Positions 1 through 64,000 of a stretch of DNA of 64,000 nucleotides are shown in pieces. Numbering within the stretch: the first letter of the stretch is position 1; every line of letters starts with the position of its first letter. Under the pieces are notes generated by a model, which was given only the letters and a program-made list of their open reading frames with translations, ran no database searches and was not told where the DNA came from. Origin of the DNA: Alphaproteobacteria bacterium (GTDB lineage Bacteria > Pseudomonadota > Alphaproteobacteria > UBA8366 > Aestuariispiraceae); assembly GCA_030065235.1 (NCBI GenBank), contig JASJDC010000007.1, positions 1-64,000 of the forward strand, read 5' to 3'. Made by a program: the position numbers and the translations under genes.

Positions 1-129
1 CCGGGCGACAACATCACGATGGAAGTCGAGCTGATCGCGCCGATCGCCATGGATGAAGGCCTGCGCTTCGCCATCCGCGAAGGCGGCCGCACCGTCGGCG
101 CCGGCGTCGTCGCCGGTATCATCGAGTAA
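1..129 (+). CDS. tuf: Elongation factor Tu, C-terminal 42 residues (5' end outside window)
   Basis: Only the last 42 codons and the TAA stop are present. The frame opens with [14 protein letters not shown] and ends VVAGIIE, which is the end of EF-Tu domain III. EF-Tu carries aminoacyl-tRNA to the ribosome as a GTP complex. The 129 bases are identical to the end of the complete tuf gene at 16502-17692, so the genome has two copies, probably kept identical by gene conversion (inference). It is followed by a hairpin, tRNA-Trp and secE, the usual tuf-trpT-secE-nusG order of alphaproteobacteria. Confidence 0.97.
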
Positions 130-145
130 CGGCGCTTGCAACGCT

Positions 146-176
146 CCCTTGGCGTCCCGACATAGGACGCCAAGGG
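146..176 (+). terminator. Strong hairpin between tuf and tRNA-Trp, without a T-tract
   Basis: CCCTTGGCGTCC at 146-157 pairs perfectly with GGACGCCAAGGG at 165-176 around a 7-base loop. No run of T follows and the tRNA begins 4 bases later. It may be a partial terminator, or a stabilising or processing structure at the tuf mRNA 3' end. The pairing is certain and the role is inferred. Confidence 0.55.
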
Positions 177-179
177 CGC

Positions 180-255
180 AGGGGTATAGCTCAGTTGGTA
201 GAGCGACGGTCTCCAAAACCGTAGGTCCTGGGTTCGAATCCTAGTGCCCCTGCCA
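180..255 (+). tRNA. trpT: tRNA-Trp (CCA anticodon)
   Basis: This is a complete 76-nt cloverleaf. The acceptor stem AGGGGTA (180-186) pairs with TGCCCCT (245-251). The anticodon stem ACGGT/ACCGT encloses the loop CTCCAAA, with anticodon CCA at 213-215. The T arm contains GGTTCGAATCC. The discriminator is G252 and the CCA end is encoded at 253-255. It lies between tuf and secE and is probably cotranscribed with them. Confidence 0.97.
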
Positions 256-436
256 AATTTCCGCCGGGCTTCAGGCGGCCGCCCCGGGCGATCGGCGTTC
301 GCGCAGCCGTTCCGGGGCTTTTGGGCGCACCCGCCGAGGGATTGATTTCTCGGCGCGTGGGCCATCAGGGCTTGCCATAAGGCGAGTCGATGACTAAAAG
401 CGCGCTTCGGCGCGGGTTGAGCGAAAGCACTGAGAT

Positions 437-628
437 ATGGCGAAGACCAATCCGGCCCAGTTTGTCCGGCAGGTTCGGCAGGAAACCTCGAAAGTCACAT
501 GGCCGACGCGGCGGGAGACCGGCATCGCGACCGTCATGGTGTTTGTGATGGTGTCGATCATGGCGCTGTTTTTCCTGCTGGTGGACGAAATCATCGCGTT
601 CGTCCTGCGGTTCATTCTGGGCGGCTGA
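437..628 (+). CDS. secE: Preprotein translocase subunit SecE
   Basis: This 63-residue protein is the short SecE form with a single membrane helix. The amphipathic cytoplasmic part carries the conserved block ETSKVTWPTRRET at residues 16-28, followed by a hydrophobic helix at about 31-52. SecE clamps SecY in the Sec translocon of the inner membrane; secY itself is at 27888-29234. The gene lies between tRNA-Trp and nusG, its near-universal bacterial position. The ribosome-binding site is weak, and no clear promoter is seen in 256-436. Confidence 0.96.
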   Translation: MAKTNPAQFVRQVRQETSKVTWPTRRETGIATVMVFVMVSIMALFFLLVDEIIAFVLRFILGG

Positions 629-727
629 TCGCGCGATTGGGATAAAACGGCGGGGCGACTGATTTCGGACGTCCCTTTCGGCGCGGCGGTCGGCCGGCGA
701 CGAAACCGGCGGTTTTGGAGAGTTTGT

Positions 728-1258
728 GTGGCGAAACGGTGGTACGTGGTGCACGTCTATTCCGGCTTTGAGAAGCGGGTGGCGGACTCCATTAAGGAAC
801 AGGTGAAAGCGTCCGATCTGGAAGATCAGATTGAGGACGTGCTTGTTCCGATGGAGGAAGTCGTGGAGATGCGCCGCGGCCGAAAAGTGAATTCGGAGCG
901 CAAGTTCTTCCCAGGCTATATCCTGGTCCAGATGGAGATGAATGACGTCACCTGGCACCTGATCAGTGAGACCCCGAAGGTCACCGGGTTCCTGGGCAGC
1001 GGTAAGAAACCGTCGCCGATCAGCGACCGGGAGGCGGACCGCATCCTGAACCAGGTCAAGGAAGGCGTCGAACGGCCGAAACCGTCCGTCACCTTCGATA
1101 TCGGCGAGCAGATCCGGGTCAGCGACGGCCCGTTCACCTCGTTCAATGGCATGGTTGAGGAAGTGGACGAAGAGAAGGCGCGCCTCAAAGTCACCGTTTC
1201 GATCTTCGGACGGGCGACGCCGGTGGAATTGGAATACTCCCAGGTCGAAAAGCTCTAG
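728..1258 (+). CDS. nusG: Transcription termination/antitermination factor NusG
   Basis: NusG binds RNA polymerase, suppresses pausing and links it to Rho or to ribosomal S10. The 176-residue product has the NGN domain first (start KRWYVVHVYSGFE, then KFFPGYILVQM near residue 60) and a C-terminal KOW domain (GPFTSFNGMVEEV near residue 138). The start codon is GTG at 728, preceded by GGAG; the next residues match the family N-terminus, so this start is favoured. It lies downstream of secE as usual. Confidence 0.97.
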   Translation: MAKRWYVVHVYSGFEKRVADSIKEQVKASDLEDQIEDVLVPMEEVVEMRRGRKVNSERKFFPGYILVQMEMNDVTWHLISETPKVTGFLGSGKKPSPISDREADRILNQVKEGVERPKPSVTFDIGEQIRVSDGPFTSFNGMVEEVDEEKARLKVTVSIFGRATPVELEYSQVEKL

Positions 1259-1440
1259 TGAGAGCGGTAGGCCAGGGTGTTGGGCCCGATCCGCAGTCGA
1301 AAGGCGGCGGACCGGATTTGGAAATCGCGGAAGGTTTGGGTCTCTAAAGTCCAGAGGCCGGCCGATCGATCGGACCCGATACGGGCCTGATCGGCGCGGC
1401 GGACCGCACCGCGGACGCTCATCACGGAAAGGGTGAAGCG

Positions 1441-1869
1441 ATGGCGAAGAAAATTGCGGGCTATATCAAGCTCGAAATTCCGGCGGGGCAGGCGAATCCC
1501 TCGCCGCCGGTCGGGCCGGCGCTGGGTCAGCGCGGTCTGAACATTATGGAATTCTGCAAGGCGTTCAACGCTGCGACCCAAAGCATGGATCCCGGCACGC
1601 CGACCCCGGTGGTGATCACGGCCTTTGAGGACCGCAGCTTCACCTTCGTGACCAAGACGGCGCCGGCCTCGTACTTCCTGAAGAAGGCGGCGGGCGTGAA
1701 AAAGGGCTCGTCGGTGCCGAACCGGGACAAGGTCGGCAAGGTCACCCAGGCGCAATTGCGTGAGATTGCGGAGACCAAGCTGAAGGACATGAACGCCGTG
1801 GATGTGGAGGCCGCGATGCTGTCGATCGCCGGCACCGCCCGCTCCATGGGCATCGAGGTTGCGGAGTAG
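1441..1869 (+). CDS. rplK: 50S ribosomal protein L11
   Basis: The product has 142 residues, the normal length. The N-terminal domain contains the proline-rich segment [13 protein letters not shown] at about residues 21-33, the region touched by thiopeptides and by stringent-response signalling. The C-terminal domain binds the 23S GTPase-associated centre. The start ATG at 1441 is preceded by GGAAAGGGTGAAGCG. It is separated from nusG by 182 bases with no obvious gene and from rplA by only 5 bases, so rplK and rplA are translated together. Confidence 0.98.
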
Positions 1870-1874
1870 GTCCA

Positions 1875-2576
1875 ATGGCGAAACACGGCAAACGGCTGAA
1901 ACAAGCCTATGAAGGCCTGGATCGGATGGCGCTGCATTCGGTTGAGGATGCGGTAAAGGTCCTGAAGGACGCCACCGCCAAGACGAAATTCGACGAAACC
2001 ATCGAAGTTTCGATGAATTTGGGCATCGATCCGCGGCACGCGGACCAGCAGGTGCGCGGCGCTGTGCGTCTGCCGAACGGCACCGGCAAGTCGGTGCGCG
2101 TGGCGGTTTTCGCGCGTGGCGACAAGGCTGAGGAAGCCAAGGCGGCGGGCGCTGACTATGTCGGCGCCGAAGACCTCATGGAGCAAGTCCAAGGCGGCAT
2201 GATGGATTTCGAGCGCTGCATCGCCTCGCCGGATATGATGGCGATCGTCGGCCGGCTCGGCAAAGTGCTGGGCCCGCGCAACCTGATGCCGAACCCGAAA
2301 CTCGGCACCGTGACTCCCAACGTGGCGGATGCGGTGAAGGCGGCGAAAGGCGGCGAGGTTCAGTTCCGGGCCGAGAAAGCCGGGATTGTGCATGCCGGCG
2401 TCGGCAAGTCGAGCTTCAGTGAGGAGGCTTTGGTCGAGAATATCCGCTCTTTCGTGGGCGCGATTATGCAGGCCAAGCCGTCTGGCGCGAAAGGCACATA
2501 TGTAAAGCGTATTTCGGTCACCTCCACGATGGGACCCGGCCTAAAGCTGGAGCCTTCGACGGCGGCGCCGCAATAG
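1875..2576 (+). CDS. rplA: 50S ribosomal protein L1
   Basis: This 233-residue L1 forms the mobile stalk at the ribosomal E site. It starts [10 protein letters not shown] and includes the conserved [17 protein letters not shown] segment near residue 125 and the [10 protein letters not shown]-terminus. In many bacteria L1 represses the L11-L1 mRNA through a mimic of its rRNA site; no such site was positively identified here. The gene lies immediately after rplK. Confidence 0.98.
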
Positions 2577-2955
2577 GCGTGAAGAGTTTCCGCGCGGCCT
2601 GAGAGATCGGGGCGGCGGATGGCGTGGCGGTCTCTGCATCCGGGTTTCGGCCCGGTTGCTGACATCGCCGCACCTGTCCGAGACTGGCGGCGAAATGCGG
2701 ACCCTTAGGTCGGCGTTTCTTAAACGGCCTTCGTCGGAGCGATCCGGAAAAGGCTAGGCCGCCATGAGATGGGTGGGAAAGGGTTGTCGGCCCGTTCATG
2801 GCTTCATGGACGGCCTGCGAACCGGACCTCATCGGGCAGGAACAGTGGCGTCGCCCCATACGCTTCGGCGGAATGGCGGCGCTGATTTGAACCGGCCCGG
2901 TTCCCTGTTCGGGAAGTCCGATTTGGGGGCGACGGCCAAGTAACGGAGACCAGAA
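2577..2955 (+). promoter_or_regulatory. Long rplJ leader, probable L10(L12)4 autoregulatory region
   Basis: These 379 bases between rplA and rplJ contain no plausible + strand gene. By position this is where bacteria place the rplJ promoter and the structured L10 leader bound by the L10-L12 complex to repress rplJ-rplL-rpoB-rpoC. I did not find a convincing -35/-10 pair and did not fold the RNA, so the call rests on position and length. Confidence 0.5.
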
Positions 2956-3471
2956 ATGGACCGTGCAAAAAAGGAAGCGCTTGTCGCCGAATTGCACGAG
3001 GCGTTTGAGGGGGCCAGCACTGTTGTTGTGACGCATCAACAGGGTCTGACCGTCTCCGAAGTCTCTGACCTTCGGGCGAAAATGCGAGAGGAAGGCGCCG
3101 GTTTCAAGGTGACCAAGAACACCCTCGCCAAGATCGCTCTGGAGGGAACCAAGTTCGAGTATCTGAAGGACCAGTTCACCGGTCCGACGGCGGTGGCTTA
3201 TTCCAACGATCCGGTCGCTGCGGCGAAAGTCGCGACGGCTTTTGAAAAGGATCAGAAGGAAAAGTTCACGATCATCGCCGGCGGCATGGACCAAACGGCG
3301 ATGGATGCGGCGGGGGTCAAGGCCCTGGCCTCGCTGCCGTCTTTGGATGAACTGCGCGGCAAGATCGTCGGTCTTCTTCAAGCGCCCGCCGGCAAGGTCG
3401 TCGGCACGCTTGCGGCGCCCGGCGGTCAGTTGGCCCGCGTCTTCGGCGCCTATGGCGCGAGCGCGGACTAA
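2956..3471 (+). CDS. rplJ: 50S ribosomal protein L10
   Basis: The product has 171 residues. L10 anchors L7/L12 dimers to the 23S rRNA and is the translational repressor of its operon. The N-terminal RNA-binding domain begins MDRAKKEALV; the C-terminal helix from about residue 130 (LRGKIVGLLQAPAGKV) binds L12. It is preceded by the long leader at 2577-2955 and followed by rplL, as in nearly all bacteria. The ribosome-binding site GGAGA lies before the ATG. Confidence 0.98.
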   Translation: MDRAKKEALVAELHEAFEGASTVVVTHQQGLTVSEVSDLRAKMREEGAGFKVTKNTLAKIALEGTKFEYLKDQFTGPTAVAYSNDPVAAAKVATAFEKDQKEKFTIIAGGMDQTAMDAAGVKALASLPSLDELRGKIVGLLQAPAGKVVGTLAAPGGQLARVFGAYGASAD

Positions 3472-3540
3472 GCCTCTGATACGCGTTCTTGGACGCAAAC
3501 GGCAAACAGGCGATGACCCTTCGCCAATTGGAGAATAGAA

Positions 3541-3921
3541 ATGGCTGATTTGGAGAAACTCGCGGAAGAACTGTCCGCCCTCACCGTGATCGAGGCGGCG
3601 GAGCTTTCCAAGATGTTGGAAGAAAAATGGGGCGTGAGCGCCGCGGCGCCGGTCGCGGTTGCGGCGGCTCCGGGCGCGGGCGGCGGCGACGCCGCGCCGG
3701 CTGAAGAAAAAGACTCCTTCGACGTGATCCTGGCCGCCGCCGGCGACAAGAAGATCAATGTCATTAAGGAAGTCCGCGCGATCACCGGCCTTGGCCTGAA
3801 AGAAGCCAAGGACCTCGTCGAAGGCGCGCCGAAGCCTGTCAAGGAAGGCGTGGCGAAAGACGAGGCCGAAGAGCTTAAGAAGAAGCTCGAAGAGGCCGGC
3901 GCGAGCGTCGAATTGAAGTAA
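3541..3921 (+). CDS. rplL: 50S ribosomal protein L7/L12
   Basis: This 126-residue acidic stalk protein recruits EF-Tu, EF-G and IF2 to the ribosome. The N-terminal dimerisation domain ([22 protein letters not shown]), an Ala/Gly/Pro-rich hinge near residues 35-55 and the C-terminal factor-binding domain with [15 protein letters not shown] are all recognisable. Length and order fit the family. The 246 bases after it, before rpoB, show no T-rich terminator, which agrees with read-through into rpoB. Confidence 0.98.
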
Positions 3922-4173
3922 GCCGGGTGCGGCGCTGGGCGGAAGCGGGCCGACGGGTCCGCCGCCGCATTCCGCCGCTCGGTAAGTATTTTGCGGGAGG
4001 GGCGCGTCGCCAGGGGCGGTGCGCCCCGCTCGCACGTTGTGTTTTAGGGCCTCGCCGGGCCCTCGTTGGGCGCAGGCCCGACGCGCGACGGGTTCGAAAT
4101 AGCTGTTTATTGAGTCGCGGGATTTTGCTTTGGCGCTGAGCAGAGCCCGGGACCGGATCGAAAGAGGATGATC

Positions 4174-8349
<4,176 letters not shown>

Positions 8350-8439
8350 CGGCCGCATTCGGCCCCGGCGGTTCGCCGCCCGGGCCTGTTCTGGCCTCGG
8401 TCGTCCCTGTTCGCGACGGCCCAGATGATACAGTGATGA

Positions 8440-12840
<4,401 letters not shown>

Positions 12841-12870
12841 GCGCTGCGCCCGCCAAGGGCGGTATCTTTC

Positions 12871-12907
12871 GGAGCGCCCCGGCCGGTCGGTCGGGGCGCT
12901 CCTTTTT
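12871..12907 (+). terminator. Rho-independent terminator after rpoC
   Basis: GGAGCGCCCC at 12871-12880 pairs with GGGGCGCTCC at 12893-12902, followed directly by TTTTT at 12903-12907. It lies 31 bases past the rpoC stop and is the only canonical terminator in the first 17 kb. Confidence 0.92.
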
Positions 12908-13081
12908 GAGGGCCGCCGGCGAAAACCCCCTGCGAGTCGCTGCCTCCGCGTCGGACGTCGGTCTTGCATCGGACCCAGGCGCATCATTCATCGATTTCAA
13001 CCTGGGCCAGCGCAAGAAAGTTGCTGAAAAACCCCAGGAATCCGACCTTTTGCGCGCTGAAAGAAATCGGTCACTTTGCCC

Positions 13082-13110
13082 TTGACGCTGATAGGGGCTG
13101 CGAGTAGGTT
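13082..13110 (+). promoter_or_regulatory. Sigma-70-type promoter of the str operon
   Basis: A -35 TTGACG at 13082-13087, a 17-base spacer and a -10 TAGGTT at 13105-13110 lie in the 566-base gap between the rpoC terminator and rpsL. The leader to the rpsL ATG would be about 355 bases. No gene is supported in 12908-13473; a short + strand frame at 13170-13376 has no recognisable protein character. The spacing is exact; activity is inferred. Confidence 0.6.
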
Positions 13111-13473
13111 CCCCGCGCCTCAAGACAGGGCTTGCTGTAGGTCCAATTCACCTGCGTCTGACGAAGCGGATGAACGTTGGGACTGGCGGTTTCCACGCCG
13201 GACAACGGAACGAACCTAAACGAAGCTCAGGGCATGCATTGAATTTGCGGGCGACTATCGCTCGGGAATGGGAAGCAAAACGGCGCGTCGATCACGGCGC
13301 ACGGCGTTTTGCGTTCTTGGTTTTTGCGGCAAGTGCGCTGCTGAAGCCTGAAAAGCGTGGCCGGGGCGGTGTTTGACGCAAGGAATGCGGCGAGTTCGGG
13401 CGGGCCGGCCCCCTGAAGACGCCGAATTCGGACCGGTTTTGAGCCGATTTGAGATGGAAAGCGACGGAACGGT

Positions 13474-13845
13474 ATGCCGACGATTAACCAGCTGATCCGC
13501 AAGCCGCGGAAAGACAAATCCAAGCGGGACAAGGTCCCCGCCCTTCAGGCCTGCCCGCAAAAGCGCGGCGTCTGCACCCGGGTTTACACGACGACGCCGA
13601 AGAAGCCGAACTCGGCGCTTCGGAAGGTCGCGCGCGTGCGTCTGACCAACGGTTTTGAAGTCACCAGCTATATCCCCGGCGTTGGTCACAACCTGCAGGA
13701 ACACTCGGTTGTGATGATCCGCGGCGGTCGTGTGAAAGACTTGCCCGGCGTTCGCTATCACATCATTCGCGGCACGCTCGACACCCAGGGCGTGAAAGAC
13801 CGTCGCCAGCGCCGTTCGAAGTACGGCGTCAAGCGGCCGAAGTGA
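13474..13845 (+). CDS. rpsL: 30S ribosomal protein S12
   Basis: The product has 123 residues. S12 lies at the decoding centre and is the classical streptomycin-resistance target. [16 protein letters not shown] (Lys43 region) and [13 protein letters not shown] (Lys88 region) carry the wild-type lysines, so no resistance mutation is apparent. It is the first gene of rpsL-rpsG-fusA-tuf, with its promoter about 355 bases upstream. Confidence 0.98.
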
Positions 13846-13867
13846 TCTAGAGCAGGAGAGCGGTCCG

Positions 13868-14338
13868 ATGTCGCGACGCCATCAAGCGGAAAAACGAGTC
13901 ATCCTGCCGGACGCCAAATATGGCGATCTGGTTCTGTCGAAATTCATCAACAACATCATGATCGACGGCAAGAAGTCGGTCGCCGAGCGCATCGTCTATG
14001 GCGCGCTGGATCGGCTTCAGGCCAAGACCGGCGGCGACGCGGTCCGCGCCTTTCATGACGCGATCGACAATGTGAAGCCGAACCTCGAGGTGCGCTCCCG
14101 CCGGGTCGGCGGCGCCACCTATCAGGTGCCGGTCGAGGTGCGCGCCGAACGCGCCCAGGCGCTCGCCTTCCGCTGGATCATCGAAATGTCCCGCAAACGC
14201 TCCGAGAACACGATGATGGAGCGTCTCGGCGGGGAGCTGGTCGACGCGACGAACAATCGCGGCGCCGCCATCAAAAAGCGCGAAGACACCCATAAAATGG
14301 CGGAAGCCAACCGCGCCTTCTCGCACTACCGCTGGTAA
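13868..14338 (+). CDS. rpsG: 30S ribosomal protein S7
   Basis: The product has 156 residues, normal for the family. It begins [10 protein letters not shown] and contains [11 protein letters not shown] near residue 80, followed by the RAxALAFRWI helix. S7 nucleates assembly of the 30S head and in enterobacteria represses the str mRNA. A GGAG ribosome-binding site lies 6 bases before the ATG. The gene is 22 bases after rpsL and 48 bases before fusA. Confidence 0.98.
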
Positions 14339-14386
14339 TCACGTTATCCGCCCGTCCCCTCGGGCGAGAGCGCAGGAGTTCAGATC

Positions 14387-16465
14387 ATGGCCCGCAGCCA
14401 CCCGATCGAGAAATACCGCAATATCGGCATCATGGCCCATATCGACGCCGGTAAGACGACGACGACCGAGCGGATTCTGTATTACACCGGCAAGTCCTAC
14501 AAAATCGGCGAAGTGCATGACGGCGCCGCGACCATGGACTGGATGGAGCAAGAGCAAGAGCGCGGGATCACGATCACCTCCGCCGCCACCACCTGCTTCT
14601 GGAATGATCACCGGATCAACATCATCGACACGCCCGGCCACGTGGATTTCACCATCGAGGTCGAGCGTTCGCTGCGCGTGCTCGACGGCGCTGTCGCCGT
14701 CTTCGACTCGGTCGCCGGCGTTGAGCCGCAATCCGAGACGGTCTGGCGCCAAGCCGACAAATACGGCGTGCCGCGGATGTGTTTCGTCAACAAGATGGAC
14801 CGCACAGGCGCCGATTTCTTCCGCTGCGTCGACATGATGGTCGACCGTCTGGGGGCGACGCCGCTGGTCATTCAACTGCCGGTCGGCGCCGAGAGCGAGT
14901 ATGACGGCCTGATCGATCTGATCCAGATGAAGCATGTCAAATGGACCGGCGAAGAGCTGGGCGCCAATTACGACTATGTCGATATCCCGGCCGAGCTCGC
15001 CGATCAGGCCGCTGAATATCGCGAGAAGATGGTCGAACTTGCGGTTGAGCAGGACGACGACGCGATGGAAGCCTATCTCGAGGGCTCCGAACCGTCGGAA
15101 GAGACGCTGCGCGCTTGCATCCGCAAAGGCACGCTGGCCGGCGCCTTCGTTCCGGTCTTGAACGGCACCGCTTTTAAGAACAAAGGCGTTCAGCCGCTGC
15201 TCGACGCGGTCATCGACTTCATGCCCTCGCCGCTGGATATCGGCGATGTGCAGGGCAGTTCGGTCGACGATAGCGAAGTCAAGGACAGCCGCCCGCCGGA
15301 AGATGACGCGCCCTTCTCGGCGCTGGCCTTCAAGATCATGAACGACCCGTTCGTCGGCTCCCTGACCTTCGCCCGGGTCTATTCGGGAACCGTGTCCAAA
15401 GGCACGACCCTGAGCAACTCGGTGAAGGACAAGAAGGAACGTATCGGCCGTATGCTGCTGATGCATTCCAACAACCGGGAAGAAATTGATGAGGCCCGGG
15501 CCGGCGACATTGTCGCGCTGGTCGGCATGAAAGACACGACCACCGGCGACACGCTCTGCGACGCCAGCAAGCCGATCGTGCTGGAGCGTATGGAGTTCCC
15601 CGACCCGGTCATCGAGATCGCGGTCGAGCCGAAAACCAAGGCCGACCAAGAGAAAATGTCTCAGGCGCTGCAGCGTCTGGCGGCCGAGGATCCGAGCTTC
15701 CGGGTCTCGACCGACGAAGAAAGCGGCCAGACCATCATCAAGGGCATGGGCGAGCTGCATCTCGACATCATCGTCGACCGCATGAAGCGCGAGTTCAAAG
15801 TCGAAGCGAATATCGGCGCCCCGCAGGTCGCCTATCGCGAGACCATCACCAAGCCGACCGAAGTGGACTACACCCATAAGAAGCAGACTGGCGGTTCGGG
15901 TCAGTTCGCGCGCATCAATCTGGAATTCACCCCGGGCGAGCCGGGTTCGGGCTTCGAGTTCGAAAGCAAGATCGTCGGCGGTTCGGTGCCGCGGGAATAC
16001 ATCCCGGGCGTCGAGAAGGGCCTGATCAGCCAGATGGACAGCGGCATTCTCGCCGGCTTCCCGGTCATCGATTTCAGCGTCAAGCTGACCGACGGCGCCT
16101 ATCACGATGTCGACTCGTCGGTCATGGCGTTCGAAATCGCGGCGCGCGCCGCGTTCCGCGAAGCGATGGAGAAAGCCGGTCCGAAACTGCTCGAGCCGGT
16201 GATGAAGGTCGAGGTCGTGACGCCTGAGGAATATATGGGCGACATCATCGGCGATCTGAACAGCCGGCGCGGTCAGGTGAACAGCATGGATCAGCGCGGT
16301 ATCGCCCGCGTCGTGACCGCCATGGTGCCGCTGGCCAACATGTTCGGCTATGTGAATACGCTGCGGTCGCTCAGCCAGGGCCGGTCGCAATATTCGATGC
16401 AATTCGACCATTATGAACAAGTGCCGCAAGCGGTCGCCGACGAAGTGCGCGCGAAACTCGCTTAA
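14387..16465 (+). CDS. fusA: Elongation factor G
   Basis: The 692-residue translocation GTPase has G1 [13 protein letters not shown] near residue 17, switch [10 protein letters not shown] near residue 82 and [11 protein letters not shown] (G4) near residue 136. Domains II to V follow, including [11 protein letters not shown] in domain IV. The length is typical. It is the third gene of the str operon, with AGGAG 9 bases before the start. Confidence 0.98.
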
Positions 16466-16501
16466 CCGGGCCGATCAACACGCAAGTTAGGGAACCAGAC
16501 G

Positions 16502-17692
<1,191 letters not shown>

Positions 17693-17702
17693 CGTAAGGC
17701 AC

Positions 17703-17742
17703 GCGCGCCTCCGACCTGATCTGGGGGCGCGCTTCTCTTTTT
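17703..17742 (+). terminator. Intrinsic terminator or attenuator between tuf and rpsJ
   Basis: GCGCGCC at 17703-17709 pairs with GGCGCGC at 17726-17732; the stem extends inward by a T-G and two C-G pairs and encloses a 10-base loop. TTCTCTTTTT follows. It ends only 19 bases before the rpsJ ATG, so there is no room for a separate promoter after it. It probably lowers, rather than stops, transcription into the S10 operon, unless a promoter lies inside tuf. Confidence 0.8.
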
Positions 17743-17761
17743 GGACAAGGATGGAACGGCA

Positions 17762-18070
17762 ATGGATAGCCAGAACATTCGCATTCGCCTGAAGGCGTTC
17801 GATCACCGCGTCCTCGACCAGTCGACGCAGGAGATCGTCTCCACGGCGAAACGAACAGGCGCGGAGGTCCGCGGACCGATTCCGCTGCCGACGCGGATCG
17901 AGAAATTCACGGTGTTGCGCTCGCCGCACATCGATAAGAAGAGCCGTGAGCAGTTCGAGGTTCGGACTCACAAGCGGGTTCTGGACATTGTCGACCCGAC
18001 GCCCCAGACGGTGGACGCGCTGATGAAGCTCGATCTGGCCGCCGGCGTCGATGTCGAGATTAAGTTGTAG
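17762..18070 (+). CDS. rpsJ: 30S ribosomal protein S10
   Basis: The product has 102 residues from the ATG at 17762, starting [16 protein letters not shown]. An upstream in-frame TTG at 17741 would add 7 residues inside the terminator and is rejected. AAGGA lies 11-15 bases before the ATG. S10 is part of the 30S head and is also NusE, the antitermination partner of NusG. First gene of the S10 operon. Confidence 0.98.
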
Positions 18071-18086
18071 GCCGGAGGACGGTACG

Positions 18087-18890
18087 ATGCGTTGCGGTTT
18101 GCTCGCACAAAAGATCGGCATGTCGCGTGTCTTCAATGAAGAAGGCGCGAGCGTTCCGGTCACCGTGCTGAAGGTCGATGAGCTTCAAGTCGTCGCCCAG
18201 CGCACGGAAGAGAAACACGGCTACACCGCCCTGCAATTGGGCGGCGGTCGTCGTAAGGTGAAACACACGACCAAGCCGATGCGCGGCCATTTCGCCGCCG
18301 CCAAGGTCGAGCCGAAGCGGAAGCTTGTCGAGTTCCGCGTCGCCGAAGACGCCCTGATCGATGTCGGGTCGGAACTGACGGCGGATCATTTTGTCGCCGG
18401 CCAGAAGGTCGATGTCGTCGGGACCTCGATCGGTAAAGGCTTTGCGGGCGCGATGAAGCGGCACAATTTCGCCGGTCTGCGCGCCAGCCACGGCGTTTCG
18501 ATCTCACACCGGGCGCACGGTTCGACGGGCCAGTGTCAGGATCCGGGCAAAGTCTTCAAAGGCAAGAAAATGGCCGGCCATATGGGCGCCGCGCGGGTCA
18601 CGACCCAGAATCTGGAAGTCGTGGCGACCGATGTCGAGCGTGGCCTGGTTCTGGTCAAAGGCGCGGTGCCGGGCGCGAAAAGCGGCTGGGTCACGATCCG
18701 CGACGCCGTCAAACGCGCTCGTCCGGACGAGGCGCCCTATCCCGGCGCGTTCCGTGCGCCGGAAGGCCGTGACGAGGCGGTGAAGGCGGAAGAGGCCCCG
18801 GCTGAAGACGCCCAGGCTGACGAGTCTCAGGTCGAAACGGCGGCAGCGTCTGACGCGTCCGACGCTTCTTCTGGCGAGCAGACCAGTTAA
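18087..18890 (+). CDS. rplC: 50S ribosomal protein L3
   Basis: The product has 267 residues from the ATG at 18087 ([12 protein letters not shown]), with GGAGG 9 bases upstream. The core contains the GASHGVS-like and [23 protein letters not shown] loop near the peptidyl-transferase centre. After about residue 215 there is a long acidic tail rich in Glu, Ala and Asp, as in many alphaproteobacterial L3 proteins. L3 starts 50S assembly. Confidence 0.97.
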
Positions 18891-18905
18891 TCGGGGGCGA
18901 CGATC

Positions 18906-19526
18906 ATGAAAACCAAAGTCATCACCCTCGACAACAAGGCCGCCGGCGAGATCGATCTCGCCGAGGACGTGTTCGGCAAGCCGGTGCGCAAGGACCTGCT
19001 GGCCCGCATGGTGAACTATCAGTTGGCCAAGCGCCGCGCCGGCACCCACAAGGTGAAGCAACGCGCCGAAATCACCGGTACGACCGCCAAGGTCTATAAG
19101 CAAAAAGGCACCGGCCGGGCCCGTCATGGCAGCGCCAAGGCGCCGCAATTCCGGGGCGGCGGCCAGGTCTTCGGTCCGCATCCGCGCGATCATGCGCATG
19201 GTCTGCCGAAAAAGGTCCGCGCCTTGGCGCTGAAAACGGCGCTGTCGGCGAAGCAGGCGGAAGGCAAGCTGATCGTCCTCGACGATGCCGTGCTCGCCTC
19301 GCCCAAGACCAAGGATCTGAAGGACAAGCTGGGCGCGCTCGGCTGGACGTCGGCGCTCGTCGTCGGCGGGTCCGAGATTGACGGCAACCTGGCCTTGGCC
19401 TCGCGCAACATTCCGCAATTCGACGTGCTGCCGACCCAGGGCGCGAATGTCTACGACATCCTGCGTCGCGACGTTCTGGCCCTGACCAAGTCGGCGGTCG
19501 AAGGTTTGGAGGCTCGACTGAGATGA
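18906..19526 (+). CDS. rplD: 50S ribosomal protein L4
   Basis: The product has 206 residues. The basic loop [22 protein letters not shown] near residue 60 reaches into the peptide exit tunnel; changes there can give macrolide resistance, and none is obvious. In E. coli L4 represses the S10 mRNA; that mechanism is not assumed here. The last codons overlap the rplW ATG by 4 bases, giving translational coupling. Confidence 0.98.
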
Positions 19527-19846
19527 GCTGGAAATATCTGAACAAGCAGCCGGTCTCTAAAGAGCGGATGTATGACGTGATCGTGCGTCCGGTCATTACC
19601 GAGAAGGCGACGCTGGGCGGCGAGAACAATCAGGTCACTTTCGCGGTCGCCATGACGGCGACCAAGCCGGAAATCAAGGCGGCGGTCGAAGGCCTGTTCG
19701 ACGTCAAGGTCTCGACGGTCAACACCAGCATCGTCAAAGGCAAGACCAAGCGTTTTCGTGGCCATCTGGGCAAGCGCAGCGATTGGAAAAAGGCGATCGT
19801 TCGCCTGGCCGAGGGCCATTCCATCGACGTGACGACAGGCCTCTAA
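19523..19846 (+). CDS. rplW: 50S ribosomal protein L23
   Basis: The product has 107 residues from the ATG overlapping the rplD stop (ATGA). A later ATG at residue 16 ([15 protein letters not shown]) would give a 92-residue core form; the coupled start is preferred. L23 lies at the tunnel exit and is the docking site for trigger factor and [22 protein letters not shown] is the conserved C-terminal part. Confidence 0.96.
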
Positions 19847-19890
19847 GGCCGGGCCGCGCGAGCAAGAGTTAAGGTAAGGGAGCGAGAGCT

Positions 19891-20721
19891 ATGGCGCTCA
19901 AGCAGTATAAGCCCAACACGCCGGGCACCCGCGGGCTGGTTCTGATCGATCGGTCGGACCTCCATAAGGGCAAGCCCGTCAAAGCTCTGACCGAAGGGCT
20001 GACCAAGAAGGGCGGCCGGAACAACGAGGGTCGGATCACCGCGCGTCGCCAGGGCGGCGGCCACAAGCGGAAGTATCGGATCATCGACTTCAAGCGCGCC
20101 AAATGGGATGCGCCGGCGACGGTCGAGCGGCTTGAGCATGACCCGAACCGCACCGCGTTTATCGCCTTGATCCGCTATGAGGACGGCGAGCAGGCTTACA
20201 TTATCGCGCCGCAGCGCCTGAAGGCGGGCGACATAGTGGTGGCTGGCCGCAAGGTCGATGTGAAGCCGGGCAACGCGATGCCGCTTGGCAACATGCCGAT
20301 CGGTACGATCGTGCACAATGTCGAGATGAAGCCGGGCAAGGGCGCTCAGATCGCGCGCTCCGCCGGGGCCTATGCTCAGTTGGTCGGTCGTGACAGCGGC
20401 TACGCTCAATTGAAATTGATGTCGGGTGAGTTGCGCATGGTGCGCGGCGAGTGCATGGCGACCGTCGGCGCCGTCTCCAACCCCGATCAACAAAACATCA
20501 AGCTCGGCAAGGCCGGCCGCAAACGCTGGCTCGGCAAGCGCCCGCAAGTGCGCGGCGTCGCCATGAACCCGGTCGATCACCCCCATGGCGGCGGCGAGGG
20601 CCGCACCTCCGGCGGCCGTCATCCGGTCACCCCGTGGGGCAAGCCGACCAAGGGCAAACGCACGCGTTCGAACAAAGCGACGGACAAATACATCATCCGC
20701 CGCCGCCACGCGAAGAAGTAG
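19891..20721 (+). CDS. rplB: 50S ribosomal protein L2
   Basis: The product has 276 residues. It begins [15 protein letters not shown] and carries the conserved [20 protein letters not shown] stretch near residue 225 with the histidine near the peptidyl-transferase centre. L2 is needed for subunit association. GGGAGCGAG precedes the ATG. It is 44 bases after rplW and 10 bases before rpsS. Confidence 0.98.
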
Positions 20722-20731
20722 GAAGACGCAG

Positions 20732-21010
20732 ATGGCACGTTCCGTATGGAAAGGTCCTTTCGTGGACCATTATCTCCTCAAGAAAGCCGAGGCGTCCGCC
20801 GCTTCCGGCCGGAAAGAGGTGATCAAGACCTGGTCGCGCCGCTCGACCATTCTGCCGCAATTCGTCGGCCTGACTTTCGGCGTTCATAACGGCCGCAAAT
20901 TCATCCCCGTCTTGGTGACCGACAACATGATCGGCCACAAATTCGGTGAATTCGCGCCGACCCGGACCTATTACGGCCACGCCGCCGACAAGAAGGCGAG
21001 AAGAGGGTAA
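20732..21010 (+). CDS. rpsS: 30S ribosomal protein S19
   Basis: The product has 92 residues from the ATG at 20732 ([16 protein letters not shown]). A longer frame starting inside rplB adds 49 arginine-rich residues read from rplB DNA and is rejected. [13 protein letters not shown] and [11 protein letters not shown] are the family signatures. S19 forms the A-site finger contact in the 30S head with S13. Confidence 0.98.
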
Positions 21011-21015
21011 GCGCG

Positions 21016-21396
21016 ATGGGTAAGGAAGCGACAGAACGCCGGTTGGACGATACCGAGGCGATGGCGAAGTCGAAGACGATCCGGATCAGCCCGCAGAAGC
21101 TGAACCTGGTCGCCTCGTCGATCCGCGGCAAGGACGCCAGCGCGGCGGTGGCCGACCTGACCTTTTCGCGTCGGCGCATCGCCCAGGATGTGAAGAAGAT
21201 CCTGGAGGCGGCGATCGCGAATGCGGAAAACAACCATCAGCTCGATGTCGATCGGCTGTATGTGAAGGAAGCCTATGTCGGCAAATCCTTCACCATGAAA
21301 CGGTTCAAGGCGCGGGCCCGCGGTCGCGGCGCGCGCATCCTGAAGCCTTTTTCCAATCTCACGATTGTCGTGCGTGAACGCGAGGACGCGGCCTAG
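21016..21396 (+). CDS. rplV: 50S ribosomal protein L22
   Basis: The product has 126 residues, with an N-terminal extension of about 15 residues before [15 protein letters not shown]. The tunnel hairpin region [16 protein letters not shown] is at the C-terminal end. L22 lines the exit tunnel opposite L4. It starts 5 bases after rpsS, with AGAGGG upstream of the ATG. Confidence 0.97.
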
Positions 21397-21416
21397 GCCG
21401 GCGCTGGAGACGTAAT

Positions 21417-22103
21417 ATGGGTCAGAAAGTCAATCCGATCGGCCTCAGGCTCGGCATCAACCGCACCTGGGATTCGCGCTGGTTCGCCGGCAAGAATTAT
21501 GCGGATCTGCTGCATGAGGATCTGAAGCTGCGCGAATATCTGTTCGCGCGCCTGAAGCAGGCCGGCGTGTCGAAGATCGTGATCGAGCGTCCGGCCGGTC
21601 GCGCTCGGGTCACCATTCACTCGGCCCGTCCCGGGGTTGTGATCGGCCGCAAAGGCGCCGATATCGAGAAGCTGCGCCAGGATCTGCAGAAGATCACCAA
21701 GAAAGACGTCGCGCTGAACATCGTCGAGATCCGCAAGCCGGAGATCGACGCCAAGCTGGTGGCTGAGAATATCGCCCAACAGTTGGAGCGCCGGGTCGCC
21801 TTTCGCCGCGCTATGAAGCGCGCGGTGCAGAGCGCGATGCGTCTGGGCGCGCTGGGCATCCGGATCAATTGCGGCGGTCGTCTGGGCGGCGCCGAGATCG
21901 CGCGGACCGAATGGTATCGCGAAGGCCGCGTGCCGCTACACACACTGCGCGCCGACATCGATTACGGCACCGCCGAGGCCGCCACGACTTACGGCATTTG
22001 CGGCGTCAAAGTCTGGATCTTCAAGGGCGAGATCATGGAGCACGATCCGATGGCGCAAGACCGCCGGGCGGACGCGTCTCCGGCTCAAGCCGCCCGCGGC
22101 TAA
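21417..22103 (+). CDS. rpsC: 30S ribosomal protein S3
   Basis: The product has 228 residues. The KH domain includes [14 protein letters not shown] near residue 75, and the C-terminal domain contains [21 protein letters not shown]3 helps form the mRNA entry channel and helicase activity of the 30S subunit. CTGGAGA lies before the ATG. The order rplV-rpsC-rplP is standard. Confidence 0.98.
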
Positions 22104-22155
22104 GGCCGGCTTCGGGTCGCGGTCGTTGAAACGATTTTTGATGAGAGTCTGAACC

Positions 22156-22569
22156 ATGTTGAGCCCAAAACGGACCAAGTTCCGCAAAGCCCATAAGGGC
22201 CGCATCCATGGCAATGCGAAGGGCGGCACCGCCCTGAATTTCGGGTCAATCGGCCTGAAAGCGCTGGAGCCGGGACGCATCACCTCGCGCCAGATCGAAG
22301 CGGCGCGTCGCGCGATCGTTCGCCGCATCCGCCGTCAGGGCAAGGTCTGGATCCGGATCTTTCCGGATGTGCCGGTCAGCGCAAAGCCGGCGGAAGTGCG
22401 GATGGGTAAAGGCAAGGGCTCGACCGAATATTGGGCGGCGCGGGTCAAGCCGGGCCGGGTCATGTTCGAGATGGACGGCGTCGAGCATCTGACCGGCAAA
22501 GAGGCTTTCGAGCTGGCGGCCGCGAAATTGCCGATCCGCTGCAAGATCATCACCCGTCTGGGCGCTTAA
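22156..22569 (+). CDS. rplP: 50S ribosomal protein L16
   Basis: The product has 137 residues, starting [38 protein letters not shown] near residue 82 is the family signature, and the arginine region contacts the A-site tRNA elbow. Length is normal. It lies 52 bases after rpsC and 65 before rpmC. Confidence 0.98.
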
Positions 22570-22634
22570 GCGGCTTGGGCTGAGCAAGCGGCGTTTCGGC
22601 GTCGCGCAAGAGAGACAGGAAGAGGACGAAGGAT

Positions 22635-22838
22635 ATGGCCAGAAAAGCCGAAGACCTGCGTCAGAAAACGGACGATGAATTGGGCGATCAGTTGCTCGAC
22701 CTGAAGAAGGAGCAGTTCAACCTGCGCTTTCAGGCGGCTTCGGGTCAGTTGGAGAACACCGCGCGCGTGCGCGAGGTTCGGCGCGACATCGCGCGGATCA
22801 AGACGATGCTTGGCGAGCGCCAGGCGTCGGCGAGTTAA
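22635..22838 (+). CDS. rpmC: 50S ribosomal protein L29
   Basis: This 67-residue two-helix protein starts [16 protein letters not shown], with the conserved [19 protein letters not shown] in the middle and [11 protein letters not shown] at the C-terminus. L29 lies beside L23 at the tunnel exit. AGGAAGAGG lies upstream of the start. Confidence 0.97.
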
Positions 22839-22886
22839 GCGCGGCCCCGACGGGCGCGGCGCGGAAGAGCGGGCGGAGTAGGATCG

Positions 22887-23126
22887 ATGCCGAAGCGGAT
22901 AATGCAAGGTGTGGTGGTTTCTGACAGCGGCGACAAAACCGTCGTCGTGCAGGTGGAGCGTCGCTTCAAACACCCGCTGTTGAACAAGATCATTCGGAAG
23001 TCCAAGCGCTTCATGGCGCATGACGAGTCGAATGGCGTGAAGGCTGGGGAGACGGTGCGCATCCGTGAATGCCGCCCCCATTCGAAGCGCAAAACTTGGG
23101 AAGTCGTCAGCGACAGCGCGTCCTGA
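22887..23126 (+). CDS. rpsQ: 30S ribosomal protein S17
   Basis: This 79-residue OB-fold protein begins [21 protein letters not shown] and includes the [23 protein letters not shown]-type block and [16 protein letters not shown]. It binds 16S helix 11 early in assembly. It is the last gene of the S10 group; 108 bases separate it from rplN. Confidence 0.98.
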
Positions 23127-23234
23127 CCCTGGCTTACTCCCGCGTTCGGGGCTTGATGAGCCTTACGGACGATCGAGCGTTGATTGTTGTGAGCGGGTCG
23201 CGCGCGGCCCATTGAGAATAAGGGGATCGATCTA

Positions 23235-23603
23235 ATGATCCAGATGCAGTCAAATTTGGAAGTGGCCGACAATTCCGGCGCGCGCCGCGTCCAGTGCATC
23301 AAGGTGCTCGGCGGCTCGAAACGCCGCACCGCTTCGGTCGGCGACGTGATCGTCGTTTCGGTCAAGGAAGCCATTCCGCGCGGCCGCGTGAAGAAGGGCG
23401 ATGTGATGCGCGCGGTGATCGTGCGCACCGCCCAGCCGGTGCGCCGTCAGGATGGGTCGACCATTCGGTTCGACGCGAACGCGGCGGTTCTGCTGAACAA
23501 ACAGCATGAGCCGATCGGCACGCGTATTTTCGGCCCGGTGGTGCGCGAGCTGCGCGCCCGCCGGTTCATGAAGATCATCTCTCTGGCGCCGGAGGTGTTG
23601 TAA
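23235..23603 (+). CDS. rplN: 50S ribosomal protein L14
   Basis: The product has 122 residues, starting [18 protein letters not shown]. The C-terminal [19 protein letters not shown] is highly conserved. L14 forms inter-subunit bridges with 16S helix 14 and is the binding site of the silencing factor RsfS. It is the first gene of the spc group. Its TAA overlaps the rplX ATG by one base. Confidence 0.98.
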
Positions 23604-23920
23604 TGGCTGCGAAGATCAAAAAGGGCGACAAGGTCGTCGTGCTGACCGGCCGCGACAAGGGCAAGGAAGGCGAAGTCATCGAAGTCCGTCCGGCCGACCG
23701 TCGGGTCACCGTGCGCGGCGTGAATCTGGTCAAGCGCCACACCCGTCCGTCGCAAAGCAGCCAGGGCGGGATCGTCGAGCAGGAAGCGCCGATCGCGGTG
23801 TCGAACGTCGCGCATCTCGACCCGAAAGATAACGGCCCGACGCGGGTCGGGTTCAAGACCTTGGAGGATGGCCGGAAAGTCCGGTACGCGAAACGCTCCG
23901 GGGAAATTATCGACGCTTAA
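23603..23920 (+). CDS. rplX: 50S ribosomal protein L24
   Basis: The product has 105 residues. The KOW motif [20 protein letters not shown] occupies the N-terminus, and [13 protein letters not shown] follows in the central part. L24 is one of two assembly-initiator proteins of the 50S subunit. Start and the rplN stop overlap as TAATG, so translation is coupled. Confidence 0.98.
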
Positions 23921-23997
23921 GACCGTGTCGGTTCGCAGCTTCCTCTTGGGAAAGCGCGTGGACCGGCGGGGTGACTGGGCGATGAAGGATGAATGAC

Positions 23998-24555
23998 ATG
24001 GCGGAAACACAGTACACACCGCGTTTGAAGCAGCAGTATAAGGACGTGATCGCGGCCAAGCTGAACGAGCAGTTCGGCTACAAGTCGGCGATGCAGATCC
24101 CGAAGCTCGACAAGATCGTGATCAATATGGGCGTCGGCGAAGCGGTCGCGGATCGTAAGAACCTGACCAACGCGGTTGAGGAATTGGCCTTGATCAGCGG
24201 TCAGCGCCCGGTCTCGACTAAGGCGAAGAAATCGATCGCCGGCTTCAAGCTGCGCGACGGCATGGCGGTCGGCGCCAAGGTCACGCTGCGCCAGGACCGG
24301 ATGTACGAATTCCTCGACCGGTTGATCAACATCGCCCTGCCGCGCGTGCGGGACTTCCGGGGCGTCAGCGGCAAGAGTTTCGATGGTCGCGGCAACTACG
24401 CGATGGGCTTGAAAGAGCAGATCGTCTTCCCGGAAATCGACTATGACAAGGTCGACAATATCCGCGGCATGGACATCGTGATCTGCACCACGGCGCATTC
24501 GGATGCGGAAGCCAAGGCGCTTCTGGCCGAATTCAAGATGCCGTTCACGAACTGA
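23998..24555 (+). CDS. rplE: 50S ribosomal protein L5
   Basis: The product has 185 residues from the ATG at 23998 ([16 protein letters not shown]). An in-frame ATG at 23989 overlaps the AAGG ribosome-binding site (23985-23988), while 23998 has a 9-base spacing, so it is preferred. L5 binds 5S rRNA in the central protuberance. [12 protein letters not shown] and [17 protein letters not shown] are recognisable. Confidence 0.97.
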
Positions 24556-24570
24556 CGGGAGCACAGGACA

Positions 24571-24876
24571 ATGGCTAAGAAAAGTTCTGTCGAGCGCAAC
24601 GCGAAGCGCGAGCGCATGGTCAAAAAAGCGTCGAAACGGCGCGCCGCGCTGAAGGCGATCCTGCATGACAAGACCCTACCGGCGGAAGAGCGCTTCGCCG
24701 CGGCGATGTCGCTGAACAAGCTGCCGAAAAACGCCAGCCCGGTCCGGATTCACAACCGTTGTGAGGTGTCCGGCCGGCCGAAAGGCTACTACCGTAAATT
24801 CCGGATTTCCCGTATCGCGCTGCGCGATTTGGCCTCGTCGGGTCAGATTCCCGGCGTCGTGAAATCCAGCTGGTAA
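24571..24876 (+). CDS. rpsN: 30S ribosomal protein S14 (zinc-independent long form)
   Basis: The product has 101 residues, the long C-minus form without the paired CxxC zinc ligands of the 61-residue form. It starts [16 protein letters not shown] and contains [17 protein letters not shown] near residue 62. It lies in the 30S head near S3 and S10. GGGAGCACAGGAC precedes the start. Confidence 0.97.
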
Positions 24877-24891
24877 GAAGGATCAAGACCC

Positions 24892-25290
24892 ATGTCGATG
24901 AGCGATCCATTGGGCGATATGCTGACCCGCATCCGCAACGGTCAGATGGCGAAGAAGGCGACGGTGCCGGTGCCGGCCAGCAAGCTTCGGGCGCATGTGC
25001 TCGACGTGCTGCAGCGCGAAGGCTATATCCGCGGCTATTCCAGCGCCGAAATGCGCAAGGGCGTGAACGAACTGAATGTCGAACTGAAATATTTCGACGG
25101 CGAGCCGGTCATCCGGGAAATCGCGCGCGTGTCCAAGCCGGGCCGCCGCGTTTATTCCGGGATCAAGGATCTGGGCCGGATCTATAACGGTCTGGGCATC
25201 TCCATCCTGTCGACGCCGAAGGGCGTGATGTCGGATGCGGAAGCCCGCGACAACAATGTCGGCGGCGAGGTTCTCTGCCGCGTCTACTAA
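24892..25290 (+). CDS. rpsH: 30S ribosomal protein S8
   Basis: The product has 132 residues, starting [18 protein letters not shown]; the second ATG, at 24898, is an alternative. The C-terminus [22 protein letters not shown] is the family signature. In E. coli S8 represses the spc mRNA at the rplE region. AAGGA lies about 10 bases before the first ATG. Confidence 0.97.
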
Positions 25291-25362
25291 TCCGGCTGGC
25301 GGCGCGCGAGGCTTAAGTCTCGGCGCGCGGCCCGGATAGATGAATTGAAAAGGTGCGAGGCG

Positions 25363-25902
25363 ATGTCACGCGTTGGTAAATATCCGGTCAGCATCCCGAG
25401 CGGCGTCGAGATTTCCGTCGTCGAGGGCTTGCTCAAGGCGAAGGGTAAGAACGGCGAACAAGAGGTTCCGCTCTCCGACTATGTGTCGGTTGAGGTCGCG
25501 GACAATGTCGTCACCGTCACGCCGATCAACCAGACCAAGAAGGCGCGGCAGCATTGGGGCATGACGCGGGCGTTGATCAACAACGCCGTGGTCGGCGCGT
25601 CTGAGGGCTTCACCAAACGCTTGGAAGTGAACGGCGTCGGCTATCGCGCGCAGGTTCAGGGCTCGACCCTGAAATTGCAGCTCGGCTTCAGCCATGACGT
25701 GAACTTCCCGATCCCGTCCGACGTGAAAATCGCGATCGAAGGCGACCGGGGCAATGTGATCGCGGTCAGCGGCGCGGACAAACAGCGCGTCGGTCAGATC
25801 GCCAGCAACATTCGCGGCTATCGCCCGCCGGAGCCCTATAAGGGGAAAGGCTTGCGCTACACCGACGAAACCATCCTCCGTAAGGAAGGGAAGAAGAAGT
25901 AG
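25363..25902 (+). CDS. rplF: 50S ribosomal protein L6
   Basis: The product has 179 residues from the ATG at 25363 (MSRVGKYPVSIPSGVE). An upstream TTG at 25345 would add 6 residues without a good ribosome-binding site. The conserved GVGYRAQVQGSTLKLQLGFSH lies in the second domain and RPPEPYKGKGLRY near the C-terminus. L6 lies near the sarcin-ricin loop. Confidence 0.98.
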   Translation: MSRVGKYPVSIPSGVEISVVEGLLKAKGKNGEQEVPLSDYVSVEVADNVVTVTPINQTKKARQHWGMTRALINNAVVGASEGFTKRLEVNGVGYRAQVQGSTLKLQLGFSHDVNFPIPSDVKIAIEGDRGNVIAVSGADKQRVGQIASNIRGYRPPEPYKGKGLRYTDETILRKEGKKK

Positions 25903-25985
25903 GGATGCTTTCGGCCCGTGGGCGGTCGCTGTGACGGCGGGCGCTTGGCGGGCTGATCCATGGCCCCAACGCAAGGACAAACGAC

Positions 25986-26345
25986 ATGTTGACGTCGAAG
26001 GAACTTTTTCAGCGCCGGCGCCGCCGGACGCGCTATCAGGTGAAGAAGACCGCCGCCGGACGGCCGCGCCTGCATGTGCACCGGTCGAACAAACAGATCT
26101 ACGCTCAGGTCATCGACGATCTGGCCGGCGCGACTCTCGCCGCCGCCTCGTCGCTGGAACCGGATCTGCGGGCGAAGAAATCGGGCGGCACCGTCGAGGC
26201 GGCCGCCGAGATTGGGAAACTAGTGGCGGAACGCGCAAAGGCGGCGGGCGTCGAACAGGTTGTGTTCGATCGCGGCGGCTATCGCTATCACGGTCGGGTC
26301 AAGGCCCTGGCCGATGCGGCGCGCGAAGCCGGTTTGACGTTCTAA
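25986..26345 (+). CDS. rplR: 50S ribosomal protein L18
   Basis: The product has 119 residues. The basic N-terminus ([15 protein letters not shown]) binds 5S r[21 protein letters not shown] and [21 protein letters not shown] are conserved. It is separated from rplF by 83 bases and from rpsE by 13. Confidence 0.98.
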
Positions 26346-26358
26346 AGGGATAAAGACG

Positions 26359-26922
26359 ATGGCGCGTGGACCAAGAGATGACCGCAATCGGGATCGTGAT
26401 CGCGACGAGCCGGATCTCGTCGAGAAGCTGGTGGCGATCAATCGTGTCGCGAAGGTTGTGAAGGGCGGCCGCCGGTTCGGCTTCGCCGCGCTGGTCGTCG
26501 TCGGCGACGGACGGGGCAAGGTCGGCTACGGCCACGGCAAGGCTCGGGAAGTGCCGGAAGCGATCCGCAAGGCGACCGAAAGCGCCAAGAAGACCATGGT
26601 GCGCGTGCCGTTGCGCGACGGCCGCACCCTGCATCACGACGTCCAGGGCCGTTTCGGCGCCGGGGTCGTGGTGATGCGCGCCGCGCCCGCCGGAACTGGC
26701 ATCATCGCCGGCGGTCCGACCCGGGCGGTGTTCGAGGCTCTGGGCGTGCAGGACGTCGTCGCGAAATCGACCGGTTCGTCCAACCCCTACAACATGATCA
26801 AGGCGGCGTTTGAAGGGCTGAAGAATTCCAATTCGCCCCGCATGGTCGCCGCCCGCCGCGGCAAGAAAGTGTCCGACATTGTCGGCCGCCGCGACGAAAA
26901 ATCCGAAGAGGCGGCGGCTTAA
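26359..26922 (+). CDS. rpsE: 30S ribosomal protein S5
   Basis: The product has 187 residues. A charged N-terminal segment is followed by [19 protein letters not shown] and [18 protein letters not shown]5 affects fidelity and lines the mRNA entry tunnel. Residues of the spectinomycin loop (VAKVVKGG) look wild-type. A short Glu/Ala tail ends the protein. Confidence 0.98.
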
Positions 26923-26957
26923 GCCGCGGCCACTCTTAGTGACTGGAGACCAAGACG

Positions 26958-27149
26958 ATGGCCGATAAAAAGACGCTTCGGGTGACCCAGACGGGCAGTC
27001 CGATCCGCCGTGAGAAGAGCCAACGTGACACCTTGATCGGGCTTGGCCTGAACAAGATCGGCCGGACCCGGGAGCTTGAGGATACGCCGTCGATCCGCGG
27101 CATGATCCGGAAAGTGCGCCATATGGTGAAGGTCGACGAAGCGAGCTGA
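26958..27149 (+). CDS. rpmD: 50S ribosomal protein L30
   Basis: This 63-residue protein has the family core [20 protein letters not shown] and [19 protein letters not shown]30 is often missing outside some lineages but is usual in alphaproteobacterial spc operons. TGGAGACC precedes the ATG. Confidence 0.97.
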
Positions 27150-27255
27150 AACGCGGGCGTTTAAGTGCATGGCGTTACGGCAAGGGATATGGAGGGCCGC
27201 GGGGTCGTAATGGGCCGCACCCTCCCTTGTCGTGAGTAGAAGGAAGATTTGGGCG

Positions 27256-27780
27256 ATGAAACTCAACGAATTATCGGACAATCCCGGCGCCGTGAAGGCC
27301 CGCACCCGTGTCGGGCGCGGCATCGGTTCCGGCAAGGGCAAGACCGCCGGCCGTGGGGTCAAGGGTCAGAAGTCGCGCTCGGGCGTCTCGATCAAGGGCT
27401 TCGAAGGCGGCCAGATGCCGCTTTATCGCCGTCTGCCGAAGCGCGGGTTCAACAACTATAATTTCCGCAAGGTTTATGCGGTCGTGAACCTGTCGCGCCT
27501 GCAGCAAGCGGTCGATGCGAAAAAGCTGGACCCGAAACAGCCGGTGAACGCCGCCGCCCTGATCGAGGCGGGCGTGATCCAAAAGGAACATGACGGTCTG
27601 AAGATCCTGGCCAAAGGTGAGGTTTCGGTCGCGTTGACCATTGAGGCGGCCAAGGCCAGCAAAGCGGCGGTCGCGGCGGTCGAGAAGGCGGGCGGCTCGG
27701 TCGCCCTGCCGGAAGCGGTCGAGAAGCCGGCCTCGAAGAAGCGCCGTCACCTTGCAATGAAAAACCGGGACGCCAACTAA
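27256..27780 (+). CDS. rplO: 50S ribosomal protein L15
   Basis: The product has 174 residues from the ATG at 27256 ([16 protein letters not shown]). A longer frame from 27232 adds 8 residues and includes the ribosome-binding site GAAGGAAG, so it is rejected. [22 protein letters not shown] is the glycine-rich rRNA-binding part. A short basic tail follows the fold. Confidence 0.97.
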
Positions 27781-27887
27781 TCTAGACGTCTCGACAGGGC
27801 CACAGGGGCGTTGCGGCCGCGGCGTCCCGGAAATGGCCGGACCGTCGATCAGCGACCTCGGTCGCGCCGCGAACAGGGTTTGGATAT

Positions 27888-29234
27888 ATGGCTTCGGCTG
27901 CTGAACAACTTGCCGCTAATTTCAACTTCGGAACGCTGGCCAAGGCGACCGAGCTTAAGAAGCGCATCTGGTTCACCCTCGGCGCCCTGGTCGTTTACCG
28001 TATCGGCACTTACATCCCGCTCCCCGGGATCGATTCCACGGTTCTGACGGAACTGTTCGAACAACAGTCGAGCGGCATTCTGGGCATGTTCGACACGTTC
28101 GCTGGCGGCGCGGTCAGCCGGATGTCGATCTTCGCCCTGAACATCATGCCGTATATCTCCGCTGCGATTATCATGCAGTTGATGACGGCGGTGTCTCCAG
28201 AACTGGAGCGGCTGAAGAAGGAAGGCGAAAGCGGCCGAAAGAAGATCAATCAATATACCCGCTATCTGACCGTCGTGCTGGCCTCGGTTCAGGCCTATGG
28301 CATCGCCGTGGGCCTTGAAGGCGTCACCGATTCGAGCGGGTCGCGCGCGGTTTTCGATCCAGGCCTGTTCTTCCGCGCCTCCGCCGTGATCACGCTCGTC
28401 GGCGGCACCATGTTCCTGATGTGGCTGGGCGAACAGATCACCCAGCGCGGCGTCGGGAACGGAATTTCTTTGATCATCTTCGCCGGCATCGTGGCCGGCC
28501 TGCCAGGCGCGCTCGCCGGTACGCTGGAACTGGGCCGCACCGGCGCGCTTTCCACCGCGTTCATCTTGATCCTTCTGGTGATGGCGGTGGCGGTCGTCGC
28601 CTTCATCGTGTTTATCGAGCGCGCCCAGCGCCGGATCCTGGTTCAGTATCCGAAGCGCCAAGTCGGCAACAAGATGTTCGGCGGCGAGAGCTCGCATCTG
28701 CCGTTGAAGATCAACACGCCGGGTGTCATTCCACCGATTTTCGCCAGTTCGCTCCTGCTGATGCCTTTGACGATCGCCAATTTCAGCGGCGGTCAGGGGC
28801 CGGGCTGGTTGAACGAGATCACGGCGCTTCTTGGGCACGGCCAGCCGCTCTATCTCGCGCTTTATATCGGCATGATCATTTTCTTCGCCTTCTTCTACAC
28901 GGCGGTCGTGTTCAACCCTGAGGACACGGCGGACAATCTGAAGAAATACGGCGGCTTTGTGCCCGGCATACGCCCCGGCAAGAACACGGCGGAATATCTC
29001 GATTACGTTCTGACACGGCTGACGGCGGTCGGCGCGCTGTATCTGGCGGCGGTCTGCGCCTTGCCGGAACTGCTGATCTCGCAATATGCGGTGCCGTTCT
29101 ATTTCGGCGGCACCAGCCTACTGATCTGCGTGACGGTGACGATGGATACGGTGGCGCAAATCCAAAGTCACTTGCTGGCGCATCAATATGAAGGACTTGT
29201 CAAAAAGTCGAAACTGAGGGGGCGTCGTCGATGA
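27888..29234 (+). CDS. secY: Preprotein translocase subunit SecY
   Basis: This 448-residue inner-membrane protein has ten hydrophobic segments. It forms the protein-conducting channel with SecE and SecG. PLPGIDSTVLTELFEQ lies near the plug region, RMSIFALNIMPYISAAIIMQ is a classic SecY segment, and the cytoplasmic loop KMFGGESSHLPLKINTPGVI is conserved. The final codons overlap adk by 4 bases. Confidence 0.98.
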   Translation: MASAAEQLAANFNFGTLAKATELKKRIWFTLGALVVYRIGTYIPLPGIDSTVLTELFEQQSSGILGMFDTFAGGAVSRMSIFALNIMPYISAAIIMQLMTAVSPELERLKKEGESGRKKINQYTRYLTVVLASVQAYGIAVGLEGVTDSSGSRAVFDPGLFFRASAVITLVGGTMFLMWLGEQITQRGVGNGISLIIFAGIVAGLPGALAGTLELGRTGALSTAFILILLVMAVAVVAFIVFIERAQRRILVQYPKRQVGNKMFGGESSHLPLKINTPGVIPPIFASSLLLMPLTIANFSGGQGPGWLNEITALLGHGQPLYLALYIGMIIFFAFFYTAVVFNPEDTADNLKKYGGFVPGIRPGKNTAEYLDYVLTRLTAVGALYLAAVCALPELLISQYAVPFYFGGTSLLICVTVTMDTVAQIQSHLLAHQYEGLVKKSKLRGRRR

Positions 29235-29803
29235 TGATCATCATGTTCGGGCCGCCGGGGGCGGGGAAGGGCACCCAGGCGAAGATTATTGAGGAAGAGC
29301 ATGGCCTTGTGCAGCTCTCCACCGGCGACATGTTGCGCGCCGCTGTGCGCGCCGGGACGGAAATCGGCCTGCGCGCCAAGGCGATCATGGATCGCGGCGA
29401 CCTGGTGGATGATGAGACGATGCTCGGCGTGATCGAAGAGCGCCTGGGTCAGCCGGATTGCGCCAAGGGCGCCATTCTGGACGGATTCCCGCGGACGGTC
29501 GCTCAGGCCGAGGGTCTGAGCGCGCTGCTGGAGAAGATGGGCCGGGCGATCGATGTGACGATCGAACTGACGGTCGACGAGCAGGAACTGGTCAACCGCA
29601 TGCACGACCGGGTCTCGAAGACGCCCGAGGCGGAGCGCCGCGCCGACGATAACGAGGAGACCCTGAAAAACCGGCTTCAGGTCTTCCGCGATCAAACTGC
29701 GCCGGTGCTGCCCTATTATGAGGCGCGGGGCTTGTTGAAGAAGGTCGACGGCATGCGGTCGATCGAAGAAGTGTCGGCGGATATCCGCCGGGCGGTGGGC
29801 TGA
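29231..29803 (+). CDS. adk: Adenylate kinase (short form)
   Basis: This 190-residue enzyme converts AMP plus ATP to two ADP. The P-loop GPPGAGKGTQA is near residue 7, LSTGDMLRAAV and LDGFPRTVAQAE are the AMP-site motifs, and DRVSKTPEAERRADDNEETL marks a short LID without the zinc-type LID domain. It starts inside the secY stop codon region and is therefore translationally coupled. The next + strand gene is rpsM, 355 bases away. Confidence 0.98.
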   Translation: MMIIMFGPPGAGKGTQAKIIEEEHGLVQLSTGDMLRAAVRAGTEIGLRAKAIMDRGDLVDDETMLGVIEERLGQPDCAKGAILDGFPRTVAQAEGLSALLEKMGRAIDVTIELTVDEQELVNRMHDRVSKTPEAERRADDNEETLKNRLQVFRDQTAPVLPYYEARGLLKKVDGMRSIEEVSADIRRAVG

Positions 29804-29915
29804 TCCGGCCTCTTGGGCGGATCGGGTAAGTGATACGGCGGAACGGGAGCGGAACGGGCGTTATTCTAGGCCTTTCGGATGTTTCGAGGCGGTGGGATTA
29901 CCGCCCTTCGGCGCG

Positions 29916-29943
29916 TTGACAGGCGAGGCGCGATCCGTATACT
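29916..29943 (+). promoter_or_regulatory. Near-consensus promoter of the rpsM-rpsK-rpoA-rplQ operon
   Basis: TTGACA at 29916-29921, 16 bases, then TATACT at 29938-29943. It lies in the 355-base gap 29804-30158 between adk and rpsM, giving a leader of about 210 bases. Nothing else coding is supported in this gap. The hexamers are almost perfect for sigma-70-type polymerase, rare in this GC-rich DNA. Confidence 0.78.
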
Positions 29944-30158
29944 CCGCGCGCTGTTCCGGGGCGACCTTGAGGGCCTGGAAATAGCGCGATCATCCCGAAA
30001 GGGACCCCGCCTGTGTGAAAGTCGTCAGCGGTCCGCGTTGTGCGGGCGCGCCGCCGGCTTATTTGTAGTGACGCAGCCGGGCTGCGTCGGACGGGATGAG
30101 AATTGGACCGGAACGGGACGCCACGGGCGGTTCGACGGTCAGACAAGGATTTGAGACG

Positions 30159-30527
30159 ATGGCACGTATCGCGGGTGTGAACATCCCGACCAACAAGCGC
30201 GTTGTGATCGCGCTGACCTATATTCACGGCATCGGCCCGCATTTCGCCAAGCAAATTCTGGCGAAGACCGGGATTGACCCATCGACCCGCGTGAACTCTC
30301 TGTCGGAAGACGAGGTGGCGCGCATTCGGGAAGCGATCGACTCCGATTACATGGTCGAAGGCGACCTGCGCCGCGAAGTCGCGATGAATATCAAACGCCT
30401 GATGGATTTGGGCTGCTTCCGCGGGTTGCGTCATCGCAAGGGTCTGCCAGTGCGCGGCCAGCGCACGCACACCAACGCGCGGACCCGCAAGGGCCCGGCC
30501 AAGGCCATCGCCGGTAAGAAGAAATAG
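30159..30527 (+). CDS. rpsM: 30S ribosomal protein S13
   Basis: The product has 122 residues from the ATG at 30159 ([21 protein letters not shown]). A longer frame from 30096 adds 21 residues with no family match. The HhH-like segment and [24 protein letters not shown] near the C-terminus are diagnostic. S13 contacts the P-site tRNA and forms bridges to L5. Confidence 0.98.
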
Positions 30528-30641
30528 GCCTCTGGATTTGAACTTTGGCCCGGCGCGCGGAACGGAACCGTGTCGGGCGTAAACGGTCTTCAAGAGACGC
30601 TCGCCCACGGGCGTCGGGCCGTCAATTAGGTGGAAAGCACT

Positions 30642-31028
30642 ATGGCACGCGCTCCTGTTCGCAAGCGTCGCGAGAAAAAGAACATCACGTCGGGCATCGC
30701 CCATGTGAATGCGTCCTTCAACAACACGATGATCACCATCACCGACGTTCAGGGGAATGCGATCTCCTGGTCGAGCGCCGGGATGCAAGGCTTCAAAGGC
30801 AGCCGGAAATCGACCCCCTATGCGGCGCAGATCGCCGCCGAGGACGCCGGCAAGAAGGCCGCCGATCACGGCATGAAGACCCTGGAAGTGAATGTGAAGG
30901 GCCCCGGCTCCGGACGCGAGTCGGCGCTGCGCGCGCTGCAGTCGGTCGGTTTCACGATCACCGCCATCAAGGACGTCACGCCGATTCCGCATAACGGCTG
31001 CCGTCCGCGCAAGCGTCGCCGCGTCTAA
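30642..31028 (+). CDS. rpsK: 30S ribosomal protein S11
   Basis: The product has 128 residues from the ATG at 30642 ([18 protein letters not shown]). [20 protein letters not shown] and the C-terminal [13 protein letters not shown] are family hallmarks. S11 lies on the platform by the E-site codon. AGGTGGAAAGC precedes the start. The gap to rpsM is 114 bases. Confidence 0.98.
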
Positions 31029-31142
31029 GACGCCTGGCGCGCCGCCGCACGGTCCGCTCCCGGCCGTTCGGTTGTTGGATTCTCAACGGGAGCCGCCTGT
31101 TGATGACAAGGGACGCCGGTTTCAAGCGCCGGTGAGATGTGA

Positions 31143-32177
31143 ATGAGCGAAACCTCCGCCGCCGTACAACGCAATTGGCAATCCCTGATCAAGCCGACCA
31201 AATTGGAAGTCTCCCCCGGGGCCGATCCGAAACGCACCGCGACCCTGGTCGCCGAGCCGCTAGAGCGCGGTTTCGGCATGACTCTCGGCAACGCCCTGCG
31301 CCGGATCCTGTTGTCCTCGCTGCAAGGGGCGGCGGTGTCCTCGATCCAGATCGACGGTGTATTGCATGAATTCTCCTCGATCCCGGGCGTCCGCGAGGAT
31401 GTGACCGACATCGTTCTGAACGTGAAGGCCTTGGCGCTGCGCATGCATGGCGACGGGCCCAAGCGGATGCGGCTGGCGGTCGAAGGACCGGCGGAAGTCA
31501 CCGCCGGCATGATCGAGACGGGTCCGGATATCGAGGTGATGAACCCGAACTTGGTGATCTGCACCATGGATAAGGGCGCGTCGCTGAACATCGAATTCGT
31601 CGTCGCCTCAGGCAAAGGCTATATCCCCGCCGCCCAGAACCGTCCGGAAGACGCCCCGATCGGCCTGATCCCGGTCGACTCGATCTTCAGCCCGGTCCGC
31701 AAGGTCAGCTACAAGGTCGACAACACCCGCGTCGGCCAGGTCACCGACTATGACAAGCTGTCCATGTCGATTGAGACCAACGGCGCGGTGACGCCGGAAG
31801 ACGCGATCGCGCTGGCCGCCCGCATCCTGCAGGATCAGTTGCAGATCTTCATCAATTTCGAAGAGCCGCAACAGCGCGTCGAGGAAAGCGGCGCCGCCGA
31901 GCTGCCCTTCAACCGCAACCTGCTGCGCAAGGTTGACGAGCTGGAGCTGAGCGTGCGCTCGGCCAACTGCTTGAAGAACGACAATATCGTCTATATCGGC
32001 GATCTTGTTCAGAAGACCGAAAGCGAAATGCTGCGGACGCCGAACTTCGGCCGTAAGTCGCTGAACGAGATCAAGGAAGTGCTGACCCAGATGGGGCTGG
32101 CGCTGGGCATGGAAATCACCGGTTGGCCGCCGGAGAATATCGAAGACATGGCCAAGCGGCTCGAAGAGCCGTTCTAA
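31143..32177 (+). CDS. rpoA: DNA-directed RNA polymerase subunit alpha
   Basis: The product has 344 residues. The N-terminal dimerisation domain (to about 235) includes [20 protein letters not shown]. The C-terminal domain contains [18 protein letters not shown], with the UP-element-contacting arginine, and [16 protein letters not shown]. Length is normal. rpsD, which sits before rpoA in gammaproteobacteria, is absent, as usual in alphaproteobacteria. Confidence 0.98.
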
Positions 32178-32290
32178 CGGCTGTTGGGGGACCGCCACAG
32201 TTCCCGCGACAGCGCTCCACCGTCGGCTGTAGCCAAGCAAGAACAAGATAGGCGACCGGCGGCCAACAGTAAGAAGCAAGGAGACCAGAC

Positions 32291-32710
32291 ATGCGCCATC
32301 GTATGGCCAAGCGGAAGCTGAACCGCACCGCATCCCACCGCAAAGCCATGTTCGCCAATATGGCCAACGCGCTGATCAAGCACGAGCAGATCAACACGAC
32401 CCTGCCAAAGGCGAAAGAGCTGCGTGGCGTTGTCGATCGGCTGATCACGCTGGGCAAGAAGGGCGGTCTGCACCGCCGCAGACAGGCCTTTGCGCAACTG
32501 CGCGACGACGCCATGGTGGCCAAGCTGTTCGGTGATCTGGCCGAGCGCTACACCGACCGTCCAGGCGGCTATACCCGCGTGCTGAAGGCCGGCTTTCGCT
32601 ATGGCGACAACGCGCCGATGGCGATGATCGAATTGGTCGACCGTGATGCGGACGCCAAGGGCCAGGATTCCGGCCCGACCCAGGATGTCGAGGCCGACGA
32701 CGAGGAATAG
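32291..32710 (+). CDS. rplQ: 50S ribosomal protein L17
   Basis: The product has 139 residues. It begins [20 protein letters not shown], the most conserved part of L17, and ends in an acidic Asp/Glu tail after the conserved core. L17 lies at the tunnel exit. It ends the ribosomal region; a terminator follows at 32804-32840. AAGGAGACC precedes the start. Confidence 0.98.
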
Positions 32711-32774
32711 GCCTCAAGCCAATTCCGGTGCGCCCAATGTGAACCAATCGCGCCCTCGTGGCGTAGGAATAACC

Positions 32775-32918
32775 AAGAGTTTCTTGTCACCCTGGCGGAT
32801 GACAAAAGCCCCGCGGCGAACCTGTCGCGCGGGGCTTTTTCTTTGGGCGTCGGGCGCTGCGATCACGCGGCGGGAATCGACTTCAGGTGTTCGAGTTCGA
32901 AGGAGGCGACCCGATCGA
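32775..32918 (+). repeat. Direct repeat copy 1 (terminator plus ABM gene end)
   Basis: About 144 bases match 35482-35624 with roughly ten differences. The unit starts at AAGAGTNTCTTGTCACC, includes a bidirectional terminator, then the reverse complement of the last codons of an ABM-domain gene. A third, degenerate match to the first half lies at 37374-37432. The copies flank the LysR/SRPBCC cassette. Confidence 0.9.
32804..32840 (+). terminator. Bidirectional terminator after rplQ
   Basis: AAAAGCCCCGCG at 32804-32815 pairs with CGCGGGGC at 32828-32835 followed by TTTTT at 32836-32840. A-run and T-run on both sides allow termination from either strand. It lies 94 bases past the rplQ stop and is inside repeat copy 1. 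Confidence 0.88.
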
Positions 32919-32956
32919 CTGTTCGCTTGAGGGCGGCTTCGGCGGTGATGTTTCGC
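32863..32956 (-). pseudogene. C-terminal remnant of a second ABM-domain monooxygenase gene
   Basis: The minus strand reads ...KRTVDRVASFELEHLKSIPAA and a TGA stop at 32863. The intact gene at 35570-35878 ends KTRDRIASFELEHLKSIPAA. The match fades upstream at the LysR stop codon (32957-32959). With the N-terminal remnant at 35351-35429 it forms the two ends of one broken gene. No start codon or body is left. Confidence 0.75.
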
Positions 32957-33856
32957 CTATATCGAAACGCCTTCGATCAGGTCTTTCCGAGCCAGTGCAG
33001 CCGTCGCGAGGGCTTCGAAGGCCGCTCTGATCCGCGGCGACTTGCGCAGGCTCTCATGTGTCAGGATCCACAGCGCATTCAGTTCCCGCAAACGGTTTGG
33101 CGATAGGCGGACAAGGTCGGGTTGGGCGTCGCCGACATAACAGGGCAGCTCCACAGCCGCCGGGAGCGACAGAGCAATGGCAAGTTGAGACTGGATGTCA
33201 GAGACGGTCGCAACGATGCGCACTTGCCTGAACCCAAGCGATGCATAGATCGGCGCGACGACAGAGGCGTCGTCCCAGCCGACGACGGGCAGGGGATCTA
33301 CTCCGTCCTTGAGAGCTTCTGCTGCTTGGCGCGACGCGTATACGGTGGACCGCGCTTGGCACAGCCTTCTGCCAAACAGGGAGGGCATTGGTGAATTCTG
33401 CAGCCGCAGAACGATATCTGACTCCCGTTGATCGAGATCGGCAAAGCCATCTCCGAGGGCGAAATTCAAGGTGATCTCTGGATGGCGGGCGTGCAACACA
33501 CCGACCGCCTCCGCCGCGACGTGCGCGAGAAGGCTTGCATTCATTGAAACAGTGACAGGACCGGCGGCTTCGTGGCCCGCGTCGTCCAGGAACCGCGTCA
33601 ACGCCTCCGACTCCGTGGCCATACGCTCAGCATGTTCGATGATGCGGGCGCCCTCGTCGGTTAATGTGTATCCCCGCACCGACTTCACGAAGGCCGACAC
33701 GCCCATGGCCTTTTCGGCGACCCTTATCCGATGGGCGAGGGTCGTGTGTGCGACGCCGAGTTCCGCAGCGGCGGCCCTGACTGTACCGTAGCGGGCGACA
33801 AGGAGGATCGCCTGCATCCCGTCCCAGCTCAGCCAACTGGAGTGTTTTTGCACCAT
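32957..33856 (-). CDS. LysR-family transcriptional regulator
   Basis: The product has 299 residues. An N-terminal winged helix-turn-helix lies at residues about 10-68 (DGMQAILLVARYGTVRAAAA, then ELGVAHTTLAHRIRVAEKAM), followed by a LysR effector domain beginning near residue 95 (GPVTVSMNASLLAHVAAEAV). It is divergent from the SRPBCC gene at 33939 across an 82-base gap, the classic LysR arrangement, so it probably controls that operon and itself. The ligand is unknown. A TATAAT at 11 bases before its ATG suggests a very short leader. Its stop codon touches the ABM remnant, which marks the left edge of the inserted cassette. Confidence 0.93.
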   Translation of the reverse strand: MVQKHSSWLSWDGMQAILLVARYGTVRAAAAELGVAHTTLAHRIRVAEKAMGVSAFVKSVRGYTLTDEGARIIEHAERMATESEALTRFLDDAGHEAAGPVTVSMNASLLAHVAAEAVGVLHARHPEITLNFALGDGFADLDQRESDIVLRLQNSPMPSLFGRRLCQARSTVYASRQAAEALKDGVDPLPVVGWDDASVVAPIYASLGFRQVRIVATVSDIQSQLAIALSLPAAVELPCYVGDAQPDLVRLSPNRLRELNALWILTHESLRKSPRIRAAFEALATAALARKDLIEGVSI

Positions 33857-33938
33857 GTTGGTCTATTATACGGTATTTTTGCTCTTAGGAAGCCACGATA
33901 GCCTTGGTCACATCACATTGACAGAAAGGAGAAACCAA
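33857..33938. promoter_or_regulatory. Divergent promoter region of the LysR and SRPBCC genes
   Basis: This 82-base, AT-rich gap holds both promoters. On the minus strand TATAAT lies just before the LysR start, without a good -35. On the + strand AAGGAGA (about 33926-33932) is the ribosome-binding site of the GTG start at 33939. A LysR box (T-N11-A) is expected here but no single site was clear enough to name. Confidence 0.6.
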
Positions 33939-34334
33939 GTGGCCACCATAACAAAGACAGCGACCCTGCGCGCGCCGGTCGCCGAGGTATGGGACATCGT
34001 GTCCGATATCGGCAACGTCCCGGCATTGACCGGCATGATCATTGAAAGTGTGGTTGAGGGCGATCATAGGACGTGCCGCATGGCGGATGGTCAGACTCTG
34101 GAAGAGAGTATTCTTTCGGTCGATCACGACTTGCGCCGGGTCGCCTATCGGGTGCATTCCTCGCCTTTCCCGATTACCGAGCATGCCGCGTCGATCGTCG
34201 TCAGCGACGACGGCGGGCGCGCGCGCGTGATCTGGACAACGGATCTGCTGCCCGACAGCGCCGCGCCGATGTTTCGTGAAGCGGCGGACATGATGTTCAA
34301 CGACATGATCAAACGCATGGGAGGTGTGGCATGA
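33939..34334 (+). CDS. SRPBCC (polyketide cyclase/START-like) family protein
   Basis: The product has 131 residues from a GTG at 33939; the frame is open further upstream, but AAGGAGA ends 6 bases before this GTG and the family fold starts here (VATITKTATLRAPVAEVWDIV). The helix-grip pattern of SRPBCC proteins follows: VPALTGMIIESVVEGDHRTC, LRRVAYRVHSSPFPI and a long C-terminal helix (SAAPMFREAADMMFNDMIKR). Such proteins bind small hydrophobic ligands or act as aromatases or cyclases; the ligand is not predictable. Its stop overlaps the next gene as ATGA. Confidence 0.88.
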   Translation: MATITKTATLRAPVAEVWDIVSDIGNVPALTGMIIESVVEGDHRTCRMADGQTLEESILSVDHDLRRVAYRVHSSPFPITEHAASIVVSDDGGRARVIWTTDLLPDSAAPMFREAADMMFNDMIKRMGGVA

Positions 34335-34768
34335 AAAAGATCGCTCTTTCCATATTGCTTGCGCTCTCGACGGTGGCGCCATCTACGGGCTCGGCCCAAG
34401 ACCTGTTCGCCCGCGAGCAGACTGCGGCGGACCTGGATGATGTCTACTTCATTGCGCAATTGAAGGTCGACGACATGGAGGCCTTCCAAAATGAGTACGT
34501 CCCCGGGACGGCGGCGCTGCTTGGTGAGACGAGCGCGCTTGTCTTGGCCGTATCGCCGGCGCCGACCGTGGTCGAGGGCGCCTGGGACAGCAACTGGACC
34601 GTTCTGATGCGGTTCGAAACCCAGGCCGACTTCGATAGGTTCTACAAGGACGACGCCTACCAGGCCCAGTTCGTGCCGATCCGCACGCGCGCGGCCAGCA
34701 TCAACAATGTCGTGCTTCTTCCGGCGTTCGATCCGGCGCAGTTCGGGCGGCAATCGCAGCCCGAGTAG
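34331..34768 (+). CDS. Exported DUF1330-like protein
   Basis: The product has 145 residues. Residues 1-22 form a signal peptide (MKKIALSILLALSTVAPS, cleavage probably after GSA). The mature part resembles the DUF1330 ferredoxin-like fold: VYFIAQLKVDDMEAFQNEYV, VVEGAWDSNWTVLMRF and ADFDRFYKDDAYQAQFVPI. Most DUF1330 proteins are cytoplasmic, so export is notable. It overlaps the SRPBCC gene by 4 bases and precedes a second SRPBCC gene. Function is unknown. Confidence 0.8.
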   Translation: MKKIALSILLALSTVAPSTGSAQDLFAREQTAADLDDVYFIAQLKVDDMEAFQNEYVPGTAALLGETSALVLAVSPAPTVVEGAWDSNWTVLMRFETQADFDRFYKDDAYQAQFVPIRTRAASINNVVLLPAFDPAQFGRQSQPE

Positions 34769-34801
34769 CAAAAGCATCGATGAAACCGAAAGGAAATGAC
34801 A

Positions 34802-35269
34802 ATGAAGACAGTAATCGTTGAAGAAACCGTCGGCGCATCGCTCGACAAGGTGTGGGCCAGTTGGGACAATTTTGGTGAAGTGGCCCGGTTTCACCCGGGC
34901 ATTATGGCTTCGCGTCTACTGGCCGGAAGCGCGCACTCGGGCGTTGGCGCGCGCCGCCAATGCGATCTGTCCGCCAACGGGAAACAGTTCGTCCGCGAAA
35001 AGATCGTGGCCTACGATCCCCCGCACCGGATGGTGATCGACATTTATGAGGCGACCGTTCCTATCCGCTCCGCAAAGGCGACGCTTGAATTGTCGGCGGC
35101 GGGTGCGGACCGGACACAGGTCAGGATGACGATGGCGTTTACGCCCGGCATGGGTTTCTTGGGCTGGCTGATTTCGCCCATGATGGCGTCGCAATTCAAG
35201 TCGATGCTCGCCAAGGCGCTCAAGAGCAACGCCGCCTTCGTGATGAGCGGCGTTGAGGTCGCCAGGTAG
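34802..35269 (+). CDS. Second SRPBCC (polyketide cyclase/START-like) family protein
   Basis: The product has 155 residues from the ATG at 34802; an in-frame ATG at 34796 sits one base after AGGA, so the later start has the proper 7-base spacing. The protein opens MKTVIVEETVGASLDKVWAS, contains KFVREKIVAYDPPHRMVIDI-like strands (seen as VREKIVAYDPPHRMVIDIYE) and a Gly/Met-rich helix near residue 115. It differs from the first SRPBCC protein in length and sequence, so this is not a recent duplication. Third gene of the cassette. Confidence 0.87.
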   Translation: MKTVIVEETVGASLDKVWASWDNFGEVARFHPGIMASRLLAGSAHSGVGARRQCDLSANGKQFVREKIVAYDPPHRMVIDIYEATVPIRSAKATLELSAAGADRTQVRMTMAFTPGMGFLGWLISPMMASQFKSMLAKALKSNAAFVMSGVEVAR

Positions 35270-35350
35270 GCGGGACGGAGGGACGGTCCACAGCGAGCGC
35301 GGCGCTCCCGTCGTTTGCGGTGTAGACCTGGTCTCGCCGTGCTCCTCGGA

Positions 35351-35429
35351 CCAGTCCCGATTTTCATCATCCACAAAGACGGGGACGATGAGAATGCGTT
35401 TATTGGCGTCGGCGCTCGTCCCGACACAC
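35351..35429 (-). pseudogene. N-terminal remnant of the broken ABM-domain gene
   Basis: The minus strand reads VGTSADANKRILIVPVFV then DDENRDW. The intact neighbour starts MGVGAEKLILIASIVAEDEN then RDF. The frames correspond and the bases GGATGATGAAAATCGGGACT versus GGATGAGAACCGGGACT align, but the start codon is lost and the similarity stops after ENRDW. It matches the missing 5' end of the C-terminal remnant at 32863-32956. Confidence 0.6.
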
Positions 35430-35481
35430 TGATGGCGACCTTGCCGGATACCGACCGAGCCCTGTCGGCGCAACCAGCAAA

Positions 35482-35624
35482 AAGAGTCTCTTGTCACCCT
35501 GGCGGATGACAAAAGCCCCGCAGCGAATGCATCGCGCGGGGCTTTTTCTTTGGGTGTCGGGCGCTGCGATCACGCGGCGGGAATTGACTTCAGGTGTTCG
35601 AGTTCGAAGGATGCGATCCGATCC
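35482..35624 (+). repeat. Direct repeat copy 2 (terminator plus ABM gene end)
   Basis: About 143 bases are nearly identical to 32775-32918. Here the right half is the actual 3' end of the intact ABM gene, which shows that the repeated unit is a terminator plus gene end rather than a transposon end. No transposase or inverted repeat is seen at either copy. Confidence 0.9.
35511..35547 (-). terminator. Bidirectional terminator after the ABM gene
   Basis: AAAAGCCCCGC at 35511-35521 pairs with GCGGGGC at 35536-35542 followed by TTTTT. On the minus strand it lies 23 bases past the ABM stop; on the + strand it can end transcripts from the SRPBCC operon. Confidence 0.85.
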
Positions 35625-35878
35625 CGTGTTTTTTCGCGGAAGTCCGCGATATGCTCGGTTTCCATATGCGCCAGCCACGCGCCGCGGGAAGCCCATGTTT
35701 CAATCATCAGAAAACGGTTGGGATCTTCATCGGACACAACCAGATCGTAGCGTTCGCAACCCGCTTCGTTCCTGGTTGGCGAGAGAAGGGCGCGCAGCGC
35801 ACGTAGTATGAAGTCCCGGTTCTCATCCTCTGCGACGATGGACGCGATGAGGATGAGCTTCTCGGCCCCGACACCCAT
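35570..35878 (-). CDS. Antibiotic biosynthesis monooxygenase (ABM) domain protein
   Basis: This 102-residue protein starts at the ATG 35878-35876, overlapping the oxidoreductase stop as TGATG. It is the compact ferredoxin-like ABM fold: LILIASIVAEDENRDFILRA, EAGCERYDLVVSDEDPNRFL, and the WASRGAWLAHMETEHIADF helix with the conserved His. Relatives are YgiN-type quinol monooxygenases and small quinone-handling enzymes. Pairing with a quinone oxidoreductase supports a quinone or electrophile detoxification role (inference). A broken second copy lies downstream. Confidence 0.88.
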   Translation of the reverse strand: MGVGAEKLILIASIVAEDENRDFILRALRALLSPTRNEAGCERYDLVVSDEDPNRFLMIETWASRGAWLAHMETEHIADFREKTRDRIASFELEHLKSIPAA

Positions 35879-36870
35879 CACGATACCTCCACGACGACTT
35901 TGCCGATGGCCTTGCCGGACAGCAAACGATCGTGGGCCGCTCCCACATCTGAGAGCGCGAAGACGGTCTCGTCGATCAGCGGCGCAACCATGCCGGCCTC
36001 CACCATGTTTGCGAGTTTCTCCAGAATGCGCCCGTGGGCTTCTCTGCCGACGCCTGTCAGAAGCGGGATCAGCATGAAGACCACATGAAGCGTGGCGTTC
36101 TTGACATGCAATGGGGAAAGATCGGGGGCGCTTTCCAGCGATACGATGGTGACGCACCGTCCATTGATCGCGATCGCGTCGAGCGACGGGGCGATATTGT
36201 CGCCGCCGACCGTATCGAAAACCACGTCGTAGCCCGCGCCCGCCGTGCCGCTCTCGACATAGTCGGCGACGGAAAGCTCCGGATACAGGAACACTTCGTC
36301 CGCGCCGAGCTTGAGTGCGATGTCGGCTTTTTCCTGCGTCGACACGGTGGCATGCACAATCGCGCCTAGGGCCTTCGCCAATTGAATCGCGATATGGCCG
36401 ACGCCGCCCGTACCGCCATGGATCAGCACCTTTTCGCCGGGCGCGACCTTGGCCCGGTCGACCAGCGCTTCCCAGGCGGTGATGGCCACCAGAGGCAACG
36501 CCGCACTCTGTTTGAAATCCAGATTGGCCGGCATGGGGGCGAGCAAACGGGCGTCCGCCACCATCATAGTGGCGTAAGCGCCGCCGCTCCCCTTGATGCC
36601 GCCGGCGCAGCCATAGACCTTATCCCCGACGGCGAAGCGCTCGACGCCTTCGCCAACGGCCAGGACGGTTCCAGCGACGTCACAGCCCAGGACAATCGGG
36701 TCGTCTGGGGCGATCGCATCCATACCGCCGCGGATCTTTGTGTCCACGACATTGATGCTGGCCGCCCTGACGGAAATCAGAACTTGGCCCGGCCCCGGCG
36801 CCGGGTCGTCCAGGGTCAGTTCTTGGAACTCGATCTCGCTCCCCAACGCGGGGATCATCATCGCTTTCAT
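35878..36870 (-). CDS. Zinc-independent quinone oxidoreductase, MDR superfamily
   Basis: The product has 330 residues. The GroES-like domain comes first (ASINVVDTKIRGG, VLGCDVAGTVLAVGEGVERF), then the Rossmann domain with the NADPH motif GGTGGVG at residues 152-158. The zinc ligands of alcohol dehydrogenases are missing. It probably reduces quinones or enones with NADPH. AAAGGAGAG precedes the ATG. It is divergent from the HxlR gene, which probably regulates it, and is translationally coupled to the ABM gene. Confidence 0.92.
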   Translation of the reverse strand: MKAMMIPALGSEIEFQELTLDDPAPGPGQVLISVRAASINVVDTKIRGGMDAIAPDDPIVLGCDVAGTVLAVGEGVERFAVGDKVYGCAGGIKGSGGAYATMMVADARLLAPMPANLDFKQSAALPLVAITAWEALVDRAKVAPGEKVLIHGGTGGVGHIAIQLAKALGAIVHATVSTQEKADIALKLGADEVFLYPELSVADYVESGTAGAGYDVVFDTVGGDNIAPSLDAIAINGRCVTIVSLESAPDLSPLHVKNATLHVVFMLIPLLTGVGREAHGRILEKLANMVEAGMVAPLIDETVFALSDVGAAHDRLLSGKAIGKVVVEVS

Positions 36871-36985
36871 CTGCGCTCTCCTTTGGTCACTGTGATCTGA
36901 CTGTTGAGGCGCATAGATAACTATTGTAACTTCATCAGCAAGAACCCACTTTTTTGTATGGTAGTATCAAAAAGGAAACTATAGG
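36871..36985. promoter_or_regulatory. Divergent promoter region between quinone oxidoreductase and HxlR
   Basis: This 115-base AT-rich gap separates two divergent starts. GTATGGTAGTATC near 36956-36968 is an imperfect palindrome of the kind bound by HxlR dimers, and AAGGAAAC precedes the HxlR ATG. I could not fix the -35 and -10 elements. Confidence 0.5.
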
Positions 36986-37333
36986 ATGAAGAATACAAGC
37001 GACGCGCAGCATGACAAGCCGTTCGGCTGTTCGGTCGAAGCGACGCTGGCGGTCATCGGCGGGCGCTGGAAGCCCGTGATCCTTTTCAAACTCATGGAAG
37101 AGGGCACATTACGGTTCGGCGAACTGCGCCGGCAGGTGCCGGACGCCACCCAGAAAATGATGACCCAGCAACTGCGGGAACTGGAGCGCGACGAGATCAT
37201 CCATCGCGAGGTCTATCCCGAGGTGCCGCCAAAAGTAGAGTACAGCCTGACGGATTATGGCAGAAGCCTAGAGGCCGTCCTCCTCTCCATGAGAGACTGG
37301 GGCGCCAGCCATACCAAGAAACTGGCGGAGTGA
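36986..37333 (+). CDS. HxlR-family winged-helix transcriptional regulator
   Basis: The product has 115 residues. The HxlR signature is complete: a Cys near residue 15 ([17 protein letters not shown]), then [20 protein letters not shown] with [10 protein letters not shown] in the recognition region, and [12 protein letters not shown] in the wing. Members sense quinones or electrophiles through the N-terminal Cys and repress a divergent oxidoreductase gene, exactly the layout here. Control of 35570-36870 is therefore likely but inferred. Confidence 0.93.
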
Positions 37334-37373
37334 CGCTGGTAGCCGCAGTTTGGCGTGCGGGAAATGACGCGGG

Positions 37374-37432
37374 CGCCTTGGCGGATGGTAAAAGCCTTGA
37401 GGAGAACACTCCGCGCGAGGCGCTTCTTTGTG
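37374..37432 (+). repeat. Degenerate third copy of the terminator repeat
   Basis: GCGGATGGTAAAAGCCTTGA and GGAGAAC here correspond to GCGGATGACAAAAGCCCCGC and GGCGAAC in the two good copies, and CGCGCGAGGCGCTTCTTTG to CGCGCGGGGCTTTTTCTTTG. The stem is weakened. It follows the HxlR gene by about 40 bases and may still be a weak terminator. Confidence 0.6.
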
Positions 37433-37445
37433 AGGACCCGCACGA

Positions 37446-38009
37446 CTATCGCAAATCGATCAACCCATGGTCCTGCACCTGCGTGATCGCCTCGTGGGGG
37501 ACGTAGTCGGCGAAGAGCACGAGATTGTGACTGTCGTGCCGCGCGTTCGGGACGAGGATCGCCGAAGGGTCATCGGGACTGTTCGAGCCCAGGAAATGAA
37601 CGGCTTCGGCTACTTCCTGGCAGGTCTCGTACTCGCCATGGCGGTCGAGATAGGGCAAGCGTCCGAAATTGCCCATATCGATGCCAAGCCGACCGAGTAA
37701 TTCGGGGTCCGTCAGGTTGAGGACGCCATCGAGTTTGACGGACAACTCATGCAGCCGGTAGCGAATCTTTGACGGCGCGATGGGTTGGCCGCGCGTTAGG
37801 TGGAACCGCATCTCCGCCAGCGCGCCTTCCCGCTGGACCGAGGTGTAAAGAACCTCGAAACTCCCATCGTCCCATCGGTTTCCGCCGCTGGAGAAAAGGG
37901 TCGGATCGCGGTCTTCCCGTGTGACGCGCCAGACATTGGCTTCGAAAGACTGGGTCTCGAGCTGCTCAAGCGTATCGATCAGGGCCAGGTCTCTGGGGCT
38001 GGCCGCCAT
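37446..38009 (-). CDS. RES-domain toxin
   Basis: The product has 187 residues. The RES fold is recognisable from VWRVTRE (Arg28), FSSGGNRWDDGSFEVLYTS, GALAEMRFHL (Glu66) and NARHDSHNLVLF (Ser160); Arg, Glu and Ser are the active-site residues after which the domain is named. Characterised relatives (MbcT, ParT, Res) degrade NAD+ or ADP-ribosylate targets and stop growth. It lies 3 bases after the antitoxin gene and is third in the operon. The exact reaction here is not known. Confidence 0.92.
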   Translation of the reverse strand: MAASPRDLALIDTLEQLETQSFEANVWRVTREDRDPTLFSSGGNRWDDGSFEVLYTSVQREGALAEMRFHLTRGQPIAPSKIRYRLHELSVKLDGVLNLTDPELLGRLGIDMGNFGRLPYLDRHGEYETCQEVAEAVHFLGSNSPDDPSAILVPNARHDSHNLVLFADYVPHEAITQVQDHGLIDLR

Positions 38010-38012
38010 AAG

Positions 38013-38354
38013 CTAGAGATACCCGTCCGCGTCCAGCCGATCCAGAACCCGGAAGACATCCTCGACGCGGCCGGCGTGGATCAGGTCGATGGCGCGCTGA
38101 CCCTCGAGTTGCGGATGACGCGCATAGAGCCACATCCGGATTTCGTCATTCGCGTAGTAATCGTCGAGCCGTTTCACGACATAGATCAGGTCGGATAGCA
38201 CCCGTTCGCTCGCCGGCTGCGGCCGTTTTACACCACTGCGCCACCGGGACACGGTCGCCTTGGACACATCCGTGACGTTGGCGATGTCCGTCCCGTTCAA
38301 CCCGCCGATCGTCTCCAACTCACTGATGCTTCGCGAAATCGCGGTTGAAGTCAT
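38013..38354 (-). CDS. Xre/MbcA/ParS-type antitoxin
   Basis: The product has 113 residues. A helix-turn-helix lies at about residues 19-46 (NGTDIANVTDVSKATVSRWR), followed by the C-terminal MbcA/ParS domain (RMWLYARHPQLEGQRAIDLI, then RVEDVFRVLDRLD). Such proteins bury the active site of RES toxins and repress the operon. Its ATG overlaps the stop of the upstream 451-residue gene as TAATG. The 39720-39752 inverted repeat is its likely operator. Confidence 0.92.
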   Translation of the reverse strand: MTSTAISRSISELETIGGLNGTDIANVTDVSKATVSRWRSGVKRPQPASERVLSDLIYVVKRLDDYYANDEIRMWLYARHPQLEGQRAIDLIHAGRVEDVFRVLDRLDADGYL

Positions 38355-39709
38355 TATGCGCTTCCCGATTTTGGGTGCGCTTGACTTACCCTTGGCGCCC
38401 CAATCGCTCTTACGGGTGCGACTCTTTCACTATGGTCGAGTGCGATTTCTTCAAAAGTATCCTTTAGCTGTTCCGACTTCAGCCTGTGTTGAATTATCCG
38501 AGCCTGCAATTTCGCTAGATCAACTCTACACTCTTCGGCAACAGCGGGTTTCGGTTTCAGTTTTTGTGCGGCTTTCGCCGTTGCGACTATTTCACTCATT
38601 CTCTCTTCACAGAAATAGGTTGGCCTGTTTGCCGTAGGAATCGAATCGATTTTCTCTATACGTTGTCGTCCGTCGGCTGCATTGAAGCGACGTGGATCCT
38701 CAAGAAGTCCGTCGATTCCGTTTGGTAAAACGTTTCGGTCGTTTGGCAGAAGAAAGGTCTTCGCGCGATGTGCGGACAGTAATACTCGTGTTTCTTTGGT
38801 TGTAAACGACTGACCCAGATTAGATAATCCCACCCGTTTTGCGCGTCCCATTGGCTTCTCGCTGCCGGGATCACGCTTCTTCGGGGGCCTGTTCCAGTTC
38901 GACGTTACGAACGACGTGTGTTCGCCGTAGCCATGTGAGATAGCCGAAACAACGTTCATTGCTAGGAGTGCTTCCCCTGCGAGTCCTCCCACGTGGTCCA
39001 TGACTATTGGCATGCCAAGGTTATGCAAAGCTGCAAGTGCCCGGATCAACTGAACTGCATTGGCAGGGCTCTTGTCCGGTGAAGTCATTGATCCCCGGAC
39101 CCAAAGCACTTCAATCGGTAGATTGGGCAGGTCAGTCATCAGTTTGGCACGGAGGGTTTGATCGCTTAAATCTTGGAGTCGTGCGGCTAGCAAATAGTCT
39201 AAAGCTATGTCATTGCCGCCTTCACGATCTAGTGCATTCCTTAGAAGCGAACATCCTTCCATATCGAGTATGTACCAATCACTGAAATCGGGGTCGGCCA
39301 AGAAATGTGTTGGAGCCAGCACCGCGTCTACGCCGTATTCCACGGCCGTACGCGCAATGGCGCCATAGATGTCAGATGGGTGTCCTGGGCGGAATACGTC
39401 CGGTTGCAGTGCTGCCCCATGGTGTTTGGCTGCCCACGGTGCACTAGCAGCGTGTCCACCGCACTTGTTTAGTGATGACAGTTCAATTGTCCTAGGATCA
39501 AGAACAACTTCTGCTCCCAGTCCTTGGAGCATTTGAATGGTGCTCTTTAGGAACTTGATCTTTGAGCCGTTGACGACGAATCGCTTGCTGGTGATTACAC
39601 CAGCTGCGACTAAGTCAGCGACCTTTTTATAGCTGCTGTCACCTAGGCGTATGTAGTGACCGACTGGTTGGAAAGCTCTTTGTTGCTTTGGAAATTCTAT
39701 AACACTCAT
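38354..39709 (-). CDS. Unrecognised 451-residue protein, first gene of the RES/Xre operon
   Basis: The ATG at 39709 (MSVIEFPKQQRAFQPVGHYI) has AAAGGA 8 bases upstream and a promoter at 39731-39759; the open frame extends to 39910 but would run through the promoter and a terminator. I do not recognise the family. Alternating strands and helices (RFVVNGSK, AEVVLDPRTIELS, YGVDAVLAPTHFL, PIEVLWVRGS, PIVMDHVGGLAGEALLAM, AISHGYGEHTSF) suggest a TIM-barrel-like fold, possibly nucleoside or base related, but this is weak inference. The last 60 residues are charged and probably helical. No signal peptide or membrane helix is seen. The DNA is visibly AT-richer, with rare-looking codons, than the flanking genes, pointing to transfer. 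It shares one-base overlap with the antitoxin gene. Confidence 0.85.
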   Translation of the reverse strand: MSVIEFPKQQRAFQPVGHYIRLGDSSYKKVADLVAAGVITSKRFVVNGSKIKFLKSTIQMLQGLGAEVVLDPRTIELSSLNKCGGHAASAPWAAKHHGAALQPDVFRPGHPSDIYGAIARTAVEYGVDAVLAPTHFLADPDFSDWYILDMEGCSLLRNALDREGGNDIALDYLLAARLQDLSDQTLRAKLMTDLPNLPIEVLWVRGSMTSPDKSPANAVQLIRALAALHNLGMPIVMDHVGGLAGEALLAMNVVSAISHGYGEHTSFVTSNWNRPPKKRDPGSEKPMGRAKRVGLSNLGQSFTTKETRVLLSAHRAKTFLLPNDRNVLPNGIDGLLEDPRRFNAADGRQRIEKIDSIPTANRPTYFCEERMSEIVATAKAAQKLKPKPAVAEECRVDLAKLQARIIQHRLKSEQLKDTFEEIALDHSERVAPVRAIGAPRVSQAHPKSGSA

Positions 39710-39719
39710 GTAGATTCCT

Positions 39720-39759
39720 TTCTGTTTCAGAAAATATCGTTGTGAAACAGAAGAGTCAA
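39720..39759 (-). promoter_or_regulatory. Promoter and inverted-repeat operator of the three-gene RES/Xre operon
   Basis: On the minus strand TTGACT (39759-39754), a 17-base spacer and TATTTT (39736-39731) form a sigma-70-type promoter. TTCTGTTTCA at 39720-39729 and TGAAACAGAA at 39743-39752 form a perfect 10-bp inverted repeat with 13 bases between arms, one arm inside the spacer and one just after the -10. A protein bound there would block polymerase, as expected for antitoxin autorepression. Confidence 0.8.
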
Positions 39760-39878
39760 TAGTTGAATCGTCGCGCTTTCTCTGGTCACGCAGATCAGCA
39801 CGTTTCAAACGCGTTTGTTTTCTCAGGGCGGTTTGGTTGATGCGGCACCTGGAACTGCGCGCTACGTGGTATCTAAAG

Positions 39879-39908
39879 AAAAACCCCGCCGGTAAGGCGG
39901 GGTTTCTC
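39879..39908 (-). terminator. Terminator after rplI
   Basis: AAACCCCGCC at 39881-39890 pairs with GGCGGGGTTT at 39896-39905 around GGTAA. Read on the minus strand it ends in TTTTTCTTT, a good T-tract. It lies 27 bases past the rplI stop and isolates the ribosomal operon from the RES/Xre operon. Confidence 0.9.
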
Positions 39909-39934
39909 ATAACTTCAGCGATGGCGCCTTGCCG

Positions 39935-40597
39935 TCACTCGGCTGGCTTGTCGCCTTCTTCTGCCTCACCGTCCGCTCCAGCCTCTTCAGCGGCGGCGGC
40001 TTCTTCCTCGGCTTCCACTTCCGCCGCGACGGCGGCCATGGCGGCGGCGTGTTCGGCGGCGATTTCGGCGGCTTCTTGCTGGTCCGCCAGGGCGGCGGTC
40101 AGGAGGGCCGGTTCGCCGCGGGCGACGCGGTCGGCTTGGGCTTCGGCTTCTTCGGCCGATTGCGCGACATTGATGCTGATCGCGACCGAGACTTCCGGAT
40201 GCAGACGGATGGTCTGATCAAAAATGCCCAAGGTCTTGATCGGCCGGTCGATGACGACCTGCGTCCGTGTCACGCTGACGCCGGCGTCCGACACCGCTTC
40301 CGCGATATCGCGGCCGTTGACCGAGCCGTAGAGCTGGCCGGATTCGGAGGCGGCGCGGATGATCACGACACTCATGTCGGCCATCTTTTCGGCGACCGAG
40401 TCCGCTTCCTGTTTGCGTTCCAGGTTCTGCGCCTCAAGCTGCGCGCGTTCGGTCTCGAACCGTTTGCGGTTCGCCTCGGTCGCGCGCAGCGCCTTGCCTT
40501 GCGGCAGCAGGAAATTGCGCGCGAAGCCCGGCTTGACCTTCACGACATCGCCCATTTGGCCGAGTTTCTCGACCCGCTCCAAGAGAATGAGTTCCAT
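39935..40597 (-). CDS. rplI: 50S ribosomal protein L9
   Basis: The product has 220 residues, longer than the usual 150. The N-terminal domain [24 protein letters not shown] and [13 protein letters not shown] are typical, with the C-terminal rRNA domain near residues 80-150. After that comes an acidic alanine/glutamate tail of about 60 residues. L9 helps control frameshifting. It is the last gene of rpsF-rpsR-rplI. Confidence 0.97.
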
Positions 40598-40611
40598 ATC
40601 CCGCGCTCCCC

Positions 40612-40857
40612 TTAATCGATCGTGTAGGGCAGCAAACCGAGATACCGGGCGCGTTTGATGGCCTGGGACAGTTTGCGTTGCTTCTTGACGCTGACCGCGG
40701 TGATCCGCGAGGGGACGATCTTGCCGCGTTCAGAGACATAGCGCTGAAGCAGTTTGATGTCCTTATAGTCGATCACCGGCGCGTTGGGGCCGGAGAACGG
40801 GCAGCTTTTTTTGCGGCGGAAGAACGGCCGGCGGCCGAAGGGACGGGTGTTCATCAT
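40612..40857 (-). CDS. rpsR: 30S ribosomal protein S18
   Basis: The product has 81 residues counting the first of two adjacent ATG codons (40857 or 40854). [12 protein letters not shown] and [26 protein letters not shown] are diagnostic. S18 binds 16S rRNA as a dimer with S6. The start overlaps the rpsF stop, so the two partners are co-translated. Confidence 0.98.
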
Positions 40858-41321
40858 TCGGCTCCTTTCTCAGTTCTCGCCTCACGGGGTCGATCGTCCC
40901 GGGGCCTGTCGTCGCGGGGCCGATCATCGCGCGGCTTGTCGTCGCGGAAGTCGCGGCGCGGGCGCCGATCGCCCCGGTCGCCGCCCCGGCCACGCTCTTC
41001 GCGGCGCTGCATGACGACGCTGGGCTCTTCCGGCAGGTCTTCGGTCCGCACGGTCATATAGCGCAGCACGTCCTCGGACAGGCGCATCTGGCGCTCCATC
41101 TCGGCTACCACGTCCGGCGCGGCGTCGTAGTTGAACAGGACATAGTGGCCCTTACGGTTCTTGCGGATCCGATAGGCCAGGTTGCGCAGGCCCCAATATT
41201 CGCGGCGCGACAGGGTCCCATTGTGGTTCTTGATATGCTCGGCATAGCCGTCGGCCAGCGCTTCAACCTGCGCGGACGACACGTCCTGCCGTGCAATGAA
41301 CACGGTTTCGTAATTCGCCAA
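40854..41321 (-). CDS. rpsF: 30S ribosomal protein S6
   Basis: The product has 155 residues, longer than the enterobacterial form because of an Arg/Asp-rich tail with repeated PRDDR units (residues about 125-150). The core [20 protein letters not shown] and [20 protein letters not shown] is standard. AAAGGAGAGAC precedes the ATG. First gene of the operon, with a 160-base leader. Confidence 0.97.
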
Positions 41322-41484
41322 TTGTCTCTCCTTTTGGCTTTCTCACGATCCAGCGCGGTATTCAGAGGTCCGAAATGACCCGCCCAACCCGCCGCCTGGA
41401 TCCAACCGACCGCACCAAACGCCTCTGAGGGCGCAGTCGATCGGCAAGGAGCGCCGCACGGCCCCAATGCCGCGCGGACGGCGG

Positions 41485-41513
41485 TGTATAGGGTCTGTGC
41501 CGCGGCAATGCAA
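41485..41513 (-). promoter_or_regulatory. Promoter of the rpsF-rpsR-rplI operon
   Basis: On the minus strand TTGCAT (41513-41508), 17 bases, TATACA (41490-41485). Transcription would begin near 41478 and leave a leader of about 155 bases before rpsF, long enough for an S6:S18-binding structure, though none was folded. No gene lies in 41322-41555. Confidence 0.65.
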
Positions 41514-41555
41514 GCGTTCCCGGCGGGAAATCGCCGGGTCGCGCGGGCGCTGAGA

Positions 41556-42062
41556 TCAGTGGGTCGCGATGCGGCTTTCGACCGGCGCGTTTCCGGTGAT
41601 CGTCTGCAGCACCACGCAATAGCGTTCGGTCAGTTTGTGCAGCGTCGCCAGCTGCGCCTCGTCCGCATCCGTGTCCAGATCGAATGTCAGGCTGATCGAC
41701 TCGAACCCGACCGCGGCCTCGCGATCGACGCCCAGCGTGCCGCGGAAATCGAGCAGGCCCTCGGCCCGCACGGCGCCGTCCCGGATCGGGATGTCCAGCG
41801 CTGTCGCCACCGCCTTCAGGGTGACGCCGGCGCAGGCGACCAAGGCCTCCAACAGCATGTCGCCCGAGCAGAGCTGCGTGCCGTCGCCGCCGGTCGCCGG
41901 ATGCAGGCCGGCTTCTGCGATCGCCTTGCCCGTGTCGATCTTGCAGGCGATCCCGTCGCCCAAGTGACCTTCGGCTTTCAGCATGATGCGGCCGGCCTCC
42001 GGATTGTCCTTCAGGTTGGCTTTGATCGGGGCCTGCATGGCCCGCAGCGCGTCGGCGTCCAT
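41556..42062 (-). CDS. OsmC/Ohr family protein
   Basis: The product has 168 residues. Two redox cysteines typical of OsmC-like thiol peroxidases are present at Cys77 (EALVACAGVTLKAVA) and Cys149 (LTERYCVVLQTI). OsmC proteins reduce organic hydroperoxides with the cysteine pair. The spacing fits the broader OsmC branch rather than Ohr. It stands alone, on the minus strand, divergent from the lipoprotein gene. Confidence 0.9.
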   Translation of the reverse strand: MDADALRAMQAPIKANLKDNPEAGRIMLKAEGHLGDGIACKIDTGKAIAEAGLHPATGGDGTQLCSGDMLLEALVACAGVTLKAVATALDIPIRDGAVRAEGLLDFRGTLGVDREAAVGFESISLTFDLDTDADEAQLATLHKLTERYCVVLQTITGNAPVESRIATH

Positions 42063-42309
42063 CGTTGGGTCCTTTGTTGGAGTTCAGCGGTATCGCGCAT
42101 GATCTAGCCGCCCGCCGCCGCCGCGTCAAAGACGACCCGTTCGACGGCGCATGTCCGGAGAAGCAACGCGAGCGAAGCGCAGTGCGGTCGCAAGGCGCCG
42201 CGCGGCGCACCGCGGCAAATCCGCCCGCATGTTGGCGGTCGCGTTTCTACGCTTTGTGCTCAATGGACCCGAAGCTAGGCTTCATAGTAGTCGGGTTGAG
42301 GGGACAGCC

Positions 42310-43224
42310 ATGCGCGCCGTCCAGCGCGCCGAGTTGGGGGATATCGGCGCGATGGGTTCGTCTTTTACAAGAATTGGGGGGCGGCCGGCGCGCCGGGTCG
42401 GGCTGGCGGCGTGCGTCAGCGTCTGCCTGTCCGGCTGCGCTCTGCCGCCGATGTTGGAAGTCGCGTCCCTCGCGGTCGGCGGCGGATCCTGGCTTTTCAC
42501 GGGCAAGAGCACGGCGGATCATGCGATCTCGGTCGCCGTGGGCGAGGATTGCGCCATGCACCGTCCGGTCTTCGGCGACGAGTTCTGCACGCCCTATGAG
42601 GTCATGCGGCGGCTGGATGATCCAAGCGACGATGTGATGATCGGCGACGTCCGGCTGAAAGGTCTCGAAGAGATCACCGAATTAGTCACGGTCGTGTCCA
42701 GCCTAGCCGGGCCCTCTGATGACGCGCCAACCATCGCGTTCGACCCGGCCCCGGTCCTTAACGACTCATCGGTGATCGCGCTTGAGCCGACGCCGGTCGA
42801 CCGGGTCGCGAATAGCGTCGCGAATGGCGCAGGCGAGGGCGCAGACGATGCGCGGGATTTCAGCGCCGTTGATCTCAACGCCATGGCGCAAGCTTTCGAC
42901 GATATTCAAACCGCTTCTGGCCGCCCCGCGCATCGGGTCCTACGCCCAACCCTTGGTGCAACAGGCGCGGCTCGTGCTGCCGCATACGGCCGGCGCGGCC
43001 CACGAGCCGTTGCTCTATTGATCGGCCGCGCAATACTCCTTCGGCCCGGATGTGTTCCGCGTCGTTTCGACGGGCCGGCCCAAGCTTCAATGCCTCAAGA
43101 CTGTAGACCGCATAGCCCTCATACCGAAGACGACGCGCCGTCTGACCTGCATCAATGCGAACCCGTCGGGCGCGACGTCATATCAGGAAAACAACATCCC
43201 ATCTCACATGGAGCCGCCGCATGA
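42310..43224 (+). CDS. Putative lipoprotein; C-terminus possibly frameshifted
   Basis: The ATG at 42310 has GAGGGG 6 bases upstream; an ATG at 42352 is an alternative. A lipobox VCLSGC lies about 40 residues in, and the mature part begins ALPPMLEVASLAVGGGSWLF with HAISVAVGEDCAMHRPV, a pattern I associate with alphaproteobacterial lipoproteins. From about residue 200 the frame turns Arg/Pro/His-rich and loses protein character, while the next frame reads IGSYAQPLVQQARLVLPHTA, a stop at 43019-43021, then YSFGPDVFRVVSTG, which looks like the lost C-terminus. The present frame ends ATGA, overlapping the next start. Possible pseudogene. Confidence 0.6.
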   Translation: MRAVQRAELGDIGAMGSSFTRIGGRPARRVGLAACVSVCLSGCALPPMLEVASLAVGGGSWLFTGKSTADHAISVAVGEDCAMHRPVFGDEFCTPYEVMRRLDDPSDDVMIGDVRLKGLEEITELVTVVSSLAGPSDDAPTIAFDPAPVLNDSSVIALEPTPVDRVANSVANGAGEGADDARDFSAVDLNAMAQAFDDIQTASGRPAHRVLRPTLGATGAARAAAYGRRGPRAVALLIGRAILLRPGCVPRRFDGPAQASMPQDCRPHSPHTEDDAPSDLHQCEPVGRDVISGKQHPISHGAAA

Positions 43225-43487
43225 ACCACAAGCACCGCAAGATCCTGCATTCGATCTTCGCCCATCCGATCCCCGCCAACCTGTCGCAGCGCGAAGTCGA
43301 ATCGGTGGTCAAGGAAATGGGCGGCGATATCGAGCAGCATTCCGGCGGCCGCGTCGGCCTGCGCCTGAACGGCCATTCCGCCGTGTTCCCCCATTCCGGC
43401 CATAGCCTGCCGAAGAACGAGGTCCAGCAAATCCGCAAATTCCTGGAAAGCTGCGGCGTCGATCCGGCGAAGGATTATCCGCTGTAA
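43221..43487 (+). CDS. HicA-like small protein, solitary
   Basis: The product has 88 residues from the ATG at 43221 (MNHKHRKILHSIFAHPIPAN). The double-stranded-RNA-binding-like HicA fold is suggested by SQREVESVVKEMGGDIEQHS, GGRVGLRLNGHSAVFPHSGH and KNEVQQIRKFLESCGV. The position of the catalytic His of HicA ribonucleases (usually GSH) reads GGR here, so ribonuclease activity is doubtful. No HicB partner is adjacent. It overlaps the lipoprotein frame by 4 bases. Confidence 0.8.
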   Translation: MNHKHRKILHSIFAHPIPANLSQREVESVVKEMGGDIEQHSGGRVGLRLNGHSAVFPHSGHSLPKNEVQQIRKFLESCGVDPAKDYPL

Positions 43488-43519
43488 GGTTCTGCGCCGG
43501 CGCGACGGCGGTTCCGGCT

Positions 43520-43948
43520 TCAAAACCCTAGGATACGGCTCAACAGGTCCGGATTAGACCAATTCGGCTGCCGGTCTTCGACCAGCACCGCGGCGCCGAC
43601 GGGCGCGTCTTCATCGTCGTTGAGCCGCCGGATGCGGACCTGCACCCATCGAGGCACAAGCTCGTTATTGAGATCGTCGATCACAGTGACGGCCAGCGCC
43701 TCGGCCGTTTCGGCCGCGTTGGCGAGGCTTTCCAGATAGGCGGCGAAACCGGTGTCGGTCAGCACGCCCCTGTCTGGCACATAGGCGACGCTGATCTCAA
43801 GCTTTGCCCCGCCATCATGCAGGGCGCCGGTCAGACGGCACAGATAGTCCAGTTGCGGCGCGGGGTTGGACGCCGGGTCGAGGCTTGATTGCCGCGCGAT
43901 GCGCGCCGCCGAGGCTGGCTCGACGGCGGGTTGTATATCATCCTTCAT
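43520..43948 (-). CDS. Divergent QueF-like protein
   Basis: The product has 142 residues. DYLCRLTGALHDGGAKLEI followed by SVAYVPDRGVLTDTGFAAYL and VIDDLNNELVPRWVQVRIRR resembles the T-fold of QueF (preQ0 reductase), where a Cys-x-x-TG segment, a YxPD strand, a YL-S helix and a terminal PRW strand occur in this order. The substrate-binding FHE and RGGI parts are absent, so enzymatic activity is uncertain. It lies 31 bases before a flagellar gene, in the same direction. Confidence 0.5.
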   Translation of the reverse strand: MKDDIQPAVEPASAARIARQSSLDPASNPAPQLDYLCRLTGALHDGGAKLEISVAYVPDRGVLTDTGFAAYLESLANAAETAEALAVTVIDDLNNELVPRWVQVRIRRLNDDEDAPVGAAVLVEDRQPNWSNPDLLSRILGF

Positions 43949-43979
43949 CGCATCGTTTCCGTTCCGCGATCCAAGCGCC

Positions 43980-45629
43980 TCAAATCGTCACCGTAACCGA
44001 GCCGCCCTTGTCCGAGACTCCGTCCGGCGACCCGTCCGCCGGCGTCGCCTCGAAGCCGAAATCCTTGACGACATGAAAACCGATCGACCCGGTATGCCCC
44101 ATGGCCTCCAGCGTTGTCGCGTAGAGCGCGCCGATATCCTGGCGCATATCGTCCGCTAGGGCTTCATGAGTCCGCAGCATCAGGTCGATGTGTTTCTCGC
44201 GCACCAGCGTGTCGAGCTGCATCGGACCGGTTCGGCTGAAGGTCACCTCGATCACGAAACGACGCGCCGGTCCCTCCCGTGGCTCCTCGCCGCTGTCCCG
44301 CCCGCTCTCATCCTTCAGATAAAGCCGAAGCGGTTCAATCTCGCCCTGATTCTGAACCGGAAGCTCGAAGCTGCGCCATTCGCCGCCGGCGGCGTCGCGC
44401 GCGCGCCCTGAACGGGCCGCGAACTCCCGGTCCAACCGACTGGGCAGGCCGCGCCGCAGCGCGTCCAGGCCGCGCGCCGCGTCCCCGCCGAGCCAACGCT
44501 CGACCCCGCCCAACCGCATCGCATGCAGGAAGAAGATCAGGCTGGTTCCAAGCTGCGGGCCGGCGTTTGGAATCAGCGCCTGCAGGGCCTGACGCGCGGC
44601 GCCGGGATCGCCCTGTTGCGCGAGCGCCAGAGCTTCGCGCAACGCTTCATAAGGACGGCCGGCGGCGGTTGGGCTCGGCCATGCGCTTGAGGGCGCGCCC
44701 GTCGGCGGAACTGGCGCCCCGAGCAATTCCAGCAAAACCGCGGCGCCCTGCGGAAGGCCGCTTGAGGTCGGGACCGAAAGAAGACCCGCTGGCGTCCGGA
44801 TCGCCGAAGCGCCGGGCCCAGCGGCGGCGCTGACGACGACGCCGTTCAGCGCGGCGCCTGACGCCGCGCCGGGCGGCGGCGCGCCAGGTTCAGCGATGGC
44901 GATCAGGCGGACGGCGATTGTCGCCCCGCCTGGCGCCTGAGCGAGCTGTTGGATCGCGGGGAGGGGCGCTGAGCCCGCGGTGGAGGCGCTGGGGCTTCCG
45001 GCCGGTTGATTGGGGGCGCCCTGGCTAAAGGCCGTTTGGGTTGTCCCGGCCGGATTGGCTGGCGCCAAGACTGTCGCAGTGATCGGCTGGCCAACGGATA
45101 ACGAGGTGACCACCGGCGGCGCCGAGACCACGCCCTGCGCGGGGCCTGGGGACTGTTGCAAAACTACTTGTATCGGCGGACCCGTCGAGGCGATGCGGAG
45201 GTCCACAGAGGCGCCGACGGGCGGCGGCGTGGTCCCGGCGGCGATCTGAAGGTTGGCGGTCCCGCCCGGCAGGGTTAGGGCCAAGCTCCCGCTCGGCCCG
45301 CCCGACCCGTTGGGCCCGCCCGAGGCCTGGGCGGTTTGGACCGCCGCTGCTGGCGCGACACGTCCCTGAAGGGTGGCGCCGGGGATCAATTGCGCCTGAA
45401 CGCCCGGGCTGGCGGTAACGACAGTCGCTGGGATCGGCGGCGGCGCCGGTTGGCTTTGCGCAGGCGGCGTTTGCGATGTTTGGGGCTGGGCCTGAGCCTG
45501 GGCCTGAGCCTGGGCCTGAGCCTGCGCTTGAGTTTGGGGTTGGTTTTGAGCCGGCGTCTGCGCCGGACTGGGACCCTGGCCTTGCGCCGGGCTGGTCGGC
45601 GGCGGGGCGTTCTGGACGGGCGTCGACAT
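43980..45629 (-). CDS. Second FliK-like flagellar hook-length control protein
   Basis: The product has 549 residues from the ATG at 45629 (MSTPVQNAPPP); a longer frame to 45812 runs into flhG and is rejected. The first 330 residues are low-complexity Pro/Ala/Gln/Gly with a run of Gln-Ala pairs. The C-terminus (RFVIEVTFSRTGPMQLDTLV, REKHIDLMLRTHEALADDMR) resembles the FliK C-terminal domain. A classical FliK is encoded at 60019-61566, so this may be a paralogue with another role. It is the last gene after flhA-flhF-flhG. Confidence 0.7.
   Translation of the reverse strand: MSTPVQNAPPPTSPAQGQGPSPAQTPAQNQPQTQAQAQAQAQAQAQAQPQTSQTPPAQSQPAPPPIPATVVTASPGVQAQLIPGATLQGRVAPAAAVQTAQASGGPNGSGGPSGSLALTLPGGTANLQIAAGTTPPPVGASVDLRIASTGPPIQVVLQQSPGPAQGVVSAPPVVTSLSVGQPITATVLAPANPAGTTQTAFSQGAPNQPAGSPSASTAGSAPLPAIQQLAQAPGGATIAVRLIAIAEPGAPPPGAASGAALNGVVVSAAAGPGASAIRTPAGLLSVPTSSGLPQGAAVLLELLGAPVPPTGAPSSAWPSPTAAGRPYEALREALALAQQGDPGAARQALQALIPNAGPQLGTSLIFFLHAMRLGGVERWLGGDAARGLDALRRGLPSRLDREFAARSGRARDAAGGEWRSFELPVQNQGEIEPLRLYLKDESGRDSGEEPREGPARRFVIEVTFSRTGPMQLDTLVREKHIDLMLRTHEALADDMRQDIGALYATTLEAMGHTGSIGFHVVKDFGFEATPADGSPDGVSDKGGSVTVTI
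45485..45530 (+). repeat. Short tandem repeat encoding Gln-Ala pairs
   Basis: A 12-base unit close to GGGCCTGAGCCT is repeated about 3.5 times. It encodes alternating Gln and Ala on the minus strand. Changes of unit number keep the frame, so length variation of the FliK-like linker is possible. Confidence 0.8.
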
Positions 45630-45768
45630 GGCGAACCTGCTTTCCAGCTGCGTCAAGGACCGGCGCAAGAGCCGCCCGCCACGGGCTAAGCGGCGCGGGC
45701 GGCCTCCTGTGCGATCCAGTCTAGCACAGGCGGGCCGACGGCGCCTCGTTTCCGGTTGGCGCCATAGC

Positions 45769-46578
45769 TCATGACGGTAAGACCAGCAGCCGTGTGACGA
45801 TGGCCTCGACATCGGCGACCGCTTGCGAGTCAGGCGAGCGGGTCACGATCGGGAGCTGAGCCCGGATGCACTCGCGCACCTTGGCGTCGCGCCGGATTAC
45901 GCCGGCCAGCGGCGGGGTGAATTTCAGGAAGGACCGACAGGACTTGGCGAGCGCTTCGTAAGTCTTCCGCCCCGCGCTTTCCGAGTCCGCCATATTGACC
46001 ACGATCTGAATCGCGGCGTGATGGCCGGCCTGATGCGCCAATTTTATGAAGGCGTAGGCGTCGGTCAGGCTGGTCGGCTCGTCATTGATGACGATCAACA
46101 CCTGCGCCGCCGGCGTCGATAGGATCTGCACCGTCCGATCGACGCCCGCCGCCAGATCGAGGACCGTCTTGTCGTAAGATTGCGAGAGCGCGATCAACTC
46201 CTGTCGAAGTCGCAGCAGGCGCGGGGGCGGCGCCGAGGCCAGCGAGCCGCCGCCCGACCGACCGGCCAGGATGTCGAAGCCGCCCTGCGCGTAATGCGTG
46301 ACCGCACGGGGCAGGGAGGTCGTTCCGGCGATAACATCGCCAATGTCCCGTTCCGGCATCAGCCCCAATTGGATATCGACATTGGCCAAACCGAGATCGG
46401 CGTCGAAGAGCAGGATCCTGCGGCCTTGGCGGGCGAGGCAATGGCTCAGGGTCACCGAGAACCAGGTCTTGCCGACCCCGCCTTTGCCGCTGCCCACCGC
46501 AATCAGGCGGCTGCCGTCGAGAGCGATCGGGCGCGGCGCTGCTTTGGCGGTTTCTGCTTGCGTATCGGTGGGGGGCAT
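45769..46578 (-). CDS. flhG: Flagellar MinD-type ATPase FlhG
   Basis: The product has 269 residues. The deviant Walker A KGGVGKT is at residues 32-38, LLFDADLGLANVDIQLGL is the switch region, and [13 protein letters not shown] follows. FlhG partners FlhF to set flagellum number and position. It lies 17 bases after flhF. The absence of a leucine-rich membrane-targeting tail agrees with FlhG rather than MinD. Confidence 0.9.
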   Translation of the reverse strand: MPPTDTQAETAKAAPRPIALDGSRLIAVGSGKGGVGKTWFSVTLSHCLARQGRRILLFDADLGLANVDIQLGLMPERDIGDVIAGTTSLPRAVTHYAQGGFDILAGRSGGGSLASAPPPRLLRLRQELIALSQSYDKTVLDLAAGVDRTVQILSTPAAQVLIVINDEPTSLTDAYAFIKLAHQAGHHAAIQIVVNMADSESAGRKTYEALAKSCRSFLKFTPPLAGVIRRDAKVRECIRAQLPIVTRSPDSQAVADVEAIVTRLLVLPS

Positions 46579-46595
46579 GGTTCGGCGCCTTGCGT

Positions 46596-47621
46596 TTACC
46601 CGGCCGTTTGCCTGGGCGGATGGTTGGGCTTTGGTTCTGTCATATGCGCCGACGATCCGCGCTGTGGCGGCGGCGCCGGGTTCGGTTGGTTTGGTAGCAA
46701 TAACGCGGCCAGTTTTCGTGCATCGAGCGGTTCAAAGCCGTCGCCGATTACCGGTGACGCCCCAAGCCCGCTGAGCGCCAGACCGCTGGCCTCCGCCGCC
46801 GCCAGCATCGAGCCGAGACGGCGCGCGATGTCATAGCCGGTGATCAACAGGCGGCGCGGCTCGACCGGCCGGAACGCTTTGGCGAGGTCCGCCGCCTCTT
46901 CCGCGTCCCGCCCGGCCGTCAGGACCAGGACCGGCTCCATCGGCGCGGATTTTGACAGTTCGACCAAGGCGGCGAGTTCCTCCAACTTGAACGGGTTGAC
47001 GCCCGCCGTATCGATCACCGCCAGGTCGCTTTTCCGACACTGCGCCAAGGCCGCCGCCAGCGTCTGCGCGTCCTGGGCGGTGAAGAAACGGGCGCCCAGA
47101 CGGTCGGCATAGAGTCGAAGCTGCTCTACCGCGCCAAGACGTGTTGAATCGGCGGCGATCAGGGCCGCTGGGGCGGCGTTGTCGTTCAAGAACGCCCGCG
47201 CCGCGAGCTTGGCGCCGCTGATCGTCTTGCCGACGCCCGGCGGTCCGATCAACAGCAGCGGCGGCGCTTCGCCCGAATCGGGCAGCGGTTCGAACCGGAA
47301 GACCGCCGCCAGCGCGTGCGCCAGGGCGTCGATCGCGCTTTCAGCCTCGATCATCGCGGCTTCGTTCACCAAACGGTCGGTCAGGTCCGGCGGCGCGCCA
47401 TGCCGCTCCAACGCGTCTGTCAGCAGGTTCGGGATGTCCTGCGCCTCGTCGCCGGGGACCGCATAGGGCTGATCTTCCTGCTCGACCGCCGCGGTCACGC
47501 GCGCGCCTTGTGGGCCGTCGCTGTCATGGGTGGCGACAATGATCGCGTCGTCGCCTAGCTGCTCCCGCACCAGCGCCATCGCGTCTTTCAGGGACTTGGC
47601 GTGGAAGGTCTTCAACCGCAT
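46596..47621 (-). CDS. flhF: Flagellar SRP-type GTPase FlhF
   Basis: The product has 341 residues. The start MRLKTFHAKSLKDAMALV is the activating N-terminal part. The NG domain has GPPGVGKT at 126-133, DSTRLGAVEQLRLYADRL near 158 and DTAG at 204-207. FlhF localises the first flagellar ring. The start overlaps the flhA stop by one base (TGATG). The linker is shorter than in gammaproteobacteria. Confidence 0.92.
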   Translation of the reverse strand: MRLKTFHAKSLKDAMALVREQLGDDAIIVATHDSDGPQGARVTAAVEQEDQPYAVPGDEAQDIPNLLTDALERHGAPPDLTDRLVNEAAMIEAESAIDALAHALAAVFRFEPLPDSGEAPPLLLIGPPGVGKTISGAKLAARAFLNDNAAPAALIAADSTRLGAVEQLRLYADRLGARFFTAQDAQTLAAALAQCRKSDLAVIDTAGVNPFKLEELAALVELSKSAPMEPVLVLTAGRDAEEAADLAKAFRPVEPRRLLITGYDIARRLGSMLAAAEASGLALSGLGASPVIGDGFEPLDARKLAALLLPNQPNPAPPPQRGSSAHMTEPKPNHPPRQTAG

Positions 47622-49801
47622 CAGATTTGATCCACGGTCTTAATCTTCGCTTTCGGATGAATCTCGTTTTGTGACAGGACCACGGTGACGGGGCGGAACC
47701 GTTCGACAACCGAGCGGACGAAAGGCCGTGTCTGCGGGCCGACCAGAAGGGCCGGTGTCTCGCCGCTCATCGCCGCGCGCTCGAAAGCGTTGCGCGTTAG
47801 GCCGATGAATTCCTGCAGCTTGCTCGGCGCCATCGCCAGATGCTGTTCGTCGCCCTGGCCGACGATGCTGTCGAGGAAAGCCTGTTCCCATTCGGGGCTT
47901 AAGGTGATCAACGGCACGACGCCTTGCTCGTTGGCGTTTGCGTCGGACAATTGCCGCGCCAGGCGGGCCCGGACATGTTCGGTGATCTGGCTGACATTCC
48001 GCGTATAGCCGACCGCTTCGGAAATCCCCTCGAGGATCGTCGGCAGGTCGCGGATCGAAATCCGCTCGTTCAGCAGGTTCTGCAGCACGCGTTGAATGCC
48101 GCCCAAATTAATCTGATTGGGGATCAGATCGTCGACCAGCTTGCGTTGACTTTCCGGCAATTCGTCGACGAGCTTCTGGGTTTCGGCGTAGGACAGAAGC
48201 TCCGCCATGTTCTCCTTCACCAGTTCGGTGAGATGGGTGACGACCACGGTGGAGGGGTCGACGACGGTCAGGCCGCGGAACATCGCTTCTTCGCGCTGGC
48301 TGTCGCCGATCCACATCGCCGGCAGGCCGAAGGTCGGCTCGATGGTGGATTCTCCGGGCAGGGCGATTTTCTCGCCGCGCGGATCCATCACCAGGAACAT
48401 GTTGGGGCGCAGCTCGCCGCGGCCGGACTCGATCTCCTTGATCCGGATGACATAGGTGTTGGCCGGCAACTGTAAATTGTCTTGTATCCGTACGGCGGGC
48501 ATGACGAAGCCCATGTCGCCGGCGATCTGGCGCCGCAACGCTTTGATCTGGTCGGTCAGCTTGTGCTCGTCATTGGCGTTGATCAGCGGCAGCAACCCAT
48601 AGCCGAGTTCAAGGCGGATCAAGTCGATCTGCAATGCGGTCGAGATCGGCTCTTCCGGCGGCGCGACCGGCAGGTCCTCGCCGATTTGCGCGATTTCAGC
48701 GGCGGCCTGGTCGGCTCTGTCCTGCCGCTGCAACAGAAAGGCGGTGACGCCGCAGGCGATCGACAGCATGGCAAAGGGCCAGGCCGGCAGCTGCGGGATG
48801 AAGCACATCACAAGCAGCAGGCCGGCGGCGATCCACAGGATCGGCCGGTACTGAGACAGTTGCCCGAAGACCGCTTCGTCGGTCTTGCCTGACACGCCGG
48901 CCTTTGTGACCAAGAGCCCGGCCCCGGTCGAGACGACGAGCGCGGGGATTTGGCTGACCAGACCGTCGCCGATGGTCAGCAGCGTGTAGACCTCCGCCGC
49001 ATCGCCCATCGACATGTCCTGCTGCACGACGCCGATGATGATGCCGCCGATCACATTGATGAAGGTGATCAGGATGCCGGCGATGGCGTCGCCGCGGACG
49101 AATTTCGAGGCGCCGTCCATCGCGCCGAAGAACGAGCTCTCGGTTTCCAGCTCTTTCCGCCGCGCTTTCGCCTCATCCTCATTGATCAGGCCTGACGAGA
49201 GATCGGCGTCGATCGCCATCTGCTTGCCCGGCATGGCGTCCAGAGTGAAGCGGGCCGCCACCTCGGCGATCCGTCCGGCGCCTTTGGTGATGACGATGAA
49301 GTTGATGATCACCAGGATGGCGAAGACGATGATGCCGATGACATAGTTGCCGCCGGCGACGAAGGAGCCGAAGGCTTCGATCACCCGTCCGGCCGCGTCC
49401 GGGCCGGTATGGCCCTCCGACAGGATCAGCCGGGTTGAGGCGACGTTCAGGCCCAGCCGCAGCATTGTCGCGATCAACAGGATGGTGGGGAAGGAGTTCA
49501 ACTCGGTCGGCGATTTGATCATCACCACCGTGAGCAGGATGATCACTGAGAAGGTGATCGAGACCGACAGCGAAAAATCGAGCAACGGCGTTGGCAGCGG
49601 CACCAGCAACAGGACCAGGATCGCCAGGATCCCGATCGGCAGCGCCAGTTCCTTCTGGCCGGCGAGTGAGGATAGCGAGGCGCCGAAACCGCCGCCCGCC
49701 GGCGCGGCTCCGGCGGTCGCCGAGACCGGCGCGCCGTCAGGCCCGATCGTGGTTTCGACCGGACGCGCCGCGGCGCTCTGCGATGTGTCCGTATCGGCCA
49801 T
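47621..49801 (-). CDS. flhA: Flagellar export gate protein FlhA
   Basis: The product has 726 residues. The N-terminal half contains about eight membrane segments from residue 50 to 345, with GAGRIAEVAARFTLDAMPGK and FVRGDAIAGILITFINVIGG in the conserved FHIPEP region. The C-terminal cytoplasmic domain (from about 380) binds export substrates. The N-terminus has an extra 40-residue Ala/Gly/Pro stretch. It lies 98 bases after flbD with a repeat before the start. Confidence 0.96.
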   Translation of the reverse strand: MADTDTSQSAAARPVETTIGPDGAPVSATAGAAPAGGGFGASLSSLAGQKELALPIGILAILVLLLVPLPTPLLDFSLSVSITFSVIILLTVVMIKSPTELNSFPTILLIATMLRLGLNVASTRLILSEGHTGPDAAGRVIEAFGSFVAGGNYVIGIIVFAILVIINFIVITKGAGRIAEVAARFTLDAMPGKQMAIDADLSSGLINEDEAKARRKELETESSFFGAMDGASKFVRGDAIAGILITFINVIGGIIIGVVQQDMSMGDAAEVYTLLTIGDGLVSQIPALVVSTGAGLLVTKAGVSGKTDEAVFGQLSQYRPILWIAAGLLLVMCFIPQLPAWPFAMLSIACGVTAFLLQRQDRADQAAAEIAQIGEDLPVAPPEEPISTALQIDLIRLELGYGLLPLINANDEHKLTDQIKALRRQIAGDMGFVMPAVRIQDNLQLPANTYVIRIKEIESGRGELRPNMFLVMDPRGEKIALPGESTIEPTFGLPAMWIGDSQREEAMFRGLTVVDPSTVVVTHLTELVKENMAELLSYAETQKLVDELPESQRKLVDDLIPNQINLGGIQRVLQNLLNERISIRDLPTILEGISEAVGYTRNVSQITEHVRARLARQLSDANANEQGVVPLITLSPEWEQAFLDSIVGQGDEQHLAMAPSKLQEFIGLTRNAFERAAMSGETPALLVGPQTRPFVRSVVERFRPVTVVLSQNEIHPKAKIKTVDQI

Positions 49802-49803
49802 TC

Positions 49804-49848
49804 CGATTGCGCGATCCCAACCCTTGCTATCCCGAACCTTACTATCCC
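49804..49848 (-). repeat. Imperfect 15-base tandem repeats before flhA
   Basis: AACCCTTGCTATCCC (49819-49833) and GAACCTTACTATCCC (49834-49848) are near copies, with a poorer third unit (GATTGCGCGATCCC) from 49805. They lie in the 98-base gap just upstream of the flhA start and may influence translation or serve as a binding site. The role is unknown. Confidence 0.6.
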
Positions 49849-49899
49849 GGCCTTGGCGATGCGTCCCGGCTCAACGGCGCGGCGCTCCGCGCGCGCGGA

Positions 49900-51294
49900 T
49901 CAGCCCTCTCCAGGGGCCGGCACAGCGACGCCCTCTTCGTTATATTGCTTCAGCTTATTCCGTAGCGTGCGGATCGAGATGCCCAAGATCGTCGCCGCGT
50001 GGGTGCGGTTGCCGAGACAATGCTGTAGCGTGTCGATGATCAGGTCGCGCTCCACCTCGGCGACCGTCTTGCCGACGAATTCGCCGCTTGCGCCGCCGCT
50101 CGGGTCCGGCGGCGTCTCTGGGGCCGCCGCGGCCGCCTGTGGCGTCGCTTGAAGGGCCTCCGTCGGGCCGTCGGGCGGCGGCGCCAGCGGGGCGGAATGT
50201 GTCAGGATGATCGCCTCGGGTCCGATCTCCTCACCGCTGGCTAGAAGCACGGCGCGATGCATGGTGTTTTCCATCTCGCGCACATTGCCCGGCCAGTGAT
50301 AGCCGACCAGGATCTGCATCGCTTCGGCCGATAGGGGCCGCTCCGGCATGCCGTTCAACTCGCCGTAGCGTTTGGCGAAATGCTCGGCCAGAAGCGGGAT
50401 GTCGCGTGGCTTCTCCCGCAGCGAGGGCAGTTTCAGATTCACGACGTTCAAACGGAAATAGAGGTCTTCGCGGAACTCGCCCTTGCGCACCGACTCTTCC
50501 AGGTTCCGGTTTGACGTCGCCAAAAGACGGACATTGACCTTCACCGGTTTCGAACCGCCGACTCGATCGATTTCCCGCTCCTGGATGGCGCGCAGCAGTT
50601 TCGCCTGTAGGCGCGGATCCATCTCGCTGATTTCATCCAGCAAGAGCGTCCCGTTATGCGCCTGTTCGAACTTGCCGATCCGGCGCGCGACGGCCCCGGA
50701 GAAAGCGCCTTTTTCATGGCCGAACAGCTCTGACTCCAAGAGATTTTCTGGGATCGCCGCGCAGTTCAAGGCGACGAACTCGGCGGAGGCGCGCTTGCTC
50801 TTGTCATGCACATAGCGCGCGATGACTTCCTTGCCGGTGCCGGATTCGCCGGTGATCAGAACCGAGGCGTCGCTGGGCGCGATCTGGTCGGCGAGTTTCA
50901 GAACCCGCGCCATCGCCGGATCGCGGTGGATGACCGCGCTGTTTTCTTCGGCCACGGCTTCGAACACAGCGGCGATCAGGTCCGCATCCGGCGGGAGCGG
51001 CAGATATTCCTTGGCGCCGGCCGCGATCGCCGCCGCCGCGCTGTCGGCGCTGGCGCCCTCCAGGCCGCAGGCGACGATCGGCAGCGTGATGCGTTCGCCG
51101 TCCAACCTTGCATGAAAATCGCCGATATCGAGGCGTAGATCGATCATCGCCAGATCGGCGCCATAGCCGGCCCGGATCGCGCTCATCGCCTCGTCGATAT
51201 TGTTCACCGAGGTCACTTTGGCGCCGCGCTGCATGGCGATGTGGCTGGCTGTCGTCATATGCCCGCCCAGACTGCCGATGATCAGAAGTTTCAT
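49900..51294 (-). CDS. flbD: Sigma-54-dependent flagellar regulator FlbD
   Basis: The product has 464 residues: a receiver-like N-terminal domain to about 115 (with Asp52), an AAA+ domain with Walker A GESGTGKE at 149-156, the sigma-54 contact loop GAFSGA at 196-201 (GAFTGA in most) and Walker B LLLDE near 218, then a Fis-type helix-turn-helix near the C-terminus ([20 protein letters not shown]). It would activate late flagellar genes with RpoN. The position between motA/fliN and flhA is as in Caulobacter. Confidence 0.92.
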
Positions 51295-51367
51295 AGTCTT
51301 ACGTCCATTATCCTAGCGCTTCGGCCCGACATTCTCGGGGCCGGGCCTGAGCTGCGCCCGCCAGGGC

Positions 51368-52198
51368 TCATCCGAAGTAATCAACCCGCTGCGCCGGCGG
51401 CAGCAGAGTGTTGAACAGCATTTCCAGCCGGCGCGGATTCTCCTGCCGACCGACCGACGCACAGGCCATGACGCAGAGATGATTGACGATCATATCCTCC
51501 GCGCCGTTGCGTTCGATCTTCGACGCCAAGGGGTTAAAGACCAGATTCGCGAGACAGGCGCCGTAGAAGGTCGTCAACAGCGCCACCGCCATGCTGGGGC
51601 CGATGGTCGAGGGGTCTTCCAAATTGCCGAGCATCTGGACCAGTCCGACCAGGGTGCCGATCAGCCCCATCGCCGGGGAAAGCTCGGCCGCCTTACGCAA
51701 TATGCTGATCGACCGGCTGAGCCGCTGGGTCTGGGCCTGGACCTCGCGCTGCAGGATGCGCTCGACTTCATCGCCGGCGGATCCGTCGATCACCATATTC
51801 AGGCCCTGTACCAGCATCGGCAGGTTTTCCAAGGCCGGAAGATAGGATTGGATCGACAGAATGCCGCGATAGCGCGCGACCTGCGCGACTTGCAGCATCT
51901 GCATGGCGGCCTGTTTGCCGTCCTGGTGGCTGCGGAAGATCGCGCCGCCGACATCCTTGAACGCAGCCCACATATCGCGCAGCGAGAAACAGGCGGTGGT
52001 TATTCCGAAGGTGCCGCCGAACACGATCAGCATCGCCGGCCCGTCGACGAAAGAACCCGGCGATCCGCCTAGGATGATGGCGGTCAGGACCAGGCCGATC
52101 GCAACGACGATGCCGAGCACGGTCGCCAGATCGAAGACGCCTTTCACGGGGCCTGGGCTGACGCTGCGTTGCGCGCGAGACGGGAGTTCAGTCGCCAT
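51368..52198 (-). CDS. motA: Flagellar motor stator protein MotA (PomA-like)
   Basis: The product has 276 residues. Membrane segments lie at about 22-44, 55-75, 174-192 and 200-222. The conserved AELSPAMGLIGTLVGLVQML (171-190) with Pro174 and IGPSMAVALLTTFYG (199-213) resemble sodium-type PomA more than E. coli MotA, but the coupling ion cannot be read from MotA alone. No motB follows; the neighbours are fliN and flbD. The rotor-side loop carries R110 and several charges. Confidence 0.92.
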   Translation of the reverse strand: MATELPSRAQRSVSPGPVKGVFDLATVLGIVVAIGLVLTAIILGGSPGSFVDGPAMLIVFGGTFGITTACFSLRDMWAAFKDVGGAIFRSHQDGKQAAMQMLQVAQVARYRGILSIQSYLPALENLPMLVQGLNMVIDGSAGDEVERILQREVQAQTQRLSRSISILRKAAELSPAMGLIGTLVGLVQMLGNLEDPSTIGPSMAVALLTTFYGACLANLVFNPLASKIERNGAEDMIVNHLCVMACASVGRQENPRRLEMLFNTLLPPAQRVDYFG

Positions 52199-52274
52199 CA
52201 GCGATCGCTCGACCCGGTTCGGGCGGACGCGCAGCGCTGCGCGCGCCGACTATCGGGCTGGCGGGGGGGCGCGG

Positions 52275-52634
52275 TCACGTGCTTTGCTTCTCGGATTTGA
52301 TGATCTCGGTCATCGTAACGCCCAGCTTGTCATCGACCACAACAACTTCGCCACGCGCGACCAGACGGTTGTTGACATAAATGTCGATCGCCTCGCCGAC
52401 CTTTCTGTCCAATTCGACGACCGCGCCGCGCCCCAATTTCAGCAACTGGCTGACCTGCATGTTCGCCTTACCCAAGACCGCCGAAACCTGGACCGGGATC
52501 TCATAGACGGCCTCTAGGTCCCGCGCTCCGGTCGGCACCAGCAATTCCGCCGCTCTCGGGTCCAGCGGGTCGCCTTCGGTCCCGTTGTCGCCATCCAGTT
52601 CGTCCAGATTCAACTCGCCGCCTTCGTCAGACAT
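52275..52634 (-). CDS. fliN: Flagellar motor switch protein FliN
   Basis: The product has 119 residues. A short acidic N-terminus is followed by the SpoA domain at about 42-112: VQVSAVLGKANMQVSQLLKL, GAVVELDRKVGEAIDIYVNN and the LVARGEVVVVDDKLGVTMTE strand pair. FliN forms the lower C-ring and binds export chaperones through FliH. It starts 3 bases after fliH. Confidence 0.94.
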   Translation of the reverse strand: MSDEGGELNLDELDGDNGTEGDPLDPRAAELLVPTGARDLEAVYEIPVQVSAVLGKANMQVSQLLKLGRGAVVELDRKVGEAIDIYVNNRLVARGEVVVVDDKLGVTMTEIIKSEKQST

Positions 52635-52637
52635 CGC

Positions 52638-53651
52638 TCATTCCTCGTCCATGTGTATTCGGCGGACCCGGCGCCGGATCGGCGTCGCTTGGACCGGCGT
52701 TTCAGCGCCGTCCCCGGCTTCGGCGCCGGCGTTGGGGCTGGGTTGCTCTTCGCCGTCGGCGTCTGGCTCGGTATTCATCGCCGCCAGGGCGGCTTCCTTG
52801 GCCGCATCAGTCACCGCCTTAGTCGTCGCCGCCTGAGTCGCCGCGACGTCGTGCGTGGATTCAGGGACTGTTTCGACTGTCGGCTCGGTCGCCGCGGCGG
52901 GGGGCGCCGGATCTGCGCCGGCGGCCGCCTCCGCCGCCGCCGCAAGGGGGGGTAGAGGACTGGGCAGATTTTCCCGCGCCCGGGCCAAGATCCCTTCCAC
53001 CGATTCCCAAACATGGCTTTCCAGACGGTCCAGGCCGCCGCCGTCCCAGCGGGCCTGTACGTCCGCCGGTTCCAGTTCGGGGTCCGAGACGATGGAGAGC
53101 CGCCCTTCGAACCCGCTGCGCGCGGCCATCGCCGCCAACTGCGGCTCCAACAGAGCGCGGTTTTCGTCCGACACGGAAACAGTCAAGCGGCTGTCCGGCG
53201 CAAGCCGCTCCATACAGTCGGTCAGCACCGATTTGATTTCGTCCAGCCCATGCGCCGCGCTGTAGCTCGGCATAAGGCGGCGCACCAACTGCAAAGCGGT
53301 TTCGGTCAGCTGCAGCGACAGGCGTTCATTTGCGACATCCTGATGCACATGCAGGCCGCCAATCTGCGCGCTCAAGGCCTCGAGGATTTCGGCGATGCGC
53401 GCCTCGCGCTGGGCGAGCGCATCGGAGAGGCCCGTGTCATGCCCTTCCTGCCAGGCCTGCGCCTTCGCCGCCTGCAGTTCTTCTTCCGAATAGGTCGGGG
53501 CGGGCGGTTCGGCGGCGAGGCGCGCGGCCGCTTCCTCGGCGCGGCGCAGTTCCTCCTGTTCCTTCTTCTCCTGGGCCTCGCGGCGCCGTTGGGCCGGGTC
53601 CACGTCGAAAGAGGTCTCGAACAGGAACGGTTTTGCGCCGGCCAGACTCAT
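52638..53651 (-). CDS. fliH: Flagellar assembly protein FliH (FlbE-like)
   Basis: The product has 337 residues from the ATG at 53651 (MSLAGAKPFLFETSFDVDPA), with GGAGG 6-8 bases upstream. A Glu/Arg/Ala-rich coiled coil covers about 20-100, followed by the FliH-type domain (ETALQLVRRLMPSYSAAHGL near 125) and a Pro/Ala/Glu-rich tail ending in basic RRRVRRIHMDEE. FliH restrains the export ATPase and docks at FliN. It lies in the FlbE position of the Caulobacter cluster. Confidence 0.82.
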   Translation of the reverse strand: MSLAGAKPFLFETSFDVDPAQRRREAQEKKEQEELRRAEEAAARLAAEPPAPTYSEEELQAAKAQAWQEGHDTGLSDALAQREARIAEILEALSAQIGGLHVHQDVANERLSLQLTETALQLVRRLMPSYSAAHGLDEIKSVLTDCMERLAPDSRLTVSVSDENRALLEPQLAAMAARSGFEGRLSIVSDPELEPADVQARWDGGGLDRLESHVWESVEGILARARENLPSPLPPLAAAAEAAAGADPAPPAAATEPTVETVPESTHDVAATQAATTKAVTDAAKEAALAAMNTEPDADGEEQPSPNAGAEAGDGAETPVQATPIRRRVRRIHMDEE

Positions 53652-53730
53652 CGGGCGCCTCCCGATAGGACGCAAGGGTGGCCGACGCGCCGCCGAGCCT
53701 CTGTGGCCGCGTGAGGTGAGGGTCGCATGA

Positions 53731-54747
53731 TCAATATATCAACTCGTCCTCGGCCCCGCCCTCGGAGATCACGATCTCGCCGCGGGCCGCCAGGTCTTTG
53801 GCCAGGTTCACCATCTCCATCTGGGCGTCGTCGACATCGCGCAGACGCACCGGACCAAGCGCCGCCATGTCCTCGCGCAGGATCTTGGCTGCGCGTTCCG
53901 ACATATTGCCGAAGAACAGGTTCTGGATTTGCTCGGACGAGCCTTTCAGCGCGATGCCCAGCTTGTCCTTGTCGACGCTGCGCAGCAGGGTCTGAACCGC
54001 GCTGGGATCGAGCTTCTGCAGATCCTCGAAGGTGAACATCAGGGCCTTGATGCGTTCGGCGCTGTCGCGGTTGCGCTCCTCCAGGAGCGTCATGAAGCGG
54101 TTTTCCGTGCTGCGATCCAGGCTGTTGAAAATCTCGGCCATCATCTCGTGGCTGTCACGCCGCGCCGTACGCGCCAGATTGGTCATAAACTCGTTGCGCA
54201 AGGTGCGCTCGACATCGTCCAAGACTTCTTTCTGCACCGCCTCCATGCGCAGCATGCGCATGATGACCTCCATCGCGAAGCTTTCCGGCAGCGCGGCGAG
54301 CACCCGGGAGCCGTGGTCGCTCTTGATCTTGCTCATCACCACCGCGACGGTCTGCGGGTATTCGTTCTTCAGATAGTTCGCCAGAACGACCTCGTTTACG
54401 TTGGCGAGCTTGTCCCACATGGTGCGGCCGGCCGGGCCGCGAATTTCCTCCATGATGGCGGCGACGCGATCGGCGTCCAGCGCCTTGCCGAGCAGTCGCT
54501 CCGTCGATTCATAGGATCCGACGAGGCTGCCGGTGGAGGAGATCTGTTCCGCGAATTCGACGAACAGCCGCTCAACCACGTTGGAACTGACCGTGCCCAG
54601 ATTGGCCATCGAGGAGGAAACCTCTCGGATTTCCTCATCATCCATGTGCGAGAACAAACGGGCGGCGTAATCCTCGCCGACGGCGAGCATCATGATGGCC
54701 GCTTTCTCAGGGCCGGATAAGCTGCGGTAGTCCTCACGCACCCGCAT
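53731..54747 (-). CDS. fliG: Flagellar motor switch protein FliG
   Basis: The product has 338 residues from the ATG at 54747 ([20 protein letters not shown]-like start). A GTG at 54798 would add 17 acidic residues. The three FliG domains are present: [33 protein letters not shown] with the middle-domain SRVLAALPE, and the C-terminal torque domain [20 protein letters not shown] with charged residues facing MotA. It begins 205 bases after the fliF stop. Confidence 0.94.
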
Positions 54748-54952
54748 CGGTTCCGTTCCATTCTCCTCGTCGACGCGGTCCTCGCCGCCGCGTCGCACAG
54801 CCCGCCTTCGTCTCAGCCGAGACGGACGAGTCTCGCCGATTCAAGGGTGGGCGCCAGCCCTTTCCGCCCTGTCCGACCAGACGACGGGCCTAGCGCTGCT
54901 GCGCCGCGCGACTCGACCGCATTTCTTCTTATACCGCGTTGCGTCGGTTCCG

Positions 54953-56599
54953 CTAATTTGTTTCCGCATACATCCAGTTCCGCAGGATCGAGACGGCTTC
55001 TTCCGGATGCTTGTCGATGATCTCGCCGATCTTCTTCATCGACGAGGCTTTCACACGCCCTTCGATATGGGCGATGTCGATCATCGACTCCGCGTCCTCC
55101 TCGTCCTCGGCGATCGCTTCGGGCCCAACGGCGACCAGCTGACCGGACTGATCGGTGATCAGTTGCGGCCCGGCTTCTTCCGTCGCCAATGCGGTGATGG
55201 CTTCAGCCCGGACCTCGAAGATTTTCGAGATCAGCGGCCGAATGACCAAGAGCGCGATCAGCAGCCCGACGCCGCCCAATATCAGGATTTCGATCAGGCG
55301 TCGGATTTCGGCGATTGGGAAGCCGAAGAAGGTTTCGGGACCGACATCGGCGATATCCACCGGATCGGCGAAGGGCATATTGACGATCTCGACCGAGTCG
55401 ACGCCTTCCTCAAAGCCGATCGCCGAGCGCACCAAGGCCTCGATCTGCTCCATTTCCTGCGGCGTCCGGGCGCGATACTCATAGATCGGCTCGCCATCCT
55501 CGTTGACGCCGGTTTCGACCTGATCGCCATCGACCAGGATCGCGACGGACACGCTGCGGACCTCGCCGGGCGCTTTCACCGTGTTGATCAGCGTTTTCGA
55601 GATTTCGAAATTCGAGCGTTCTTCCGTGCGGGTGGAGTTCTCGGTTACGCCGCCCGCGCCGCCGAACGCGTCGCCGCCGTCCGGCAGGTTGTTGGCGACC
55701 GTCACCGGGTCCTCGCCCTCGGACAGGTTGTTCACTTCTTCGATGGTCTCGTTCGAGCGCAGAACCTGACCTTCCGGATCGAAAGTTTCGACATTCTGGA
55801 CGACTTGGCTCATATCGACCTCGGCCCGCACTTCGGCGCGCACCTTCCCGAAGCCGATGGTCTTTTCGAGCAGTTCTTCAAGCCGCCGCGCCAGGCGGTT
55901 CTCGAACCCGACCTGCATTTCCGATGCGGTCGCCGCCGCCTGACCCTCGTCATCGCCGCCGCGCGCCAGCAAAGAGCCGCGGTCGTCGGCGATGGTGATA
56001 TTGCCGGGTGTCAGCCGATCGACCGCCGTCGCAACCAAATGCTGGATCGCCAGGACTTGCTCCCGATCCAGGCGCTGGCCGCCGCGCATGCGGAGAATGA
56101 CCGACGCGCTGGGCTCCCGCACCTCGCGGCTGAACAGTTCGCGGCTCGGCGTGACCAAATGCACGCGGGCGGAGCGGACTGTGGTGAAGGTCGAAATGGT
56201 GCGCGCAAGTTCGCCTTCCAAAGCGCGGCGTCGGTTCGTCTCCTGCTGTTCGCTGGAGACGCCGAAACTCTGGTCGCGATCGAAAATCTCATTGCCGAGG
56301 ATCCGGCCGCCGAAACCCAGCTCCGCCAAGGACAGCCTTAGATCGGCGACCTGATCTGCGGGCACCAGCACTTCGGTGCCTTGGTTGCGTAGTTCGAACG
56401 GCACGCTTTGCGTGGAGAGTTGATTGACGATCTGGGTCGCGTCGCCTTGATCCAAGTCGCCGTAGAGGAGTTGCATGTTGGGAGACGTCAGCCGGGTCAT
56501 CATGAAGATGAAGAAGGCCATCAGCGCGACGGCGACGGCGCCGATGGCGGCGACCCTGGCCGGACCAAGATTATGAAATAGCTGCACGATGCCGTTCAC
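54953..56599 (-). CDS. fliF: Flagellar MS-ring protein FliF
   Basis: The product has 548 residues from a GTG at 56599, with GGGGAG 6-8 bases upstream. Membrane segments lie at about 16-35 and 430-455. The ring-building domains include LLYGDLDQGDATQIVNQLST and GFGGRILGNEIFDRDQSFGV; the C-terminal 40 residues (SSMKKIGEIIDKHPEEAVSI) form the FliG-binding tail. First gene of the operon. The 423-base upstream gap contains its promoter region. Confidence 0.95.
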   Translation of the reverse strand: MNGIVQLFHNLGPARVAAIGAVAVALMAFFIFMMTRLTSPNMQLLYGDLDQGDATQIVNQLSTQSVPFELRNQGTEVLVPADQVADLRLSLAELGFGGRILGNEIFDRDQSFGVSSEQQETNRRRALEGELARTISTFTTVRSARVHLVTPSRELFSREVREPSASVILRMRGGQRLDREQVLAIQHLVATAVDRLTPGNITIADDRGSLLARGGDDEGQAAATASEMQVGFENRLARRLEELLEKTIGFGKVRAEVRAEVDMSQVVQNVETFDPEGQVLRSNETIEEVNNLSEGEDPVTVANNLPDGGDAFGGAGGVTENSTRTEERSNFEISKTLINTVKAPGEVRSVSVAILVDGDQVETGVNEDGEPIYEYRARTPQEMEQIEALVRSAIGFEEGVDSVEIVNMPFADPVDIADVGPETFFGFPIAEIRRLIEILILGGVGLLIALLVIRPLISKIFEVRAEAITALATEEAGPQLITDQSGQLVAVGPEAIAEDEEDAESMIDIAHIEGRVKASSMKKIGEIIDKHPEEAVSILRNWMYAETN

Positions 56600-57022
56600 G
56601 CGTCTTCTCCCCGTTTCACAGCCGCGATAGGCCGCGTCTCCAAAAACCCGTTCCAGCCGTGACTAAGGCCGGTGTTGCGGCCGTGCGGGCTCTCCATTCC
56701 GCGCGCGGCGCTCGGGCGTATGAGGAAAGGCGGCGTCCTCCGAAACGGGTCCGATTCGCCTTTCTCTTGACTCTCCCAAAATAACGATATGCTGATTTTC
56801 AAAAGAAATGAAGTAGAAACTGGGAAATATTTTCTTACTAGGCTTGTTGGGTTTTGAAGTAATACTGAAGTGAACAAGTATTCACACAGGTTCTTCTGTC
56901 GGTTTGTTAGTAGTGGCGTCATGGATCCTGACTTCCCAATGGTTCGCGCGCGCGTCCCGCCGATGAGGCGGGCGCGGCCGGATCGGTCCGGCGCGCGGCT
57001 GCTGAAGCTGGTTCGGAAAGGG
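56600..57022 (-). promoter_or_regulatory. AT-rich upstream region of fliF
   Basis: The 423-base gap between fliF and sciP is unusually AT-rich between about 56770 and 56930, in contrast to the GC-rich genome. GTGAACAAGTATTCAC at 56870-56885 is a palindrome with 5-bp arms. An open frame over 56596-56922 has no family features and is not counted as a gene. I could not identify a CtrA box (TTAA-N7-TTAA) or a -24/-12 promoter with confidence. Confidence 0.5.
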
Positions 57023-57391
57023 TTAGGCTGTCGCCTTGTCTGACCGGTCTCGGCGGCGCGCGCCGGAAACCCGGGTGACCATCAGCCCGGCCAGTCCGCT
57101 GGCTCTGTATCGGCGCCGCCAGAGTTCGATTTCTTCCATCGTCAGGTCGTACCGGCGGCAGGCCTCGTCCGGTTCGAGCGACCCGTCCTCCACCGCGTCG
57201 ACCACGGCGGCTTTGCCGCGCGGGGTCCAGCGTCGGGTGAACGGCGTCGGCAGGCCCCTGGTTTGCTCGGCTGCGCCCGATCTGGCGGCGTCGGTTTCGC
57301 CTGACGGCGTGCGCCTCAGGTCGACAATGACGGATGCGTCTGCCTTGTTGGCTTCTTCTCCACCGCGACCGTTCTCGAAATGGCGATCCAT
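57023..57391 (-). CDS. sciP: CtrA inhibitor SciP (DUF1153 protein)
   Basis: The product has 122 residues from the ATG at 57391 (MDRHFENGRGGEEAN), with AGGAGG 6 bases upstream; a longer frame to 57523 is less likely. The C-terminal DUF1153 helix-turn-helix is clear: RRWTPRGKAAVVDAVEDGSL, EACRRYDLTMEEIELWRRRY and GLAGLMVTRV. In Caulobacter SciP blocks CtrA-dependent transcription in G1. Its location beside fliF and flgE fits cell-cycle control of flagellar genes. The N-terminal 50 residues are an unusual Glu/Asp/Ala-rich extension. Confidence 0.9.
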   Translation of the reverse strand: MDRHFENGRGGEEANKADASVIVDLRRTPSGETDAARSGAAEQTRGLPTPFTRRWTPRGKAAVVDAVEDGSLEPDEACRRYDLTMEEIELWRRRYRASGLAGLMVTRVSGARRRDRSDKATA

Positions 57392-57567
57392 TTCATCCTC
57401 CTGGTCTGGTGCTCTCTCGTCTCTCGTGCTCTCGTCAGCGCTGGCGGCGATCCACTCAGCCCGGCTAATCTCTCCTTCAGCCAGTGACATATGCAAATTG
57501 ACTAAAATTTTATGGAAATGCAATAGGGTTTTTGGCGAGTCGGTTTTAGGCGGCTTTTCAGCATAAG

Positions 57568-57602
57568 AAAGAGGGGCGCCGTCCGATCCGGCGCCCCTCT
57601 TT
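57568..57602 (-). terminator. Terminator after flgE
   Basis: AAAGAGGGGCGCC at 57568-57580 pairs perfectly with GGCGCCCCTCTTT at 57590-57602 around a 9-base loop. The 13-bp stem ends in a short T-tract on the minus strand (TTTCTT). It lies 21 bases past the flgE stop and separates flgE from sciP. Confidence 0.85.
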
Positions 57603-57623
57603 AACTTATTGAATTTGCGAGCT

Positions 57624-59096
57624 TTACCGGACGATCCGGATCAGTTCCTCCAGCAGCTCGTCCGCCGTCGTGATGCTGCGTGTGTTTGCGGAGTAGGAGC
57701 GCTGGGTGACAATCAGCTTGGTGAATTCATCGGCGATATCGACGGTGGATTGCTCCAGAGAAGACGGCGATATGACGCCCGAACCGCCGGTGCCCGGCAC
57801 CCGGGCGACAGCCTGCCCGCTGTCATCGGTTTGGCTGAAGACGTTGCCGGTGCGCGGCTGTAGTGCGTTCGGGCTGTTGAAGGTCGTCACCGGAATCTGG
57901 AAGATCTCGCGGGTGACGCCATTGTCGAACAGCGCCGTGACGATGCCGTCTTCCGAAACGGTGACGCCGGTCAGCGAGCCGAATTGCCGGCCGTTCTGAT
58001 CGATGTCGTCGATCACGTTCGCCCCTTCGAACTGTTTCAAACCGTTGGTGGAGTTGAGAGAGCCGAGGTTGAGATCGATCGCGACTAAATCGCCCGCTGT
58101 CGTCGCATCGGCGTCATAGTCGATCAGGAATTGCAGCGTGTCCGCGCCGTCGAGCGCAACATCCGTCCCTGGCGTTGGCAGGTTCGAGGTGACGGTCGCC
58201 AAAGATCCATCGGGATTGAAAGTGACTTGTCCCAAATTCGCGCTCACGCCGTCTAGCGCCATGTCGCCGGCCGCCAAATTGGCGAGTTGCGTCGCGGCGA
58301 GTTGTTCGTCAGCGCCGATAATCAGGTCGCCTGCCGTGTCGGCGCCCGCACCGTTGTCAATGGCGGCTGCGCTATTCCCGTCAGCGTCGGGATTGATAAA
58401 CTGTCCGCCGCCGGCGATCGTCGCGCTGACATCCCAGGTATCCGGGGCGGAGTCCTTGGTGAATGTCACGGTCAGGGTGCGTTGCGCGCCTTGCCGGTTG
58501 AAGACCTGCACGCCGATATCGAACGTGTTGCCGGTCGCGGTGGAGGCGCGCAAGTTCGCTTCGAGTTCGATGCTTGTTGTCGGCGTGGCCACAGCGGAGG
58601 CGGCCGAGACATTGACGCCGGAAAACGCGTTGGCGACATTGGTGACCTCAAAGCCGGTATCGGTCGCATTGCGTCCCCATCCGGTTAGGAAGAAGCCGGC
58701 GGCGTTGACCAGATTGCCGTCCTGGTCGGTCCGGAACTCGCCCGCGCGCGTGTAAAAGATATCGCCGGTCACTTCCTGCTCACCCGTGGTTGCGTTGAGC
58801 GTCAGCTCGTCGGTGACCGTAAAGAAGCCCTGACCGGTAATCGCCAGATCGGTCGCGCTTGAGGAGGCGGCCAGCAACCCTTGCTCGTTGATGTCGCGCG
58901 CGACCCGGCTCTGGACTCCGCCGGAGGAGTACAGGGTCGGCGAGGCCGACGTCGTGACCAGGGTCGAAAATTGAACCCGGTTCACCTTGTATCCATTGGT
59001 GTTCACATTCGCGATATTGTCGGATGTCGTGGCCAGGGCCTGGCTTTGCACGAACAGTCCGGACACGCCGGAACGCAGGGCGCCGAAGATACTCAT
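57624..59096 (-). CDS. flgE: Flagellar hook protein FlgE
   Basis: The product has 490 residues. The N-terminal rod-hook segment MSIFGALRSGVSGLFVQSQA with SDNIANVNTNGYK and the C-terminal RSYSANTRSITTADELLEEL are complete, and the variable central D1-D2 domains are rich in Asp, Thr and Ala. FlgE subunits form the universal joint outside the cell. GGAGG lies upstream of the ATG. It is 172 bases after flgD. Confidence 0.94.
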   Translation of the reverse strand: MSIFGALRSGVSGLFVQSQALATTSDNIANVNTNGYKVNRVQFSTLVTTSASPTLYSSGGVQSRVARDINEQGLLAASSSATDLAITGQGFFTVTDELTLNATTGEQEVTGDIFYTRAGEFRTDQDGNLVNAAGFFLTGWGRNATDTGFEVTNVANAFSGVNVSAASAVATPTTSIELEANLRASTATGNTFDIGVQVFNRQGAQRTLTVTFTKDSAPDTWDVSATIAGGGQFINPDADGNSAAAIDNGAGADTAGDLIIGADEQLAATQLANLAAGDMALDGVSANLGQVTFNPDGSLATVTSNLPTPGTDVALDGADTLQFLIDYDADATTAGDLVAIDLNLGSLNSTNGLKQFEGANVIDDIDQNGRQFGSLTGVTVSEDGIVTALFDNGVTREIFQIPVTTFNSPNALQPRTGNVFSQTDDSGQAVARVPGTGGSGVISPSSLEQSTVDIADEFTKLIVTQRSYSANTRSITTADELLEELIRIVR

Positions 59097-59178
59097 TCTT
59101 CAAATCCTCCAGACAGGGACCGGCTCATGGCCCGCGTTCGGAAACGCGGCGCGCATACACGGCTTCTGCGTTCGCTAG

Positions 59179-59200
59179 AAACGCCGGTTCTCCGGCGTTT
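59179..59200 (-). terminator. Small hairpin between flgD and flgE
   Basis: AAACGCCGG at 59179-59187 pairs with CCGGCGTTT at 59192-59200 around TTCT. No long T-tract follows on the minus strand. It may be a weak attenuator or an mRNA-stability element raising flgE relative to flgD; not proven. Confidence 0.5.
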
Positions 59201-59268
59201 GTTTCAGTGCGCCCGATTTTTGGGCGTCAGGCCTTTGGCGGCCTCCGCTCAAACAGACGACGTCTCCG

Positions 59269-59967
59269 TTACAAAGGCGGTACGGGCGGCGCTTCGGCCT
59301 CCCGCACTTTCAAAATGTTGTCGATCGGGACGCTCAGATCGCCCATGGTCAGGAATACGCCGTCGTCGTCGCTTTCCACCCCGTCGACACGGCCTTCGAC
59401 GCTCTGTTTGACGTCGATCGGGACGTCATCGCTATCGACTGCGTTCACGCGGAAGAAGTAGACGCCAGGCGGCAACGGGTCGCCCGAGCCGTCCAAACCG
59501 TCGAAGTTGAAATCATTGACGCCGAAAACGGGCTCGACCGCCTGGACCAACACCGCGTCGCCGACCGCGTTGAAGACCGAGATCGACGCCGCGTCAGCCT
59601 CATCTTCCAGCGTGTAACGCAGGTTCACGCCGTCCTCGTCATTCTCCTCGAGATTGAAGGCGTCGCCCTCGACCTCGACCGTCTGACCGATATAGCCCAG
59701 CGCGCCGACCGCCTGATTGGCGGATTGCATCGATATCAAGTTTTCCAGGTTCGCATTCTGTTGGATCGATTGCTCGACATCGGCGAACAGGACCAGTTGA
59801 TTGGTGAATTCGTGCGTGTCCGTGGGCGACAACGGATCCTGGTTCTGCAACTGCGTCGTCAGAATCAACAGAAAGTTGTCAAAGTCGGCGCTGAATTGAG
59901 ACCGCGATTCATTGGCGCGTTGCGACTCTGTCGTATTCAGCGACGTGACGGCTTCAAGGCCTGACAT
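59269..59967 (-). CDS. flgD: Flagellar hook capping protein FlgD
   Basis: The product has 232 residues. The conserved N-terminal segment FLLILTTQLQNQDPLSPTDT and EFTNQLVLFADVEQSIQQNA is diagnostic, and the C-terminal part forms the FlgD Ig-like/tudor domain (VFGVNDFNFDGLDGSGDPLP). FlgD caps the growing hook. It lies between fliK and flgE, so the fliK-flgD-flgE order forms one hook-assembly unit. Confidence 0.93.
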   Translation of the reverse strand: MSGLEAVTSLNTTESQRANESRSQFSADFDNFLLILTTQLQNQDPLSPTDTHEFTNQLVLFADVEQSIQQNANLENLISMQSANQAVGALGYIGQTVEVEGDAFNLEENDEDGVNLRYTLEDEADAASISVFNAVGDAVLVQAVEPVFGVNDFNFDGLDGSGDPLPPGVYFFRVNAVDSDDVPIDVKQSVEGRVDGVESDDDGVFLTMGDLSVPIDNILKVREAEAPPVPPL

Positions 59968-60018
59968 TGCTTTCGTCCCTACTCGTTTTCAGTGCGTCTC
60001 GGCGTCTCGGCGCCACTG

Positions 60019-61566
60019 TTAAACTCGGACATCATACCGGCCGTTCTCATCGGCTTCGGCGATCTCGCCCAGGCCTAGCAGGCCCTCCTCGGCGCCGGCG
60101 ATCAGATCGCCCTCGCCTGCGCCGTCAGAGCTCATGGATGTTTTCGAGCCCGGAGACGCGTCGCCGAAGCCCTGCTGGCCCCGACTGCTCAGGTTGAAAC
60201 TCAGGCTGCCCGCATCTGTGTTCAGCCCCGCGTTCTGCAGGGTCTGCGCCAGATTGCGGGCGTCGGAGCGCAGCATGTCATAAGTCTCCTGACGCTCGAC
60301 ATTAACGACGGCGGTCATGCGACCGTCCTGCGCGACTTCCATTCGGATATCGATCTTGCCAAGCTCCGCCGGACGCATCTGGATGGTGATCCGGTCCAGG
60401 CCCTGATTGGCGGCCCGGTGGATGTTCACCGCGACCTGCTCGGTCACCATCGCCTGCGGCGCGCTGGGGCGTTGCGCGGCGGCGGCGATTCCTGTCGGAC
60501 GCGCCGGGGCGGTCCCGTGTCCGTTCTGGATCGGCGCGCCGCCGGTGGTTGGGTCGACTGTCAGAGGCGCGCCGGCGGGCGCAGCCGCTCCCTGCGACCC
60601 CTGGGCGGTTTGGGCGCTGGCCATCAGGGCGGCGAATTGCTGAGCTTGCGGCGACGGACCGATCATCGCGGCCTGCCCATTGGCGTTCTGTTGAGCGCCG
60701 GCGGCGCCGGACCCCATCTCTTGGCCGAGATTGGCGCCGGAAGCGGGCTTGGCGGCGGATTTCGAAGCGGTCTTGCCGGTTGCAGGGGTCGTGATTTCGG
60801 CGTTCGACGCGGCGTCTCCGAACTGGGCCGGCGTCAAACGTCCTTCTGGTCCCTTGCCGGATTGGACATTTTGCGCGGTCACCGCGGCGGCGGCCGTCAA
60901 TGTCGAGGCGGGTTGGGCGACGGTTTGTTCCGATTTGGTTAGCGACGCCTTCACGGCGGTGGCGTTCTGGGCGGCCTTTGTCGGCGTCGCGGCGGTTTGC
61001 GTTAGGACGATGTCCGGCGCTGTTTCGGCGGGCGCGGCGCCTCCTCGTTGCGCGAGCGCGGCTGGATTTCCAGACGCTTTCGCCTGTTGCGCCGCCAGTA
61101 CTTCGGCCGGGCGCGCATTGTTGGACGCCGGATCTCCGGCGGCGTTATGGCCCGGTTGCGCGGCGGTGTCGGTCTGGGATGGGCGCGCGGCCCCCTGGCT
61201 CTCCGGCCGCGGCCCGTCGTCGAGACCCGCTTCTTGCTCCGGCGCGCTCCGGCGCGGCTCCAGCGCCGCTGTCGGGTCGGTTTGGCTGGTTTCGTCGAGA
61301 TCGTCGATGACATCCGCGCGCCCGGCTTCGGCGTCGTCGCCGAACGGCTGATGGTCAAAACCGTTCTCATCGAGTTTGGACGCCTGCGGCGCGTCCAATT
61401 GACGGTCGATCCGCGCAAAGGAGACATTTTGCGGCAGTTGGCCCTGCAAGAGCGACGCGAAAAGATCAGATTTCTGGCTCGCGTTCAGAAACGCCTTCTC
61501 ATTATTCTCAGACGCAGTACGAGCGGCTTGATTGTCTGCTATCAGGTCGAGCGCGGCGACAGTCAT
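60019..61566 (-). CDS. fliK: Flagellar hook-length control protein FliK
   Basis: The product has 515 residues. A long Ala/Gln/Pro/Thr-rich region (to about 385) acts as the ruler in this family; the C-terminal Flg_hook domain carries VAVNIHRAANQGLDRITIQM, RPAELGKIDIRMEVAQDGRM and LAQTLQNAGLNTDAGSLSF. FliK stops hook growth and switches export to filament proteins. It lies 51 bases upstream of flgD. Confidence 0.9.
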   Translation of the reverse strand: MTVAALDLIADNQAARTASENNEKAFLNASQKSDLFASLLQGQLPQNVSFARIDRQLDAPQASKLDENGFDHQPFGDDAEAGRADVIDDLDETSQTDPTAALEPRRSAPEQEAGLDDGPRPESQGAARPSQTDTAAQPGHNAAGDPASNNARPAEVLAAQQAKASGNPAALAQRGGAAPAETAPDIVLTQTAATPTKAAQNATAVKASLTKSEQTVAQPASTLTAAAAVTAQNVQSGKGPEGRLTPAQFGDAASNAEITTPATGKTASKSAAKPASGANLGQEMGSGAAGAQQNANGQAAMIGPSPQAQQFAALMASAQTAQGSQGAAAPAGAPLTVDPTTGGAPIQNGHGTAPARPTGIAAAAQRPSAPQAMVTEQVAVNIHRAANQGLDRITIQMRPAELGKIDIRMEVAQDGRMTAVVNVERQETYDMLRSDARNLAQTLQNAGLNTDAGSLSFNLSSRGQQGFGDASPGSKTSMSSDGAGEGDLIAGAEEGLLGLGEIAEADENGRYDVRV

Positions 61567-61845
61567 TGCCTAGTCCTTGCGGTTTGTTCCGGCGTTAGGA
61601 CAGCAAGGCCCGGGCCAAACGGCGCGCGCGTCTAGAAAAGGCGGGATTCAAAGGCGGTTTGACGGGACTTTGGCGCGGCGGCCCTGTCTGTGCGTGGGGA
61701 AAAGCGGACGGCCGCGGCTCAATCGTGCCGGGCGCCGCACCGAGGGTGGGGTAAAACTTGCCGCGAACGGGCGCTTGGACAGGCCCGCCGCCCTTGGGCC
61801 CGGTCTATTTGCTTGGCTGGCGGCCTGATGCGCGATCCGGCCCGA

Positions 61846-62265
61846 TCAGGCGGAAGTGTCGACCGGCTCCACGCCCGCGCCGGCGGCGACAAGCTGATCG
61901 AACTGCTGGTCGAGGAATTCGACCAGAGCCTCCGATGGGATCCGCTGGATCACCTCCTCGGTGCTCGGCTGCAAGATCTCCAGGAAGACCTGCTCGTTTT
62001 CGGGATCGAATCCGATGCGCGTCGACAGGCCCGCCAGCTCCAAAGACTGAAGCGACGCAACGGCGGCGTCTCGTTCCCGGTTGCTGGGGCGGCGCAGCGC
62101 ATCGTCTTCCCGCGCGTTGGCGTCGGTAGCCGACACGGTCGGCGTGACGACGCTGTCGGGCGCGCCCTGAACCGGCGCAACGCCGCCCGCCGCAAAGGCC
62201 GGCGAGGAAGCGCTCTGCGCCCCGGGTTGCGGGCTGCTCAAAGGGTTATTTGGGGCGACATCCAT
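61846..62265 (-). CDS. FlaG-like flagellar protein
   Basis: The product has 139 residues from the ATG at 62265 (MDVAPNNPLSSPQPGAQ), with GGAG about 9 bases upstream. The last 50 residues resemble FlaG: GLSTRIGFDPENEQVFLEIL followed by EEVIQRIPSEALVEFLDQQF. FlaG affects filament length in other bacteria. The N-terminal part is a low-complexity Ser/Ala/Pro linker. It stands before fliK across 279 bases without a gene. Confidence 0.75.
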   Translation of the reverse strand: MDVAPNNPLSSPQPGAQSASSPAFAAGGVAPVQGAPDSVVTPTVSATDANAREDDALRRPSNRERDAAVASLQSLELAGLSTRIGFDPENEQVFLEILQPSTEEVIQRIPSEALVEFLDQQFDQLVAAGAGVEPVDTSA

Positions 62266-62563
62266 GTCATTGTCTCCGGACAGCATTCTGCCAAAACCGG
62301 ATGATCCTGACGTCCGCGACCCTTCTGGGACGCGCAGGCCCGGGTCCGACGCTGTCAATCGGCATCAGTGCGGGCGCTAACGACCAGTCTCACCAACTCG
62401 AAAGTAGCAGAAATCTGCGATTTCTTCAAGTTTCTGATATCGCGCCCGCATTTCGCCTGGACCCGGCCTGGTCAGAAGACGACACTCTGGCGTTTGCGCG
62501 TCGCCGGTTCCGTGGTCGGAGGATCGCCCGTCGGGCCCGGTTGCGCGAGAGTAAGGACCTGCG

Positions 62564-62935
62564 ATGACTGCGCCGCCCGCGAACGAAAATGACACCCCCG
62601 CGGCGGCGGATGCCGGCGACGGCGGGGACGACGCGTCCGGGTTGGAGCGCGCAGCGCCGGCTGATCCGGCTCTGCGAGACAGTTCTGCGGCGCTGTCCGC
62701 GCGACGCAAGGACCTGATCGTCGATCTGATGCGGACCGTAAACAAAGCCTCCGCCGATGGCCTGGAGCCCCGCGCTGCGAACGAAACGCTGCTGGCCCTT
62801 TCGATCAGTGTTTTTGTCGGAACCTTGGGCCGGGAAGGGGCCGCGCTGCTCATCGAACGGTTGCCCGACAAGATCCGGAAGGGCGATTTCGGCGATGGCG
62901 GCGATTTGGAGCCGCCGCGCTCGCCGTCCGCGTAG
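62564..62935 (+). CDS. Small hypothetical protein beside flbT
   Basis: The product has 123 residues. Its first 40 residues are an acidic Asp/Gly/Ala linker, then a compact helical part (RRKDLIVDLMRTVNKASADG, then ANETLLALSISVFVGTLGRE) and a Pro/Ser tail. No known motif is seen. It is divergent from the flaG-like gene and 184 bases before flbT, in the same direction. The start ATG follows GGACCTGCG without a strong ribosome-binding site. The regular helices favour a real gene. Confidence 0.65.
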   Translation: MTAPPANENDTPAAADAGDGGDDASGLERAAPADPALRDSSAALSARRKDLIVDLMRTVNKASADGLEPRAANETLLALSISVFVGTLGREGAALLIERLPDKIRKGDFGDGGDLEPPRSPSA

Positions 62936-63119
62936 CGCAGTCTGTTTCGGAGCGGCTTCGTCCTGCTCGGCCCGACCGTTGCATAGCTCGGACAAAGCCG
63001 CGGTCTTCTCAAACAAGGCCTCGACCACTAGATTTGGGTAAGGCTGGTCGGTTCGACGCCGGCTCGACAAGACGCGCTTTGTTGCGCGGAATGATCTGCG
63101 TAGGGAAAGGACTGACGGC

Positions 63120-63512
63120 ATGCCGCTTCGCATCAAACTGCCCTCGAAAGAGAAGATCATCATTAACGGGGCGGTCATCGAAAACGCCGGCGAAGCGACG
63201 ACGATCATCCTGCATAACCGCGTCGATATCCTGCGACGCAAGGAAGTGATGTCGGAAGCCGAGGCGAATTCGCCGGCGCGTCGGGTCTATTACGCCTTGC
63301 AATGCGCTTATCTGTTCGATTCGGATCGGCCGCGTTATCTGGACCTGTACCGTCAATTCGCCAAGGATTATGTCGAAGCCGCGCCGAGCGCGGCGGCTAT
63401 TCTGGACGAGGTCAACGGGTTGGTGGCTTCAGAGCGCTATTACGACGCCCTGCGGAAAACCCAGGACCTGATGGATCATGAGACCGAACGGCTTGCGTCT
63501 GTGGCAGGCTGA
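63120..63512 (+). CDS. flbT: Flagellin mRNA regulator FlbT
   Basis: The product has 130 residues. MPLRIKLPSKEKIIINGAVI with ENAGEATTIILHNRVDIL and RRVYYALQCAYLFDSD are typical of FlbT. In Caulobacter FlbT binds the flagellin leader and promotes its decay until the hook is complete. Its usual partner FlaF is not in the window. GGGAAAGGAC precedes the ATG. Confidence 0.94.
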   Translation: MPLRIKLPSKEKIIINGAVIENAGEATTIILHNRVDILRRKEVMSEAEANSPARRVYYALQCAYLFDSDRPRYLDLYRQFAKDYVEAAPSAAAILDEVNGLVASERYYDALRKTQDLMDHETERLASVAG

Positions 63513-63530
63513 CGCCGGCGTCATCTCAGC

Positions 63531-64000
63531 CTAGGTCCCGGTCGACGGGTGGTCGGGCGGAACGGCGCAATAGACCCCGTCAAAACAGCGAAACCTTTGC
63601 TTGATTTCGGCGTCGTCCATATCCGGCGCAATGAGACGCATGGCCTCATATTGCGCCTTGGTCGTCTTGCTAGGGCCCCACCGGTCGCCGGTCGGCTGCA
63701 ACGGCGCGCCGACCCGGACCAACTGCGGCAGCAGGCTCAGCAGCAGCCGCGCAAGCCGTTGATAGGCCTCTTTCACCGTGTCGATCAGCCAGGGGTTGGG
63801 CGGCAGGTCATAGCGGTCTACAGCGACGATCGCGCCTTCATCGACCCGTTCGGTCATATAGTGCGCCGTCACTCCGTAGCGTCTTTCGCCCCGATAAAGC
63901 GCGAAACCGGTCGGCCGATAGCCGGGATATTCCGGCGGACCGGGATGAAAATTCAGGCAATCGTGGTTCAGCCGGCCGAGAACGGCGGGTGAAGCGATCA
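63531..64000 (-). CDS. Formyltransferase-family protein, 3' part (start outside window)
   Basis: The last 156 codons are present. The Formyl_trans_N core is visible: LNHDCLNFHPGPPEYPGYRP has the catalytic Asn-x-His-Pro element and YGVTAHYMTERVDEGAIVAV has the conserved HxMTxxVDxG motif. It may be methionyl-tRNA formyltransferase-like or a sugar formyltransferase; the C-terminal OB domain of Fmt is absent, so the latter is more likely. It is convergent with flbT, 18 bases apart. Confidence 0.85.
   Translation of the reverse strand, partial: IASPAVLGRLNHDCLNFHPGPPEYPGYRPTGFALYRGERRYGVTAHYMTERVDEGAIVAVDRYDLPPNPWLIDTVKEAYQRLARLLLSLLPQLVRVGAPLQPTGDRWGPSKTTKAQYEAMRLIAPDMDDAEIKQRFRCFDGVYCAVPPDHPSTGT

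Follow-up and report, generated by a model that had tools for sequence, protein, structure and literature searches.

DUF1330 is a domain of unknown function, and CmaL from Pseudomonas syringae is the only DUF1330 protein with a genetic role in the papers that we found; it is reported to be needed for L-allo-isoleucine (Worley et al. 2013). In the literature searched, no paper combines DUF1330 with SRPBCC proteins, an operon of the kind analyzed here was not found described, and neither a ligand nor a reaction was found for any member of the exported DUF1330 subgroup. The described systems that lie closest to the locus are DUF1330 proteins of solved structure, ABM-type cofactor-free oxygenases, START/PYR-PYL-like SRPBCC proteins, and LysR-controlled loci for the detoxification of electrophiles and quinones. 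Here, we compare with these systems a four-gene cassette found in a 64,000-nucleotide stretch of alphaproteobacterial DNA, which we refer to as the window.

The cassette and its probable site of insertion

The set consists of a LysR-family regulator gene on the minus strand (32957-33856) and, across a gap of 82 bp, the plus-strand genes SRPBCC1 (33939-34334; 131 aa, no signal peptide seen), DUF1330 (34331-34768; 145 aa, with an N-terminal signal peptide and a linker of ∼13 residues) and SRPBCC2 (34796-35269). The initial annotation had described two different SRPBCC genes around a DUF1330 gene with a signal peptide; all three are present in that arrangement, and Pfam confirms their families. 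SRPBCC1 and SRPBCC2 match PF10604 (8.3e-16, 59 bits and 1.1e-19, 71.6 bits; cut-off 27.4 bits), the latter also PF03364, and the DUF1330 protein matches PF07045 (3.3e-16, 59.9 bits; gathering cut-off 23 bits). As a statement about layout, the claim that the genes stand under a LysR regulator holds as well, since the divergent gene encodes both an HTH_1 domain (PF00126, 42.6 bits) and a LysR substrate domain (PF03466, 39.4 bits), each of which exceeds its cut-off. NCBIfam offers no family for SRPBCC1, DUF1330 or SRPBCC2, and its LysR matches all fall far below cut-off. The two SRPBCC proteins share 26% identity. SRPBCC1 starts at a GTG codon (33939) with AGGAG ahead of it, and the Tateyamaria counterpart described below starts with ATG at the same residue. 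The TGA stop of SRPBCC1 and the ATG start of DUF1330 overlap (ATGA), which suggests translational coupling. The divergent intergenic region (33857-33938), which presumably holds the LysR operator and the promoters, has short blocks in common with Tateyamaria in an alignment (TTGGT, TTAT, TTTTGCTC, and AGAAAGGAG); a scan for the sigma-70 consensus gave no match within it. The G+C content of the cassette (60-62%) is the same as that of its surroundings, and composition does not mark it.

An uncultured Tateyamaria, the sole find of a genome-contig scan that reaches close relatives only, carries all four genes with identical order and orientation. The Tateyamaria family belongs to the same class as the window genome and to another order; this placement rests on two entries with identical coordinates, G691 and G1141, the latter labeled "same class". 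Protein identity between the two copies is 70.9% for LysR, 81.7% for SRPBCC1, 80.0% for DUF1330, and 72.3% for SRPBCC2; the window LysR has 299 aa against 305 aa in Tateyamaria, with six residues fewer at the C-terminus, which lies at the cassette edge. With dN of 0.11-0.21 and dS of at least 1.4 (saturated for DUF1330), purifying selection appears to act on all four genes. DNA similarity is limited to 32966-35232, and the flanks that were read are not common to both genomes. A close copy was found in 1 of 20 Tateyamaria genomes searched, which is the Tateyamaria itself, and in 0 of 58 other relatives of the window genome, among which the best match is a LysR and exported DUF1330 pair in the genome G049 that is 35% identical. 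This patchy distribution points to horizontal transfer. Searches of plasmids with the window DUF1330 and SRPBCC2 proteins returned only distant haloarchaeal or Bacteroidota matches (four and three records, respectively). The cassette is real, recurrent, and under selection, and it seems to pass from order to order as a single unit.

The surroundings may bear traces of its arrival. Downstream of rplQ in 11 family relatives (6-7 kb each), tblastn at E 1e-4 found neither the cassette genes nor the ABM, dehydrogenase, HxlR, RES, or antitoxin-like genes of the window, and stretches of 1.5 kb from two further relatives hold none of these genes either. In the window, the cassette lies between plus-strand copies of a 142-bp direct repeat that are 93% identical and have no other extended copy in the genome. 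The left copy (32775-32916) comprises a terminator-like hairpin and the 3' end of an ABM-type gene; the right copy (35482-35623) runs into an intact ABM gene (35570-35881). Remnants of a second ABM-type gene lie on the minus strand to either side of the cassette, with a C-terminal piece on the left (32863-32928, 81% identical to ABM residues 83-103) and an N-terminal piece on the right (35351-35446). The right remnant has a DNA score of 36, whereas 500 mononucleotide shuffles reached at most 27; its protein score to the ABM protein is 51, a value that none of 500 shuffles attained. Ahead of it is the apparent tail of a dehydrogenase gene. The simplest reading is that an ABM-dehydrogenase pair was once duplicated and that the outer ABM copy received the cassette and lost its own middle part. 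Recombination between the direct repeats could excise the cassette again. The ABM, dehydrogenase, and HxlR genes that border the cassette are outside the block in common with Tateyamaria.

We also note several features of the wider region. A third copy of the terminator part of the repeat, 74% similar, follows the HxlR gene (37376-37421). The ∼7 kb from rplQ to a gene that we take to be rplI from the way it reads (32710-39937) carries accessory genes and may be an insertion hotspot. It includes a RES-domain gene (PF08808) and a small gene on the same strand (37446-38354), likely a RES-Xre toxin-antitoxin pair, the small gene having a weak match, below cut-off, to an Xre/MbcA/ParS antitoxin domain. 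A large minus-strand frame (38354-39910) of lower G+C content (52-55% in 1-kb windows) has no Pfam or PADLOC match in the part scanned (38357-39700). A defense system was also considered for this island, and 0 of the 7 proteins tested match PADLOC-DB at E 0.001.

Exported DUF1330 proteins and their LysR neighbors

The window DUF1330 protein begins with MKKIALSILLALSTVAPSTGSAQ-D, a Sec-like signal peptide as judged by eye and by a simple rule. Most relatives that were read start a few residues ahead of the domain. The initial annotation had called such a signal unusual for the family. Unusual it is, although other members have one too: of 107 distinct DUF1330 frames, 17 carry it, a proportion that is no natural frequency but belongs to a set of best matches, many of them to exported-protein profiles. 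The rule flagged 17 frames; two were removed by eye because the DUF1330 domain has its own start codon there (L119 and L142) and two that it had missed were added, also by eye (L061 and L098), which again gives 17.

For the neighborhood survey, profiles built from exported DUF1330 proteins were searched against five genome samples, two from the class (385 and 372 genomes) and one each from the Tateyamaria family (394), its order (341), and the phylum (398). These samples overlap, and only the best matches per sample were taken. Neighborhoods were read from stretches of 3-10 kb, adjacency of LysR or SRPBCC genes was defined as within 1.5 kb, and the neighbor models were made from cassette members, which dissimilar SRPBCC proteins may escape. 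Thirteen distinct exported DUF1330 proteins score at least 134 bits, and the next scores 94. A LysR gene is adjacent in all 13 of these loci, which are non-independent (seven clusters at 60% identity), compared with 8 of the 94 other DUF1330 frames. Four of the 94 are also exported by eye, from Pararhizobium, Enterobacter mori, Ancylobacter, and Haloterrigena (together the plasmid proteins L082, L083, L085, and L088). After these are reassigned, LysR adjoins 14 of 17 exported and 7 of 90 unexported frames, an enrichment that rests on counts among related rows, for which Fisher p-values are not read as probabilities. In 12 of the 13 loci, the LysR gene lies upstream of DUF1330 and points away from it; in the remaining one, G554, it is downstream and co-directional.

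The Haloterrigena gene (L088, 3429-3902) is an archaeal parallel to this layout: as judged by eye, its product has a twin-arginine-like leader, and a helix-turn-helix regulator is encoded divergently from the gene. In two Tateyamaria-family genomes, the genes downstream of the cassettes (L072, 2616-3590, and L071, 5882-6595) encode an alpha/beta hydrolase with an export signal by eye and a LysE-type exporter.

At 50% identity (single linkage), the 13 exported DUF1330 proteins form four groups, and the LysR tree gives the same sets. These are a set of seven (G697, G773, G798, G1274, G774, G049, and G1328; LysR tree support 96/89), a set of three (G812, G691, and G1281; 100/100), the window with Tateyamaria (100/100), and G554 alone, the LysR of which groups with the LysRs of two unexported loci. 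From this agreement, the two genes seem to have been inherited jointly within groups. Between groups, the deep branches of the two trees lack resolution or disagree: the window and Tateyamaria form a long branch within the G697 group (support 92/60) of the DUF1330 tree, and they lie outside that group in the LysR tree. The exported label needs three changes on the DUF1330 tree, so export need not have had a single origin. With Tateyamaria set aside, the window LysR scores 119.5 bits with the best cassette LysR (G812, phmmer) and 135 bits with a plasmid LysR that has no adjacent DUF1330 gene (tblastn, among the matches listed); by these scores, it appears no closer to cassette LysRs than to that plasmid LysR.

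Predicted folds, SRPBCC neighbors and possible functions

The window DUF1330 protein carries Y56, E82, G83, F95, Y110, and R118, which are nearly invariant across 59 DUF1330 rows; all 13 exported rows keep Y56, E82, Y110, and R118, as do 45 or 46 of the 46 unexported rows. W89 is present in 12 of 13 exported rows but in 4 of 46 unexported rows, in which R is commonest at this position, and T90 in 13 of 13 compared with 9 of 46; the window protein has the W89 and T90 of the exported group. A C-terminal P-x-F stretch is retained in most exported rows. The structural model of the protein (mean pLDDT 69.8; 59-91 over ten-residue blocks of the domain, weakest at 71-90, and under 50 for residues 78-82, E82 included) has the order of strands and helices of a ferredoxin-like half-barrel, of the alpha/beta-barrel type. 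Its best matches are DUF1330 structures (2fiu and 3lo3) and ABM-fold proteins; its matches include RslO4, LsrG, OAC, YgiN, and the cofactor-independent oxygenase SnoaB (Z 11.2, rmsd 2.7 over 95 residues, 14% identity). The likeness to ABM proteins is one of fold only, with no sequence match to the ABM family PF03992 at E 0.001. The model of SRPBCC2 has a helix-grip fold (mean pLDDT 91.6) and lies closest to 7tmu and to PYL hormone receptors (PYL2), with a further match to norcoclaurine synthase. As modeled, both the DUF1330 fold and the helix-grip pocket of SRPBCC2 suit the binding or conversion of small molecules, although a common fold does not by itself establish function. Of the small-molecule system with a periplasmic component that the initial annotation proposed, the first part thus agrees with the folds, and the export signal fits the second; the periplasmic role of DUF1330 itself, like aromatic or quinone compounds as substrates, is something that we infer.

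The genomic contexts lean to redox and carbonyl chemistry, although not constantly so. Six plasmid LysR relatives were viewed, among the matches listed (20 of 1342 matching records): two have a ring-cleaving dioxygenase as neighbor, two have a glutathione transferase in the vicinity, one adjoins a zinc alcohol dehydrogenase, and one has none of these beside it. In Enterobacter mori, the surroundings of the exported DUF1330 gene encode NAD(P)H oxidoreductases, aldo/keto reductases, an ABM protein, and a carboxymuconolactone decarboxylase family protein. The window cassette borders an ABM gene, an HxlR regulator, and a dehydrogenase that is closest to the PIG3 quinone oxidoreductase model, below cut-off. 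Other DUF1330 neighborhoods viewed contain thiamine genes, amino-acid transporters, or copper proteins.

Our best explanation, put forward tentatively, is that the cassette is an acquired, self-contained, LysR-controlled module that processes a carbonyl- or quinone-like compound, with DUF1330 in the periplasm and the SRPBCC proteins in the cytoplasm. A carbonyl-, enol-, or quinone-like inducer would bind LysR, which would then switch on the divergent operon. The exported DUF1330 barrel would convert the compound in the periplasm via the E82/Y56/Y110/R118 set, perhaps by a cofactor-free proton transfer or oxidation, and whatever part of it enters the cytoplasm would be bound or converted by the two SRPBCC proteins. 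Whether this amounts to a mobile two-compartment system, in which a periplasmic DUF1330 enzyme and cytoplasmic START-like partners, all controlled by a co-inherited LysR sensor, recognize one chemical class and remove or convert it, is more doubtful; if true, it would be previously undescribed and would assign a first function to the exported DUF1330 subgroup. The LysR gene that travels with this subgroup makes its function testable: whatever induces the LysR promoter would be expected to be the substrate or a compound that leads to it.

The same proteins might bind without chemistry. DUF1330 would then scavenge or deliver a ligand in the periplasm, and the SRPBCC proteins would act in the cytoplasm as ligand buffers or as co-sensors that tune the LysR response. 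PYL proteins tune responses in plants, and the SRPBCC2 model is closest to a structural-genomics SRPBCC protein and PYL receptors; moreover, no partner enzyme recurs in all exported loci, as judged by eye. The conserved Y56, E82, Y110, and R118, however, fit an active site, even if structure could also explain their conservation, and we regard binding without chemistry as unlikely.

The place of the SRPBCC proteins in the module was also addressed by the survey. The initial annotation wrote of these three genes only, and the part that is kept is instead LysR with exported DUF1330 (13 of 13). An SRPBCC gene is adjacent in 8 of the 13 loci compared with 2 of the 94 other frames (8 of 17 and 2 of 90 after reassignment), and SRPBCC is a frequent accessory of the pair. 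Where present, it lies downstream of DUF1330 on the same strand (8/8); two SRPBCC genes are found only in the window and Tateyamaria, the second being upstream of DUF1330. These two loci have both types, whereas G697, G773, G798, and G1274 have the SRPBCC2 type and G812 and G691 the SRPBCC1 type. None was detected within 1.5 kb in G774, G554, G049, G1281, and G1328. Homologues with neither a signal peptide nor an SRPBCC neighbor, which had been named as evidence against the coupling, account for 88 of the 90 unexported frames, but this description does not fit most of the close exported relatives. In G1228 and G1194, an unexported DUF1330 gene likewise comes after a divergent LysR gene and one of the SRPBCC2 type; in G436, genes for an SRPBCC2-type and a LysR protein lie 2.5-4 kb upstream of an unexported DUF1330 gene. 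These three cases suggest that export is not essential for the partnership. In Haloferax, no DUF1330 gene is annotated within 3.5 kb of an SRPBCC2 relative.

If the unit were LysR with exported DUF1330 and the SRPBCC genes occasional passengers, their absence from 5 of the 13 loci and the occurrence of two unlike types in different groups would be explained. The enrichment just described, the ATGA overlap, and the purifying selection on both SRPBCC genes speak against such a loose association, which we consider improbable. Equally improbable is biosynthetic tailoring, in which the operon would modify an endogenous carbonyl- or polyketide-like metabolite with DUF1330 acting like CmaL: the DUF1330 protein of the G697 cassette is 37.5% identical over 80 residues to CmaL, and SRPBCC proteins are often cyclases, but by eye the window cassette contains no synthase or carrier protein and none recurs in the other loci read, and one cassette member has an export signal.

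Comparison with known systems

The tentatively favored module, which would process a carbonyl- or quinone-like compound, resembles LysR-controlled loci for electrophile and quinone detoxification in its divergent LysR layout, and ring-cleaving dioxygenases or glutathione transferases stand beside or near four of the six LysR relatives viewed. The cassette itself, however, has no reductase, dioxygenase, glutathione transferase, or similar enzyme by Pfam, such as would mark a detoxification operon. START/PYR-PYL-like SRPBCC proteins are matched by both window proteins at the level of PF10604 and by the SRPBCC2 model in its likeness to PYL2 and 7tmu, but SRPBCC2 is bacterial and only 10-22% identical to them among the matches listed. 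The ABM-type cofactor-free oxygenases (SnoaB, RslO4, and YgiN) are alike in fold, whereas the window DUF1330 protein has an export signal. With the DUF1330 family (2fiu and 3lo3), the window protein shares the same conserved residues and matches in both sequence and fold; it differs by its signal peptide, W89/T90, the P-x-F stretch, and a LysR neighbor.
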